Source: a virus. Taken from it: 34,657 nt of DNA. The position numbers were made by a program, and so were the translations under genes. Location of the stretch: IMG/VR virus record IMGVR_UViG_3300042904_000257, positions 1 to 34,657 of that record; one strand, written 5' to 3'. Positions 1 to 34,657 of the stretch are shown here, one piece after another; position 1 is the first letter of the stretch, and each line of letters opens with the position of its first letter. The notes below the pieces were generated by a model. The model did not search any database and was not told the origin of the DNA. It was given only the letters and a program-made list of their open reading frames with translations.

Positions 1-49
1 GTCACATAGCCGCAGGTCAGGGTCTCGCGGGCCCCCTGCCCCCTCCCGG
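1..49. other. Left genome end, cos-proximal region
   Basis: No gene is seen here. CCGCAGGTCAGGG at 10-22 is the exact reverse complement of CCCTGACCTGCGG at 34600-34612. If the two ends are joined, the arms face each other across 54 bp, and the HNH gene on one side meets the terminase genes on the other. Flanking symmetric sites are expected for terminase binding around cos. The exact cut and overhang cannot be read from the sequence; GACGTC forms across the join of the last and first three bases. Confidence 0.55.
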
Positions 50-66
50 TACCCCCATTCGGGGTA
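50..66 (-). terminator. Short hairpin after the HNH gene
   Basis: TACCCC and GGGGTA form a perfect 6-bp stem around a 5-nt loop just past the HNH stop codon. It could end the long leftward early operon before cos. There is no T-run, so it may instead be a cos-associated structure. Confidence 0.35.
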
Positions 67-76
67 GTCGGATGGT

Positions 77-358
77 CTAGGTGAGCCAGTCGCGGGAGTT
101 CCGACGCGAGGCGCGCTGCCGGTTACCGCGTACCGCCGCGCTGCCTCGGTTGCAGGCGATGTGTTCGGGTCCGCGGTACACCCTGCGGTCCTCGTCGTCG
201 TGGCCGAGGTCCCAGCGCTCGGTGGGCTCGATGCGTCGGCCGCAGCGCCAGCAGTCCACGGTGCCTGTTGCGACGAGAGGTGCGAGGGATGCACGGAGTT
301 GCTGGTGGTGTGTGCCGTAGCCGCGCTCGGCGGTGCTGCCGCGTTGTCTGCGAGACAT
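77..358 (-). CDS. HNH endonuclease
   Basis: A protein of about 93 residues carrying a CWRCGRRI zinc knuckle, the HNH core WDLGHDDED and a later EHIACNR segment. This matches the small HNH nucleases that sit beside cos in many siphophages and act with terminase in DNA packaging. When the ends are joined it lies directly next to the small terminase gene, as in those phages. The ATG at 358 was chosen over two tandem GTG codons at 370 and 367 because AGGTGG lies just upstream of it. The fold and position are clear; the packaging role is inferred from known cos phages. Confidence 0.85.
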   Translation of the reverse strand: MSRRQRGSTAERGYGTHHQQLRASLAPLVATGTVDCWRCGRRIEPTERWDLGHDDEDRRVYRGPEHIACNRGSAAVRGNRQRASRRNSRDWLT

Positions 359-386
359 GGTTGTCACCACCTGCTGTGCCGGACCC

Positions 387-671
387 TTATCGCGGGCGGG
401 TCTCCGTGTCGTCGCCGAAGGGGAGGAGCATGCGGTAGGGCGCGTGGTCGGCGGGCCGCTGCTCCTCCCCGATCACGTCCACCTTCCCGACGAGGAACTC
501 CAGCTTCGCCGTGGCCAGCCCGTCGACCCTGACCGACCAGGTGGCCGCGACCACGCCGTGCAGCGGGATGGGGTCACTGCCGTCGTCGGCGACCAGCTCG
601 ACCGTGGTGCCGAGACCGTGCCCGGTTGAGCGGATGCGCAGCCTGCGGCGAGGCTCGTTGTTGATGGCCAT
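387..671 (-). CDS. Hypothetical protein, 94 aa
   Basis: Begins MAINNEPRRR and is rich in beta-strand-forming residues (TTVELVADDG, ATWSVRVDG, AKLEFLVGKVDVIGEE). It looks like a small beta-sandwich, but no family was recognised. Its ATG shares one base with the stop of the preceding gene (TGATG), so the two are translationally coupled. It belongs to a block of small genes at 387-2186 that look more like virion or membrane proteins than replication genes. Confidence 0.65.
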   Translation of the reverse strand: MAINNEPRRRLRIRSTGHGLGTTVELVADDGSDPIPLHGVVAATWSVRVDGLATAKLEFLVGKVDVIGEEQRPADHAPYRMLLPFGDDTETRPR

Positions 672-952
672 CAGGCCGTCACCTCCGAGTCGAGGCCGCC
701 GCACGCGTTCGCGGGCAACTGTGCGCCGTCCTCGTGGGGCAGGACCCAGAACGCGCCGTCGGCGACCTCTACCAGCCTTCCGACCGGGTACGTCCCTGGG
801 CGAAAGTTCCCGTCCGGGTCGAGCTGGTCGACCGTTACCCCGATGCGGCGGAGGTCGTAGTTGACCAGCACGGCACCGCACCACGCGCAGCGCGGGCGCA
901 GCAGGGGGCCGACTTGGACGTCGTTCCCGGCGATGTGGACCACGCCAGTCAT
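671..952 (-). CDS. Hypothetical protein, 93 aa, Cys pair near N-terminus
   Basis: Starts MTGVVHIAGN with GAGAGGA about 7 nt upstream. CAWC near residue 22 could bind metal only with a partner; a single further Cys occurs near the C-terminus (ACGGL). The middle (YDLRRIGVTVDQLDPDG) is followed by a beta-rich stretch. The stop overlaps the ATG of the next gene. No function can be assigned. Confidence 0.6.
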   Translation of the reverse strand: MTGVVHIAGNDVQVGPLLRPRCAWCGAVLVNYDLRRIGVTVDQLDPDGNFRPGTYPVGRLVEVADGAFWVLPHEDGAQLPANACGGLDSEVTA

Positions 953-972
953 GTCGGTCCTCTCGTCTACGG

Positions 973-1203
973 TCAGCGGCCGGTGAGGAAGTGGACGGTC
1001 AGCCACCCGAACAGGGCGACGAGAGCGACCTTGCCCAGTCGGTGCCGCGGGCCGACCGGGTGGATGTGCAGCGTCTTGCGGACGAAGCACGTCAGCGTGC
1101 CGTTCGGGCCGCCGCGGTTGCGTGAGCGCAGACCAAGCCACTCCAGCACGGCGAAGCCCAAGCCGCAGGCGGCGAGGTAGGTGGCCCACCTGCGCTCCCA
1201 CAT
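973..1203 (-). CDS. Small two-segment membrane protein
   Basis: A 76-aa protein with a hydrophobic stretch near residues 7-25 (TYLAACGLGFAVLEWL), a basic central loop, and a second one at the C-terminus (VALVALFGWLTVHFL). This is the size and topology of a holin-like or accessory membrane protein, although the main holin candidate is at 16750-16983. The ATG overlaps the stop of the preceding gene by one base. The membrane location is inferred from hydrophobicity; the role is unknown. Confidence 0.6.
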   Translation of the reverse strand: MWERRWATYLAACGLGFAVLEWLGLRSRNRGGPNGTLTCFVRKTLHIHPVGPRHRLGKVALVALFGWLTVHFLTGR

Positions 1204-1511
1204 CACCGCACCACCAGCGTGTCCGGGCTCATGTCGATCCACGTCTCCGGTGAGGCGGCAACCTTGACGTACACGTCGTAGTCGCCGGCGGTCAGGCCGG
1301 TCACAGTGCGCTTGGCCTTGTAGCCGTTCACCGAGCGGGTCGCCCAGGTCGCGGTGGCGAAGTCGCCGGACGTCGGCCGGGTGCCTGCGGCCACGACCGC
1401 CATCGTCACCGTGTACGACGTGGGGTCGGTGGCGCCGGTGTCCTCGTTGGTGTAGTCCACCCGCGCGAACACGGTCACCGTGGCGTCGCGGTCCATGTAG
1501 ACGTCAGCCAC
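1203..1511 (-). CDS. Ig-like or fibronectin-like beta-sandwich protein
   Basis: A 102-aa protein (MADVYMDRDATVTVFARVDY) with the strand pattern of a single Ig-like domain; TGLTAGDYDVYVKV resembles the last strands of phage Ig and fibronectin folds. Such domains are common in virion decoration and tail-fibre proteins. It lies next to the DUF4082 gene, which has a similar surface-protein character, so both may be virion appendages encoded outside the main late operon. The fold is inferred from pattern only. Confidence 0.6.
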   Translation of the reverse strand: MADVYMDRDATVTVFARVDYTNEDTGATDPTSYTVTMAVVAAGTRPTSGDFATATWATRSVNGYKAKRTVTGLTAGDYDVYVKVAASPETWIDMSPDTLVVR

Positions 1512-1520
1512 GCGGGCCTC

Positions 1521-2186
1521 CTAGGTGGAGAGGTGACCAGGTCGCCACGAGGTGGCGAGTGGGCCAGCGCACCACGAGGTGTCGAGCCGGCCGGTGTGCC
1601 ACTGGGTGCACAGCGGGCCGGGTCCGAACGTCTCGTCCGACACCTCGTCGAGGCCGCCGCTGCCCGGGTCTGTGTCGGTCACGGTGACGTCGACCCAGTA
1701 GTTGGCGTGGTTGGCGCTCACAGAGGCCGGGTAGGTGCCCGCGGGGCCGTAGGCGTAGGAGCCTTGGCCGGCGGGCGCGGTGATGGCGCTCAGGGCGCTC
1801 AGCGGGCCGGAGGTGATGCCGTTCTCCCCCGCGCCGCCGAAGCTCCAGTAGCTCGCGGTGAGGCACCAGCGGTCGGGGAAGTGCACGGCCAACCGGTAGC
1901 GGGTGCCCGGGGCCAGCTCGACCGGGGCGGGGAGGGTGGCGGTCTGCCAGCCGGTGCCGGACAGGCTGAACGTGGCGTCGGTGTCGGCGACCGCCGAGCC
2001 GCCGGGGGCAGTGAACACCTGGCCCGTGATCGAGCCGGTGACGGTGGTGTCGACCCGCCAGAAGTGCAAGGCGGTCAGCCACGCCTGGGAGTTCACGGTG
2101 AACTCGACCGCGAGGTTGAGCGGCTGGCCGTCGGTGACGCTGGTGTCGGGGCCTGTGGCTGCGGCGAACAGACGATAGTCGGTCAC
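1521..2186 (-). CDS. DUF4082-domain protein
   Basis: A 221-aa protein. Residues about 25-170 follow the DUF4082 pattern: EFTVNSQAWLTALHFWR, GSITGQVFTAPGGS, GTGWQTATLPAPVELAPGT, a YRLAVHFP strand, and a closing NYWVDVTVT. DUF4082 domains accompany secreted or surface carbohydrate-active proteins, so adhesion to a host glycan is plausible. The tail (about 180-221) is polar, rich in Trp, Thr and Gly, and looks like a short irregular repeat. No signal peptide is visible, which fits a virion protein better than an exported one. The role is inferred. Confidence 0.7.
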   Translation of the reverse strand: MTDYRLFAAATGPDTSVTDGQPLNLAVEFTVNSQAWLTALHFWRVDTTVTGSITGQVFTAPGGSAVADTDATFSLSGTGWQTATLPAPVELAPGTRYRLAVHFPDRWCLTASYWSFGGAGENGITSGPLSALSAITAPAGQGSYAYGPAGTYPASVSANHANYWVDVTVTDTDPGSGGLDEVSDETFGPGPLCTQWHTGRLDTSWCAGPLATSWRPGHLST

Positions 2187-2221
2187 GTCCGCCTCCTACA
2201 GCCTCGGCGGCTCATGGAAGG

Positions 2222-2404
2222 TCAGATGGTGGCCTGGTACTCGCGCCACAGGTCGCAGGCGTACGGCGGATCACCTGGCTGCCACAACTGCCAGGAGTTG
2301 CCGTCGCACGCCGGGCACTGCACCGCGTACTGCTCCACGAAGGCGTGCACGTCGCGGCGCTTCACCGGGCGGTGCGTCTCGGCGAGACGATCGAGAAGCG
2401 TCAT
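2222..2404 (-). CDS. Small CxxC protein, 60 aa
   Basis: Begins MTLLDRLAETHRPVKRRDVH with AGGAGG six bases before the ATG. It contains CPACDGNSW, giving one Cys pair, and a third Cys (YACDLW), so a partial zinc site is possible. It is a short protein between the tRNA and the DUF4082 gene. No family was recognised. Confidence 0.6.
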   Translation of the reverse strand: MTLLDRLAETHRPVKRRDVHAFVEQYAVQCPACDGNSWQLWQPGDPPYACDLWREYQATI

Positions 2405-2462
2405 CACGACCTCCTGCTGAGCCGATAGGCGGGCGCGCAGCCAGCGAACCGAACATGAGTCG

Positions 2463-2536
2463 TGGCGAGGGCAGGATTCGAACCCGCGACCGCTGGGGCA
2501 TGAGCCCAGTGCGCTTCCGGACTGCGCCACCTCGCT
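2463..2536 (-). tRNA. tRNA with CAU anticodon (Met-type, initiator-like)
   Basis: It folds as a complete cloverleaf. The acceptor is AGCGAGG/CCTCGCC with an A1xC72 mismatch, the D stem GCGC/GCGC, the anticodon stem CTGGG/CCCAG with loop CTCATGC, a 5-nt variable loop, and the T stem GCGGG/CCTGC with loop TTCGAAT. The anticodon is CAU and the discriminator A73; CCA is not encoded. The unpaired 1-72 position and three consecutive G-C pairs at 29-31/39-41 are hallmarks of bacterial initiator tRNA. The 11-24 pair is C-G, as in elongators, and position 37 is G instead of the usual A. It may be elongator Met, initiator Met, or an Ile (lysidine) tRNA. Confidence 0.9.
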
Positions 2537-2617
2537 CTACGCCTTCAGCCGTGTGGGAGGCCGCTCGCGCCACGGGATGCCGATCCTTTGTTGGCGGCGG
2601 ACGTTCCTGCACACGAC

Positions 2618-2652
2618 GAAGCCCCCGGTCCACGAGGGATCACGGGGGCTTC
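2618..2652. terminator. Hairpin upstream of the tRNA
   Basis: GAAGCCCCCG at 2618-2627 pairs perfectly with CGGGGGCTTC at 2643-2652 around a 15-nt loop. It lies between the HTH gene (stop at 2712) and the tRNA on the leftward strand. It probably ends or attenuates early transcription before the tRNA and left-end genes. There is no strong T-run, which is common for actinomycete terminators. Confidence 0.6.
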
Positions 2653-2689
2653 TCGGAAGGCTGCGGACACACGAATGCCCGGTGACTTC

Positions 2690-2719
2690 ACTCTACACTT
2701 TGATCGTTCTTCTACGCAA
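2690..2719 (-). promoter_or_regulatory. Possible promoter overlapping the end of the HTH gene
   Basis: On the minus strand TTGCGT (2719-2714) and TAGAGT (2695-2690) are spaced by 18 bp. Together they resemble a vegetative actinomycete promoter and would read toward the tRNA through the hairpin at 2618-2652. Evidence is the boxes only. Confidence 0.3.
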
Positions 2720-3065
2720 CGCGGGTCGTCTTGTGCGTCCGCTCGGCGAGGGCCTGCTGGACCGCGGCGAGATCGAACCGGCCGTCGTCGAGCCGTGGCA
2801 CCACGCCTCGGTCCGCCCATGCCCACAAGGTGCCGCGCTTGACGCCAAGCTGCTCGGCGCAGGCGGTGAGCGTCAGCGTCGGCTCGTCGGTGGTGATGAG
2901 GGTCGGCGCCACCCAGTCCTCGCCAACGGCGTGCGCCTGCCGGTCGAGGGCAGCGCACGCCTCCGGGGCGATCTCGAGCAGGGCCGCCCGGTAGCTCCGG
3001 GCGATGCGCGTGCGACGCTGCAACGCGGTCTCGTCGGGGTTGGGCCACTTCCGTTGCTTCATCAC
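2712..3065 (-). CDS. MerR-like helix-turn-helix DNA-binding protein
   Basis: A 117-aa protein (start at 3065, or 3062 if the second Met is used; GAAGGGG lies upstream). The N-terminal 60 residues are helical and basic (ALQRRTRIARSYRAALLE). The C-terminal part has a winged-helix excisionase/MerR signature: LTACAEQLGVKRGTLWAWADRG, then VVPRLDDGRFDLAAVQQALAER. Such proteins serve as phage regulators or recombination directionality factors. Here, at the promoter-distal end of the replication genes, it may be a late or delayed-early regulator. The perfect dyad at 3096-3110 just upstream is a candidate binding site. Confidence 0.7.
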   Translation of the reverse strand: MMKQRKWPNPDETALQRRTRIARSYRAALLEIAPEACAALDRQAHAVGEDWVAPTLITTDEPTLTLTACAEQLGVKRGTLWAWADRGVVPRLDDGRFDLAAVQQALAERTHKTTRVA

Positions 3066-3095
3066 AGCCGCACCCCTTCGCCGTTCTACATTCGA

Positions 3096-3110
3096 CAGTC
3101 ATAGTGACTG
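3096..3110. promoter_or_regulatory. Perfect 15-bp dyad upstream of the HTH gene
   Basis: CAGTCA and TGACTG flank a TAG spacer in the 72-bp gap between the gene ending at 3138 and the HTH gene starting at 3065. It is too short and AT-rich for a terminator and suits a dimeric protein operator. The HTH protein just downstream is the obvious candidate ligand (inference). Confidence 0.4.
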
Positions 3111-3137
3111 ATCTATGGACGGAAGCAAGTTTGCAGG

Positions 3138-3416
3138 TCAGACCATACGTAGCAGGGCGGACATGCACCCATGGGCCCAAAAGACGGCGGCCCCGTGGGA
3201 AGCGCACCAGACGCGCTTCGGCCGACACAGCGTGGCGTACGGCTCGGGGATCTCCACCACGTACACCGTGTCGCCCGCTTCAACCGGGCGGTGCTCGAAC
3301 TTGCCGTACTCGTCCTGGGCGAGCATCCATGCGTTGTGCGACGCCCGCTCGATCGTGACACGCGCCTTCGCTGAGCCCTTACGGCCGCGGAGTGAAACCA
3401 TCAGGTCGTCGGTCAC
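3138..3416 (-). CDS. Hypothetical early protein, 92 aa, Cys/His-containing
   Basis: Starts at a GTG overlapping the previous stop (GTGA). It reads MTDDLMVSLRGRKGSAKARV, then a beta-rich middle (DTVYVVEIPEPYATLC) and a C-terminal WCASHGAAVFWAHGC with Cys and His residues spaced as in a small metal site. The family was not recognised. It is the last member of the coupled early chain before the promoter gap at 3066-3137. Confidence 0.6.
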   Translation of the reverse strand: MTDDLMVSLRGRKGSAKARVTIERASHNAWMLAQDEYGKFEHRPVEAGDTVYVVEIPEPYATLCRPKRVWCASHGAAVFWAHGCMSALLRMV

Positions 3417-3628
3417 TCGTCCTCCTCGGGCCAGCGCCACCCGGCGATCCTGCGGGCCACCCGCTCCCGCATGTTCCACCAGCCTTCGTAGAGCCGCCAC
3501 GTCACCGGCCGGGGCTTTTTCTCCGGCAGCGGGTGCTGGCAGTGGTTCACGCCGGTGGCGTCGGTGAGGGCGCAGCACGTGGTGGGAATGTAGGCCTTGA
3601 GCTTGATCACAGGTTCGTCCGGTGTCAT
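3413..3628 (-). CDS. Hypothetical early protein, 71 aa
   Basis: The ATG at 3628 overlaps the stop of the zinc-finger gene upstream (ATGA), and its own stop overlaps the next GTG. The sequence has a Cys-Cys pair (PTTCCALTD), a later HCQHP, and a tryptophan-rich C-terminus (GWWNMRERVARRIAGWRWP). The function is unknown; coupling and codon use support it as a real gene. Confidence 0.6.
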   Translation of the reverse strand: MTPDEPVIKLKAYIPTTCCALTDATGVNHCQHPLPEKKPRPVTWRLYEGWWNMRERVARRIAGWRWPEEDE

Positions 3629-4443
3629 GACACGTCCTCCAGTGCGGCAAGCGGGTCAGTCCGCCGCCGGTATTCGCCCCAGGTGAGCCGCACGCCGCAC
3701 TGACGGCAGTCGACCACGTCGGCACCGTCGGCGTGCGTCAGCGCAGGTACCAGGCAGTGCGGGCACTTCTCCCGCAGTCGGCGGACCAACCGGTCGATTC
3801 CGACCAGCTTCCGCACGCGGTGGTGCAACTCGAGCAGACGGAGCGCGCCGTCGACACCGCCCCGCGTGACCGGTTCGCGGTAGCCGTCCTGCCACACGGG
3901 CTTCCAGTGGTCCTCGGTGCAGATGCCGCCCTCGGCCGTCCAGTGGCCGCCGACGCACTTCACCGACTGCTCGAGCGCGCGACCGGGCACCCAGGCGAGG
4001 TGCTCGAAGTCCCGGAGCGCGAGCAGGACCGACATGCGGTCGGCGAGCAGTGCGCAGCCGAGGGCGAGTACTCGACCGGCCCTGCTGTCCCTCGAGGCCT
4101 GGGTGTCCCACGGTGTGCCCAGAGCGCCGGCGACGGCCTCGGCCCACACCTCGACCTCGTCCACCAGTTCCCGCTGTAGCGCCTCCACCTCGAGGCGCAC
4201 GGGCACCGGAAGTTCCCTGCTGCTCGAGACCAGCTCGCCGCTGGTCGAGTCGCCCTTGCCCAGAGAGAGGGTCAGGCTCACGTAGTCCTCGGGCAAGGAC
4301 TCGATCGCGCGCTTCACGTGCGCGGTGCAGCCCAGGCAGAGGCCTGCTTCGGTGTGCACCGCGGCTCCGACCTTCACCCCGTCGACCATCTGCGCCTCGG
4401 CGCACCGGTCCGCCCGGATGCACCGCGGTTCGGTTTCGATCAT
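3625..4443 (-). CDS. Zinc-finger early protein, 272 aa
   Basis: The N-terminal part has Cys at 8, 14, 36 and 39. A helical middle follows (about 80-160), then a Trp-containing helix-turn region (about 185-225) and a C-terminal zinc ribbon (C227, C230, C246, C249; CPHC and CRQC). Proteins of this build recur in actinophage replication and recombination regions, usually without a defined function. It probably binds DNA or a host protein. GGAGCG sits before the ATG at 4443, and the stop overlaps the next ATG. Confidence 0.65.
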   Translation of the reverse strand: MIETEPRCIRADRCAEAQMVDGVKVGAAVHTEAGLCLGCTAHVKRAIESLPEDYVSLTLSLGKGDSTSGELVSSSRELPVPVRLEVEALQRELVDEVEVWAEAVAGALGTPWDTQASRDSRAGRVLALGCALLADRMSVLLALRDFEHLAWVPGRALEQSVKCVGGHWTAEGGICTEDHWKPVWQDGYREPVTRGGVDGALRLLELHHRVRKLVGIDRLVRRLREKCPHCLVPALTHADGADVVDCRQCGVRLTWGEYRRRTDPLAALEDVS

Positions 4444-4471
4444 GTTCGCTCCGTTTCGTGGCGGATGCCGC

Positions 4472-4864
4472 CTAATTCGTGGCACCCGCAAGTCGCGCGT
4501 ACTCGAGTGCCGCGTTGCCGAACAGGGCAGGGGCGTCCGGCCTCTGCTGCCGGTCTGCGGCCAGGAGGTGCTCCACGGCCTCCTTGACGTCCGCGGGCAC
4601 CCGGAGCTCCTCGCCGGTCAGTTCGCGCTCCAGCAGCGCCACCAGCCGCCCGCGACCGGCCTTCGTGCCGAACCGGGCGAGCAGCGCCCACCGCCACGGG
4701 CCAGCGAAGTACCGCCGCGCCCGCCGGTCCCGCATGGACTCGTAGCCGAGCAGCCTCGCGGCCTCGGGCACCGTGATGCCCGCGAGGTCGTCCCCGCTGA
4801 CGGCGGCGGCCTCCGCGGGAGCGGCCCCCAGTGCGAGGGCCGCCTCCTCCAACTTGCGGTTCAC
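4472..4864 (-). CDS. Hypothetical early protein, 130 aa
   Basis: The GTG at 4864 overlaps the stop of the gene upstream (GTGA). The protein is largely helical, with ITVPEAARLLGYESMRDRRARRYF suggesting a helix-turn-helix-like middle. A tail follows (VKEAVEHLLAADRQQ, ALEYARLAG). It follows the replication genes directly, so a replication accessory role is possible, but no motif proves it. Confidence 0.6.
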   Translation of the reverse strand: MNRKLEEAALALGAAPAEAAAVSGDDLAGITVPEAARLLGYESMRDRRARRYFAGPWRWALLARFGTKAGRGRLVALLERELTGEELRVPADVKEAVEHLLAADRQQRPDAPALFGNAALEYARLAGATN

Positions 4865-5913
4865 CGGTAGCCCTCGAAGCGTGGACCGGCAGCGAACAGC
4901 GGCGAGTCGTAGGCGGAAGGTCGGCGGTCGGGGTGCTCCTCGTACCAACGGCGGACCACCTTGAGCCGCTCCGTCTGCCACTCCCGGCTGTCGGCCTCGA
5001 ACCACTCCCGGCACCGCTCCTCCGTGGCCGCCCACTCCTGCGCCTCCGCGAGCCGGTCCTCCGGGGTGCCGTCACCGGGCACGTCCTCCCAACGCGCCAG
5101 TCGACCGCCCACCTGAGAACGGGGCCGCTTGTCCTCTCGGTGCGCCCTGACCCATGCCGGGATCTCCCGCGGCGTCGGGTCGTTGGTCACGACGTTGGCG
5201 CCCTCGAGCTGGGCGCGCTCCGCCCACCGCTCCGCCTCGATGCCAAACGGGTCGTAGCGCCGCCACTCGGCGGGGAAGTCCGGCTGTCGGATGACGAAGT
5301 CGACGTTCAGACGGCGGTTCGGGATGTACTCCAGCGGGATCCCTTCCGGCATGTCGCCCTCCTTGAGGATGCTCCACTTCTCGTCGGCGCGGCCGAGCTT
5401 CTCCAGCGCCCACTCGACACGGCTGGTGAGCTGCTCGCCCGCCTTGAGGATGGCCTGGATGATCAGCAGCGCGTTGGTGGTGCCGTCGAGCATCTGTGCC
5501 AGCACCTCGGACGCGTGGTCGATCTGCTCGCCGGTGGGGTTGGCGCCCGTCTGCCGCATCGTCCTGATCCACAGGTCGAGCGCTTCGGCGTGGCTGGGGA
5601 TGCGGGCGCCGTCCTCGGTGTAGCCGCCCTGGCAACGCGCCTTGCGCCGCTCCAGGTTGATCCACCGGGTGATGTGCGCCGGTTCGAGGTATTCGGTGCG
5701 CGTCGCCTTGTGGTGGTCGATGGCGCGGCACGCCTCCTCGAACGTCCACCCGCCGATCTGCGACGCCGACGTCCACGCCGCCTTCTCCGAGTGGCCGAAG
5801 GTGCGCCGGTCGTACGCCGCAGCGCGCTGGAGCAGCTCCACCACCTGGTCCGGGGTCGGAGCGGTGTAGTGGGCGACCTGTCCGCCGGTGGGGCGGACCG
5901 CGAGGTCGGTCAT
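4861..5913 (-). CDS. Putative replication accessory protein (loader-like)
   Basis: A 350-aa protein encoded directly after the initiator. The N-terminal domain (about 18-95) has VVELLQRAAAYDRRTFG, a W-containing helix, GWTFEEACRAIDHH and EPAHITRWINLERRK. This build is common in actinophage proteins encoded next to the initiator and resembles small helical replication or loader domains. The middle is helical (ALLIIQAILKAGEQL) and the C-terminal third is polar with many Trp and Glu. No Walker motif is visible, so it is not itself a helicase. The function is inferred from position. Confidence 0.55.
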   Translation of the reverse strand: MTDLAVRPTGGQVAHYTAPTPDQVVELLQRAAAYDRRTFGHSEKAAWTSASQIGGWTFEEACRAIDHHKATRTEYLEPAHITRWINLERRKARCQGGYTEDGARIPSHAEALDLWIRTMRQTGANPTGEQIDHASEVLAQMLDGTTNALLIIQAILKAGEQLTSRVEWALEKLGRADEKWSILKEGDMPEGIPLEYIPNRRLNVDFVIRQPDFPAEWRRYDPFGIEAERWAERAQLEGANVVTNDPTPREIPAWVRAHREDKRPRSQVGGRLARWEDVPGDGTPEDRLAEAQEWAATEERCREWFEADSREWQTERLKVVRRWYEEHPDRRPSAYDSPLFAAGPRFEGYR

Positions 5914-5926
5914 GGGTTCCTCCTGG

Positions 5927-7156
5927 TCAGGCCGGCTGCTGCCAGCCGAAGTCGTGTGCGTTCGTCGGGTTGATGCCGAACCGGGCCAGGACGTCCCAGT
6001 CGGGGGAGGACTTCAGGAACTCCCCTTGCACCCACCGCAGGTCACCGGTCGACAACCTGGGCGTGCTGGTCGACCGGTTCCCCTGGGTTGCGGTACGGAC
6101 GCCCGCAGTGGTCGCTTCGATGGCGTTCAACAGGGTCTGCCCGGTCAGCGGCCGGTGCCGCTCGACAGTCGCCAGGTGCTTGAGTCCGTCGCGCACCTGC
6201 TCGTAGGTGAACCGTTCGAGCGCACGGGCAACCACAGTTCGGACGCCCATGAAGGCCGACATCTTGGCCATGGCCTCGTGGTAGCTCGTTGCGAGGTGCT
6301 GCGCCTGCCGTGCCCGCTCGGCCTTGGCCGGGTCCACCGGCTTCGCCTGCCGTGGCTTCTTGGCGTTCTTCGCGGGCTTCCTCGGTGCCGGGTCGGTGGG
6401 CACGTCGAACAGCCGGTCGCCGTCCTCGACGATGTCCGCGTCGATGACCGTCGGGGCGTCCTTGCCCTCTTCGGAGAGCGCGAACGTGACGGGCGTGGAA
6501 GGGGCATCTTCGGCGCGCGACGCGTCAGCGTCCGCCCGGTACGTAGTACCGGCATGGAGTTCAGTAGTTAGTACTTGGGAGTTCAAGGGAGTTACAGCGC
6601 TCTGACCAGCGGATGTCCGACCAACTTGGGCGTGACTCACGCCCAACTCTTGCGTGACATCGGCACCTGTCACGGTGGAGTTCTGCGTGACACTCTCGTC
6701 TGTCACGCCCAACTCTGGCGTGATGTCACGCCCAAGTTCACCGTGACCGTCACGCGAGATTTGAGCGTGACTCCCGTCCTTGCGCTGCTGGCGCTCCCGC
6801 TGCTTGCGCTCGCGATCGGAGGCCCTCTTGCGCTCCAACCGGGACTCCACCACCTCGTCCCGCTCGTGCTGGACGTGGATGTTCAGCGCCCACCCGTCGG
6901 CACCGTTCGACGCCTTCTCGGACCGGACGTAGCCACGCTCGACGAGTCGCGCGAGCACCTCGTCCAGCTCCGCTAGATCGACCAGACCTTGACGGGCCAG
7001 CGTGTCCACCGAGACGAACACGTCGGTGCCGTTGTTCTGTGCGTAGGTGGCCATGATGAGCAAGATGTGGTGGGCCACGCGGTCCTTGCGCTTCTTGTGG
7101 ATCATCATGGGCACGTCGCGCGCCCACCGGATCGCCGTGAACCGCGTCTTCGGCAT
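5927..7156 (-). CDS. Replication initiator, lambda-O-like winged-helix protein
   Basis: A 409-aa protein. Residues 1-100 form a helix-turn-helix initiator domain: TRFTAIRWARDVP, then HHILLIMATYAQNNGTDVFVSVDTLA and LDEVLARLVERGYV. A charged linker (about 105-135) leads into a segment with repeated ELGVT/ELGVSHAQVG motifs, encoded by the iteron DNA at 6626-6771. A helical C-terminal domain (about 270-405) could recruit a helicase or loader. An origin placed inside the initiator gene is the lambda O arrangement. It heads the replication genes; the accessory protein follows immediately. Confidence 0.7.
   Translation of the reverse strand: MPKTRFTAIRWARDVPMMIHKKRKDRVAHHILLIMATYAQNNGTDVFVSVDTLARQGLVDLAELDEVLARLVERGYVRSEKASNGADGWALNIHVQHERDEVVESRLERKRASDRERKQRERQQRKDGSHAQISRDGHGELGRDITPELGVTDESVTQNSTVTGADVTQELGVSHAQVGRTSAGQSAVTPLNSQVLTTELHAGTTYRADADASRAEDAPSTPVTFALSEEGKDAPTVIDADIVEDGDRLFDVPTDPAPRKPAKNAKKPRQAKPVDPAKAERARQAQHLATSYHEAMAKMSAFMGVRTVVARALERFTYEQVRDGLKHLATVERHRPLTGQTLLNAIEATTAGVRTATQGNRSTSTPRLSTGDLRWVQGEFLKSSPDWDVLARFGINPTNAHDFGWQQPA
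6626..6771. other. Iteron array, likely origin of replication
   Basis: About ten copies of GCGTGA[CT] or its complement lie in 146 bp inside the initiator gene. The best-conserved forms are TTGGGCGTGA at 6626-6635 and its complement TCACGCCCAA at 6637-6646, 6703-6712 and 6726-6735. The first two make a near-touching perfect palindrome with one central base. Weaker copies lie at 6652, 6685, 6718, 6741, 6749 and 6764. The arrangement matches iteron origins bound by the protein they encode. AT content is not strongly raised here; an unwinding element was not identified. Confidence 0.6.
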
Positions 7157-7159
7157 GAT

Positions 7160-7555
7160 CTAGCCTGCCTGCCTGGTGACACACCGGTCGCAGAACGTCG
7201 CGCCCACGTCCGCGTTCACGAGCCGGAGCGCTTCCTCCGGGGTGTACGGGGCTACCACCGTCTCGGGCCGGTCGCCGATCAAGGCGTTGTCGGCGTGCCA
7301 GTCCGCGATGCAGTTGTCGCCGACGCCGTGGAGCACGATCGGGTGGGCACCCTGGAAGGCGTAGTAGCCCGGCTCGGGCACGTACGCCCAGTACGCGTTC
7401 CAGAACAGGCCGGCGTCGGCGTCGGCCTCGGCGTCGCTCAGCGCCGTGTGCTGCCGCTCGAACTCGGACTCCAGCTCGGCGCGACGACGCTGGGCGTAGG
7501 CCACGATCTCCTTCAACGCCTCGACCTCATCGGCCTGCGTCTTGTAGGGGATGGA
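7160..7555 (-). CDS. Hypothetical early protein, 131 aa
   Basis: The GTG at 7555 has AGGAGG about 5 nt upstream. The N-terminal half is a charged helix (EVEALKEIVAYAQRRRAELESEFERQ), likely a coiled coil. The C-terminal half contains CIADWHADN and a final CDRCVTRQ, so a metal site is possible. It precedes the initiator by a few bases. No family was recognised. Confidence 0.6.
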   Translation of the reverse strand, partial: SIPYKTQADEVEALKEIVAYAQRRRAELESEFERQHTALSDAEADADAGLFWNAYWAYVPEPGYYAFQGAHPIVLHGVGDNCIADWHADNALIGDRPETVVAPYTPEEALRLVNADVGATFCDRCVTRQAG

Positions 7556-7622
7556 CACTTCCCCTCCTCTCCTGGTGAGAGGCGGGGCCGCCCGTGCTGG
7601 ACGACCCCGCATCCGATCGGGG

Positions 7623-8468
7623 TTAGCTGGCGTCCGGGACGAGACGTGGGCCGCCCCACAGCTCCCGGTAGTGGGTGACCGGGGTCAACGGGCGGGCCTC
7701 GTCGGTGATCAGCCGCTCCGCCACGAACGCGGCGTCCGGGTTGGGCGACATGCCTGCCAACACCCAGAGCAGGTTCTCGCTGACGCTCACCGACGCCGCG
7801 CCGTCCACGTCCGAGACCCCCCACCACTCGGTGGGGAACCTGTCCTCCACGCGCACCCCGAAGCAGTGGGCGAACTGGTCGAGCGCTGCCCGGTACCGCG
7901 GGTCGTCACGCCCGACCCAAGGGATCTGGACGCTGTTCTCCTTGTGGTCGTCGAGCCACTCCGTCGCGTACCGAGTCCACGCCTCGTCGACCGGCAGGCG
8001 GTCGTCCCATTCCGTGTACCAGTCGCCCTGGGCGTAGCGGGCGGCGAACTCGCGCGGGTCGCCGTAGGCGTCGGCCCCGATGTGCTCGGCGTTGACGTGC
8101 CGCTCGTAGGCGAAGACCAAGGCCTCCGTGTGGGCGGTGTGCTCCTCGATCTCGGCACCGAACGCGACGTCCACGACGGCGTTCAAGATCTCGCGCAACT
8201 GGGTGCGCTTGTAGCGCTGCGGCGAGTGGGCGGCGTCCTTGGCCAGCATCAACCACGCCATCGACGGGGCAGCGTCGGCGATGTACTCCTTGGCGCACGC
8301 CTCGTGCATCCACCGTTCGTGCGTCTTGGCGATCCGGTCACCGGAGACGAACGTCTCGCCGCACTTCGGGCACGGCGTCGCCTTGGTGTACGTGCTGCCG
8401 TCGCTGACCGCCAGGATCGCGGGGCCGGTGGACACGATCGTCGCGAGGGTGAAGGGAGGGCGCTTCAT
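7623..8468 (-). CDS. Zinc-finger-containing early protein, 281 aa
   Basis: The ATG overlaps the stop of the antirepressor-like gene (ATGA). C33, C36, H55 and C58 (CPKCGETF, then WMHEACAKEY) make a plausible treble-clef zinc site of the PARP/HNH-adjacent type. The remaining 220 residues are acidic and Trp-rich (DDRLPVDEAWTRYATEWLDD) and match nothing recognised. It could be an anti-host early protein. A 67-bp gap with a weak stem separates it from the next gene. Confidence 0.6.
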   Translation of the reverse strand: MKRPPFTLATIVSTGPAILAVSDGSTYTKATPCPKCGETFVSGDRIAKTHERWMHEACAKEYIADAAPSMAWLMLAKDAAHSPQRYKRTQLREILNAVVDVAFGAEIEEHTAHTEALVFAYERHVNAEHIGADAYGDPREFAARYAQGDWYTEWDDRLPVDEAWTRYATEWLDDHKENSVQIPWVGRDDPRYRAALDQFAHCFGVRVEDRFPTEWWGVSDVDGAASVSVSENLLWVLAGMSPNPDAAFVAERLITDEARPLTPVTHYRELWGGPRLVPDAS

Positions 8469-9283
8469 GCTGCGTCGCCTTTCGTCTGGTACTTCGCCGG
8501 GTTGATCAGCGGGAACGCCGCCGCCCACACCCAGTCCGGGTAGGAGTTGTGGGAGCCGTGGTGCACGCTCGGCACCGCGACGGGTTCGATGCCGTGCTCC
8601 TTGGCGATGCCGCGGGCACGCCGGGACACCGCCGCCAGGTACTGCGGGTCGGTCAGGAACTTCTGCCGGATGGCGTAGGACCGGGCCGTCGGCCAGCCCT
8701 CGTCGTTCTCCACCGCCTCGATCCGCCGGGTTGCCTCCTCCAGCGCGGTACGGGCGCCGTTCAGCTCGGAGGTCAGCCGCTGGATCCTGTGCTCCTGGTC
8801 GTCGAGCTGGGCACCCTGCCGGCGCTGCTCGTTCTCCAACCGACCCTGCCGGAGCAGCATCGCGATGTCCCGCTGGATGTCCGGCGGCATCGACGCGAGG
8901 TCTGACTTCATCACCTCGGCGTCACCGGTCTGCTCGGCGAAGTACGCCTGAGCCGCCGCGACCTCGGGCTTGTTCGGGTCGCCGTTCATGGCCACGAGGT
9001 AGGCACCTCGACGGGTCAGCTCGAAGTCGTCACCCGCGTTGCCGCCACCCTGCGGACGCTGGCCAGCCAGTTTCGGGGATCGCCGGAAGTGGATGTCAAC
9101 GTCCGCGCCGGTGTTCGCCGCCGCCTTCATGGCCCGGTTGAGCGGGGTCAAGAACGACTCCCACCGCGCGTAGCCGGTCACCGGCTGGAGATCGCGAGCG
9201 GTCCAGAACTCGCTCCCGTCCGGTCGCGTGCGCTTGATCTGCTCGAACGGCGAGATGCCCGCCGTGTACAGGTCGATGGTCAT
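8465..9283 (-). CDS. BRO-N/DinD-like phage antirepressor
   Basis: A 272-aa protein. Residues about 10-120 match the BRO-N/DinD pattern: FWTARDLQPVTGYARWESF, a basic helix (LNRAMKAAANTG), FELTRRGAYLVAMNGDPNKPEVAAAQAYFAEQT. A coiled coil follows (about 130-190), then a C-terminal DNA-binding-like domain (AIRQKFLTDPQYLAAVSRRARGIAKE). Phage proteins of this build relieve repression or act in the DNA-damage response. It is placed early in the leftward operon under repressor control, which fits an antirepressor. It has overlapping starts and stops with both neighbours. Confidence 0.75.
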   Translation of the reverse strand: MTIDLYTAGISPFEQIKRTRPDGSEFWTARDLQPVTGYARWESFLTPLNRAMKAAANTGADVDIHFRRSPKLAGQRPQGGGNAGDDFELTRRGAYLVAMNGDPNKPEVAAAQAYFAEQTGDAEVMKSDLASMPPDIQRDIAMLLRQGRLENEQRRQGAQLDDQEHRIQRLTSELNGARTALEEATRRIEAVENDEGWPTARSYAIRQKFLTDPQYLAAVSRRARGIAKEHGIEPVAVPSVHHGSHNSYPDWVWAAAFPLINPAKYQTKGDAA

Positions 9284-9555
9284 CGCCGACGCCCTTCCGC
9301 CGTGGTCACGCTTTCCCTGAACTGCTGCGCCTGGGCGCGGTTGTAGGACTCGGCGTCGAACGCCGCGCGCCACAACACGGCGTCGGTCTCCGGGTCGGTC
9401 TGAACGGCGGCGAAGAACTCCGCCATCGCGTCGTGCGCCTCGGCGACCACGAGCAGGCGGGCGCACACCTGCTCGTCGTTCTCGTTGGGCATGGTCAACG
9501 CGGCGGTCATTGCCGCGCGGGCCGCGTCGAACTGCTTCATGAGGTCGGCGTTCAC
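9280..9555 (-). CDS. Hypothetical early protein, 91 aa
   Basis: The GTG at 9555 overlaps the upstream stop (GTGA), and its own stop overlaps the next ATG (ATGA). It is all-helical by pattern (LMKQFDAARAAMTAALTMPN, LVVAEAHDAMAEFFAAV), with no Cys and a basic C-terminus. The function is unknown. Confidence 0.6.
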   Translation of the reverse strand: MNADLMKQFDAARAAMTAALTMPNENDEQVCARLLVVAEAHDAMAEFFAAVQTDPETDAVLWRAAFDAESYNRAQAQQFRESVTTAEGRRR

Positions 9556-9895
9556 CGTGCCCTCCCGTCCGCGGGCCGCGTGACCTGCCTGATCTCGGCG
9601 AGCTTCTCGGCGGCGGCGTCCAACTGGTCGGCCGCGCGGCGTAGCTTGGCGGCCAACTTCCGGGCCGCCGCCGCGTCCATGTCCCACTCCTCGACCTGGC
9701 CTCGCAGGTGATCGACGCCGGCCCGGAGTAGCTGTCCGTGGGTGTCGTCTCGTCCAAGGCCGAGATGGTCACGTCGAGCAGGGCGCGCGGGCCGCTCACC
9801 CGATGGGCGTGCAACTCGCTGTGCCGGGTCGGGTCCGCGGGCTTGGGGTGCTTGACCGTGCACCACGTCGGGTGCGGCGTAGATGAAGTGGTCAT
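9552..9895 (-). pseudogene. DUF6907-like protein, frameshifted
   Basis: The start ATG overlaps the upstream stop (ATGA) and gives MTTSSTPHPTWCTVKHPKP, running to about SYSGPASITC. The continuation in that frame is Arg-rich noise. A second frame starting near 9695 gives VEEWDMDAAAARKLAAKLRR, AADQLDAAAEKLAEIRQ, and ends at a stop overlapping the next gene's GTG. That second half matches the C-terminus of the paralogue at 10218-10613 (MTSRQARWLADRLREAADRA). One base added or two lost near 9686-9700 would restore the gene. It is either a real mutation or a sequence error. Confidence 0.6.
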
Positions 9896-10221
9896 CGGGC
9901 CACCTCCAGCCACCGCGGCTTGAGGTTGCGGGCGGAGGTGTACTCGGCGAGCCACAACCCGAGGTCGTGCAAGTCGCCGTCCGGCCTCTCGACGCCGTCG
10001 CAGAACACCTTGACGTCGCCGTGCGCGGACTCGGTGCCGCCGATGCGCACCTCCAGCGCGCGGACCACCAGGTAGCCAGCCACGTCGCCCGCGAACACAT
10101 CGCGCTCGTGGTGGCGGACCTCCACGTCGCCAGCGACCAGCGTGAACTCGTGGTCGACCGGCAGGCCGCACCACTTCGGGCAGGGGAACTGCGCCACGAC
10201 GGACGCGACGGAAGAGGTCAT
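9892..10221 (-). CDS. DUF6907-like small protein, 109 aa
   Basis: The N-terminus has FPCPKWCGLPVDHEF, a Cys-Trp-Cys-His signature shared with the neighbouring gene at 9895 (HPTWCTVKH). It is followed by beta-rich sequence and a C-terminal Trp-containing helix (LGLWLAEYTSA). The signature resembles the actinobacterial DUF6907 family, whose function is not known; the assignment is tentative. It overlaps both neighbours by four bases. Confidence 0.6.
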   Translation of the reverse strand: MTSSVASVVAQFPCPKWCGLPVDHEFTLVAGDVEVRHHERDVFAGDVAGYLVVRALEVRIGGTESAHGDVKVFCDGVERPDGDLHDLGLWLAEYTSARNLKPRWLEVAR

Positions 10222-10613
10222 CGCGCGTCCACCTGCCCAGCGGCGAGCAGGTCCGCCCGGTCGGCGGCCTCACGCAGACGGTCGGCGAGCCACCGCGCCT
10301 GCCGGGACGTCATCTCCGCGAAGGGCTGTTCGTCGCTGTCGTCGCCGGACGCACCGAGGTACATGAGGACTTCGCCCTGCTGCTCCCCGGTCTGGAAGTC
10401 CCGCCGGCCGAGGGCCATGAGGTGAACCGGCTGGGTCTTGACCGTGGTCGGCACCCAGCCGGCGGGCTGCTCCGTCCAACAGGTCGGGTCCGGGCGGTAC
10501 TCGGGGTAGGGGGCCGGACGGACGTGCTCCATGCAGCCCGGTAGGCAGTCGAACTCCCGTTCGGTGGCGGGACCGGTGGCGTGTCTGCCACACTCGATGG
10601 TGCTGGAAGACAT
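10218..10613 (-). CDS. DUF6907-like small protein, 131 aa
   Basis: The start at 10613 has GGAGAG about 7 nt upstream; an upstream ATG at 10709 in the same frame is less well supported. CLPGCMEH near residue 25 and a later CW echo the Cys-Trp-Cys signature of the next gene. The C-terminus (MTSRQARWLADRLREAADRA) is clearly related to the broken gene at 9552-9895. This is the first of three tandem relatives. The function is unknown. Confidence 0.6.
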   Translation of the reverse strand: MSSSTIECGRHATGPATEREFDCLPGCMEHVRPAPYPEYRPDPTCWTEQPAGWVPTTVKTQPVHLMALGRRDFQTGEQQGEVLMYLGASGDDSDEQPFAEMTSRQARWLADRLREAADRADLLAAGQVDAR

Positions 10614-10729
10614 CAGCTCTCTCCTAAGGGCGCTGTTCTGGCATCCGACCCGTCCCGGTGGGCAAGACCGAGGGCGGGTCGCTTCGTTGTTCGGGGTGTT
10701 GCTGGGCATGGCGTTGACCTGCCCTCTTG

Positions 10730-10918
10730 TCACGCGGCGGGGTTGTCGCCGCTCATCTGCTCGTCCAACCACTCCTTCACAGCGGACTCCGGCGCCCGTA
10801 GACGTCGTCCCAACCTCACCCACTTCGGCCCCTTGCCGAGGTGCTTCCAGTACCTCCACGTCCCCTCGGGGATACCGGTCTCTGCCGAGACTTCACTGAC
10901 CGTGACCATCCGCTCCAC
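10730..10918 (-). CDS. Winged-helix excisionase/Cro-like protein
   Basis: A 62-aa protein, taken from the GTG at 10918 with GGAGG about 7 nt upstream. An ATG at 10909 is also possible. VTVSEVSAETGIPEGTWRYWKHLG is a MerR/excisionase-type helix-turn-helix, and VRLGRRLRAPESAVKEWLDEQ is the wing and last helix. It diverges from the repressor gene across the operator pair, the position of cro or xis in temperate phages. It could act as the recombination directionality factor for the integrase, as an early repressor, or both. Confidence 0.75.
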   Translation of the reverse strand: MERMVTVSEVSAETGIPEGTWRYWKHLGKGPKWVRLGRRLRAPESAVKEWLDEQMSGDNPAA

Positions 10919-10943
10919 GACCCATCCTCCTGGTGGCGGTTGA

Positions 10944-10959
10944 CCTAACAAACTGTTGT
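10944..10959. promoter_or_regulatory. Operator 1 of the immunity switch
   Basis: CCTAACAAACTGTTGT is repeated at 11015-11030 with one mismatch. Each copy contains a dyad ACAA-N4-TTGT; here AACA-AAC-TGTT is also perfect. This copy covers the predicted start point of the leftward early promoter, so repressor binding would shut the early operon. Confidence 0.6.
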
Positions 10960-10966
10960 CAGTACA

Positions 10967-10995
10967 GGTCTAGCATGTTCGTCCGCACGGCGCAA
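10967..10995 (-). promoter_or_regulatory. Predicted leftward early promoter
   Basis: On the minus strand TTGCGC (10995-10990) and TAGACC (10972-10967) are 17 bp apart. Transcription would begin near 10960, inside operator 1, and run into the excisionase-like gene and the whole early operon. Box matches are moderate. Confidence 0.4.
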
Positions 10996-11014
10996 CCACC
11001 GTGCTGTAGCAGCA

Positions 11015-11035
11015 CCTAACAAACCGTTGTACGCT
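11015..11035 (+). promoter_or_regulatory. Operator 2 with -10 box of the repressor promoter
   Basis: CCTAACAAACCGTTGT (11015-11030) is the second operator copy. TACGCT at 11030-11035 is a plausible -10 box whose start point would fall at the GTG of the repressor (11042), giving a leaderless mRNA. The operator would then cover the spacer, allowing autoregulation. No convincing -35 box was seen. Confidence 0.45.
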
Positions 11036-11041
11036 CATGCC

Positions 11042-11776
11042 GTGCCTAGCCAACGACAGCCAACGGACCGCACCTACCCGTGGGAGACGCAGTTCGTGGC
11101 CAACATGAAGAACCTTCGCGAAGCAAGGGGGATGACTCAGACAGACCTAGCTAAGGCACTTCGATCGGAAGGTCTCCCTTTCCATCAGCAGACGATTCAG
11201 AGGATTGAGTCGGGGGAGCGGCCGGTCAGGCTGAACGAGGCCCACCTGATCGCGGGCTTCTTTCGAGTCAAACCGGAGACCATGACCGAGTCTTTCGTGG
11301 CGACAGACAATCACCTACTATGGGAGATGGAGCGAGTAATAAATGAATCGGTGATATTGGTCGAATCGGTTGTTGAAAGCTATGACGAGTGGACCGATAG
11401 AGTTTCTTCTTTTTTTGTGCAGCTCGAAGAAGTGATCGACCGTGAAGGAGTCTACGACTTCGAACTACTCCCGTACCCTGCGAAGGTCGGACTAGCCTTC
11501 GCCAAACACCTGCTAGCCACCTCACGAAATATCGAAGAGGGCTACCACGGTATTCTTCAACGCTACGGAGACAGGCAAGGCGAGACCCGTGAGGACCGCT
11601 GGATGGTCGCAGATCCGGGTGTCACGGTATACGACAGCATGAGAGAACTGCTGCGCATATTTGAGCACGAACGCCTTGAAGAGCTCTCCCGCGAAAACGC
11701 TTACTCACTGCATTCGAACTTGCGGATATATATCGACAAGAACACTAGGCAGGCGCAAGGCGAGAGCAACGGATAA
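11042..11776 (+). CDS. XRE-family immunity repressor
   Basis: A 244-aa protein from the GTG at 11042; a TTG at 11027 would overlap operator 2 and is less likely. Residues about 17-80 form an XRE helix-turn-helix (NMKNLREARGMTQTDLAKAL, QQTIQRIESGERP). The rest is mostly helical and acidic (ESVVESYDEWTDRVSSFFVQLEE), with no peptidase motif, so it is not a LexA-like self-cleaving repressor. The centre (about 11330-11430) is much richer in A and T than its surroundings. It stands directly upstream of the integrase in the same direction. It most likely represses the leftward early promoter through the two 16-bp repeats. Confidence 0.75.
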   Translation: MPSQRQPTDRTYPWETQFVANMKNLREARGMTQTDLAKALRSEGLPFHQQTIQRIESGERPVRLNEAHLIAGFFRVKPETMTESFVATDNHLLWEMERVINESVILVESVVESYDEWTDRVSSFFVQLEEVIDREGVYDFELLPYPAKVGLAFAKHLLATSRNIEEGYHGILQRYGDRQGETREDRWMVADPGVTVYDSMRELLRIFEHERLEELSRENAYSLHSNLRIYIDKNTRQAQGESNG

Positions 11777-11797
11777 ACCAGCGAAGGGTAAAGTTCC

Positions 11798-13141
11798 ATG
11801 GGCTTCACAAAAGACCTCTGGACAGCTCCGGAGAAGCCGCTGGGAGTAGTCGCCGACCGTGTGGCCGAGTCGGGAGAGAAGTGTCGATGCGGCAAGCCCG
11901 CTGTGAAGGTGTGCACCGTCAAGGGTGGTGCCGACGTGGCCTGGTGCGGCGAGAACAAGCGTCTCCCTAACGCCAGGTACGGCAAGGGCAAGCGGTGGTT
12001 GGCAGTGTGGCACGACCCGGACGGGAACGAGCGCACGAAGGCGTTCGCCAAGAAGACGCCAGCCGACCTGCACTGGCAGGCCCAAGAGACGGACGTCGAG
12101 CGCGGCGACTACCGCGATCCGAAGGCGGGCCGGGAGAAGTTCGCCGAGGTCGCCGAGCGGTGGTTCACGTCCCGTAAGGTCGACCCGTCCAGTGCGATCA
12201 AGTACGAGTCCGTCTACCGCCTGCACGTCGAGCCGGTGTTCGGGCGCAAGTCGGTGAAGGCCATCCGGCCGTCCGACGTGTCAACGTTCCAGACGCAGCT
12301 CGGCGAGCGGTTCGGCCCGTCGACCGTGGCCGCCGCGCGCCTGGTCGTCGTCGGAGTGCTGGACCTCGCGCTAGCCGACGACCTGATCAAGAAGAACCCG
12401 GCGACGAACAAGGTCGTCCAAAGCATCGACACGGAGCCCGCGGGCAAGGTGGTCGCGTGGTCCGACGACGTGGTGTTCACCGTCATCGACGCGCACCCCG
12501 ACCTGCTCCGCGCCATGCCGACGCTCGCCGCCACGTGCGGCCTGCGTGAGGGCGAGCTGTTCGGCATCGCCGAGGAAGACATCGACTTCGAGGCCGGCGT
12601 GGTGCACATCCGGCGACAGCTCAAGAAGCTCGGCCGCGACTACGTGTTCGGGCTTCCCAAGAACGACTCGGAGCGGACAGTGCCGCTCCCCAAGGGCACG
12701 GCGCAGGTACTCCGCGAGCACATCCGGAAGTACTCGCCGCAGCCGCTCACGCTGCCATGGGAGAAGCCGACCGGCGCCCCGGTGACGCACCGCATCTTGT
12801 TTCGGTGGATCGACGGCGGGCACATGAAGCCGCGTGCCTACTCCGAGACGGTGTGGAAGCCGGCGATCGCCGCGGCTGGGGTCATCCCGGCGCCGACGAA
12901 GGACAACCGGGGACGGAGGCGGTACGTCACCACGCGCAAGGAGGGGACGCACCAGCTCCGCCACTACTTCGCGTCGGTGATGCTGGCCGACGGCGTGAAC
13001 GTCAAGGAGCTCGCCGAGTACATGGGCCACCACGACGCGGCATACACACTGAAGAAGTACGTGCACCTGCTGCCCGACTCGCACGACCGCGCCCGGTCGG
13101 CGATGGACGCCCGCATGTTCCGGCCGCGCGCCGTGGGCTGA
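11798..13141 (+). CDS. int: Tyrosine integrase
   Basis: A 447-aa phage integrase. Catalytic residues are R250 (ATCGLREGELFG), K288 in the beta hairpin (GLPKNDSERTVPL), H385 and R388 (THQLRHYF), H411 or H412 (YMGHHDAAYT) and Y421. Residues about 60-105 (GKRWLAVWHDPDG) form the arm-DNA-binding AP2-like domain, and about 112-205 the core-binding SAM-like domain. Ahead of these, C29, C31, C39 and C50 look like an added zinc-ribbon-like segment. It follows the repressor by 21 bp, so both may be expressed in the lysogen. The 3' end points at attP, the usual layout. Confidence 0.95.
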   Translation: MGFTKDLWTAPEKPLGVVADRVAESGEKCRCGKPAVKVCTVKGGADVAWCGENKRLPNARYGKGKRWLAVWHDPDGNERTKAFAKKTPADLHWQAQETDVERGDYRDPKAGREKFAEVAERWFTSRKVDPSSAIKYESVYRLHVEPVFGRKSVKAIRPSDVSTFQTQLGERFGPSTVAAARLVVVGVLDLALADDLIKKNPATNKVVQSIDTEPAGKVVAWSDDVVFTVIDAHPDLLRAMPTLAATCGLREGELFGIAEEDIDFEAGVVHIRRQLKKLGRDYVFGLPKNDSERTVPLPKGTAQVLREHIRKYSPQPLTLPWEKPTGAPVTHRILFRWIDGGHMKPRAYSETVWKPAIAAAGVIPAPTKDNRGRRRYVTTRKEGTHQLRHYFASVMLADGVNVKELAEYMGHHDAAYTLKKYVHLLPDSHDRARSAMDARMFRPRAVG

Positions 13142-13145
13142 CGGC

Positions 13146-13161
13146 GGGTGTCATGACACCC
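13146..13161. promoter_or_regulatory. Perfect 16-bp palindrome after int
   Basis: GGGTGTCATGACACCC is a spacer-free perfect palindrome 5 bp past the integrase stop. With no loop it is unlikely to be a terminator and is better read as a protein-binding site, possibly for an accessory protein acting at attP. Confidence 0.4.
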
Positions 13162-13188
13162 GGTCGGACGGCCGGGTTCTGTAGCTCG

Positions 13189-13507
13189 ACGGAGCGGAAC
13201 GGAATATAGACGGAACAGGCGAGGGGACCGTGATCGAGACGGCGCGAGGCGACGACCGGTACCAGACACCAGCCGCCGCCTCTGACCTGCGAGGACTTAG
13301 CCGTTCAGGAGTGCGCGCGACATGACCACGCGCTGGATCTGGTTCGTGCCCTCGTAGATCTGGGTGATCTGTGGCGAGCACTTCTCCCACCTGCGAAGAC
13401 ACCCTCGGAAACCTACTCTGAGCAGCCATTTTATGTTGGTGACCGTTGGCTGCGATTGACGGCCGTTGGCTGTCTCACGGAACAGGGACGGAACACGGAG
13501 CGGAACA
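13189..13507. other. attP: attP region with arm-type repeats
   Basis: The core is the acyl-CoA dehydrogenase 3' end at 13297-13370. CGGAAC repeats lie on both sides: 13195 and 13211 on the int side; 13478, 13489 and 13501 on the other, spaced 11-12 bp apart, about one helical turn. These are good candidates for integrase arm sites. Two direct copies of CCGTTGGCTG at 13443-13452 and 13463-13472, 20 bp apart, could bind an excisionase. Recombination here would place int at one prophage end and the DUF397/XRE pair at the other. Assignment is by pattern. Confidence 0.7.
13297..13370 (-). pseudogene. Acyl-CoA dehydrogenase 3' end (att core)
   Basis: On the minus strand this reads ITQIYEGTNQIQRVV, then MSRALLNG and a TAA stop. 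This is the highly conserved C-terminus of actinobacterial acyl-CoA dehydrogenases. Upstream (13371 onward) the reading becomes unrelated, so only the gene end is present. A phage carrying the end of its target gene restores the host reading frame on integration, as many phages do in tRNA genes. The shared core is therefore at most about 74 bp. Confidence 0.85.
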
Positions 13508-13510
13508 GCA

Positions 13511-13544
13511 GACGGCCCCGGCGTCCGTAGATGCCGGGGCCGTC
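13511..13544 (-). terminator. Terminator after the DUF397 gene
   Basis: GACGGCCCCGGC (13511-13522) pairs perfectly with GCCGGGGCCGTC (13533-13544) around a 10-nt loop. It lies 12 bp past the DUF397 stop on the minus strand and would insulate attP and int from the leftward regulator pair. Confidence 0.75.
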
Positions 13545-13555
13545 GCGTCGCAGGG

Positions 13556-13753
13556 TCAGCCGTCGAACCGGCCGCCCTTCACCTTGGCGAGGAACGCCCC
13601 AAGGGTTCCCGGCGCCCATGCGAGCGTCGGCCCATCGGGGTTCTTCGAGTCGCGCACGGCCGCACGGGTGGTAGTCAGCGCCACCTCGACACAGTTGCCG
13701 TTCTCACCACTGGATCTGCTCGACTTGCGCCAAACGAGGGGGAGGTCGGTCAT
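13556..13753 (-). CDS. DUF397-domain protein
   Basis: A 65-aa protein, starting at the ATG at 13753 with AAAGGGG upstream; an in-frame TTG two codons earlier is less likely. It shows the DUF397 pattern from end to end: WRKSSRSSGENGNCVEVAL, VRDSKNPDGPTL, then AFLAKVKGGRFDG. DUF397 proteins are small, specific to Actinobacteria, and usually paired with an XRE-DUF5753 partner, as here. In Streptomyces such pairs include the WhiJ-type systems that influence development. The pair lies beside attP and is likely expressed in the lysogen. Confidence 0.9.
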   Translation of the reverse strand: MTDLPLVWRKSSRSSGENGNCVEVALTTTRAAVRDSKNPDGPTLAWAPGTLGAFLAKVKGGRFDG

Positions 13754-13765
13754 GGCCAACCCCTT

Positions 13766-14638
13766 TCAGTTGTTGCTCCCAAGTGCGCTCACCAGCGTAA
13801 CCAGCGCCGACCGTGTCTCCTCCGGCGAGAGCGCCGCAGCGCTGATCTGGTCGAACAGCTCAACGTGCGCGTCTACCTCGTGTTGCTTCTCGTAGTAGGT
13901 CGCCGACAGCCACGCCTCGGCGTATGCCACGTCGAATCCTGGCGCCTCGTCGAACCTCAGCACCGAGAACGCGTAGCCCATGCCTCGGTAAGGTCCGGCC
14001 GACTTGGGCATGAGCTGGATCGAGACGTGCGGTAGGCGCGAGACGCTGACCAGGTGTTCGACCTGCACTCGGGTCACTTCAGGACCACCGATGGACCGAT
14101 CGAACACGGCCTCGTCAAGGATCACCCGGAGACGCGGCGGACTGGACTCGACCAGTCGTCGCTGCCGTTCGGTTCGCAGGTCGACCGCCCGCCGCAACTC
14201 TTCCTCGGTGGCGTCCGGCTTCGACACCAGCCGGACGGCGCGAACGTACTCGGGAACCTGAAGTAGGCCGGCGACAAACGCCGTCTCCAGCGTCCACACC
14301 TCCGTGGCGTACGACTCCAGCTTGATGTAGTCGCGGGCGAAGTCAGCTGCGACGTCGGCGTGCGCGACGAGCAGGCCGCGTTGATTGCTCTCCCTCGCCA
14401 TCCGCAACAACATGTCCAACTCGGGCGAGGTCACGCCGTAAGCACCCGCGAGGAGACGCACGTTCTTCTCCAGGATCGCCTGCTCCGCATTCTCGATCTT
14501 CGAGATGGTCGACCGGCTCAAGCCGGTGAGACGCACGGCGTCGTCCTGCGTCATGCGCGCTTCGTCTCGCAACTCGGCGAGCCGATACGCCAACTGGCGG
14601 CGTCGGATCGGCGGGACCGGCTTGGGGTCTTCGGGCAT
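13766..14638 (-). CDS. XRE-DUF5753 regulator (WhiJ-like)
   Basis: A 290-aa protein of the family's usual length. Residues about 14-70 are an XRE helix-turn-helix (LAELRDEARMTQDDAVRL, LSRSTISKIENAEQAIL). Residues about 105-285 match DUF5753 (ARDYIKLESYATEVWTLET, VPGLLQ-like GLLQVPEYVRAV, RLRVILDEAVFDRSIGG, HVSIQLMPKSAGPYRGMG). It is followed after 12 bp by the DUF397 gene; the two form an operon. Family members are known in Streptomyces as regulators of antibiotic production and sporulation acting with small partners. Here the pair is phage-borne. The 14-bp tandem repeat at 14717-14744 is its likely operator. Confidence 0.9.
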   Translation of the reverse strand: MPEDPKPVPPIRRRQLAYRLAELRDEARMTQDDAVRLTGLSRSTISKIENAEQAILEKNVRLLAGAYGVTSPELDMLLRMARESNQRGLLVAHADVAADFARDYIKLESYATEVWTLETAFVAGLLQVPEYVRAVRLVSKPDATEEELRRAVDLRTERQRRLVESSPPRLRVILDEAVFDRSIGGPEVTRVQVEHLVSVSRLPHVSIQLMPKSAGPYRGMGYAFSVLRFDEAPGFDVAYAEAWLSATYYEKQHEVDAHVELFDQISAAALSPEETRSALVTLVSALGSNN

Positions 14639-14716
14639 GGCACTCCTCGGGTCTTCGACGGAGTCAGTGTGCCCGGATCACTCCCCGGTCGGGGAGGAGG
14701 TTCACTCGTTCGGCAT

Positions 14717-14744
14717 GTTCCTCACGCGACGTTCTTCACGCTAC
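14717..14744. repeat. Tandem 14-bp repeat, candidate operator
   Basis: GTTCCTCACGCGAC is followed without a gap by GTTCTTCACGCTAC, 12 of 14 bases identical. It lies in the gap between the XRE-DUF5753 gene (start 14638) and the rightward genes. A head-to-tail pair 14 bp apart is a plausible XRE operator controlling both directions. Confidence 0.5.
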
Positions 14745-14773
14745 ATTTTCGTCTGCCCGGTCCGCCGGGTGGC

Positions 14774-15063
14774 CGCCCCGCTCCGTCGCTCCCAAGTGTC
14801 AGGAGCGGGGCGAGCCTTCAGGCCCCTACCGGTCTTCATGACCTGGCGGCCGGTAGGTAGCCCGGTCCCATACCGGGCAGCACGAGACGGCGGCCCGCGC
14901 TATTTCCCGAAGCCGTCGTCTCGTGCCTGCAAGTTCCGCCTCGATTCGCCTCGCAGGCGGGAACCGTCAACGGCATCGCCCTGAGGCCGTCGGCGGGTCG
15001 CCCGGCCACATGAGTGCCGGGCAGGTGCGGGGACGGCTCTGTGACTGGCGTCGTCCCCGCACC
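14774..15063 (+). ncRNA. Run of strong hairpins, candidate structured RNA
   Basis: No convincing gene lies in 14639-15091. Consecutive stems are: 11 bp at 14774-14784/14802-14812; 8 bp at 14825-14832/14850-14857; 7 bp with a 5-nt loop at 14860-14866/14872-14878; 10 bp or more at 14880-14889/14917-14926; a weaker one at 14925-14930/14953-14958; 7 bp at 15000-15006/15016-15022; and 12 bp at 15024-15035/15052-15063. All but the weaker are perfect over the lengths given. The last ends 28 bp before the membrane-protein start at 15092. It may be a structured leader, an attenuator series or a small RNA. Confidence 0.45.
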
Positions 15064-15091
15064 CCACAGCGACACGAAGGGAGGCGGCATC

Positions 15092-15406
15092 ATGAACGAC
15101 CACTGGGCCGAGCAGACCGCCGCGGCGGTCTTCGGCGTTCACCTACTCGTCGTTGCCTTGGTCGGCACGATCCTCACGCTCCTTCTCTTCCGCTGGCGAC
15201 GGAGCCGGATCCCGCGACCACAGGTGCTGATCACCCGTATCGCCCTGGCCGGGTGGCTCACCTATTCGTCCGCCCTCCCCGCCTCCTCAGAGGGCGGCCC
15301 CGCCACGACCGGGGCAGTGACTTCCCCCGGCCCTGCTCCGGTCGTGGCTCTCCACCGTTTGCACTTCGAGATGGGCGGTTCAGGCCGCCACAGGATGGTG
15401 GCGTGA
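15092..15406 (+). CDS. Small membrane protein, 104 aa
   Basis: The ATG has GGGAGG about 9 nt upstream. The N-terminal stretch, residues about 11-34 (AAAVFGVHLLVVALVGTILTLLLF), is a strong membrane segment followed by RWRRSRIPR, placing the basic side in the cytoplasm. A second, weaker hydrophobic stretch follows (ITRIALAGWLTYSSALP). The C-terminus is Gly/Pro/Thr-rich. It is the first gene of a three-gene coupled cassette in the lysogenic-conversion position. It may be a superinfection exclusion protein (inference). Confidence 0.6.
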   Translation: MNDHWAEQTAAAVFGVHLLVVALVGTILTLLLFRWRRSRIPRPQVLITRIALAGWLTYSSALPASSEGGPATTGAVTSPGPAPVVALHRLHFEMGGSGRHRMVA

Positions 15407-15744
15407 TGGAGTCCCTGCCCGGTCACAACTGGCGCGAGAACATGTTCAGCGGCGAACACCACCAGGTCGCCGACCCGGTCACGCCCGACGCCGACGGGGT
15501 CGTGTGGGCGGCCTGCCGCTCCGGGAGCGTCACCGCACTGTGGGCTGAGAAAGCCAACCCTGGCGGCGAGAAGCGGTGCTTCTCCTGCTTGGTGATGGTC
15601 GGCAGCAGAGCGACGGCGCGGCGAGCTCGGCGAATCGCGGACACCGGTTCGCAGACACCTGCGGCGTTCCTCGCGCTCAACACGGCTGGCCCCGTTGTGC
15701 GAGCCACTGCCACCCGCCTGCACGGGCTGGAGCTTGAGCCGTGA
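15406..15744 (+). CDS. Hypothetical protein, 112 aa, CxxC motif
   Basis: The ATG overlaps the previous stop (TGATG). It reads MESLPGHNWRENMFSGEHH and has CRSGSV plus RCFSCLVM, three Cys that could hold a metal with H18/H19. The C-terminal half is a basic helix (SRATARRARRIADTG). It is a soluble protein with no recognised family. It is translationally coupled to both neighbours. Confidence 0.6.
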   Translation: MESLPGHNWRENMFSGEHHQVADPVTPDADGVVWAACRSGSVTALWAEKANPGGEKRCFSCLVMVGSRATARRARRIADTGSQTPAAFLALNTAGPVVRATATRLHGLELEP

Positions 15745-15926
15745 CGAAGGGTGCGGAGCCGGAACCCGTCCACCCCGTCACCGTGCTGTTGACCAGGCGC
15801 GAGATGACTGCGTTGGCCGCCGTGGCGTTCGTGTGCACGTCGATCGACGATGAAGCGCACCGCGCCAACCTCGCCGAGGCCGCCTTGAAGAAGGTGCAAG
15901 AAGCTGTCCGGCTCCGAGGTCCGTAG
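15741..15926 (+). CDS. Hypothetical protein, 61 aa
   Basis: The GTG overlaps the previous stop (GTGA). It is a mostly helical small protein (TRREMTALAAVAFVCTSID, HRANLAEAALKKVQEAV). It resembles the short actinobacterial helical proteins found near DUF397/XRE pairs, but this is an impression, not a family assignment. A perfect terminator hairpin follows. Confidence 0.55.
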   Translation: MTKGAEPEPVHPVTVLLTRREMTALAAVAFVCTSIDDEAHRANLAEAALKKVQEAVRLRGP

Positions 15927-15977
15927 GAACCCGGACTCCCGCACCGGTGGCTCCGCACAGCACCCGGTAGCGGATGA

Positions 15978-16012
15978 GACGCCCTCTCGCGCCCCCCACG
16001 TGAGAGGGCGTC
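15978..16012 (+). terminator. Terminator of the three-gene cassette
   Basis: GACGCCCTCTC (15978-15988) and GAGAGGGCGTC (16002-16012) form a perfect 11-bp stem with a 13-nt C-rich loop, 52 bp past the stop of the gene ending at 15926. The next gene must therefore have its own promoter or rely on read-through. Confidence 0.7.
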
Positions 16013-16083
16013 GCCGCACTCCTGTAACGAGCCCGGCCCCGGAACCGAACCTGACCCCGTAGTGCAACGACGAGGAGAACCCC

Positions 16084-16641
16084 GTGTCCATGCCGCAGCC
16101 CGAGCCTTCCCAGAAGCCGGCGTTAGCGTCGCCACGGCGGCGGCTGGCGCTCTTGCTCGGCATCCCGATCGTGACGCTTCTTGTCGCCGTTGGAGTCCGG
16201 GTGACCACAAGGCAGGGCCCGGCGCAGACAGTCAGCGCGAACACCAGCACCAGCACGACGCATCAGCCAACCACCACTAGCACCTCGCCAAGGGTGGACA
16301 CTGAGGCCTTCGCGAAGGACTGGATTCGGCGCGTCGAAGCCGTTCGCCCACCATCAACGGCGGTGTGTGATGACGCGAACGTGCGTAACCTGACCTGCGG
16401 CAACTACATCGTAGAGGTCATGACTGTCGTGACCGACATGGAGAAGGCGCTGCCCGCCGCGACGAGTTGGTCCGAGACTCGGGGCGCGGTCGACAAGATG
16501 ATGGCGTCCGCCCGACGCTACGTCGATCTCGGTTGCCTGCGAGGGCAGGGCTCCGCCTCCGAATGCCTCTTGGAAGCGACCATTGCTACGAACAAGTGGC
16601 CCGTGACAGCAGGTCTCATGCACGACAGCGGCCTGTCCTGA
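16084..16641 (+). CDS. Membrane-anchored extracytoplasmic protein, 185 aa
   Basis: The GTG has GAGGAGA about 6 nt upstream. It has a short cytoplasmic tail with RRR, one membrane segment at about residues 20-38 (LALLLGIPIVTLLVAVGV), and a Thr/Ser-rich linker (ANTSTSTTHQPTTTSTSP). An outside domain of about 120 residues follows with four Cys (CDDANVRNLTC, then CLRGQGSASEC). This could be two disulphides. The build suits a phage surface protein expressed by the lysogen, for example one blocking superinfection. No family was recognised. Confidence 0.65.
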   Translation: MSMPQPEPSQKPALASPRRRLALLLGIPIVTLLVAVGVRVTTRQGPAQTVSANTSTSTTHQPTTTSTSPRVDTEAFAKDWIRRVEAVRPPSTAVCDDANVRNLTCGNYIVEVMTVVTDMEKALPAATSWSETRGAVDKMMASARRYVDLGCLRGQGSASECLLEATIATNKWPVTAGLMHDSGLS

Positions 16642-16652
16642 ACACGACGAAG

Positions 16653-16695
16653 ACGCCCCCACTCCGCCAGCCCGCAGGCTAGGGAGTGGGGGCGT
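16653..16695. terminator. Bidirectional terminator between converging operons
   Basis: ACGCCCCCACTCC (16653-16665) pairs perfectly with GGAGTGGGGGCGT (16683-16695), a 13-bp stem with a 17-nt loop, followed by TTCGTTT on the plus strand. It sits between the rightward exported-protein gene and the leftward late operon and can end both. Confidence 0.85.
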
Positions 16696-16749
16696 TCGTT
16701 TGCCCGCGCGAGGGGATCGCTGGGCGACCTGCCGGGGAGGCAGCAGGGG

Positions 16750-16983
16750 TCACATGTCGCGGTTGCGCACAGACGCCTCCGCGGCCCGCTGGACGAAGGC
16801 CAGCAGGGTGACCAGGGCGGTCTTCGCGGCGGACGCGGCGACCAGTCCCCAGTTCACGGCGTCGCCGGACACCAGGGGCAGGATCACGACGACGACCGCG
16901 AGGACGACGTCCACGAGCAGGTTCTGGAGGAAGGTGCGCCAGGCTCGGGACTTGGCGTCGGCCGGGGTGGCGGGAGTGGTCAT
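16750..16983 (-). CDS. Holin
   Basis: A 77-aa protein with two membrane segments: about residues 21-38 (NLLVDVVLAVVVVILPLV) and 46-63 (GLVAASAAKTALVTLLAF). A short loop joins them and the C-terminus is basic. The pattern is like the r1t-type holins, and the preceding gene is the amidase. It would form lesions in the cell membrane that let the endolysin reach the wall. The stop lies 55 bp before the terminator, and GAGAGG lies upstream of the ATG. Confidence 0.8.
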   Translation of the reverse strand: MTTPATPADAKSRAWRTFLQNLLVDVVLAVVVVILPLVSGDAVNWGLVAASAAKTALVTLLAFVQRAAEASVRNRDM

Positions 16984-16996
16984 GGGGCGGTGCCTC

Positions 16997-17989
16997 TCAG
17001 GTGGTGGGGCCGGTGGTGTGGTCGTTGTCGCGGGCGCGACGGTCCAGCTCGTCGGCGATCTGCCCCGCCGTGGGGAAGACGCCGCGGGCGGCGACCTCGT
17101 CCGCCAGGCGCGCGTAGTCGATGACCGGTGCCGTCACGCTCGCCTTGAGCTCTGCGACGTCGGCGGTGAGTTGCTTGAACGCGGTGACGAACGGCAACGC
17201 CTCGCCCTTGATCGCGTCGCGGTCGCCGACCTCGCGGAGGTTGAGGAAGCTCCACACCCTCTGCTTGGTGGAGTTGAGGTCGATCGCGGCCTGCACCCGC
17301 TCGCGCGGCTCCGGGGCGTTCGGGTCTTCGTGCGTCGGGCTGACCACGTCGAGGAACGACTTCAGTCGCCACGCGGTGTGGTTGTCGCGCTTCCGGTCCT
17401 TCTCGTCGTACATGTCGATCTCCTGTGCGTAGCCGAGGATCTTGCCGACGTCGAGGCCTCCGGGATCCCAGTGGCTGTCGCCGGGAATGTGCTGGTGGCC
17501 CAACCAGCCGGAGAAGGAATCCAGCTCGGCCTGCGTGAGACGCAGCGGGCTGTCCGAGTCGGCGAGCGCGTAGGGCATCTCGCCGTCCCGTCGGAACCCC
17601 TTCCACACCACGCGGTACGGCACACCGCCGTACTCGTGCAGCGGGCGCGCCAGGTTCTCGCCGAGCCACCGCAAAGTGGCGTCGGACCACAGGTGGGTCT
17701 GCGAGGCGAACCCGACGATCTCCACCTGGTAGCACCGGCTGTCGTCGGCGTCGCCGTTCCACAGCGCATACCCGGCCCTGTTGAGCGGGATGTGCTGGAC
17801 GCACCGCCGACGCACCGGGTCCACGATGAGCTGCGGCGGGTACGCCCTGTAGGCGGACACCGCCCCGTCGATCGAGGTTCCCTCGGTGGTGTGGGCCACT
17901 GCCTTCGGGTCGTCGATCTCGTCGTAGGGGGTGCCGGGTGCGCCGGAGATGTCCCAGCGCTCGTAGCCCGGCAGCCAGATGTCGGGCAT
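16997..17989 (-). CDS. Endolysin, N-acetylmuramoyl-L-alanine amidase
   Basis: A 330-aa protein. Residues about 25-185 are an Amidase_2/PGRP-like domain: H33 (VAHTTEG), E89 in YQVEIVGFA, H165/H167 (GHQHIPG) and D175 (HWDPGG), the expected zinc and catalytic positions. The C-terminal 130 residues are helical and charged (ELKASVTAP, DELDRRARDND) and may oligomerise or bind the wall. It cleaves the bond between muramic acid and the stem peptide. The ATG is 2 nt past the stop of the membrane protein upstream, and the holin follows. Confidence 0.9.
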   Translation of the reverse strand: MPDIWLPGYERWDISGAPGTPYDEIDDPKAVAHTTEGTSIDGAVSAYRAYPPQLIVDPVRRRCVQHIPLNRAGYALWNGDADDSRCYQVEIVGFASQTHLWSDATLRWLGENLARPLHEYGGVPYRVVWKGFRRDGEMPYALADSDSPLRLTQAELDSFSGWLGHQHIPGDSHWDPGGLDVGKILGYAQEIDMYDEKDRKRDNHTAWRLKSFLDVVSPTHEDPNAPEPRERVQAAIDLNSTKQRVWSFLNLREVGDRDAIKGEALPFVTAFKQLTADVAELKASVTAPVIDYARLADEVAARGVFPTAGQIADELDRRARDNDHTTGPTT

Positions 17990-17991
17990 GG

Positions 17992-18324
17992 TCAGCCTGC
18001 CTCTCCCGAGTCGCCGTTCACCGCGGTCTCGATGCGCGTGACCTTGTCGTGCAGGGAGCTGCCCGAGTTGGGGCTGAGTTGGTGCTCGATCGCGTCGAGT
18101 CGCTCGTCGGTGCGCTGGCCGTGGTCGTCGATGAGCTTCAGGCGCAGCATCACGCCCGGCCGCTCCGGGACACCGTCACGTTCGGGTTCGCCGAACCAGT
18201 CGTCCACGAAGTGCACGATTCGGCGGACGAACCGGATGACGGGCTGGATCAGGGTCTTCCACGCTGCCGCGAGAACGGCCACGCCGCCGACGATGCCGCC
18301 GAGCCAGGGCAGGAAGGTGGTCAC
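17992..18324 (-). CDS. Lysis-cassette membrane protein, DUF2746-like
   Basis: A 110-aa protein from the GTG at 18324 with AGGAG upstream. One N-terminal membrane segment (PWLGGIVGGVAVLAAAWKTL) is followed by an amphipathic basic helix (PVIRFVRRIVHFVDDWFG). The tail is coiled-coil-like (RTDERLDAIEHQL, HDKVTRIETAV). This build recalls DUF2746 proteins beside actinophage lysins. It may be a second holin, an antiholin or a spanin-like factor. Confidence 0.6.
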   Translation of the reverse strand: MTTFLPWLGGIVGGVAVLAAAWKTLIQPVIRFVRRIVHFVDDWFGEPERDGVPERPGVMLRLKLIDDHGQRTDERLDAIEHQLSPNSGSSLHDKVTRIETAVNGDSGEAG

Positions 18325-18337
18325 GAGGTGGCTCCTG

Positions 18338-18538
18338 TTACGCCGGTGGCGATACTTCGATGAACTCGAAGTCGTCCACGGTCTTCGGGTCGTCGGGGAA
18401 TTGCCGGTTCCAGGACTCCTCGATGTAGTCCTTCATCTGCTGGAGGGACCGGCCGGTCGCGTTCACCTCGGGTACGGTGTTCACCGAGCCGTTCCAGCGA
18501 GCGAACTCCGAGTCGTACCACCAGTGCACGACGAGCAT
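18338..18538 (-). CDS. Hypothetical small late protein, 66 aa
   Basis: Begins MLVVHWWYDSEFARWNGSVN with AGAAAGGA upstream. It has a helical middle (SLQQMKDYIEESWNRQF) and an acidic C-terminus (DDFEFIEVSPP). Its place between the tail and lysis genes suggests a small tail or assembly protein. The family was not recognised. Confidence 0.6.
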   Translation of the reverse strand: MLVVHWWYDSEFARWNGSVNTVPEVNATGRSLQQMKDYIEESWNRQFPDDPKTVDDFEFIEVSPPA

Positions 18539-18550
18539 GTCTGTCCTTTC

Positions 18551-19033
18551 TTAGGCGTCCACGCCTGTGTCGGTGATGACGCCCTTGTCCTCGACCCACA
18601 GTTCGGTGTTGCGGGTGCCGTCGCTGTAGAAGTTGACGTTTCCTGAGCCGGAGTCACGGGCGATGCACAGCAGCATCGACAGCGTCGCGGTGGCGGGTGC
18701 GATGTAGACGAACCGGAACGTCTGCGGATCGCCGAGCTTCTGGTACCACTGACCGGAGGTCAGCACCGAGCTCGACGTCGTAGCGGTGCCGGACGTCGAG
18801 CCGCGCACCTCGCAGCGCACGTTGTCGGTGCTGACCGTGCTGGTCGGGTGACAGCTCACGTTGATCACGTATGCCCGGCCGGACACCACGCTGATCCCGT
18901 CGATCCTCAGCGCGCCTACGGCCGTCGATGAGCTCGTGGTGCTGCTGCTGGTGTCCCGCCGCCCGTACTTGACGATGCCTCGGCGGTTGAGCGTCGCCGC
19001 CGTCGCGCGCTGCCCTGCGGCGAAATCTGCCAT
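18551..19033 (-). CDS. Putative tail appendage protein, 160 aa
   Basis: Starts MADFAAGQRATAATLNRRG, a short helix seen at the N-terminus of many actinophage tail or fibre proteins, where it may bind the tail tip. A Ser/Thr-rich beta domain follows (GALRIDGISVVSGRAYVIN, QTFRFVYIAPATATLSMLL, ELWVEDKG). It follows the large minor tail gene by 8 bp. It is likely a receptor-binding or decoration protein. Confidence 0.65.
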   Translation of the reverse strand: MADFAAGQRATAATLNRRGIVKYGRRDTSSSTTSSSTAVGALRIDGISVVSGRAYVINVSCHPTSTVSTDNVRCEVRGSTSGTATTSSSVLTSGQWYQKLGDPQTFRFVYIAPATATLSMLLCIARDSGSGNVNFYSDGTRNTELWVEDKGVITDTGVDA

Positions 19034-19041
19034 TGGTCCCC

Positions 19042-21759
19042 CTACAGCCCCAAGTAGTTGATGTCGGCGATGTGCACTTCGGCTCCGGCAAGGTGCGCCT
19101 TGGACACGCCGTTGGCCGCGCGGGCGGAAGCGGTGAACGTCTGCGGGCTGGAGCTACCGGTGATGGCCGAGATCGTGATTCGTTCGCCGCCGACCATGAT
19201 GGAGAGCGGGAAGTCACCGGCGTCGGTGGTCCACAGGTCTAGCGGGTCGGTTGTGGTCACCTGGAACGACGTCGCCGAACTGGTGAGCGAGGACGTCAGG
19301 GTCGACGTGCCCGAGTCCAGCCGGTCGTAGTCCGCGTCGTCCGGGGTGAGGATCCGGTACGGCGTACCGGGCTCGCAGGTCACCACCAGGCGGTGCCCGT
19401 ACGCCCTCAGGTGCTCGCTGTAGCCGGTGGCCAGCAGGTCGACGTCGTCGTGGATACCGAGGTCGCCGAGGCCGGTGAGCAGCACCCGGTCCCCTCCGTC
19501 CAAGCTCAGCGCCCCGGCCGTGAGTGCCGTGTTTCCTGCCACGGCGGCGAGGTCGAACGTGATGGCCGGGTAGCGCTGCCCGTCGACCGTGCCCAGGTGC
19601 AGCAGCCAGTCGGCGATCAGTTGCAGTTGGTCGTCGATCTCGGTGTTGACCTCGACCCGCGTGGTGTATCGGCCTGCCCCACCCTCTGCCGGGTCGAGCA
19701 CCGACATGCGCCCCGACTCCAGCACGGCCCGTGCGGTCGAGCCGTCGGTGCGCTGCACGGTGATGTCGTTGCGAGTGGTCAGGTCGTCGTCGGTCGGTTC
19801 GAACGGTGTGGACAGCTCGCCGGCGGAGTAGTCGACGGTCACCGCGGTCTGGTTGTACAGCGACGCGCGGGTCCGGTAGAGCAGAGCCGCGGTCCCGCGT
19901 GCTTCGCCGAGCCGGCCCTGGTCGACGTCGGCGCACTCGCGGAGCAGATCGAGGAACCGCCCGGGTCGCTGTGGCCCCATGCGCGCCTCGTCGTCGACGG
20001 TGCCGGTGATCGCGAGCGGAACGCCTTCCTCCGCGCACAGGCGGGTGAGCCGGTCGGTGGCCGTCTCGCCGCTGTAGGCGGCCAGCTCCTCGTGGAGGTC
20101 GAACAGGCTGGTGGTGGCCGACTCGACGGTGATGTGTCCGATGGCCGTGCCGTTGAGGTTGCCGTTGCCGACGAACCCGACCTCGGTGGCGGCCGACACC
20201 GTCCGGCTCGCGACTGTGCCGTCGAAGAAGCCGCCGGTGCGCGCACCGACCTCCAGCGCCGCCACCCGGTAGTACACGTCCGAGCCGGATTGCTCCAGCT
20301 CGACCGACACGCGTGCGAGGGCACCGTCGAGGGCGAACCCCGCGCTCTCGTCTGCGAGCAGCGTGCCGGTCGGGTCGTAGATGTAGAGGTGCAGCGCGCC
20401 GCCCACCTCGTAGTAGAGGTCGGCGTACCCGATGCTGCCCGTGGTGTAGACGCGGGAGATCAGCGTCGTTCCGCCCATGCCGCCGGCCGGCACCGCGAGC
20501 AGGTAGCGCAGCTGCACCTCACCGGTGCCCGTGTAGCCGGCGATGGACCCCTTCCAGGTCGTGACGCCGAGCGTCGGGATCGCGTCGGACGCGGCGAAGA
20601 CCTCGGACGCGGCGAGGCTGTAGGAGCCGCTGAGGATCATCGGCGAGCCGCCGTCCACGCCGCTGGCCAGCGACGAGGCGTCGCGGCCGTCCTCGCACGG
20701 CCAGTACGCCCGCAGGTTGGTCAGGGTGGGGATGCTGCGACGCAGGGTCGACAGGAGCGCGGACTGCCCTTGGCCCAGACGACGCAGGATCCCCGCGGCC
20801 TCGATCGGCACGGTGCGGTCGCGAGCCGTGGTGTCCCAGCGCGGAGGCCACGCTGACACCTCGCCCGCGTACCGGGGGCACCGCACCTCGAACCGGGTGT
20901 AGGAGAACACCACCGGCACGTTGGTGTTGCCGCTACCGACGCCGGACCGCACGCCGACCCAGCCCGACCGCGTGTCGGGCACCTGGGCGCTGACGTCCCA
21001 GTCGTAGGGCTCGCCGAGCGAGTCCGTCACCGACGTGTCCACCACCCAGACCTTCGCCCGGAAGACAGTGCCTTCCATCTGGGCGCGCACCGCGAGCTGC
21101 TGGCCGCTGTAGACCACCGGCAAGGTGACCGTGCTGCTGTAGTCGGGGCCGTTGGTCGCCATCAGCTTCACCGTGATCACCTCGGCCGAGGTGATCACCA
21201 CCCGCACCATGTAGTAGTCGGTGGCCGAGACGCCACGAAGCAGGACGTTGATCGGCTCCAAGTCGCCGCCGGTGATGTTGCTCGGCGCGAGGTCGACGAC
21301 GGCGAGCACGTCGACGTCGCGGTGTACCTCAGTGGCCAGGTACGACAGCCGGCTGGAGACCGTAGTGGAGATGGTGTGGGTTGCCGCCCCGCCCGTGACG
21401 GCGTAGTCGGCGAGCGCCGAGCCGGTGCTCCACACGTGCCCGTCCGCGGAGGTGCCCCACCCGTTGCTCACGGTGCGTCCGGCGAAGTCGTCGGTCGCCT
21501 GTCGCAGTGCCAGCCGCAACGGGGTGTTCCTGCCCAGCAGGGTGTGGTTGTCCGACAGCGGGTTGCGGGGGCTGTACCGCAGCTCGCGGTCGTTCAACGT
21601 GAGCGTGCACCGCGCCGGTGGGACGACGCGGTCCTCCGACGAGCTGCCCCGCCGGATGGTCACGCCCGCGGACTCGCGGACATCGCCGCTGATGTCGACC
21701 CACCGGTCCGAGATGAACAACTCGGCGGCGAGACCGAGCTGGTCGGCCGGAAACGCCAC
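19042..21759 (-). CDS. Large minor tail/baseplate hub protein
   Basis: A 905-aa protein. Residues 1-90 resemble a distal-tail or hub start (LFISDRWVDISGDV, TLTLNDRELRYSPRNPLS). About 90-290 is a beta-sandwich of carbohydrate-binding type (DDFAGRTVSNGWGTS). About 340-550 is a LamG/concanavalin-like domain (NLRAYWPCEDG). About 560-800 returns to hub-like sequence (DRLTRLCAEEGVPLAITG, RNDITVQRTDGS, LLATGYSEHL). The C-terminal 80 residues are another beta domain (TSSLTSSATSFQV, IMVGGERITISAI). The inserted domains probably contact the cell surface. It follows the tape measure by 4 bp. Confidence 0.75.
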   Translation of the reverse strand: MAFPADQLGLAAELFISDRWVDISGDVRESAGVTIRRGSSSEDRVVPPARCTLTLNDRELRYSPRNPLSDNHTLLGRNTPLRLALRQATDDFAGRTVSNGWGTSADGHVWSTGSALADYAVTGGAATHTISTTVSSRLSYLATEVHRDVDVLAVVDLAPSNITGGDLEPINVLLRGVSATDYYMVRVVITSAEVITVKLMATNGPDYSSTVTLPVVYSGQQLAVRAQMEGTVFRAKVWVVDTSVTDSLGEPYDWDVSAQVPDTRSGWVGVRSGVGSGNTNVPVVFSYTRFEVRCPRYAGEVSAWPPRWDTTARDRTVPIEAAGILRRLGQGQSALLSTLRRSIPTLTNLRAYWPCEDGRDASSLASGVDGGSPMILSGSYSLAASEVFAASDAIPTLGVTTWKGSIAGYTGTGEVQLRYLLAVPAGGMGGTTLISRVYTTGSIGYADLYYEVGGALHLYIYDPTGTLLADESAGFALDGALARVSVELEQSGSDVYYRVAALEVGARTGGFFDGTVASRTVSAATEVGFVGNGNLNGTAIGHITVESATTSLFDLHEELAAYSGETATDRLTRLCAEEGVPLAITGTVDDEARMGPQRPGRFLDLLRECADVDQGRLGEARGTAALLYRTRASLYNQTAVTVDYSAGELSTPFEPTDDDLTTRNDITVQRTDGSTARAVLESGRMSVLDPAEGGAGRYTTRVEVNTEIDDQLQLIADWLLHLGTVDGQRYPAITFDLAAVAGNTALTAGALSLDGGDRVLLTGLGDLGIHDDVDLLATGYSEHLRAYGHRLVVTCEPGTPYRILTPDDADYDRLDSGTSTLTSSLTSSATSFQVTTTDPLDLWTTDAGDFPLSIMVGGERITISAITGSSSPQTFTASARAANGVSKAHLAGAEVHIADINYLGL

Positions 21760-21763
21760 AGGA

Positions 21764-24259
21764 CTAGCCCCTTCCTCCGAGAACGAGCTGGACGTCCCCG
21801 CCCCGAACCCGAATCGCGTTCTGGACCCGCGACAGCAGGTAGTCGTCCTCCGGGGTGCCGGAGGACCGGAACTCGATGACGATCCGCTGTGCTGGTGCGG
21901 CGGCTGTGCCCCCGCCTGCGGACCCGGCCGGCCACCCGCCGCCGGCCGACGGGCTCAGGGCGGCCATGCCCATGGCGGCCATCTGGACGTCACCGCCGGC
22001 GGACCGGTTGATCGCCTCCAGCAGGGGCAGGTTCCGCTGTGCGGCGGACCTCTTGACGACGAACTCGCCAGGCGTGAGCACCGCGGGCACGGAGTCCCGG
22101 TCCGGGCCCGCCCCCGGCACCAGGCCACCGTCGTTCAGGAAGGGCATGCCGACCGGCCGACCCTTGCTGTCGACGGGCTGCAAGGCACCGCTGTACTGCA
22201 CCCTGACGTTGATGAACCGAGGCTTGGTGAGCGCCCGGATCTGGTCCTCCACGCTCGTCACTCCGTGAAGGCTGATCAACGTCCTGATGTCCTGCGGCAT
22301 ACCGAGGTAGGTGTCCGCCAAGCGCTTTGCTTGGCCCTCGTTGAAGCCCATGTCCCGCAGCTCCGCTTGGAACTGCTCGCGCCGCTCCGTGATCGCACGA
22401 CGTGCCGCCTCGGTCGCCTGCTCCTGCGACTGGCCCTGCCGCAGCGCCGTGTCGAACGCGGTCTGCGCCAGCGTCCTGTAGGCGTCGCCCTGCTCCGAGA
22501 GGTTCTTCAGCAGGTCGATACCCGCCTCAGTTGATGTATTGACCTGACCGTCCGCCGTGAGCAGGGCCCCGCGCCAGTCACCAACCGACTTCTTCACGCC
22601 GTCGACCTGCTCGCGTAGATCGAAGAGCCCTTGCTGGTACTCAGCCGTCGCCTCTTCCAGGCTGATCTGCACGCCGAACATCTGCCGCCACGCCGTATTC
22701 AGCGCATCGGCTCGGTCCGCAGTCTCGCCCGTCGTGCTGGACAGGGTCTTCAGGGCCTCGTTGAGCGAGTCCGAACCCGGCACTGCGCCGACCATCGCTT
22801 CCGCGGCGGAGACGACCGCCTGCTTCTCGTCCTCGAACTCGTCCACCGCGCCGGACACGATGCCGCGCAGAGCTTCGAGCTGGCCGGACAGGAAACCGGC
22901 CGCCTGCCCCTTCTCCGAGGTCACCGCGACCATGGCTTCGCCGTTGTCGGCGTACTTCGTCTCGGCGTCGATGACGCCCTGCACCTTGGACTTGAACGCG
23001 TCCCAACCGACGCCGCCCTTGGTGACCGCGTCGAGCAGTTCCGAGTGGCTGAACCCGGCCTTCTCGACGTTGTCGGACATGTCCTTGTACTGCTCGGACG
23101 CCATGATGGTCCGGCGCGCGTTGGCGTCGAACGCACCGGCGGACTCACGCAGCGACCCCGCCAGCGACCGTTGATCGTTGGCGGCATCTTGAGACTTCTG
23201 CCCGAACGCCGCCAAGCCGGCCGCCGCGACGGTCACGGCGACGCCCCACGGGCCACCGAGCATGCCCATCACGCCGGACGCCACCGCGCCGACACGAGCC
23301 AGGCCGGTCGGACCCGCGGCCGTTCCCGACTCCTTGCGGAGGTTCGTCACGGTGTTGGTGACGCCCTGGATCACGCCGGTGACCGACCCGATCGCGCGCA
23401 TCGCCAGGCTCATCGACAGCCAGATCCCCACCAGCGGACCCAACTGGTCGGCCAGCGGGCCGACGACCGCGAGGATGCCCTCCAGCACGTCCAAGCCCAC
23501 ACCCATGGCCGAGGACGCGATCGGCATGGCGTTCACGCCGAGGTCGACCACGACGTCCAGCAGCCCGGCGATCACGCGCACCGCCTGGTCGCCGTGCTCC
23601 TCCCACAGCCCGGTCAGCTCGACCAGACCACGGGCCACGTCGGGCAGCGCGTCCCGGCTCAGGTTGCCCAAGTCTTCGAAGAACGCACCGGCGCCGGGCG
23701 CACCGTCGGACACGATGGTGAAGAAGTCGCCCATGCCGCGGCCGAGGTCGCCGAGCATCGACTCCATGCCGTCGAACACCGGTCCGGCCTTCGCGACGCT
23801 GGTGACCATGCCGGGCACGGCCTCGCGGGCGAACGCCGTCACGCCCCTGGTCAGCGACTCGACGTGTGGCTTGGCCTCGACGAAGCCACGGCGCAGCTCG
23901 GGCCGCAGGTCGGTGTACGCCGACTTGATCTCACGCGCGGAGCCGACGAGCGTCTCGGCCATCGGCGCGGCGTCGGACGCCAGCCCGGACCGGACGGTGG
24001 TGCCGAGGTCGCGGAAGGCGTCCTTGACCGCAGCGTTCTCCTTGAGCGCCGCGGCACCGATCCCGGCGAACGCCAGAGGCACGAGCGCCATGGACCCGGC
24101 GATGGCGGCAGCGCCAGCGGCCGAGGACGCGGTGAGAGTGCCGACGGACTTCGCGCCACGGGACGCCATCCGGTCCATCGACTCGCCGACCTTGTCGAAC
24201 GTGGTCGACGCCTTGTCGATGCCGAGAACGGTGAAGACGAGATCCTTGGCACCGGCCAC
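21764..24259 (-). CDS. Tail tape measure protein
   Basis: An 831-aa protein, the longest of the tail shaft genes after the hub. It has a helical N-terminus (AKDLVFTVLGIDKASTTFDK) and a Gly/Ala-rich hydrophobic stretch at about residues 43-75 (AAGAAAIAGSMALVPLAFAG). Further hydrophobic helices lie at about 225-300 and about 335-365. The second half is charged (QEQATEAARRAITERREQF). It ends in a Pro/Gly-rich tail and a DDYLLSRVQNAIRVRGGDV segment. It sets tail length; by the usual 0.15 nm per residue rule this predicts about 125 nm. It is preceded by the chaperone genes, as is standard. Confidence 0.92.
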   Translation of the reverse strand: MAGAKDLVFTVLGIDKASTTFDKVGESMDRMASRGAKSVGTLTASSAAGAAAIAGSMALVPLAFAGIGAAALKENAAVKDAFRDLGTTVRSGLASDAAPMAETLVGSAREIKSAYTDLRPELRRGFVEAKPHVESLTRGVTAFAREAVPGMVTSVAKAGPVFDGMESMLGDLGRGMGDFFTIVSDGAPGAGAFFEDLGNLSRDALPDVARGLVELTGLWEEHGDQAVRVIAGLLDVVVDLGVNAMPIASSAMGVGLDVLEGILAVVGPLADQLGPLVGIWLSMSLAMRAIGSVTGVIQGVTNTVTNLRKESGTAAGPTGLARVGAVASGVMGMLGGPWGVAVTVAAAGLAAFGQKSQDAANDQRSLAGSLRESAGAFDANARRTIMASEQYKDMSDNVEKAGFSHSELLDAVTKGGVGWDAFKSKVQGVIDAETKYADNGEAMVAVTSEKGQAAGFLSGQLEALRGIVSGAVDEFEDEKQAVVSAAEAMVGAVPGSDSLNEALKTLSSTTGETADRADALNTAWRQMFGVQISLEEATAEYQQGLFDLREQVDGVKKSVGDWRGALLTADGQVNTSTEAGIDLLKNLSEQGDAYRTLAQTAFDTALRQGQSQEQATEAARRAITERREQFQAELRDMGFNEGQAKRLADTYLGMPQDIRTLISLHGVTSVEDQIRALTKPRFINVRVQYSGALQPVDSKGRPVGMPFLNDGGLVPGAGPDRDSVPAVLTPGEFVVKRSAAQRNLPLLEAINRSAGGDVQMAAMGMAALSPSAGGGWPAGSAGGGTAAAPAQRIVIEFRSSGTPEDDYLLSRVQNAIRVRGGDVQLVLGGRG

Positions 24260-24262
24260 GGT

Positions 24263-24515
24263 TCACCCCCGTCCGTGTGCTGCGGCTCGCTCGCGTTCCG
24301 TCTGTGCGATCCGGTCGTTGACAGCGGTGGTCAGCCATGCGAAGTCGCGCAGCGTGATGCGGCCGACCTCGTACGGTGGGATGTGCCAGAGGGTCAGCAG
24401 CCAGGGCTTGAGCGCGTCTACCTGTTCTGCGAGGTCGACTGGCTGCGCCGCTTGGCCGGCGCGGTCTCCGGCGCCGCCGGCTGCGGAGGGTCCGGCTGCT
24501 CACCCGACTGGCTGG
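24263..24515 (-). CDS. Tail chaperone frameshift extension
   Basis: In the -1 frame relative to the chaperone, an open stretch runs from about 24515 to a stop at 24263. It encodes GGAGDRAGQAAQPVDLAEQ, then KPWLLTLWHIPPYEVG and RITLRDFAWLTTAVNDRI. It contains no ATG or GTG, so it must be reached by frameshifting from the upstream gene. This is the G-GT arrangement of siphophages. The tape measure starts 6 nt after it. No perfect slippery heptamer was found in the overlap, so the shift point is unknown. Confidence 0.65.
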
Positions 24516-24792
24516 AGTCGCGTACACGTTCCCGCGTGAAGTCACGCATCGCGAACTTCAGCGACTCGTCGGTGAACGCCAGGTCGGGCTCACCGTTCTT
24601 GCGGCGGGCCATCCACAGCATGGCCTTCACCGCGAGCGCGTCGCCCTGGTCGTGCTCGGCCGCCAGCACCGGGTAGCGGTAGCCGGTGACTCTGGTCAGC
24701 TCGGCGCACTCGTCGATCGTGAGGTCGTACCAGTCCAGCTCGACCGACTCGTCACCGACGGTGTACCGGTAGACCAGTTCTCTGCGTGTCAC
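24418..24792 (-). CDS. Tail assembly chaperone (G-like)
   Basis: A 124-aa protein from the GTG at 24792 with GAGGGGA upstream. It begins MTRRELVYRYTVGDESVELD and has a helical middle (LTIDECAELTRVTGYRY, ALAVKAMLWMARRKNG). The tail is Pro-rich and disordered (PDPPQPAAPETAPAKRR). The position just before the tape measure and the overlapping extension in the -1 frame identify it as the short product of the chaperone pair that coats the tape measure during assembly. Confidence 0.8.
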   Translation of the reverse strand: MTRRELVYRYTVGDESVELDWYDLTIDECAELTRVTGYRYPVLAAEHDQGDALAVKAMLWMARRKNGEPDLAFTDESLKFAMRDFTRERVRDSSQSGEQPDPPQPAAPETAPAKRRSQSTSQNR

Positions 24793-24807
24793 AACGTGTC
24801 CCCTCGT

Positions 24808-25362
24808 TCAGGTCAGCTCTTTGAGCAGGTCATTGACTGCGCCGACTGCGGCGGTCCGGATGCGGGGCCCCCCGCTTGCGGTGGGGCGGTCGAAGTAACC
24901 GGGCTTCACGGTCTGCTCGACCCATCGGTCACTGCCGAATACCGGGTGACGCCATTTGCCACGGTTGAGGTGGCGAGGCAGTTTGCGTTGGTCAGGCGGC
25001 AACATGTTCCGATTGACACGGATCCGCAGCCGAGCGGTCCTACCCCCTGCGGACGCTTCGATCCGGGTGGCCCGCGCGACCGTCGCGCGCAGCCCACGAC
25101 GTGCCGCTGCCCTCGCACGCACCCGCTCCGTGGTACGTCGGGACCGCGACACGTCGTACGCGCGGCGGGCCTGACCGCCGCCTCCTCGAGCTCGGGAGTC
25201 CAGCGCCTTCACTTCGGTCTGGATCTCCTGCTGAACCGGCTTGGCCGCCAGCTTCATGGCGCGGTTCATCTTCGGCACGAGCTTGCCCTTGCCTGCGGCT
25301 TTGAGCTTCTTCGCCGCGAGCGTGACGTCCCTGGTGCCCCGGATCTCGATCCGGGCGGGCAT
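24808..25362 (-). CDS. HK97 gp10-like tail protein
   Basis: A 184-aa, very basic protein. The start MPARIEIRGTRDVTLAAKKL and the helix MNRAMKLAAKPVQQEIQTEV resemble gp10-like tail completion proteins. So do the arginine-rich middle (VSRSRRTTERVRARAAARRG) and the closing WVEQTVKPGYFDRP. Those usually lie before the tail tube gene; here it follows both tube-like genes. The ATG overlaps the preceding stop (TGATG). The assignment is moderate. Confidence 0.6.
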   Translation of the reverse strand: MPARIEIRGTRDVTLAAKKLKAAGKGKLVPKMNRAMKLAAKPVQQEIQTEVKALDSRARGGGGQARRAYDVSRSRRTTERVRARAAARRGLRATVARATRIEASAGGRTARLRIRVNRNMLPPDQRKLPRHLNRGKWRHPVFGSDRWVEQTVKPGYFDRPTASGGPRIRTAAVGAVNDLLKELT

Positions 25363-25790
25363 CAGGAGAAGGTGCCGTCGGTGACGGTGCCGTCGACCTG
25401 GAAGTCCGCCGAGAAGCTGACCTTCTCCGCCACGGAGGCGTCCACCACGTAGTTGGTCAGCCAGCACTCGCCCGACAGCTTTACCTTGCCGGACGTGCCG
25501 CCCTCAGGCCCGTACTCGAACGTCGCGGTCGCGGACGCGGTGCGCAGGCTGTTGAGCACGGCGTGCGGGCCGGTGGTGGCGGTGGAGTCGAAGTGGCCGG
25601 AGATGCTGAAGGACACGTTCTGCAACCCGGGGATGGACTTCGTGCCGCCGTCGCCGAACGCCGTCACCTCGGAGAGCGCACGGCCGCCGGGCAGGCCGGA
25701 GACGTTGTCCACGTACTGCGAGATGGTCTGGAGCGTGCCGCCCGAGTCGTCGATCTTGAAGACCGCGTTCTTGCCGTGAACGAAAGCCAC
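25362..25790 (-). CDS. Tail tube protein (second copy type)
   Basis: A 142-aa protein from the GTG at 25790 with GGAGAA upstream. It reads MAFVHGKNAVFKIDDSGGT, then YVDNVSGLPGG, EVTAFGDGGTKSIPGLQNVS, FSISGHFD, and ends SFSADFQVDGTVTDGTFS. This is the typical tail tube pattern of actinophages with a closing beta strand. It is separated from the other tube-like gene by a terminator, so the two can be made at different levels. This one is the likelier main tube subunit because of its length and full pattern. Confidence 0.75.
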   Translation of the reverse strand: MAFVHGKNAVFKIDDSGGTLQTISQYVDNVSGLPGGRALSEVTAFGDGGTKSIPGLQNVSFSISGHFDSTATTGPHAVLNSLRTASATATFEYGPEGGTSGKVKLSGECWLTNYVVDASVAEKVSFSADFQVDGTVTDGTFS

Positions 25791-25811
25791 CGTGGTTCTC
25801 CTCGCATGACA

Positions 25812-25836
25812 AAGACCCCGCACCTGGCGGGGTCTT
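25812..25836 (-). terminator. Terminator between the two tube-like genes
   Basis: AAGACCCCGC (25812-25821) and GCGGGGTCTT (25827-25836) form a perfect 10-bp stem with a 5-nt loop. It lies between the stop at 25850 and the GTG at 25790. It would reduce transcription of the distal tail genes or, with a partial stop, set a head-to-tail ratio. Confidence 0.75.
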
Positions 25837-25849
25837 GGAAGGGTTGGGG

Positions 25850-26560
25850 TTAGCGGCGGGCGAACGCCGCGACGAACGTGACCGAGGGGTTCGTGCCGGA
25901 CACCGTCCACTGACCGCGCACGTAGCGGTTGACCGTGCCGGTCACCGTCTTGCGCTCCGAGGTCGCCGCTGTCGCGGCGGTGAAGGTGATCAGGTCCACC
26001 CACACGGAGTTGTCGGCGGAGTGCTGCACCTTGACGGTGGCGCTCGGGGTGGTGCCGGAGGCCGCGGTGACGTGCAGCGTCGCCACTCCCCCGTTAGGGG
26101 ATGACGCGGCGTTGTCGACGCTCGTGCCGTTCCCGGTCGCGGTCACGGCGGTGAGGTCGTGCAGGCTGACGCCCCAGTCGGCGCCGTCGTCGCCCTGTGC
26201 CTCGGTGCTGAACCCGACGACCTCGGACACCGAGGAGGGCACGTCGTAGTTCGTGATGTCCCCCGCTGCCAGGTAGACCGGTTTGCCGACGGCCAGCCCG
26301 TCGGGACCCGCGGTGACGAGGAGCCCGTTGTCCGTGCCCACTGCGGCGGTGAGTTCGCCGTGGACGGCAGCGCCGGACTCCCAGCGCCCGGACAGGGTCA
26401 GGGAGCCCGAGGACAGACCTGGAACCCACCTCGCGCCTTCGTCGGTGAAGGCGGTCGACTCGCCGAGCTGCCGCTGGTAGGCGAGACTGATCGCGTTGAG
26501 GTTCGCCGAGAAGCTGCGCTCGTTGATCAGCACACGGCTGGACTTGCTGTGGACGGGCAT
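25850..26560 (-). CDS. Major tail-like protein (first tube-type)
   Basis: A 236-aa protein. The first 60 residues repeat the tube pattern (SRVLINERSFSANLNAISLA, FTDEGARWVPGLSSGSLTLS, GRWESG). The body is beta-rich. The C-terminal half (HVTAASGTTPSATVKVQHS, FTAATAATSERKTVTGTVNR, YVRGQWTVSGTNPSVTFVAA) resembles a galactose-binding-like or discoidin-like beta sandwich often fused to phage tail tube proteins. It may decorate the tube or replace it. The ATG overlaps the upstream stop (TGATG). Confidence 0.7.
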   Translation of the reverse strand: MPVHSKSSRVLINERSFSANLNAISLAYQRQLGESTAFTDEGARWVPGLSSGSLTLSGRWESGAAVHGELTAAVGTDNGLLVTAGPDGLAVGKPVYLAAGDITNYDVPSSVSEVVGFSTEAQGDDGADWGVSLHDLTAVTATGNGTSVDNAASSPNGGVATLHVTAASGTTPSATVKVQHSADNSVWVDLITFTAATAATSERKTVTGTVNRYVRGQWTVSGTNPSVTFVAAFARR

Positions 26561-26724
26561 CAGTCGTCCTCCACCGGCTCGATGTGGCCACCGTCGAGCA
26601 GCCAGGGCACGCTCGCGGAGGGGATGTCGTCGCGGATCTCGCCCGGCTCGGCGCGCTTGCCGTCGTAGTCCAGGCCGTGGATCACGCGGTAGCGTGCTGT
26701 GGCCGTCTTCGTCTTGGGTGGCAT
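26560..26724 (-). CDS. Small head-tail region protein, 54 aa
   Basis: A short gene that overlaps both neighbours by one base (TGATG at each end), which supports translation. The protein begins MPPKTKTATARYRVIHGLDY, then KRAEPGEIRDDI, and ends WLLDGGHIEPVEDD. This matches the small actinophage proteins between the tail terminator and tube genes, with a short beta/loop fold. Its function there is not established. Confidence 0.7.
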   Translation of the reverse strand: MPPKTKTATARYRVIHGLDYDGKRAEPGEIRDDIPSASVPWLLDGGHIEPVEDD

Positions 26725-27146
26725 CACACCGTCCCGTCTGCTGCGACCTCGACGGTTATCTGCACGCCGAAGTAGGAGATGGCCCCGACCTCGATCGAGC
26801 CGGGTTCCGTGGTGGACACGACGTGGACGTAGTCGACGCCGGAGACGCCGAGACCGGCCGGGTCGGCTTCCAGTACCTGCTTGACCGAGCTGGAGCCGGA
26901 ACCGGCGAGGTAGCCGTCCAGCTGCTGCTCGGCGGCACGGTCCCAGCCTCGTGACATCAGCAGGGACACCGTGAAGGTGAAGTCGTCGCTGCCGCGCGAC
27001 ATGGTGGAGTCGTAGCTGATGGCCGGACCTGCGACGATCGCGGCAGGAGTGGTGACCTCACCCGGTGGCCGGTGAGGCACCCGGAGCCCGCTGATGGTGG
27101 CGAGACGGGTGCGCAGCCCGTCACGGATCGCTGATACCGAGGCCAT
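26724..27146 (-). CDS. Tail terminator/head-tail joining protein
   Basis: A 140-aa protein beginning MASVSAIRDGLRTRLATISG, which matches the first helix of tail terminator proteins. Next come VTTPAAIVAGPAISYDST, FTFTVSLLMSRGWDRAAEQQ and a closing YFGVQITVEVAADG. It lies between the connector and the tube genes, the expected place. It caps the tail tube and joins it to the head connector. The start is 1 nt past the upstream stop. Confidence 0.7.
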   Translation of the reverse strand: MASVSAIRDGLRTRLATISGLRVPHRPPGEVTTPAAIVAGPAISYDSTMSRGSDDFTFTVSLLMSRGWDRAAEQQLDGYLAGSGSSSVKQVLEADPAGLGVSGVDYVHVVSTTEPGSIEVGAISYFGVQITVEVAADGTV

Positions 27147-27147
27147 G

Positions 27148-27768
27148 TCACCCCACCAGCAGCATTCCGCGCGAAGTCCCGCGCCGGTAGTCGTTGATCA
27201 GCATGGCCACGTTCGGGTTCTCCCTCGCGCGGATGCGGCCGAACTCGCCGAACCCGCCCACGCCGAACGGGGTATCCCGGAGCTTGGCGAGATCCTCGGC
27301 CAGCACGTAGGCGGCCTCGGTGATCGCTGCGGGGACGGCCGCCCATCCCCACTGAGCGGTCACCTGGATCGTGTGGCGCCGGCCGCGCGGCCAGCAGGAC
27401 CCGTCGACCAGGTGGATGGCGGTGTAGGGCCATCCGGGCTGGCCGTTCACGATGCCGTCGATGGGGTCCAGCTCGAAGGCGGTGGAGGAGATGGTCGTGT
27501 CGTAGGTGCCGACATCGCCCTGGTCGGTCTTCACCACCAGGCCGGTCGTCGTGAAGAAGTCGTCCACGATCACCAGGTCCGGCGCGATCGGCTTGTACCG
27601 GCGAGCCGACGCCGCCGCTGCCTGCTGGAAGTCGCGCTCGCAGATGTGGTTGATGCCGTCGGTGGCCGCGGCGACCGCGCCGGTGAACAGGGTGTCGTCT
27701 TCGACGTCGCCGACGCCCAGCCGGTCCTTGAGCTGCTGCACGGTGATGTAGTTGTCGCCCAGTGCCAT
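27148..27768 (-). CDS. Head-tail connector (gp6-like)
   Basis: A 206-aa protein, starting at the ATG at 27768 in TGATG; the GTG at 27771 is also possible. YITVQQLKDRLGVGDVEDDT and AVAAATDGINHICERDFQQ are the classic helical start of gp6/gp15-like adaptors. A beta middle (VIVDDFFTTTGLVV) and a C-terminal helix (AITEAAYVLAEDLAKLRD) follow. It assembles on the portal as the first ring of the neck. Confidence 0.8.
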   Translation of the reverse strand: MALGDNYITVQQLKDRLGVGDVEDDTLFTGAVAAATDGINHICERDFQQAAAASARRYKPIAPDLVIVDDFFTTTGLVVKTDQGDVGTYDTTISSTAFELDPIDGIVNGQPGWPYTAIHLVDGSCWPRGRRHTIQVTAQWGWAAVPAAITEAAYVLAEDLAKLRDTPFGVGGFGEFGRIRARENPNVAMLINDYRRGTSRGMLLVG

Positions 27769-28478
27769 CACTCACCCCGCAATTCACGGAACGCCCGGTA
27801 GTCCTGCTCGGACAGCCAGAACTGCTTGAGGTGTGTGGTGGTCACGCTGGTGTCCACGTGCACAGGGAACCCGGCGGCTCCGGCACGGACGCAGAACGAC
27901 ACGTCCTCACCGAGCAGGCCGTCCGCGGTGGGGATGCGGTCGTACCAGGTGCCGTGCTCGCGGCCGATCGTCTCGACCACGGAGCGGTGGATGACGACGC
28001 ACGCCATGCCGGTCGCTGCGCATTGGACGAGCGAGCCGGGTTCCCAGTCGGCGCGGCCGGCGAACTGCCTGCCTCCGTCGACCTCGACCCAGTCGATGAT
28101 GGTCGGGCGCGGCTCGCAGCGGAAGCCGCTCATCCCGTCCTGCTCGACCTCTCGCTGTGCGAAGCACAAGGCCCCGACGATCGGCCGCTCGACGGGGTCG
28201 GCTGCGGCGATGAGCCGGTCCACGGTGTCGGGGCCGAAGCCCATGTCCGTGTCCACGACAAACAGCCACTCGGCGTCGCCGGCGAGGAACCTGCGGGCGA
28301 CGTCGTTGCGTGCCTTCACGAGGCCGTCCGTGCCGCACCGCATGGCGAGCACACCGCCCCGCATGAGCCGCTGTTCGTGCGCGAGGTCCCAGCCGACGAG
28401 GTCGAGCACCGACTGGTGCCAGGAGTGGGCGACCTCGTTGGGGTGGACGTAGGCGAGGCAGACGCTGCCGTCAGTCAC
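27768..28478 (-). CDS. Glycosyltransferase, family-2-like
   Basis: A 236-aa protein from the GTG at 28478. GT-A fold features are LVKARNDVARRFLAGDAEWL, then FVVDTDMGFGPDTVDRLI with a DTD motif at residues 76-78. These are followed by VGALCF, a Cys-containing ATGMACVVIHRSV and LLGEDVSFCVRAGAAGFP (the ED motif). It would transfer a sugar from a nucleotide donor. The gene is embedded in the head operon between capsid and connector, so the likely substrate is a virion protein; capsid glycosylation by phage enzymes is known in mycobacteriophages. A wall polymer is an alternative. Confidence 0.8.
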   Translation of the reverse strand: MTDGSVCLAYVHPNEVAHSWHQSVLDLVGWDLAHEQRLMRGGVLAMRCGTDGLVKARNDVARRFLAGDAEWLFVVDTDMGFGPDTVDRLIAAADPVERPIVGALCFAQREVEQDGMSGFRCEPRPTIIDWVEVDGGRQFAGRADWEPGSLVQCAATGMACVVIHRSVVETIGREHGTWYDRIPTADGLLGEDVSFCVRAGAAGFPVHVDTSVTTTHLKQFWLSEQDYRAFRELRGE

Positions 28479-28719
28479 GCTTGCCGCTCCCCGCGCGGCG
28501 GACGTTGCGGCGCTCGCCGGGGGCTGCGGTGGCACGCTCGACGGGCTGCATGCCCGAGGGGTCGAGAGTGGTGCGCACGGCGGACAGCTCCTCCGCGAAC
28601 ATGTCGGGGTAGCGGGCGACCAGGGGGTCACTGGCGTTCCACGGTTCGCCGGCGCGGACGGGGACGCGCTGGCCGTTGTGCGCGAGGACGGTGGTGGTGC
28701 GGGCGTAGACGATGTCCAT
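28471..28719 (-). CDS. Hypothetical head protein, 82 aa
   Basis: Begins MDIVYARTTTVLAHNGQRVP, a pattern seen in small actinophage proteins after the capsid gene that bear a short beta domain (VPVRAGEPWNASDPLVARYP). The C-terminus is basic (RRNVRRAGSGKRD). It could be a head accessory or decoration protein. It overlaps the glycosyltransferase start by 8 bases. Confidence 0.6.
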   Translation of the reverse strand: MDIVYARTTTVLAHNGQRVPVRAGEPWNASDPLVARYPDMFAEELSAVRTTLDPSGMQPVERATAAPGERRNVRRAGSGKRD

Positions 28720-28750
28720 CGTGGTGTGCCTCTCTTGTCCCAGGTAGAGG

Positions 28751-28781
28751 GGCACCCCGGACCCTGGGAGCCCGGGGTGCC
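28751..28781 (-). terminator. Terminator after the capsid gene
   Basis: GGCACCCCGG (28751-28760) and CCGGGGTGCC (28772-28781) form a perfect 10-bp stem with an 11-nt loop, 33 bp past the capsid stop. As a partial terminator it would make head genes more abundant than the genes that follow. Confidence 0.7.
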
Positions 28782-28813
28782 GACCCTCGGTGATCACGCG
28801 AGGGGGTCGTGGG

Positions 28814-30265
28814 TCACTGGTTCTGGAGCAGCCGGAACCCGTTGTCGTTCACGCTGTCGGCGCCGTGCCGTGCGTAGGCGAACCAGCCGCGCTGGCCCTT
28901 CGGCCGACCCGTCGAGGTGTCGAACAGGTGCGGGACCAGCTCGACGGTCATGCCGACGCGGTCGGCGATGACGTAGTTGCGGAAGTCGCCGACGACCAGG
29001 ATGTTCGCGGCGCCCGTGGTCCCGGTGAAGTCCGGGAAGTAGGAGCTGATCTCGATCGGCCGGTTGCGGATCTTCTCCGCCACACCGGTCAGGTCGACCG
29101 TGACGAACGACAGGTTGTTGCTGTTGCCGAACGTCGCGACCTCGCTCTGCACGTCGGTGTTCATCACCCACGTCGCGTTGGCCTTGTACCGGTCCGGCAG
29201 GGCACCCCACACCTTGTTGATGTCCACGCCGCCGAACGCGCCGTCGGTGGTCACGACGACCTCGACGTTGGTGTTCGCGTCCAGGGCGGTGAGGATGCCG
29301 AACGGCTGGTCGGAGCCGGAGCCGGTGGCGAACGACGACGCCTGCAACTCGTCGTAGCCCTCCATCAGGAGGGTGGACATCTCCTCCGCGAAGCCGGGGT
29401 AGTCCTGGCCGACGCGGATCGAGTAGGGGATGAAGCCCCGCGCCTCGTGGACCACCACGTTCGGCTGCGCCAGCGTCGGCGAGTCGTCGGAGACGGCCGC
29501 GGCCTCCTGGTCGTAGGACCACGAGACGCCCGCCGAGGAGACGCCCTTCCACTCGTCGGTGGTGACCGTGACGACCCGGCTGATCCGACGGAACGGGTTC
29601 AGCGAGCCCTGGGCGGTGAGGATGATCGCGGGGTCGATCAGCACGGGCACGCCGTAGCCGCCGGAGGCGTCGGTGCCGCCGGACATGGCGCGGAACTCGT
29701 TGTAGGCCTTGACCGCGCGGGCCTCCTCCGCCGAGAGGATCGGCACCGGCTGAGACACCAACTGCTGGAACGCCGAGCGGTAGTGCTCGTTCTCCGTCAG
29801 GAGCATGAGCCGCGCGACGTGACCGCCGTCGAGGTCGGGCGTCTGGGTCCGGAGGATGCCCTCCGCCTTCTCCAGCTGCTCGGCCGCCAGGTGGCGGGTC
29901 AGGTCCTTGGTGTCGAGCACCTTCAGGCCGCGGTCACGCACCTCCCGCCGGGTCAGCGAGCGCACATCGGCGCCGTCGAACGGCTCGACCTTGCGCATGA
30001 ACTCCGGCGACTTCGGAGCGCCGGTAGCGCCGTCACCGGCCTCGGAGTGCCCCGCCTTGTCGGCCAGGCCGCGGACGGTGGCGCGCCGACGCTCCAGCGC
30101 CGCGCGGGCCTCCTCGACCTTCGAGCGCGTCTCGGACAGCTCGGTCTCCAGCGCGTCCCAGCGGGACTGCTGCTCCTCGCTGAACGGCTTGTCGCCGGCC
30201 TCGGTGTGCATGGTGCGGAGCTCGGTCTCGATCGCGGCGAGCCGGGACTCCATCTCGTCCAACAT
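28814..30265 (-). CDS. Major capsid protein, HK97 fold
   Basis: A 483-aa protein. Residues 1-65 form a coiled-coil scaffolding (delta) domain (MESRLAAIETELRTMHTEAG, ALETELSETRSKVEEARAAL), removed in HK97-type phages by the prohead protease encoded just upstream. The body has ASGGYGVPVLIDPAIILT, the E-loop/spine region (FRRISRVVTVTTDEWKGVSS), GYDELQASSFATGSGSDQP and the P/A-domain end (AANILVVGDFRNYVIADRVG, FDTSTGRPKGQRGWFAYAR). It self-assembles into the icosahedral shell. Confidence 0.95.
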   Translation of the reverse strand: MLDEMESRLAAIETELRTMHTEAGDKPFSEEQQSRWDALETELSETRSKVEEARAALERRRATVRGLADKAGHSEAGDGATGAPKSPEFMRKVEPFDGADVRSLTRREVRDRGLKVLDTKDLTRHLAAEQLEKAEGILRTQTPDLDGGHVARLMLLTENEHYRSAFQQLVSQPVPILSAEEARAVKAYNEFRAMSGGTDASGGYGVPVLIDPAIILTAQGSLNPFRRISRVVTVTTDEWKGVSSAGVSWSYDQEAAAVSDDSPTLAQPNVVVHEARGFIPYSIRVGQDYPGFAEEMSTLLMEGYDELQASSFATGSGSDQPFGILTALDANTNVEVVVTTDGAFGGVDINKVWGALPDRYKANATWVMNTDVQSEVATFGNSNNLSFVTVDLTGVAEKIRNRPIEISSYFPDFTGTTGAANILVVGDFRNYVIADRVGMTVELVPHLFDTSTGRPKGQRGWFAYARHGADSVNDNGFRLLQNQ

Positions 30266-31113
30266 CAGGACGCCTCCTTGAGGAAGGGGTGGCGAAGCGC
30301 GCGAAGTCGCGCGGCACGCCCGGATGGGGTGAGACCGGTCGAGTGGTGCACCTCAGAGGTGTCCGGCGCGTCGGTCGGGTTGCCCGCGGCTCCGGCAGCC
30401 GGCGTGCCCCGCAGGGCGGCGTCGGGGTCGGGAGTGCGGAGGCCGTGCAGGGCACGGAAGTCGGAGTACTGCTTGGCGAGCGCGTCGAAGCGCTCCGGGT
30501 TGCGGGACCGCAGCTTCTCGGCGTACTGGTCCACGCCGGAGCGCAGGCCAGCGGTGGCGTTCGGGTTGGCCGGCCAGGTGACCGGGCCGAACTCCAAAAG
30601 CCGGACCTCGGTGATCGTCCGCTCCGGGATGCCGTCCGGGTTGTGCTCGGAGCGTCCGGGCTCCTCGTTCCATGAGTCCTGGATCACGTTGAACATGAAC
30701 GATGACCCGTAAGCGTTCGCGTCGAGGCCCGGCACGAGGTCGCGGTTGTAGGAGGTGTCGAGCAGCGGCACCTCGGCGTAGGGCGAGTCGGGGCGCTCCT
30801 CCAGCACGGACGGCACACCGAGCACCTTGTCCCCGATGTGGAAGTCGCTGCCGTGGTTGAACAGCACCTTCACCACAGAGCCGCGTTCGGCGATCGTCTT
30901 CCGGAACGCACCCGCCACCACCCGCTCCAGGAACTCGCCCTCCCAGTAGGAGCGGATCGGGTACCAGGTGCCGAAGTCGCAGAACCGGACGGTCATGACG
31001 GGCATCCCGTCACGGTCCGTGGCCTCGTCGGCATCGCCGTCGGCCCGCTGCACAGGCACGAACGCCACGGGCGTCACAGCGCTTCGGACAACGGCGATGT
31101 CACTGGTCTTCAC
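30265..31113 (-). CDS. Prohead protease, HK97/U35 family
   Basis: A 282-aa protein. It has YWEGEFLERVVAGAFRKT, then H87 in VLFNHGSDF, S137/S138 in AYGSSFMFNV, and E169 near TITEVRLLEFGPVTWPANP. These are the conserved blocks of the phage prohead protease. The C-terminal 80 residues are Pro/Ala/Asp-rich, probably a self-processed tail. It cleaves the capsid scaffolding domain during maturation. The GTG overlaps the portal stop and the stop overlaps the capsid ATG. Confidence 0.92.
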   Translation of the reverse strand: MKTSDIAVVRSAVTPVAFVPVQRADGDADEATDRDGMPVMTVRFCDFGTWYPIRSYWEGEFLERVVAGAFRKTIAERGSVVKVLFNHGSDFHIGDKVLGVPSVLEERPDSPYAEVPLLDTSYNRDLVPGLDANAYGSSFMFNVIQDSWNEEPGRSEHNPDGIPERTITEVRLLEFGPVTWPANPNATAGLRSGVDQYAEKLRSRNPERFDALAKQYSDFRALHGLRTPDPDAALRGTPAAGAAGNPTDAPDTSEVHHSTGLTPSGRAARLRALRHPFLKEAS

Positions 31114-32435
31114 CCTGAGCCTCCTTCGTCAGGTTGACTCGCTCCGGTGGGCCCGGAGCCGGGTGGATGGAGTTGGACGCTGTACAGGCCGGAGTGCCGC
31201 AACAGGGTCAGGTCACCCGCGACGACGGCGTCACGGACGGTGTCGGGTTCGAAGCCGCCGCGGACACCGGACTCGATGGTCAGCATCTGGCGGGACAAGA
31301 TCTCCGCCTGGTCCTTGGCGTCCTCGCGGAGGAAGGCGATGTCACGGTCGTCGTACCAGAGCCGAGCGCCCTGGGGGATCTTGACCAGGACCGACAGGGC
31401 CGCGGCCACCGAGCGCCACTGGGGTCGGGCCCAGTGGTCGCCGAACTTCCGGCGGGCCTGCCCGTAGTTGCTGTAGGTCGCGGCCTGCAAGCCCTCGGAC
31501 AGGCCGACGATGACCGCCGGCACTCCGCCCGCCGCGGTGATGCGGGTCTCCCCCGCGCCCTGCGTGGCCTTGAAGTCGAGCTGCTTGAGGTCGGCGCCGA
31601 CCGTCTTCACATCCGCGCCGCCGCCCAGGAACAGCGTCCCGTAGGCGTTGTCAACGCCCTGGTGCCCGGCCTTGAACGACGCCATGAACGCGTCGAACTG
31701 CGCCTTGGTGACCGACTCCTTGAACGCCACCGACAGCTTCGGCGACGCCCCGTTGTCGAAGTACTTCTTCTTGTGCCGCGTGGTGGCGATGTCCGCCTGG
31801 ACCTCGAGGATGACCGGGGTCAGCCACGACATGCCGCGGTACTGGGCTTCAGGGTCTGGGATCGGCGACCAGTGGGCGATCTCGCCCGGCAGGTACACCT
31901 TCGACTCGGCGCCCGATTGTCTCCCGCCCGGCGTGTAGAGGTAGCCCTCCACGTCCGACTGCACGGCCTCGTCGGGCGGAGCTGACAGGATGATCTCCAC
32001 CCAGTCCGGCCGGAGCCTGCGCAGCCGCTTGCCCTCACGCACGACGTAGGCGTTGCCCGCGAGGGACACGTCCTGCTCCATGCGCGCCAGCAGCTCGCCG
32101 GTCGTACCGTTGGGCCACGGCGTCTCCAGCACCGCGAGGTCCGGGCTGCCGAACAGGTCACCCGGCCTGCCGCCCTGCATCTGCTGGTACTGGAACCGTG
32201 CCTCGCTGAACAGCAGGATGCGGGAGAGGATCGTGGCGAACACGACCCCGTTGCGCTTGTACGCCCCCTGCACGTAGCCCGTGAAGCTGTTCTCCACGCC
32301 TTCGCGGTCGGAGGACGAGGCACCGCCCGCCACGTAGGCGTGGCCGTTGAACGTGAACTGCGCCAGGTCGTTGAGGTAGTCGTCCATGCTGTACCGCTGC
32401 TCGCGGCCACGGACGGAGGACCAGAGGTTAGCCAC
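31110..32435 (-). CDS. Portal protein
   Basis: A 441-aa protein from the GTG at 32435 (AGGTGG just upstream), overlapping the small membrane gene by 8 bases; another GTG at 32441 is possible. It has NGVVFATILSRILLFSEARF, AGNAYVVREGKRLRRLRPDW, EIAHWSPIPDPEAQYRGMSW, a NGASPKLSVAFKESVTKAQF wing segment and TYSNYGQARRKFGDHW near the stem. These are features of the HK97/SPP1 portal family. It forms the dodecameric channel at the packaging vertex and binds terminase. Confidence 0.92.
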   Translation of the reverse strand: MANLWSSVRGREQRYSMDDYLNDLAQFTFNGHAYVAGGASSSDREGVENSFTGYVQGAYKRNGVVFATILSRILLFSEARFQYQQMQGGRPGDLFGSPDLAVLETPWPNGTTGELLARMEQDVSLAGNAYVVREGKRLRRLRPDWVEIILSAPPDEAVQSDVEGYLYTPGGRQSGAESKVYLPGEIAHWSPIPDPEAQYRGMSWLTPVILEVQADIATTRHKKKYFDNGASPKLSVAFKESVTKAQFDAFMASFKAGHQGVDNAYGTLFLGGGADVKTVGADLKQLDFKATQGAGETRITAAGGVPAVIVGLSEGLQAATYSNYGQARRKFGDHWARPQWRSVAAALSVLVKIPQGARLWYDDRDIAFLREDAKDQAEILSRQMLTIESGVRGGFEPDTVRDAVVAGDLTLLRHSGLYSVQLHPPGSGPTGASQPDEGGSG

Positions 32436-32673
32436 GGCCACCTCGCTTCGGCTCGCCGTCCACGTCCACGAACCACAGGCCGTACGCCACGGAGGCCACA
32501 CCGGCGACGACCAGCCCCCAGCCGGTGCCGCACTCGACACCGACACCAGTCGCCACGCTCGCTCCACCGGACTTCATCCACAGGCGGGCCCGAGCGGCAC
32601 CGCCGAGCTGTACACGGGCGCGCAGGGCTCCAGCGGCCTTCCGCAAACGAGCCCACTGCTTGGCGACGATCAC
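32428..32673 (-). CDS. Small membrane protein between terminase and portal
   Basis: An 81-aa protein from the GTG at 32673, which overlaps the terminase stop (GTGA). It has a basic N-terminal helix (AKQWARLRKAAGALRARVQL) and one hydrophobic segment at about residues 44-70 (ASVATGVGVECGTGWGLVVA, GVASVAYGLWFV). Small membrane proteins occur here in several actinophages without a known role. Confidence 0.55.
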   Translation of the reverse strand: MIVAKQWARLRKAAGALRARVQLGGAARARLWMKSGGASVATGVGVECGTGWGLVVAGVASVAYGLWFVDVDGEPKRGGRG

Positions 32674-34172
32674 ATGAAGGCCACCCACGGTGCAGCCACC
32701 TCCGGCTCTGGTCCATAGGTCAGCAGCCCGTGCAGGGCGAGCGTCACCGCCATCAGCGGCGCCTGGTTGGTTGTCGCGGCCTTCGCGTCCCACGCTCTGG
32801 CGTTGCCGAGCGGACGCCACACCGCCCCGGCGATCGAGTCGTTGAGCTCGGGCTGGTTCAGGTGCCGGACCGTCCGGGTCTCGACAACCCGGCTGTGCAG
32901 GGCACCGCACGCGCGGGCAAGGTCACTGGCCCAGGTGGTCACCACGATCTCGCCCTCGCCCGGCGTCTTCTCCGGGTCGCGGTCGCGCTGCTTGAGGCCG
33001 CGCTCCTTGAGGTCGGGCAACAGGCTCGCGGTCTCCGACTTGTCGTCGAGGACCACCACGCACGGGGACCACTTCTTGACCACGGTGACCACGTCGTCGA
33101 CAGCCCAGGCCGAGCCCGGCGCGGACTTGATGATCTCGACGTGAATCAGGCCGTCCTCGCGGTAGCCGGCCACGCCGATGGCGGTCGCCTCACGGTCGTT
33201 GTTGACGTGCAGCCCCACCGCCACCGGGTCGACCATCTTCGACAGGATGTCGATCAGGTCCGTCCAGTTCTTCTCACCGATCGGCCGCTCACCAGTCGTG
33301 ATGACCTCGTGCCAGCCGAGCCGTTCCCGGCCGAACTCCTGCCACGGCAGCGCGCGACGCTCAGCCCGCACGTAGTCGTAGGTGATGCGCTTGCCCAGCG
33401 TGTGGTTCGCCTGCGGCCACAACTCCTCGTTGTCCAGCGCGCACCCGTCGGTGTCCGGCACGTGAGGGCACTTCTTGCCCTTCGCGCACGGCGCGTTCTC
33501 CCAGCCGAACGGAGCGCACCACTCCACCCAGATCAGCGACGGATCACCGCCCTTGCGACCACGGCGGACGAGGTTCGCGAGGTGGTCGGAGGTGGCCTTC
33601 CCCGCACTCGACCCGTAGGTGATCTGGGCACCCGGTCGGGTCGACAGGATCGGCATGAGCGCGCCCATGCTGTTCGCCGACAGGATCAGCGCCTCGTCCA
33701 TGACGACGCGCTTGCCCTTCAAACCACGACCGCCACCGCCCGCGCGGGCCAGGAACTCCAGCTTCGCACCGTTGTGCAGCTCGATGTGCAGGTCAGCCTT
33801 GTCCCGTGAGACGTTCTTGACGCGCCGCGAGAGGGTCGAGGATGTGTCGATCATCCGCTCGAAGTCGGCGAACGCGTCCATTGCCGTCTTGAACAGGTGC
33901 GCCGTCCACACGATCCGGTCGGGTTCCAGCAGGAAGAGGTCGAACAGCGTGACCGGTTCCAGGACCGACGTGGTCTTGCCGTTCTGCCGGGCCTCCACGA
34001 CGCCCTGCTCCAACGCCACCCACCGGCCGCCCTGCCCGTAGGACAGCAGGGCGTCGACCGCCAGGCGCTGCTCCTCGTCCAGCTCCGTCCCGGCTTCTGC
34101 CACGAGGTCGATCGCCTCGTCGCCGTACGACCCAAGCCGCGGCGGGATCCACAGGTGCGCGGGCTCGATCAC
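32670..34172 (-). CDS. Terminase large subunit
   Basis: A 500-aa protein from a GTG overlapping the small subunit stop. ATPase domain: Walker A variant ARQNGKTTS at residues 61-69, then IVWTAHLFKTAMDAF, and Walker B VVMDEALI at 156-163. Nuclease domain: D326 in LHVNNDREATAI, D376/D377 in CVVVLDDKSE and the C-terminal ELNDSIAGA/ARAWDAKAA block (D445, D462), consistent with an RNase H-like fold. It translocates and cuts DNA during packaging. The family is one used by many HNH-cos siphophages. Confidence 0.95.
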   Translation of the reverse strand: MIEPAHLWIPPRLGSYGDEAIDLVAEAGTELDEEQRLAVDALLSYGQGGRWVALEQGVVEARQNGKTTSVLEPVTLFDLFLLEPDRIVWTAHLFKTAMDAFADFERMIDTSSTLSRRVKNVSRDKADLHIELHNGAKLEFLARAGGGGRGLKGKRVVMDEALILSANSMGALMPILSTRPGAQITYGSSAGKATSDHLANLVRRGRKGGDPSLIWVEWCAPFGWENAPCAKGKKCPHVPDTDGCALDNEELWPQANHTLGKRITYDYVRAERRALPWQEFGRERLGWHEVITTGERPIGEKNWTDLIDILSKMVDPVAVGLHVNNDREATAIGVAGYREDGLIHVEIIKSAPGSAWAVDDVVTVVKKWSPCVVVLDDKSETASLLPDLKERGLKQRDRDPEKTPGEGEIVVTTWASDLARACGALHSRVVETRTVRHLNQPELNDSIAGAVWRPLGNARAWDAKAATTNQAPLMAVTLALHGLLTYGPEPEVAAPWVAFM

Positions 34173-34588
34173 GACGCACCCGCCACCTTCGCCGCCCGGC
34201 GAGCAGCCAGCTCGTCCAGCTTGTCCGCCTCCCGCGGGGCGTCCCTCAACGCGTCTTCCATCGCGGCCCGCAGCTCCCTCGAGAGCGAGGCCGCACCAGC
34301 GGCGGTGTGCTCCGACGTCGCCAACAGCCGGGCCAGCAGGAGAACGTGCTCCCCCTCCGGTGTGCCGAGCCGTTCGGCGACCTCCAGTCGGCGCCGATAC
34401 GACGCGACCAGTTGCGGCTCGTGCTGCGCCCGCGTCGCCGGAGGCTCGGCCTCAGGGGTCGGCAGCTTGATCACGCGCGGGTTCGGCCGGTTCCGCGGCG
34501 GGCGGCACTCCTCGCAGTACTTGCGTGGCCGCGCGGAGCCCTTCTGCGGCGGGATGACCGCCCCACAGTCGGCACAGGTGCGCTCCAC
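34169..34588 (-). CDS. Terminase small subunit, zinc-ribbon type
   Basis: A 139-aa protein from the GTG at 34588. The N-terminal zinc ribbon has C5, C8, C25 and C28 (CADCGAVIPP, YCEECRP). A disordered Pro-rich linker and a helical C-terminus follow (EGEHVLLLARLLATSEHT, ASLSRELRAAMEDALRDAPRE, LDELAARRAAKVA). It directly precedes and overlaps the large subunit gene and adjoins cos. It would bind the packaging site and hand DNA to the motor. The assignment rests on position and build, since small terminases are poorly conserved. Confidence 0.75.
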   Translation of the reverse strand: MERTCADCGAVIPPQKGSARPRKYCEECRPPRNRPNPRVIKLPTPEAEPPATRAQHEPQLVASYRRRLEVAERLGTPEGEHVLLLARLLATSEHTAAGAASLSRELRAAMEDALRDAPREADKLDELAARRAAKVAGAS

Positions 34589-34657
34589 AGGCCATCACCC
34601 CCTGACCTGCGGAAACGGGCCAGTGGCTTAAACCTCCCGGCCGTGAAAAAAGAAGAC
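34589..34657. other. Right genome end, cos-proximal region
   Basis: No gene is seen. CCCTGACCTGCGG (34600-34612) is the right arm of the 13-bp inverted repeat described at the left end. A run of A at 34645-34650 marks a local AT-rich patch. CTCCCGG occurs near both ends. On the minus strand this is the leader of the terminase operon; AGGGGG precedes the GTG start, but no clear late promoter was identified. Confidence 0.5.

Follow-up and report, generated by a model that had tools for sequence, protein, structure and literature searches.

A candidate lambda-type replication origin embedded in the initiator gene of a virus with an actinophage-type helicase loader

Here, we identify an array of inverted repeats inside a replication initiator gene of the virus IMGVR_UViG_3300042904_000257 (IMG/VR) and argue that it is very probably an initiator-binding, lambda-type origin embedded in that gene. 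The window, i.e., the whole stretch of DNA analyzed, comprises 34,657 bases. A sequence-only reading of the window had proposed an iteron origin at this place. That proposal is supported by the assignment of the initiator to O-like families by PHROG profiles, which is weak for the window protein itself (P0001), by the neighboring gene for a putative helicase loader, and by the observation that the repeats track the DNA-binding domain of the initiator, all of which are drawn from sequence comparison.

Results

The array is built from dyads. At 6630-6771, 11 half-sites with the core CGTGA follow each other in strict strand alternation (+ - + - + - + - + - +; Table 1). About ten GCGTGA[CT] heptamers in both directions had been claimed here; eight exact GCGTGAY copies are found at these positions, out of 34 in the window, where the shuffle mean is 23.0. 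The near-perfect 21-bp palindrome described in the same reading (TTGGGCGTGACTCACGCCCAA) is self-complementary at 20/20 non-central positions, and the repeated peptide motifs ELGVT and ELGVSHAQVG are indeed present in P0001. Where we depart from that reading is the heptamer as the unit. Five dyads of the form TCACG-N11-CGTGA occupy the array and are the sole exact copies in the 34,657 bases. These 21-bp dyads are imperfect inverted repeats in which 14 to 16 of the 20 non-central positions are self-complementary. The two arms are offset by 16 in all five dyads, and from a dyad to the half-site that follows the offsets are 17, 17, 7, and 8. Fixed spacing within dyads together with varying spacing between them points to the dyad as the binding unit. 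A dyad of 21-23 bp is more likely than the heptamer to be the functional unit of the array. The central A-N-T of the dyad is constant in 16/16 dyads from the window and its two relatives L101 and L095, which are described below. The array lies mid-gene, ~385 bp past the start codon and after the DNA-binding domain, as in the lambda-type layout; another ORF ends 3 bp upstream of the gene.

Table 1. Features of the candidate replication module (positions in the window)
Feature	Position	Strand	Evidence
O-like replication initiator gene, 409 aa (P0001)	5927..7156	-	PHROG replication initiation families
N-terminal winged-helix DNA-binding domain, aa 1-98	6863..7156	-	HTH_36 profile, alignment
Basic helix behind winged helix, ~aa 100-127	6776..6859	-	sequence RLERKRASDRERKQRERQQRK; low-confidence single-sequence model
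Array of 11 CGTGA half-sites, strand-alternating; putative origin iterons	6626..6771		motif scan, repeat score
21-bp palindrome: end half-site (6630-6636) plus first arm of dyad 1	6626..6646		
Dyad 1, TCACG-N11-CGTGA	6637..6657		exact motif match
Dyad 2, TCACG-N11-CGTGA	6670..6690		exact motif match
Dyad 3, TCACG-N11-CGTGA	6703..6723		exact motif match
Dyad 4, TCACG-N11-CGTGA	6726..6746		exact motif match
Dyad 5, TCACG-N11-CGTGA	6750..6770		exact motif match
AT-rich segment, putative unwinding element; directly downstream (gene direction) of array	6537..6603		AT content
C-terminal tail motif, also present in unrelated actinophage initiators; possible loader contact	5930..6070	-	alignment of eight; putative function
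Putative helicase loader, 350 aa; loader domain aa 22-91	4861..5913	-	tblastn, PHROG, alignment

The arrangement of the repeats exceeds that in synonymous codon shuffles of the initiator gene, which keep both the protein and the codon usage. None of 5000 such shuffles contained more than three dyads or reached a repeat score above 26, vs. five dyads and a score of 40 in the actual gene. The total number of half-sites in the gene, 13, is less extreme (null mean 6.1, maximum 15 in 5000 shuffles), and the weight of the evidence therefore lies on their arrangement. The half-sites of the array are distributed over the reading frames as 2, 3, and 6, so that all three frames are used. Among all 150-bp repeat clusters in the window, the array ranks highest, with a score of 40 against 18 for the next; this second cluster, at 21171-21320, lies inside the ORF at 19042-21759. 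The GC skew of the window does not turn at the array and, therefore, speaks neither for nor against an origin there.

The initiator and its neighbor. P0001 has weak matches to phrog_270 (E 4.9e-5) and the O-like phrog_391 (4e-4), while its relatives L101 and L095 match replication-initiation PHROGs more strongly. Similarly, with the HTH_36 profile (PF13730), P0001 scores 21.5 bits, under the gathering cutoff of 25, and the homologs L101 and L095 score 28.3 bits, over the cutoff. A low-confidence AlphaFold2 model of P0001 from the single sequence (mean pLDDT 46.9) places a helix at residues 100-128. Judged by Pfam profiles, P0001 falls outside the lambda O family: Phage_rep_O (PF04492) matched neither P0001 (E up to 0.1) nor L101, L095, L063, and L088 (E up to 0.01), whereas lambda O itself, included as a control, matched at 5.7e-36. 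Single-protein pattern scans for P0001 in viral and genome contigs returned nothing, and the viral scan missed L101, a homolog that was reached solely via the DNA pattern. Against phages, tblastn of P0001 gave no match at 1e-5 and two weak matches at E up to 1, and a PDB sequence search gave nothing useful. In the C-terminal tail motif, E17, K20, P23, L28, and G32 are invariant in an alignment of eight. The tail pattern E..L.K..P....L...G also occurs at the C-termini of L003, L006, L009, L010, L018, L023, and L026, which are initiators with differing N-terminal domains.

The gene for the putative helicase loader lies immediately downstream of the initiator gene, again as in the lambda-type layout. 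By tblastn, the loader matched 29 phage records, many of them annotated as helicase loader (best E 7e-10), and it matches phrog_37378 at E 3.8e-15. Its 70-aa domain has the seven invariant columns (L, D, R, W, A, H, and P) of the actinophage helicase-loader family. In 9/9 phage records inspected, a loader with this domain has a gene directly upstream of it; the annotations of these nine genes read HTH protein or initiation protein in five cases, DNA binding protein in one, and hypothetical in three.

The AT-rich segment beside the array has at least 52% AT over 60 bp, a level that four segments of the window reach, this one included. An AT-rich flank as a general rule for arrays was considered and rejected because the flanks are inconsistent across other genes. 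Of the four segments, two are located at 11282-11827, just ahead of the integrase gene and at its start, and possibly mark an attachment-site or control region. The integrase gene itself (11798-13141) has relatives at 58% and 53% identity in two Kribbella genomes, which hints at a possible host in that group. P0001 had no match in three Kribbella genomes, no related replication module was seen in L014, and a search of 391 genomes from the taxonomic order to which a Kribbella genome belongs gave one marginal match to P0001 (E 8.5e-4), confined to aa 208-338. The window also encodes a tRNA-Met (CAT anticodon) at 2462-2536 on the minus strand.

Dyads and winged-helix domain occur together. A search of 2.9 million viral contigs for DNA alone, i.e., for two adjacent dyads with no protein information, returned 47 loci. 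In 37 of these, the array lies inside an ORF matching the profile of the window-type winged-helix domain (weakest E 1.7e-17); five of the 37 had served as seeds of the profile, and without the seeds the count is 32/42. L091, in addition to the 37, carries a linker of this kind in truncated form. The nine remaining loci are L066, L068, L070, L077, L082, L092, L096, L099, and L107; some of them have other HTH-like ORFs, and L082 and L099 look like chance. L066, L070, L077, L092, and L107 have two TCACG-N11-CGTGA dyads each, in ORFs that the window-type profile does not match, possibly as a result of convergent use of the same site. The absence of the repeats from close homologs had been named beforehand as the observation that would speak against the iteron reading; in fact, the homologs carry them. 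L101, which is 45% identical to the window protein over 350 aligned positions and, thus, most of its length, has six dyads, and L095, which has the domain and the linker in common with the window protein but not the C-terminus, has five.

In the reverse direction, a search with what we call the Streptomyces-like domain, a label given here after a match to phage TurkishDelight, yielded 45 loci. The genes at these loci contain 118 exact dyads in 44,044 bp and their flanks 0 in 217,362 bp; the search domain was taken from the DNA set and the loci hence belong to the same family, so that only the presence of dyads is independent. Sixteen of the contigs, some of which are near-duplicates (e.g., L121 and L122), lie outside the DNA set: 11 have at least two exact dyads, 14 do so if up to one mismatch is allowed, and two, L148 and L152, have no dyads. 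In the Streptomyces-like family, 102/118 dyads start in one frame, and a peptide constraint may therefore act there.

Embedded arrays in other phage initiator genes. To describe how widespread the layout is, the repeat score in 150 bp was compared with that of synonymous shuffles of the same gene. Ten of 13 initiators beside actinophage loaders, the window included, exceeded all 100 shuffles, vs. 0/41 controls, which are other genes from the loci of the 13; L020 (1/100), L018, and L007 did not exceed all shuffles, and in L018 and L007 a clear array is lacking. A second set came from a loader-based search of viral contigs that gave 35 loci, from which three without an upstream ORF and four duplicates were removed. 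Among the resulting 28 genes upstream of loaders, 12 exceeded all 200 shuffles and nine more fell below 5%, with no clear array in L036, L044, and L056; this set retains L052, L054, and L055, which are not HTH genes by sequence reading, and it overlaps with the first, as three phages occur in both (L029, L030, and L035 here, L004, L005, and L010 there). In the same test, lambda O had a z of 10.7, lambda P of 0.0, and cII of −1.3. All of four further named phages, three actinobacterial and one of Pseudomonas, exceeded 200 shuffles. When 394 genomes of the class were searched for the loader, five matches emerged, of which L018-L020 were used and L021 and L022 left out. The layout had been called rarely documented in actinophages. 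With 10/13, 12/28, and 3/3 named actinophages passing, the embedded array appears by this test to be common in actinophages; it is rarely described.

The repeat sequences differ from phage to phage, in a comparison made without L052, L054, L055, L029, L030, and L035. For the comparison of gene pairs, the 31 of 36 genes with an array score of at least 9 were used. Among pairs with similar N-termini and dissimilar C-termini, 19/23 have repeated 7-mers in common, compared to 1/13 pairs with dissimilar N-termini and similar C-termini and 50/385 pairs dissimilar at both ends; these pairs are not independent of each other. Most of the 23 pairs come from one domain cluster, and without that cluster 4/8 share repeats. 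In this main cluster, 9/9 genes have at least two copies of GGAACAG, vs. 2/27 other genes (Fisher p 5.8e-7). Because the array adjoins the DNA-binding domain, shared ancestry and linkage account for part of the cosegregation. As judged from these comparisons, the repeat sequence tracks the DNA-binding domain and not the C-terminus. In L154 (Gordonia DatBoi), L155 (Arthrobacter Kuleana), and L156 and L058 (Pseudomonas phages), the repeats are graded, via GGGGTGCA and GGGGTGACA, towards CGTGAC, and this series parallels the divergence of the HTH domains; it is possibly a recognition-code ladder.

Discussion

We suggest a model whereby each 21-23-bp dyad (GTCACGC-N9-GCGTGAC type) is contacted by the winged-helix domain of the 409-aa initiator, which probably binds as a dimer. 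With several dimers in place, the 146-bp array would be wrapped and the AT-rich segment at 6537-6603 destabilized. The C-terminal part of the initiator, perhaps through the conserved tail, for which contact with the helicase loader is possible, would recruit the loader encoded next door (4861-5913), which in turn would deliver the host replicative helicase.

Other explanations of the array have to be weighed against this model. The dyads might be bound by the initiator and yet mainly limit initiation or repress transcription, i.e., serve autoregulation, copy control, or immunity, with the start of replication at another place. Inverted repeats are a typical form of operator, and the GC skew gives no pointer to the array; however, the array is in the middle of the gene, far past the start codon and behind another ORF, which is no promoter position, and lambda has the same layout. 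We consider a mainly regulatory role unlikely. Alternatively, the repeats could have arisen by slippage, or incidentally through selection on the linker peptide and its repetitive sequence (VTQELGVSHAQ-type). The linker peptide is visibly repetitive and the dyads of the Streptomyces-like family are mostly in one frame, but in the window the half-sites use three frames on alternating strands with a fixed 16-base arm offset, the dyads outnumber those in each of the 5000 synonymous shuffles, and the central A-N-T is also kept, which makes such an origin of the repeats very improbable.

Binding of the array by a factor other than the initiator, e.g., a host protein or a phage repressor, would fit the two dyads of L066, L070, L077, L092, and L107 in ORFs outside the domain profile. 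By contrast, a common host factor would not yield repeats that follow the N-terminal domain of the initiator, as they do in the pair comparison (19/23 vs. 1/13), and we regard a different binding factor as hardly more than a slight chance. An embedded, initiator-bound origin is, therefore, the explanation that we prefer.

Beyond the window, winged-helix phage initiators in general could carry the origin as a portable cassette in which the domain and its cognate linker repeats are exchanged as a unit between C-terminal and loader modules; we give this generalization an even chance. If true, the initiator genes of many unstudied phages would directly reveal the origins of these phages, and natural domain-repeat pairs could be used to work out a protein-DNA recognition code. 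It would likewise account for the exchange of initiator specificity between phages without loss of the matching origin, and candidate minimal replicons for actinobacterial vectors could be drawn from such modules. In the literature that we found, few actinobacterial phages have a mapped replication origin, and a window-type module allows the origin, the protein that binds it, and the loader to be named from the sequence. With dozens of natural domain-repeat pairs at hand, the recognition rule is directly testable.

In open-access papers, to which our literature search was confined, we did not find iterons inside such an actinophage initiator gene described, and an earlier description elsewhere is possible. 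The nearest precedent found, PMC7157519, suggests for a mycobacteriophage an origin that, as in lambda, is located within repA or upstream of this gene; passages from PMC6669507 and PMC5311408 have no bearing on iterons inside actinophage initiator genes.

Among known systems, lambda provides the general precedent. An origin inside the gene of its own recognizing protein is classical for this phage, and the layout proposed here is, thus, already known from lambda, with an initiator that, by profile search, is outside the Pfam family of lambda O. As in the lambda origin (gene O, loader gene P), the initiator gene has imperfect inverted repeats at its middle, past the part for the DNA-binding domain, the repeat spacing is about 20-24 bp, an AT-rich segment is beside the array, and the loader gene is immediately downstream. 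In lambda, the annotated iterons of gene O are spaced 20-24 bp apart, and PMC7466680 describes the iteron as an imperfect inverted repeat of ~18-19 bp with an adjoining AT-rich tract. Unlike lambda, the window has an initiator without a Phage_rep_O match, a neighbor from the actinophage loader family, a different dyad sequence, dyads of 21-23 rather than 18-19 bp, and 33/23-bp spacings.

The modules of the Gordonia phages RavenCo17, Lucky10, Kenna, ThankyouJordi, and RiverRaider, of Jace, and of the Microbacterium phage Gingerbug resemble that of the window in that the gene lies directly upstream of a same-domain loader and has an embedded array after the DNA-binding domain; in several, the C-terminal tail is similar. 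However, their DNA-binding domains and repeat sequences differ, e.g., 11-bp direct repeats inside the domain-linker region in Jace and GGAACAG repeats in Lucky10, and the loader is ~110 aa in most of these modules compared to 350 aa in the window. The O-like genes of the Pseudomonas phages SC_8_H2H8_2017 and JBD68 and of the Arthrobacter phage Kuleana also combine an HTH domain with an embedded array, and in SC_8 the gene for a replication protein P then comes after the O-like gene; their repeats are of the GGGGTGCA type rather than CGTGA dyads. Finally, the HTH_36-type initiators of the Streptomyces-like contigs and gp71 of the Streptomyces phage TurkishDelight often have two to three dyads, a spacing of 24 or 55 bp, and other C-terminal parts, but they have in common with the window initiator a related winged helix and TCACG-N11-CGTGA dyads in the linker.

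Follow-up and report, generated by a model that had tools for sequence, protein, structure and literature searches.

The window, that is the whole stretch of 34,657 nucleotides analysed here, is a tailed phage whose terminase, portal, protease, capsid, tape measure and endolysin-like genes run leftward from the right end. It also contains a tyrosine integrase gene pointing toward a short segment, hereafter the core, which encodes the end of an acyl-CoA dehydrogenase gene on the minus strand; the integrase end and the core are separated by 156 bp. The features of the locus are given below, where G1438 and G1469 are lysogens of related phages and the classes refer to dehydrogenase targets.

11798 to 13141, plus strand: tyrosine integrase P0003, 447 amino acids (PF00589, PHROG integrase families, relatives at dehydrogenase 3' ends).
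13189 to 13217, plus strand: left-arm repeats ACGGAGCGGAAC and GACGGAACA, candidate arm-type integrase sites also found in the G1438 and G1469 left arms.
13280 to 13296, plus strand: CTCTGACCTGCGAGGAC, a conserved element directly before the core and candidate integrase-binding site, also present in Kribbella classes I and II.
13297 to 13370, minus strand: predicted attP core, the last 24 codons (23 residues and stop) of an acyl-CoA dehydrogenase gene (translation, host alignments, lysogen direct repeats).
13356 to 13370, no strand assigned: probable crossover region AGATCTGGGTGATCT, an imperfect inverted repeat AGAT-N7-ATCT (aligned sites).
13371 to 13495, no strand assigned: predicted right (P') arm of attP, with a homologue in two lysogens that adjoins the displaced dehydrogenase tail at attL.
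13384 to 13400, plus strand: CTCCCACCTGCGAAGAC, a second imperfect copy, across the core, of the element preceding it; CCACCTGCG is retained in the attL arms of some lysogens.
13477 to 13506, plus strand: right-arm repeats ACGGAACAGGGACGGAACACGGAGCGGAAC, candidate arm-type integrase sites that recur in attL of G1438.

The integrase was matched by PF00589 (E=6.9e-17) and by PHROG integrase families, so that a tyrosine recombinase does adjoin the core, and candidates for its R..HxxR..H..Y residues can be read in CGLREGE, HQLRHY, GHHD and KKYVHL. Its relatives in phage and plasmid records, one of them a Streptomyces plasmid, are all below 40% identity. No match to the 11-17 kb region of the window was found among 50,697 phage records, no exact core match in IMG/VR, and neither an integrase nor the core among the capsid relatives in IMG/VR. 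On the right arm, adjoining attP, a regulator of the XRE/DUF5753 type (PF19054) occupies 13557-14638 on the minus strand with a small DUF397-like gene downstream. Homologous regulators were observed in the related prophages G1438, where the gene lies beside attL, and G1277, and the pair may constitute a module for lysogeny or stability. The sole tRNA gene of the window, a tRNA-Met (anticodon CAT) at 2462-2536 on the minus strand amid phage genes, is distant from the core, which argues against a tRNA-gene att site.

Read on the minus strand from 13370 to 13297, the core translates to ITQIYEGTNQIQRVVMSRALLNG followed by a TAA stop at 13299-13297, which is the C-terminus of an acyl-CoA dehydrogenase. 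In a first, broad draw of actinobacterial genomes, the segment was matched in 219 of 396 Actinomycetota-level genomes (E<=1e-3), and the best 30 of those matches, as well as the best ones found later, all translate as acyl-CoA dehydrogenase C-termini; a chance origin of the core is therefore excluded. Searches were then restricted to the best-matching group, a family that looks like Pseudonocardiaceae. Among 297 such genomes, four encode this C-terminus letter for letter. Their genes (L164, L165, L168 and L169) are identical to the core at 68-69 of 74 bases, and each of the 5-6 differences is synonymous. Outside the core the resemblance falls to about chance level, with 16-18 identical bases out of 60 on the gene-interior side and 19-24 out of 60 past the stop. 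The core is thus common to the chromosome and its flanks are unrelated (68-69/74 against 16-24/60).

The initial annotation had proposed, from the letters of the window, that 13297-13370 is an attP segment carrying the minus-strand end of a dehydrogenase gene and nothing further upstream. The coordinates proved exact, since the stop lies at one limit, identity ends at the other and both flanks are at chance level; the protein end was recovered in the four host genomes, and the window holds no further dehydrogenase sequence upstream of the segment. Host identity stops sharply at 13370 in all of the dehydrogenase genes aligned, which number in the dozens. The host gene with about 74 bp of identity that had been anticipated was found as far as long identity is concerned, but the best match across 1994 genome scans reached 69/74 and none was identical at 74/74.

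The junctions were read in lysogens of relatives rather than of the window phage itself. An integrase search of the best-matching family yielded two near full-length relatives, G1438 (76% identity) and G1277 (71%), together with several shorter ones. G1438 is a 36-kb prophage that resembles the window in its integrase (76%), terminase (79%), portal (55%), protease (62%) and capsid (40%). It is collinear with the window when the latter is opened at 13297-13370, running from 13.4 kb to 34.6 kb and then from 0.1 kb to 13.1 kb, and the matched blocks follow in the order 13.8, 21.8-24.3, 28.8-34.6, 0.1-3.1 and 10.3-10.9 kb and the integrase. The prophage is bounded by 105-bp direct repeats that are 94% identical. 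The attR repeat, about 120 bp past the integrase, is the last part of an acyl-CoA dehydrogenase gene that has stayed intact (a 412-codon frame with acyl-CoA dehydrogenase domains), and the far repeat is a stub running into a homologue of the right arm of the window (73% identity over window 13334-13495). This dehydrogenase belongs to class III (ILDIFEGTQQIQQ) and is a different paralog from the one represented by the window core, which is of class II. In the same prophage, matches to window positions 34567 and 84 are only about 190 bp apart. Because of this spacing, positions 1 and 34657 appear to be neighbours in the phage and the contig to be close to a complete genome.

The second lysogen, G1469, is a 6.5-kb remnant located at a class II gene, the window's own class, and the C-terminus of its integrase is 75% identical. 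Its attR lies at an intact class II dehydrogenase, and its attL consists of a 70-bp repeat (91%) followed by a window-like right arm, with 73% identity over window 13296-13485. In both relatives, attL and attR are direct repeats with the phage arms on the predicted sides, and the attR frame is complete, in the same frame through 3' end and stop, with Acyl-CoA_dh_1 extending to the end. Integration at an acyl-CoA dehydrogenase gene with restoration of its end, as the initial annotation had suggested, is supported by these two lysogens, and its expectation of related integrases at dehydrogenase 3' ends was borne out by one full prophage and one remnant.

Other relatives use other genes. In G1277 (locus L206), the target is a small gene that does not encode a dehydrogenase, in whose product no Pfam family was found, and a 65-bp repeat lies near the integrase end. 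In G1338 (L213, about 8.6 kb), another integrase relative, a 29-bp perfect repeat corresponds to the apparent end of a hisC-type aminotransferase gene. Since the 71% identical integrase of G1277 uses another gene, a dehydrogenase target is not provable by integrase similarity alone; it is the window core itself that shows the target.

In parallel, integrases about 46-61% identical to that of the window were found in many Kribbella genomes. The stop codon of an acyl-CoA dehydrogenase gene on the opposite strand adjoins 26 of 31 such loci (16 of class I, 3 of class II and 7 of class III), and the remaining five are not beside a dehydrogenase. The distance from integrase to stop is usually 118-173 bp and is greater with a partial integrase match or an intervening element. 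Two elements, of 27.7 kb in K. sandramycini and of 19.4 kb in K. jiaozuonensis, are delimited by distant copies of the dehydrogenase tail, the latter with a further copy. Extra tail copies and two tandem integrase genes were observed at L003 of K. jiaozuonensis (11299-11380 and 11915-11996) and at L127 (G601 contig C321), which suggests that several elements are stacked at one dehydrogenase gene at these two loci. Integrases of the Nocardioides type, about 36% identical, are not beside dehydrogenase ends, and the motif described below is absent there.

The same segment is also used by an element with a more distant integrase (34% identical), the 9.9-kb element of G1292, which is bounded by a 74-bp direct repeat (97%) coinciding with window 13297-13370. 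Relatives of this genome carry an undivided dehydrogenase gene with both flanks close together. At 13987-14060 of L160 (G1292:C24), the attR-side end of the element by the dehydrogenase stop has a hairpin similar to that following the host gene. Because the hairpins are alike, the element may replace the terminator too, and element and host terminators look interchangeable.

Alignment of the sites on the inner end of their repeats brought out a sequence, TCG[AT]AGA[TC]-N7-ATCT, common to class I, II and III sites and to the G1277 target, whose two halves form an imperfect inverted repeat around 7 central base pairs. Lambda-type integrases use a 7-bp overlap between inverted half-sites. In most events, attL and attR diverge at the end of this motif or a few bases after it, and later in G1438. 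A slightly relaxed form follows 26 of the 31 Kribbella integrases and none of 18 outgroup loci, and the motif is absent at the hisC-like site of G1338. Window 13356-13370 is therefore likely to be the crossover, and 13297-13355 would be the part kept to restore the gene. A crossover elsewhere in the 74-bp core, the motif being kept just because it encodes dehydrogenase residues, is rather unlikely. The motif does overlie the codons of the conserved I-[FY]-E-G-T, so that its conservation is expected among dehydrogenases, and in two Kribbella events the attR copy departs from it by 1-2 bases; the unrelated target of G1277, however, carries the motif too (TCGTAGACGTGCACGATCT), in an identical position with respect to its junction.

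Repeats of the ACGGAAC type are found on both arms of the window and in the arms of the lysogens. Together with CACCTGCG repeats, they flank the core on both sides and are candidate arm sites. Such flanking repeats speak against the core being a scrap of host gene acquired passively, by imprecise excision or transduction, with the true attP elsewhere. Phages do carry host gene fragments and no perfect host match was obtained among the genomes searched, but the collinear prophage G1438 and the remnant G1469 are opened at exactly the core and have a copy of the dehydrogenase tail at either end, and this origin is very improbable. That the conserved peptide end belongs to a functional small phage protein and is no att site is barely conceivable, as the minus-strand frame is open for 34 codons upstream of 13370 but runs into unrelated phage sequence, the resemblance in protein is lost precisely where the DNA junction lies, at 13370, and this very tail forms the direct repeat in the lysogens.

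A sharply bounded captured gene end, same-lineage lysogens whose attL and attR lie at dehydrogenase 3' ends with an intact gene at attR and the right arm at attL, and a collinear gene order are best explained if 13297-13370 is the attP core, which is almost certainly the case. The integrase (11798-13141), if active, would recombine this core with the 3' end of a host class II dehydrogenase gene encoding the same protein sequence, ITQIYEGTNQIQRVVMSRALLNG and stop, and strand exchange would most likely take place within AGAT-N7-ATCT at 13356-13370. Since all sequence between that crossover and the stop is present in the phage, integration would give the dehydrogenase gene a fresh 3' end of the same sense at attR, the junction next to the integrase, and only a short stub of the displaced host end would persist at attL.

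A quickly built tree places the integrase of the window together with those of G1438 and G1277 (support 99), with three different targets among them. When labelled by target, this tree, in which the placements of G1292 and P1338 are unsure, requires at least nine target changes. Going beyond the initial annotation, the sequences compared here thus indicate that the integrase lineage is not bound to one dehydrogenase gene and that at least three paralogs are used. Dehydrogenase paralogs have the short motif in common because the conserved I-[FY]-E-G-T is encoded by it, and several paralogs may be usable because each would contain the same crossover-like sequence within its DNA for I-[FY]-E-G-T-x-x-I-Q. 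It seems somewhat probable that the clade recognises a TCGWAGAY-N7-ATCT-like sequence imposed on high-GC DNA by the dehydrogenase fold via its C-terminal I-[FY]-E-G-T-x-x-I-Q, which would let phages switch between paralogs and host families by taking up a new gene tail while the integrase stays much the same. If true, an enzyme superfamily serves as a family of att sites, as tRNA genes do. The window, G1438 and G1277 provide a clean case of integrase target choice and change, with three genes and one short crossover-like sequence. In addition, the sites indicate places for vector integration in Pseudonocardiaceae-like and Kribbella strains that would leave the host metabolic gene intact.

In the open-access literature searched, no report was found of tyrosine integrases using acyl-CoA dehydrogenase 3' ends or hopping between paralogs, and a Streptomyces coelicolor island that came up there turned out to be unrelated. 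The only acyl-CoA dehydrogenase site found there is attB-21 in MAB_1851, a fadE gene of Mycobacterium abscessus occupied by prophiT49-3 of cluster MabJ (PMC9934374). It likewise involves an actinobacterial prophage within an acyl-CoA dehydrogenase gene, but it depends on a serine integrase and lies at about position 280 of 1140 bp, so that the gene is probably inactivated and there is no 3'-end restoration (PMC9934374). Closer in mechanism is e14 in icd of Escherichia coli K-12, for which PMC6379469, citing Hill et al. 1989, establishes that an integrating element can supply a protein-coding gene with a substitute 3' end. The two cases have in common an insertion near the 3' end of a metabolic gene, a replacement end borne by the element and a displaced stub; e14 differs in its isocitrate dehydrogenase gene, its 163-bp segment, its proteobacterial host and its single target gene instead of several paralogs. 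In the same way, tRNA-gene att sites, such as argU for DLP12 (PMC6379469) or tRNA-Thr for attB-2 of M. abscessus (PMC9934374), have as duplicated core the 3' end of one gene from a conserved family, and the gene is restored. The target of the window, on the contrary, belongs to a protein-coding family, and its core owes its conservation to the codons of a protein motif. Gene-restoring att sites in protein-coding genes are already known; what appears new is a clade hopping among paralogs of one enzyme family, and occasionally to other genes.
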